Below the pieces are notes generated by a model, which was not told the origin of the DNA, made no database searches, and was given only the letters and a program-made list of their open reading frames with translations. The position numbers were made by a program, and so were the translations under genes. 6,389 nt of DNA from Acidobacteriaceae bacterium (GTDB taxonomy: Bacteria > Acidobacteriota > Terriglobia > Terriglobales > Acidobacteriaceae), in NCBI GenBank assembly GCA_025462805.1, contig JAOAPJ010000195.1:1-6389 (forward strand), read 5' to 3'. This document shows positions 1 to 6,389 of the stretch, piece by piece (positions within the stretch are counted from its first letter, which is position 1; each line of letters begins with the position of its first letter).

Positions 1-576
1 CCGATCCTCATGCACATGGAAGTCCGGCAGCGTTTTCTGCTTCTCCGGCTCGATCTCCAGCAGGACCACATTCTCGGGCTCATGGTCGGCCACGATCACC
101 TGCCGCAGCCGGTCCCAGTAGCCGGCATCGCCCAGGCCGCCGAGCAAACCGTTCAGATCCGCGGGCAGCGCGAAGTTGCTGGCATAGCTCGCGACCAGCA
201 CCGACTGAAATCCGAAGATAGAAGGGAACGCCTGCAGCTCCACCAGCCGTGGTCCCAGCGTTCCATCCTGCTCGCGCACCAGCCCGAAGTCTGCCGTCAT
301 GAAATGGGGCCGCACCGGGCAGTGCGGCACACGAAAGCGCTCCGGCACCGCATCCTCGGAAGCCTTCAGGAACGCTTCGTTGTTCAATAGCTGCTCAGTC
401 AGCTCCGCGCCCGTGTCCACAATGCGCTGCATCAGTGATTGGGAAAAGAAGCACGGCGTCTCCGAAATCCGGAACTCGAGCTTCGCTCGCGAGCGGCGCG
501 CACACTCTTCCAGCAGCGCTTGGTATCGCTCCGGCCGCCACTCCTGATTGAATGCCTGCCGCAAGCTGGGCAGCAC
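1..576 (-). CDS. Uncharacterised protein, 3' end cut by window edge; last visible gene of the amidoligase operon
   Basis: The first 192 codons are visible and the frame runs off the left edge without a stop. I chose the GTG at 574-576 because a strong Shine-Dalgarno sequence, GGAGGAGG (complement of 581-588), lies 4 bases upstream. The protein is acidic-aromatic and soluble-looking, with no signal peptide or membrane segment. Notable stretches are PHCPVRPHFMTADFG (residues 84-98), RLVELQAFPSIFGFQS (110-125), and LLEIEPEKQKTLPDF (172-186). I do not recognise the family with certainty. The L-V-E-L-Q and L-E-I-E-P-x-x-Q-K-T patterns recall uncharacterised proteins loosely related to circularly permuted ATP-grasp or glutathionylspermidine-synthase-like enzymes, but that is weak inference from memory. 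It lies 41 bases behind the aminopeptidase gene and on the same strand, so it is probably co-transcribed with the ligases. That the gene is real is well supported by codon pattern and ribosome site; its function is open. Confidence 0.8.
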   Translation of the reverse strand, partial: MLPSLRQAFNQEWRPERYQALLEECARRSRAKLEFRISETPCFFSQSLMQRIVDTGAELTEQLLNNEAFLKASEDAVPERFRVPHCPVRPHFMTADFGLVREQDGTLGPRLVELQAFPSIFGFQSVLVASYASNFALPADLNGLLGGLGDAGYWDRLRQVIVADHEPENVVLLEIEPEKQKTLPDFHVHEDR

Positions 577-580
577 GCAG

Positions 581-588
581 CCTCCTCC
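581..588 (-). promoter_or_regulatory. Ribosome binding site deciding the GTG start at 576
   Basis: On the minus strand this reads GGAGGAGG, close to a perfect anti-16S match, 4 bases before the GTG (7 bases if the first GGAGG pairs). No ATG, GTG or TTG occurs in frame for a long way upstream, so this site fixes the start of the leftmost gene. Confidence 0.75.
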
Positions 589-617
589 GCAACAGAAATC
601 AAAACGCCTTAGGGGAT

Positions 618-1658
618 CTAAATCAAGAACCGGCCCTCGCGCATGATCTGCTCTTCGCCATCCGCGCTCTCGAGCCAGATATTGAAATTCAGCCCCACCA
701 CATCGATGTGCGTCGACGAACTCCACTGCGCGCCCGTGTGTTCGCCATACGGATCGCCGAACGCAATGTGGATGCCGGGGAACTTCTCGTCCTGCAGAAT
801 ATTGCCGATCACATGGGTGACGCCGATGTTGGTGCCGATAGCAAACTCGCCCACCCGGTTCGAGTTTTCGTCCCTATGCGTGTACTCCCAGAAGTCATCT
901 TGCAACTGGCTGTTGCTGGAGGTGCAGGCCACGATACGGTTGTTCGTAATCGTAATCGTGAGCGGTGTATTTGCCAGCGATCCGTAACGCTGGCACAGGT
1001 AGTCGCCCACCACGCCATCCACCACAAACGTGCCGTTCACCTCGCCTGGCGCAGTAAACACCTCACCGCCTGGCAGGTTCCCCCACTTGTCCGGACTGAT
1101 GATGCCGCTCGTCTTCAGCCACTTGTAGTTCGGATTCAGCTCTGCCCGGATCTCCGTCCCCGCCGCCGTGGTGGCGCGCACTGCCGTAGCCGCGCTCGCG
1201 CGCTCCAGCACCCGCTGGCTTAGCCGGTCCACCGCCGCGAAGTCGGCGCGCATCCCCTCACGCATGATCTGCGGCGTAATGTTCACCATGTGCGCGTGGC
1301 GCATGCGCCGCCGGTTTACCACCTCCGTCATCTGCCGGCGGCTGTGCAGTTCGTTCTGCTGCACCTGGACCGCGAAGATCGATACGTCGCTCGTCTCCAT
1401 ATCGCCCAGCACCTCCGTGGGCATGCCGGTCAGCGGGCGCGGCGCCAAGTCTTCCAGGACAAACGCGTTCCACCTGCACCCCAGCGCCTCCAGCTTTCGC
1501 GCAATCGAGGCCGCGATCGGCGCCGTCGCCTGATCGGTGATCAGGGTCACCTTCTCGCTCGGCTGAATGCGCAGGCAAGTGGTCACGGCGCTCTGCGCGC
1601 CGGGGGTGAAGTCGGCAGGGAAGGCGAGGTCGAGAAGCTCGGTTCGGGCGATGGTCAT
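618..1658 (-). CDS. M29-family metallo-aminopeptidase (aminopeptidase T/AmpS-like)
   Basis: A cytoplasmic-type exopeptidase that would remove N-terminal residues using a two-metal centre. The frame can be read from a TTG at 1667 (349 residues), but I prefer the ATG at 1658 (346 residues), which has GGAG just upstream. Numbered from the TTG, the metal-site pattern of the family is intact: Glu202 in LPGGEVFTAPGE, Glu274 in GEFAIGTN, His300 in GIHIAFGDPYG with Tyr307, and His320 and Asp322 in STHIDVV. These correspond to the Glu, Glu, His, Tyr, His and Asp ligands and catalytic residues known in thermophilic AmpS. The N-terminal third (to about residue 150) is the substrate-side domain. There is no signal peptide. 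Length is slightly below the roughly 400 residues of classical M29 enzymes, matching the shorter leucyl-aminopeptidase-like branch. It lies 50 bases behind the carboxylate-amine ligase gene. A role in trimming or recycling the ligase product is inference. Confidence 0.88.
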   Translation of the reverse strand: MTIARTELLDLAFPADFTPGAQSAVTTCLRIQPSEKVTLITDQATAPIAASIARKLEALGCRWNAFVLEDLAPRPLTGMPTEVLGDMETSDVSIFAVQVQQNELHSRRQMTEVVNRRRMRHAHMVNITPQIMREGMRADFAAVDRLSQRVLERASAATAVRATTAAGTEIRAELNPNYKWLKTSGIISPDKWGNLPGGEVFTAPGEVNGTFVVDGVVGDYLCQRYGSLANTPLTITITNNRIVACTSSNSQLQDDFWEYTHRDENSNRVGEFAIGTNIGVTHVIGNILQDEKFPGIHIAFGDPYGEHTGAQWSSSTHIDVVGLNFNIWLESADGEEQIMREGRFLI

Positions 1659-1661
1659 GAT

Positions 1662-1665
1662 CTCC
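1662..1665 (-). promoter_or_regulatory. Close-spaced ribosome binding site for the aminopeptidase
   Basis: On the minus strand GGAG lies only 3 bases before the ATG at 1658. The upstream TTG at 1667 overlaps this motif, so using the TTG would put the motif inside the coding region. The short spacing leaves some doubt about which codon is used. Confidence 0.45.
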
Positions 1666-1708
1666 AAAAGTCGTTCGAGTGTATCGCGCTGCGCAGTGGG
1701 CGGCCAGT

Positions 1709-2818
1709 TCAGAACAGCCCGGCCCGCGTCTCCTCCGCCATGTAATCCACCACGGCGTTCAGGTCCCCGTCCATCTCCTTGAACTTGCGCAGTTGCCGCT
1801 GCGCCCCCGATCCGTTCTCCAGGATCGTGTGAATCGACTCGATCGCCTCACGACTGCCCAGCTCATCCACGCAGTCATCTACGAAGTGCAGATACTCCAG
1901 GATCAGCTCGCGCTCGTCCACCTCGATCTCTTTGCCGAAATCGATCAGCTTGCCCTCGAGACCATACCGCACCGCGCGCCATTTGTTCTCCATCAGCAGT
2001 GCCCGCGAATACTGCCGGTAATCCTGGTTGCTCTCATGCAGCTTCCACAGCTTCATGGCCGTCGCCTGTATCAGCGCCGCAATCGCGATCGTCTCCTCGG
2101 CGCGCATCGGCAGATCGCAGATGCGCACCTCCACCGTGTTGAAGAAGGGGTGCGGCCGTATGTCCCACCACAGCTTCTTCGCGTTATCCATGCAGTTGGT
2201 CTTGATCAGCAGGTTGCAGAAGTACTCAAACTCACCCCAGCTCGCAAACGAATCGGGCAAATTCGTCCGCGGAAATTTATCGAACACTTTCGCGCGATAG
2301 CTCTTCAGCCCCGTGTCATGCCCGCGCCAGAACGGTGAGTTCGTCGAAAGCGCCAGGATATGTGGCAGGAAGTAGCGCATCGAGTTCATCACCCGGATCG
2401 CCGCCTCCCGGTCTTCGATGCCCACATGCACATGCAGGCCGAAGATCAGGTTCGCGCGTGCCACCGTCTGCAGGTCTTCGACAACCTGCGCATATCGCTC
2501 GTCGGGATAGATGTCCTGCGCGCGCCAGTCCGCGAACGGATGTGTCGCCCCGGCCACCAGCACCAGCTCATGCTCCTCGGCCAGCGCGATCATCTGCCGC
2601 CGCAGGTCGTACAGGTCGTCACGCGCCTCCTGGATCGTCCGGCAGATGCGCGTCCCCACCTCCACCACCGACTGGTGCATCTCCGCCTTCACCCGCTCTT
2701 CCAGGCGGCGCTTGCCCTTGGCCAGCATCTCCGTCTTGATGTGCGAGCGCAGATCGCGCGTCACCGGGTCAACTGTCTGGTACTCCTCTTCGATCCCAAG
2801 GGTGAAGGACGGACGCAT
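1709..2818 (-). CDS. Carboxylate-amine ligase, GCS2/YbdK family (glutamate-cysteine-ligase-like)
   Basis: Predicted to join a carboxylate to an amine using ATP through an acyl-phosphate. Family members include gamma-glutamylcysteine ligases and E. coli YbdK, whose true substrates are often unknown. The 369-residue length fits the family. Visible signatures are LGIEEEYQ at residues 7-14 (metal-binding acidic cluster), HQSVVEVGT at 48-56, GATHPFADW at 90-98, GLHVHVG at 127-133, the stretch RPHPFFNTVEVRICD at 221-235, and ENKWRAVRYG at 277-286. All are in the expected order, so the enzyme looks complete and active. The frame extends to a TTG at 2833, but the ATG at 2818 has GGGAG 8 bases upstream, and the protein then begins MRPSFTLGIEEE as expected for the family. 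It follows the ATP-grasp gene by 57 bases and precedes the aminopeptidase by 50. The substrate is not evident: glutamate plus cysteine is possible, but in this context another acid/amine pair is equally likely. Confidence 0.93.
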   Translation of the reverse strand: MRPSFTLGIEEEYQTVDPVTRDLRSHIKTEMLAKGKRRLEERVKAEMHQSVVEVGTRICRTIQEARDDLYDLRRQMIALAEEHELVLVAGATHPFADWRAQDIYPDERYAQVVEDLQTVARANLIFGLHVHVGIEDREAAIRVMNSMRYFLPHILALSTNSPFWRGHDTGLKSYRAKVFDKFPRTNLPDSFASWGEFEYFCNLLIKTNCMDNAKKLWWDIRPHPFFNTVEVRICDLPMRAEETIAIAALIQATAMKLWKLHESNQDYRQYSRALLMENKWRAVRYGLEGKLIDFGKEIEVDERELILEYLHFVDDCVDELGSREAIESIHTILENGSGAQRQLRKFKEMDGDLNAVVDYMAEETRAGLF

Positions 2819-2826
2819 GTGGAACG

Positions 2827-2831
2827 CTCCC
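2827..2831 (-). promoter_or_regulatory. Ribosome binding site deciding the ATG start at 2818
   Basis: On the minus strand GGGAG is separated from the ATG at 2818 by 8 bases. The alternative TTG (2831-2833) overlaps this motif, which argues against it. Confidence 0.65.
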
Positions 2832-2875
2832 AAAGAACTCGAGTCCAGCTGAATTGTGCCCAGGTGAATCAGTGC

Positions 2876-3973
2876 TTATGCAGACGGCGTCTCTGCCGCC
2901 TTGGTGGCCTTCGCTGCTGCGGATTTCTTTGCCGCCGGCTTGGGTGCAGCCACCTTCTTTGCCCCAGCGCTCTTCGTCGCTGTCTTCTTCCCGCCCGTCT
3001 CTTGGCCACCGCCGGACGTTTCGGCCCCGCCGATCGGCTGTCCCGACAGGAACGACGACCACACAAACCCGCTCGCCGGGGCACCCGCATGCTTCTGCGC
3101 CTGCTCCACGGCCATCTCCGCCACTGCATCCACGATCCAGCGGAAGTTCACCTCGCCCACCGAATGGACATCTGCATCCGGCGCCGGATTCATGAAGTCG
3201 ATTGCGTACGGCACGCCGTCTTCCACGGCAAACTCGACCGTGTTCAGGTCGTAGCCCAGCGCCCGGCACAGCGTCAGCGCGTCCTTCTCCACCCGCTCCA
3301 GCAACCCCGGCGCATACTCCGGGGCATCCTTCACATAGCGCTCGTGGAACGGCCGCCGCGGATCATAGGGCATGATGTGCACCTTCTGCTGGTTGATCAC
3401 GTAACAGCGGAAGTACTCATTGAATTTCACCGCCGCCTGCAGCGTCATACACAGATCGCCGGTCTGGTCATAGGCGCGGAAGAACTCCTCCCAGTCGTGT
3501 ACGTGGTACACATCGCGCCAGCCCCCGCCGTCAAAGGGCTTCAGGAAGGCAGGGAATCCAACATAGTCAAAGATGGCCTTCCAGTTCAGTGGGAACTCCA
3601 GGTTCCGCATGGAGCGCTCGGTCGTCCCCGGCGGATAGTGCTTGTGCGGCAGCAGCACCGTGCGCGGCACCGCCACTCCCAGCTTGCGTGCCAGCGCATA
3701 GTTAAAGAACTTATCGTCCGCCGACCACCAGAACGGGTTGTTGATCACCACTGTTCCGGTCAGCGCCGCGTTCTTCAGGTAGCCGCGATAGAACGGAATA
3801 TCATGCGAGATGCGATCCACAATCACGGCATAGCCGCTCGGCTCTGCCTCCCGTACCCCGCCCACCTGTACTGACTCCGCCGTGATGTCGGGCAGCCCCA
3901 TGCCGTTAATGCGCTCCACCAGCGCACCAGGGAAGGTGTTCTCCATCCCGTACAACACCCCGATCTTCTTCAT
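2876..3973 (-). CDS. ATP-grasp family ligase with lysine/alanine-rich C-terminal tail
   Basis: Predicted ATP-dependent carboxylate-amine (or thiol) ligase of the RimK/D-Ala-D-Ala-ligase fold. From the ATG at 3973 it has 365 residues. Residues 1-80 form the pre-ATP-grasp domain (KKIGVLYGMENTFP at the start). The ATP-grasp core shows DDKFFNYALARKLGVAVPRT (86-105), GFPAFLKPFDGGGWRDVY (139-156, with Lys145 and the glycine loop), a central VKFNEYFRCYVI (182-193), and NTVEFAVEDG...YAIDFMNPAPD (244-267), where Glu247, Asp259 and Asn262 probably hold magnesium. Residues from about 313 to 365 are low-complexity: a Gly-rich linker, then a tail with ten lysines in 37 residues (AKK, PKPAAKK and ATKAA units). 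Most homologous folds lack such a tail. The frame extends to a GTG at 4000, but the ATG at 3973 has GGGAGGAG 6 bases upstream. It lies 34 bases behind the esterase gene. The substrate is unknown. Confidence 0.9.
   Translation of the reverse strand: MKKIGVLYGMENTFPGALVERINGMGLPDITAESVQVGGVREAEPSGYAVIVDRISHDIPFYRGYLKNAALTGTVVINNPFWWSADDKFFNYALARKLGVAVPRTVLLPHKHYPPGTTERSMRNLEFPLNWKAIFDYVGFPAFLKPFDGGGWRDVYHVHDWEEFFRAYDQTGDLCMTLQAAVKFNEYFRCYVINQQKVHIMPYDPRRPFHERYVKDAPEYAPGLLERVEKDALTLCRALGYDLNTVEFAVEDGVPYAIDFMNPAPDADVHSVGEVNFRWIVDAVAEMAVEQAQKHAGAPASGFVWSSFLSGQPIGGAETSGGGQETGGKKTATKSAGAKKVAAPKPAAKKSAAAKATKAAETPSA
2879..2992 (-). other. Coding segment for histone-H1-like Lys/Ala/Pro tail
   Basis: This part of the ATP-grasp gene encodes roughly residues 328 to 365, made almost only of Lys, Ala, Thr, Pro, Ser and Gly, preceded by a Gly/Ser/Glu linker. 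The short motif A-K-K recurs (338-340, 348-350), as does T-K (333-334, 357-358). Such basic tails elsewhere bind nucleic acids or polyanions, or are simply disordered. A role here cannot be assigned. Confidence 0.75.
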
Positions 3974-3979
3974 CTCCTG

Positions 3980-3987
3980 CTCCTCCC
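3980..3987 (-). promoter_or_regulatory. Ribosome binding site deciding the ATG start at 3973
   Basis: On the minus strand GGGAGGAG is 6 bases before the ATG; a second AGGAG directly abuts the start codon. This supports the ATG over the in-frame GTG at 4000, which would lie upstream of the ribosome site. Confidence 0.75.
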
Positions 3988-4007
3988 GCCTGCGGTTCAC
4001 CGTCCGT

Positions 4008-4718
4008 CTACAAATACACTTCCATCATGCGCTGCCAGGTAGGCCAGTCGTGGCTGTTCCAGCTATCCCAGATGACAAGCTGGTGATGCACACCGCGGCT
4101 GCCCAGTACGTAAGACAGATGCTGATTTACCCCCAGGCACTGGTCGTCCCACCCCGTCGCCAGGATGTAAGTGTTGCGCCGGTAGTGGTCCAGATACCAG
4201 GGATCGTCCATGTTCGCCAGGTAGTGCGGCGGCATGTTGAAGTACACATCCTCATCGTAGTAGCCGTGCAGGAAGTTCGAGATATCGAAGGCGCCCGACA
4301 TTGAAAGGAATCCGGTGAACACATCCGGATGCCGCAGCGCCAGGTTCACCGCGTGGTAGCCGCCGAAGCTGCACCCCAGCGTGATCAGGTGCGGGTCTTC
4401 GTTCTTCTGGCGGACCAACCGCAGAACCTCCTCCAGAATGTAGTCCTGATACTGCACCTGCCGCGCGATGCGCCACTGCGGCGGCACGTTGCGGTTGTAC
4501 CAGCTCTCGGCATCGAGCGAGTCGACACAGTACAACTGAATCTCCCCGTTATCGATCTTGTGGCCGATCGAGCCCACCATGCCGCGATCCTCAAACTCGT
4601 AGAAGCGCGCCTGCGAGCTGGGAAACACAATTGCCGGCACCCCGGCATGCCCGAACAGCAGCAGTTCCATCTCCCTGCCCAGGCCCGGTGAGTACCACTT
4701 GTGATATTCGCGATGCAT
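4008..4718 (-). CDS. Alpha/beta-hydrolase esterase (COG4947-like), first gene of the operon
   Basis: A soluble serine esterase of 236 residues from the ATG at 4718. The nucleophile elbow is LGCSFGG (114-120) with Ser117. Candidate acid residues are Asp191 or Asp192 in TGWDDQC, and the catalytic histidine is His223 in SWNSHDWPTW. The N-terminal section HREYHKWYSPGLGREMELL leads into VPAIVFPSSQARFYEFED, typical of the uncharacterised esterases often found beside ATP-grasp and GCS2 ligases. There is no signal peptide. The frame can be extended to a GTG at 4796, but that adds 26 residues of unrelated-looking Cys/Arg/Pro-rich sequence. The ATG at 4718 has AAGG 6 bases and GGAG 12 bases upstream. 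The stop lies 34 bases before the ATP-grasp start, so the two are probably co-transcribed. The natural ester is unknown; release or maturation of the ligase product is inference. Confidence 0.9.
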   Translation of the reverse strand: MHREYHKWYSPGLGREMELLLFGHAGVPAIVFPSSQARFYEFEDRGMVGSIGHKIDNGEIQLYCVDSLDAESWYNRNVPPQWRIARQVQYQDYILEEVLRLVRQKNEDPHLITLGCSFGGYHAVNLALRHPDVFTGFLSMSGAFDISNFLHGYYDEDVYFNMPPHYLANMDDPWYLDHYRRNTYILATGWDDQCLGVNQHLSYVLGSRGVHHQLVIWDSWNSHDWPTWQRMMEVYL

Positions 4719-4899
4719 GCGTCGCCTTGGCTCCAGGTGCCCTGCTGCCTGCGCTGGCCCTGCGCGGCTGAGCTTGATAGGCTGACAGCAGAGCACTCAA
4801 TGTAGCAGAGCCGCCCGCCCTCGCACCGCATCTATTGGGCAAGGTCCGCGCGCCGCTTTCGAAACCGCTGAGGAGAGCATCCATCCTGGGACACTGCCG
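4719..4899. other. Divergent intergenic region
   Basis: These 181 bases separate the minus-strand operon from the plus-strand esterase and should carry promoters for both directions. The sequence is GC-rich except for a short AT-richer patch around 4771-4806. I see no strong inverted repeat, riboswitch-like structure or terminator. Parts may be coding if either flanking gene uses a more distant start: the plus frame is open back to a TGA at 4783-4785 but has no ATG or GTG. Confidence 0.6.
4774..4800 (-). promoter_or_regulatory. Possible sigma-70-like promoter for the five-gene operon
   Basis: On the minus strand TTGAGT (complement of 4795-4800) is followed after 15 bases by TATCAA (complement of 4774-4779), each matching four of six consensus positions. 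Spacing is shorter than the ideal 17. It lies about 55 bases before the chosen ATG at 4718. The same 4774-4779 patch reads TTGATA on the plus strand, a good -35 element, but I find no convincing -10 for that direction. This is a weak prediction. Confidence 0.2.
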
Positions 4900-5826
4900 T
4901 TGAACGCACCGCCGCAAGACATCCAGCCCGACGCCACTGAACTGAAAATCGGGTCGACGCCCGCGCTCGTGAATGGGCCGCCCGCCGCCGCCCCTCTCCC
5001 GGGCGTCGCTCCAACTGTTGACGAGTCGCTCAGCTTCGAAGAGCCGACGCTGGTTCACGGCAAGGACCGCTTGCTCCTCCACCATCAGCTCGTCTCCGCC
5101 TTCCTGCCCGCCCGTCGCGACGTCATCGTCTCGCTGCCGCCCGGCTATCACAGGTCCTCCCTCAGCTACCCCGTGCTCTATCTGCAGGACGGGCAGAACC
5201 TCTTCGACCCTGACACCAGCTTCGTGAAGGGCAGCACCTGGGACGTGCAGACCACCAGCGACCGGCTCATCCGGGAAGACGCGATCCAGCCGCTAATCAT
5301 CGTCGGCATCTACAACACCGGGGTCGATCGGCTGGAGGAGTACACGCCCATGCGCGATCCCAAGCTGGGCGGCGGCACCGCCTCCCAATACGCGCGTCTC
5401 CTTATCGAGGAGCTGAAGCCGTGGATCGATCGGCACTACCGCACTCTCGACGGCCCCAGCTACACCGGCATCGGCGGCTCGTCATTGGGGGGCCTGGTCT
5501 CGCTCTATCTCGGCCTCTCCCATCCGGAGATCTTTGGCCGCCTCGCTGTCTTGTCCCCGTCGGTATGGTGGGCCAAGGGCGGCATGCTGCAGTTCGTCCG
5601 CCGCAGTCGGCCAGACCCACGTCCCCGCATCTGGCTCGACATGGGGCTCGCCGAAGGCCCCGGCATGGTGGCCAAATGCGATGAGCTGGCCCGCCTGCTC
5701 GAGCGGCGCGGCTGGCGCCACGGCATCGATCTCACCTACACGCGCGTCCCCGAGGCAAAGCACGAGGAAGCCGCCTGGGCGAAGCGCGTCGATCCCTTCC
5801 TGCGCTTCCTCTTTCCCGCGCAGTAG
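4900..5826 (+). CDS. Enterochelin-esterase-like alpha/beta hydrolase (COG2819/Fes-like)
   Basis: A serine hydrolase of the esterase-D/enterochelin-esterase group, 308 residues if translation begins at the TTG at 4900. The domain starts near residue 51: RRDVIVSLPPGY (72-83), YPVLYLQDGQNLFDP (90-104), then the nucleophile elbow IGGSSLGG (191-198) with Ser195. Asp248 or Glu252 (IWLDMGLAEG) may be the acid, and His288 (EAKHEEAAWAKR) is the catalytic histidine. Residues 1-50 are a Pro/Ala-rich, probably disordered extension with no signal peptide. The start is uncertain: GAGGAG at 4870-4875 is 24 bases upstream of the TTG and no ATG or GTG fits it; a GTG at 4969 is an alternative that would shorten the extension. 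It is transcribed away from the ligase operon and followed after 5 bases by the HAD gene. The substrate (ester, siderophore or cell-wall-type glycan ester) cannot be told from sequence. Confidence 0.9.
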   Translation: MNAPPQDIQPDATELKIGSTPALVNGPPAAAPLPGVAPTVDESLSFEEPTLVHGKDRLLLHHQLVSAFLPARRDVIVSLPPGYHRSSLSYPVLYLQDGQNLFDPDTSFVKGSTWDVQTTSDRLIREDAIQPLIIVGIYNTGVDRLEEYTPMRDPKLGGGTASQYARLLIEELKPWIDRHYRTLDGPSYTGIGGSSLGGLVSLYLGLSHPEIFGRLAVLSPSVWWAKGGMLQFVRRSRPDPRPRIWLDMGLAEGPGMVAKCDELARLLERRGWRHGIDLTYTRVPEAKHEEAAWAKRVDPFLRFLFPAQ

Positions 5827-5831
5827 ATAGC

Positions 5832-6389
5832 ATGGACACAATGACGACAGTCTCAGCTCAGGCGCTGCTCTTCGATATGGACGGCGTGCTCATCAACTCC
5901 ATCCCGGCGGTGGAGCGTGTCTGGTCGCGCTGGGCCGAGGCTCGCGGCTTCAACGTGCACGAGGTGCTGCGCTTTGCCCACGGCCGCCCCAGCATCGCCA
6001 CCCTGCGCGCCCTGCTGCCCGAGGCCGACCACGAAGCCGAAAATCGCATCATCGAGCAGGCAGAGATCGACGACGTCGGCGACATCGTGCCGCTCCCCGG
6101 CGTTGTCGACCTGCTCGCCGCGCTGCCGCGCGACCGCTGGGCCATAGTCACCTCATGCACGCGCTCGCTCGCCGAGGTGCGCATCCGCGCCGCCGGTCTG
6201 CCCATCCCACGCCTCTTCATCACCGCGAACGACATCACCCACGGCAAGCCGCACCCCGAGCCCTACCTGAGAGGCGCCCTCGGCCTGGGCTTCGCGCCGG
6301 AGCAATGCATGGTGGTCGAAGACGCCCTCGCCGGCATCGCCTCGGGCAAGAACGCCGGGGCACGCGTGATTGCCTTCACTACCACCGCC
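5832..6389 (+). CDS. HAD-superfamily (subfamily IA) phosphatase, glycerol-3-phosphatase/DOG-like, 3' end cut by window edge
   Basis: A predicted cytoplasmic phosphatase acting on a small phosphorylated polyol or sugar. The 186 visible residues contain all four HAD motifs: LLFDMDGVL (12-20; nucleophile Asp15, general acid/base Asp17), IVTSCTR (105-111), GKPHPEPY with Lys139 (138-145), and VVEDALAGI (161-169; Glu163, Asp164). A small helical cap lies between motifs I and II, around residues 22-90, and includes AHGRPSIATLRALLP. The run FITANDITHGKPHPEPYLRG (129-148) closely recalls yeast glycerol-3-phosphatase and 2-deoxyglucose-6-phosphatase, which is why I favour that branch. Usual length is about 220-250 residues, so some 35-60 are missing beyond the edge. 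The start is the ATG at 5832, 5 bases after the upstream stop and with no clear Shine-Dalgarno, so translational coupling is likely; an ATG at 5841 is an alternative. No link to the ligase operon is shown. Confidence 0.9.
   Translation, partial: MDTMTTVSAQALLFDMDGVLINSIPAVERVWSRWAEARGFNVHEVLRFAHGRPSIATLRALLPEADHEAENRIIEQAEIDDVGDIVPLPGVVDLLAALPRDRWAIVTSCTRSLAEVRIRAAGLPIPRLFITANDITHGKPHPEPYLRGALGLGFAPEQCMVVEDALAGIASGKNAGARVIAFTTTA

Follow-up and report, generated by a model that had tools for sequence, protein, structure and literature searches.

Operons that mix several kinds of amide-forming ligase are an already known kind of gene set. In 2009 Iyer et al. reportedly described amidoligase operons in which ATP-grasp, GCS2-type and circularly permuted ATP-grasp ligases are combined with peptidases, a mixture like that predicted for the cluster studied here. 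The best-known set of Iyer et al. 2009 is said to comprise permuted ligases, an NTN hydrolase and alpha-E, a protein made of alpha-helices. In clusters of the present type the alpha-E gene is unlinked: this gene (PF04168) was present in 34 of 199 Acidobacteriota genomes, 18 of them also carrying the ATP-grasp gene termed GRASP below, and in none did it lie within 10 kb of GRASP (positions compared by eye). The tagging system of alpha-E protein and permuted ATP-grasp was rejected on this lack of linkage. Within the sources covered by our literature search we found no visible description of the five-gene set; the 2009 amidoligase survey, where it is possibly listed, lay outside that coverage. 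Three points reported below may be new, namely what the fifth gene encodes, the interchange of permuted families and the co-occurrence beyond linkage.

The window, i.e. the whole stretch of 6,389 nucleotides that was analysed, carries the following features:

4008..4718, minus strand: esterase EST, 236 aa, alpha/beta-hydrolase (PF00756)
2876..3973, minus strand: ATP-grasp protein GRASP, 365 aa, predicted RimK/LysX/ArgX fold
1709..2818, minus strand: GCS2 carboxylate-amine ligase, YbdK/PRK13515 type (PF04107)
618..1658, minus strand: M29-like metallo-aminopeptidase, short, 346 aa (PF02073)
1..576, minus strand: N-terminal 192 residues of the fifth gene, read from a GTG start at 576 and truncated by the window edge (base 1)
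4719..4899: intergenic gap of 181 bases between the divergent EST and EST2, a possible control region judging by its position
4900..5826, plus strand: second esterase EST2 (PF00756), divergent and loosely associated with the cluster

The preliminary description had reported five consecutive genes on one strand, separated by 34, 57, 50 and 41 bases, and the coordinates of the open reading frames bear this out. Terminator-like sites on the coding strand were absent from the four gaps, the two minus-strand sites lying inside genes, and no sigma-70-like match was found within the window. A single transcript for the five genes is plausible. The four gaps, of 34–57 bases, leave no space for a carrier-protein gene, for a LysW-like carrier gene (a difference from the RimK/LysX/ArgX systems) or, in a comparison with graspetide RiPP clusters, for a precursor-peptide gene.

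The GCS2 protein scored 230.6 bits against PF04107 (cut-off 21), 537.9 bits against the carboxylate-amine ligase model NF010039 (cut-off 371) and 319.2 bits against TIGR02050 (cut-off 176.4), and fell below the cut-offs of the glutamate-cysteine ligase models NF010043 (365.8 versus 409) and TIGR02048 (83.2 versus 249). It aligned over residues 1-358 of 370 with the PDB structure of YbdK (1r8g, E 1.2e-59). E. coli YbdK is of the same GCS2 family, but the window subfamily differs in belonging to a conserved multi-ligase set. For GRASP no Pfam match was obtained at E 0.001, the GSH-S (GshB) domains included, and against the NCBIfam model rimK_fam it scored 18.6 bits, far below the cut-off of 143.4. 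RimK was among its best fold matches, and it is on the shared fold that we predict GRASP to be an ATP-grasp ligase of the RimK/LysX/ArgX type. Its C-terminal tail, from about residue 314, is rich in Lys and Ala and of low confidence in the fold model; a Lys-rich tail was seen in 14 of 44 scored relatives.

The fragment of the fifth gene in the window (192 residues) matched no family in Pfam or NCBIfam, and its product had at first been set down as unrecognised. That label no longer holds, as full-length relatives (about 400 aa) have a circularly permuted ATP-grasp fold of the YgiC/glutathionylspermidine-synthetase type. The family shares its overall fold with glutathionylspermidine synthetase/amidase and YgiC/YjfC, with 11–15% sequence identity to them; unlike in the synthetase/amidase, the hydrolases of the window cluster are separate and unrelated. 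By the fold of its full-length relatives, the fifth gene appears to encode a third predicted amide ligase, and on the same fold its reading as an accessory of unknown kind was dropped. None of the Pfam families found among relatives of this third ligase was convincing, and PF03738 (GSP_synth) was absent from the 16 families matched by any of 29 fifth-gene relatives at E 1. PDB sequence searches with GRASP and with the permuted ATP-grasp gave weak matches. Named relatives of either protein were mostly 'hypothetical protein' or generic ATP-grasp, with a single 'glutathionylspermidine synthase' among the names (best 120 of at least 7999 relatives each). The preliminary picture of a two-ligase cassette with hydrolases stands as regards a conserved set of ligases and hydrolases, but the predicted ligases number three. 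Long open frames in loci L083 and L084 had suggested fusions of the fifth gene; these were discarded, the matches to the fifth gene and to its neighbour lying in different frames, and we read the long frames as probable high-GC read-through.

EST matched PF00756 at 36.6 bits (cut-off 22, E 5.4e-9). S117, D192 and H223, its likely catalytic Ser-Asp-His, are conserved in all but one of 19 aligned sequences, the exception being that of L072, which lacks all three. A PDB search with EST listed formylglutathione hydrolase 7yvt among weak matches (E 0.048). Relatives of EST in the scattered genomes of L098, L101 and L103 share only about 36% identity with the window protein, so that their orthology is uncertain. 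An aldehyde dehydrogenase adjoins EST in one locus, L109. The M29-like protein matched PF02073 at 56.2 bits (cut-off 27) over residues 157-344 only (profile 204-406). E199, E271, H297, H317 and D319, presumably the metal ligands, were invariant in all 20 M29 sequences, and three of these five residues aligned to AmpS. In a profile search AmpS (1zjc) matched at E 3.6e-4, with the dioxygenase 7cn3 close behind at E 0.0032.

To follow gene order we used the best 80 of 568 confirmed GRASP matches in GTDB genomes. Many of these loci end at contig edges, and most are Acidobacteriota, their phyla being inferred from record titles. Among these best 80 loci GRASP was found in 79, GCS2 in 67, M29 in 58, EST in 53 and the fifth gene in 44. 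Of the 51 loci with enough flank, 24 have all five genes in order in a stretch of at most 12 kb; where the flank allowed, neighbours were within 2 kb of each other in 35/58 loci for EST and GRASP, 53/66 for GRASP and GCS2, 46/49 for GCS2 and M29, and 34/45 for M29 and the fifth gene. Acidobacteriota retain the order, and loci of Verrucomicrobia and Ignavibacteria largely do so too, at 58-61% GRASP identity and with mostly different flanks. All five genes are present, in order, in the Didemnitutus record L078, which we take to be Verrucomicrobia. The Ignavibacteriae locus L076, presumably Bacteroidota in GTDB, carries GRASP, GCS2, M29 and the fifth gene, its EST relative lying on a separate contig. 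Less complete loci were also seen: GRASP has few partners in several (e.g. L027, L030, L075), and the stretch fetched for L073 held GRASP and GCS2 only, that for L075 GRASP only. The fifth gene lies off the locus, elsewhere in the genome, in L009 (Edaphobacter), L012 and L073; in the L072 genome it was not found elsewhere. Mur-ligase genes, which occurred in just two loci, beside GCS2 (L081) or GRASP (L082), and stand amid unrelated genes such as AceK, were rejected as members of the pathway.

Two positions in the cluster are occupied by different proteins in different loci. No M29 gene was found in the clusters of L077, L079, L084 and L095; in L077 and L079, EST, GRASP, GCS2 and the fifth gene are present and M29 does not lie between them. 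The M29 slot of L085 and L088, flanked by GCS2 and the permuted ligase, is taken by a protein that has Cys-His-Glu-like motifs, and a relative of it lies about 1.7 kb past EST2 in L095. This protein had no match in Pfam or in PDB sequence searches, and among the best 120 of its 2454 relatives those listed carry either no name or the label hypothetical. The hydrolase slot varies between loci, the Cys-His-Glu class being a reading of motifs.

The second position is that of the permuted ligase. A second permuted family (PF14403/PF04174), whose copy in L108 scores above both cut-offs and that in L102 above PF04174 only, is present in some genomes that lack the fifth-gene family; it lies between GCS2 and GRASP in L102 and L110 and adjoins one of these genes in L097 and L108. 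Taking matches of E 1e-73 or better as strong (29 of 37 genomes in the Acidobacteriota sample), this family was strong in 29 of 199 genomes; 28 of the 29 also carry GRASP, and in 25 the family lies within 10 kb of GRASP or GCS2. The 59 Acidobacteriota genomes with GRASP divide into 20 with the first permuted family only, 26 with the second only, two with both and 11 with neither, and in six of these 11 the GRASP match is weak only. By BLASTP the two families show almost no similarity (E 0.003). From their positions and distribution, they fill one slot, one replacing the other.

Co-occurrence of the families across genomes, a check proposed in the preliminary description, was found in two phyla, represented by 199 Acidobacteriota genomes and by 148 genomes from the phylum of the Ignavibacteriae genome G005. 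In Acidobacteriota GRASP was present in 59 genomes and EST in 58, and 56 carried both versus 17.2 expected; in the second phylum the counts were 60, 63 and 58 versus 25.5 expected. Fisher values overstate this co-occurrence, because the sampled genomes are related and not independent, and in part drafts; the p-values should not be taken as probabilities. The two genes lie within 10 kb of each other in 27 of the 56 Acidobacteriota genomes, on different contigs in 28 and 73 kb apart in one; in the second phylum they are within 10 kb in 27 of the 58, farther apart on one contig in six and on different contigs in 25. Genes on different contigs of draft genomes are not necessarily far apart, and some links may be hidden; in G130 EST and GRASP are on different contigs, each deep inside a long one.

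The remaining partners follow GRASP to different degrees. The fifth-gene family was found in 23 Acidobacteriota genomes (22 of the 59 with GRASP versus one of the 140 others) and, in the second phylum, in 33 of 40 tested GRASP carriers versus 0 of 40 non-carriers. That test took in 40 of the 60 carriers, setting aside the two whose GRASP match was weak and a further 18, and non-carriers that were also EST-negative, five EST-positive ones being left out. The matching GCS2 subfamily (E 1e-125 or better in 43 genomes; G158 was added on a partial match of 67% identity) was present in 44 Acidobacteriota genomes, 43 of them with GRASP, and was missing from 16 of the 59 GRASP genomes; only one of the 20 genomes that have other GCS2 subfamilies only carries GRASP. 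Strong M29 was the rarest partner: with E 1e-100 as the upper limit for a strong match, a limit satisfied in 15 of 25 genomes, it was strong in 15 Acidobacteriota genomes, 14 of them among the 59 with GRASP. The cuts for GCS2, M29 and the second permuted family were chosen after the score gaps were visible. The most faithful partner of GRASP in the Acidobacteriota sample is EST (56/59), not the peptidase. Since GCS2, the permuted families and M29 are missing in some GRASP genomes, either some genomes can do with fewer members or the drafts hide some of them. The five-gene set is a real unit, and the cassette is conserved.

Taken as one pathway, the cluster would build a small peptide or peptide-amine by non-ribosomal, carrier-free amide ligation, a reading to which we give a probability of roughly 0.7. 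The RimK/LysX-fold ATP-grasp, the YbdK-type GCS2 and the permuted ATP-grasp would each use ATP to join one carboxylate to one amine, and the three, acting in a fixed order, would yield the small peptide or peptide-amine, although a fold held in common is no proof of function. The esterase might free or unmask a carboxylate on the substrate or the product. Removal of an amino acid, N-terminal or gamma-linked, that had been a building block or a protecting group might fall to the M29-type metallo-aminopeptidase or, in some lineages, to a different hydrolase. We infer that all the enzymes of the cluster act on one product, as we do the order of the steps, the roles of the hydrolases and the substrates. 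The ligase Cp1B of the E-64 pathway offers a comparison; it is fungal and partnered by an ANL-family amide synthetase (PMC12568646), and epoxysuccinate chemistry was not seen in the window cluster. With its central GRASP in 59 of 199 Acidobacteriota and 60 of 148 second-phylum genomes, such a pathway would be widespread. The presence of two barely similar permuted families in one slot leads to a testable prediction of a common chemical step, and the product, which might be a new small thiol, a peptide-amine or a protective compound, would once identified name several orphan enzyme families together.

A more specific and unlikely version is a system similar to glutathionylspermidine or trypanothione assembled from non-orthologous parts. 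GCS2 would make a gamma-glutamyl bond, the RimK-fold enzyme would extend it, and the permuted ligase would add a polyamine, or some different amine, as a cap to the peptide. The part of reversing amidase would go to the hydrolase of M29 type or with Cys-His-Glu motifs, and the esterase would detoxify adducts. If true, Acidobacteriota, Bacteroidota/Ignavibacteria and Verrucomicrobia would have in common a widespread peptide-polyamine metabolite that has so far gone unrecognised.

Plain glutathione synthesis, which the preliminary description had judged not to fit, was rejected on the family-model tests, in which GCS2 stayed below the glutamate-cysteine ligase cut-offs and GRASP had no GSH-S match in Pfam. 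A rival reading is a pathway to a glutathione-like low-molecular-weight thiol. GCS2 would make gamma-Glu-Cys or a similar compound, the ATP-grasp would replace GshB in adding the third residue, and the esterase would resemble S-formylglutathione hydrolase, as the weak match of EST to 7yvt might suggest; the pairing of GCS2 with an ATP-grasp has the logic of glutathione synthesis. Replacement of GshB is conceivable, because 58 of the 59 GRASP genomes have no strong match to the canonical GshB N domain (that of G074 is weak, above the Pfam cut-off). However, strong GshB occurs in just 10 of the 199 genomes (14 above the Pfam cut-off), which makes its absence weak evidence; its distribution in Acidobacteriota, 1/59 GRASP genomes versus 9/140 others, involves few cases and could point either way. 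Nine of the ten strong-GshB genomes carry a different GCS2 subfamily, the GCS2 of the window reaches only the NF010039 and TIGR02050 cut-offs, and a thiol pathway has no need for a third ligase or a peptidase. We consider it quite unlikely.

Modification of a protein is improbable: a RimK-like enzyme would add residues to a protein tail and the other enzymes would help or reverse this. The best fold matches of GRASP do include RimK, the enzyme that glutamylates ribosomal protein S6, and the Lys-rich tail seen in 14 of 44 scored GRASP relatives is a conceivable target. Similarly low is the probability of amine or dipeptide salvage, in which an amine would be gamma-glutamylated and then hydrolysed, as putrescine is in the PuuA-PuuD route. 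Ligases are indeed paired with hydrolases in the cluster, and a Cys-His-Glu-motif protein takes the M29 slot in L085 and L088, but that class is read from motifs, without Pfam or PDB sequence match. Among the neighbours identified, MFS transporters occur in only 6 and aldo/keto reductases in only 12 of the best 80 of 568 loci, with an aldehyde dehydrogenase beside EST in one locus (L109), and three ligases suggest building rather than breaking. That the genes are chance neighbours kept by descent alone is scarcely credible: most of the best 80 of 568 loci are Acidobacteriota by title, but the order is kept across phyla despite changing flanks, and co-occurrence holds where the genes are not visibly linked.

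Beyond the five genes, from position 4900 on, the window carries EST2 and a HAD hydrolase, oriented opposite to the set. EST2 matched PF00756 at 110.8 bits, and its family was found in 20 of the best 80 of 568 loci, the next commonest neighbour family being found in 12.

Among the 199 sampled Acidobacteriota genomes, nine of the ten strong carriers of the canonical GshB N-domain (G096, G115, G124, G133, G142, G159, G167, G175 and G191) also hold a GCS2 subfamily different from that of the cluster, a pattern suggesting that this other subfamily is the glutathione GCS2.

Families from outside the core set adjoin the cluster in some of the loci found with GRASP, its RimK/LysX/ArgX-fold ATP-grasp ligase:

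L003, 5044-5994: aldo/keto reductase family member
L009, 6531-7706, as well as loci resembling it: RimM-type and KH-like genes

Within the best 80 of 568 confirmed loci, the aldo/keto reductase family occurs in twelve (L003 and 11 others), where it frequently adjoins the M29 gene. RimM-type genes (9/80) and KH-like genes (10/80) lie in several loci beyond the divergent esterase, on its far side.

Other loci carry extra or altered genes:

L102, 6628-7227, minus strand: gene for a TPMT-like methyltransferase, flanked by GRASP on one side and the second permuted ATP-grasp on the other
L104, 9567-12779: divergent GRASP and divergent EST (the cluster's esterase), then a further ATP-grasp gene
L072, 9246-9953: EST relative that has lost the Ser, Asp and His active-site positions

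The L104 group is possibly a sister pathway. The genome of L072, with its altered EST relative, yielded no member of the fifth-gene family. L063, titled as Rhodanobacteraceae, holds an Acidobacteriaceae-like copy of the cluster (GRASP identity 77%), which may reflect a binning error.

GRASP itself ends in a low-confidence extension:

Window 2876-3034, minus strand: Lys/Ala-rich C-terminal tail, beyond residue 314

The tail was rich in Lys in 14 of the 44 GRASP relatives scored. One relative, P0083, contains PF07382, a histone-like family.
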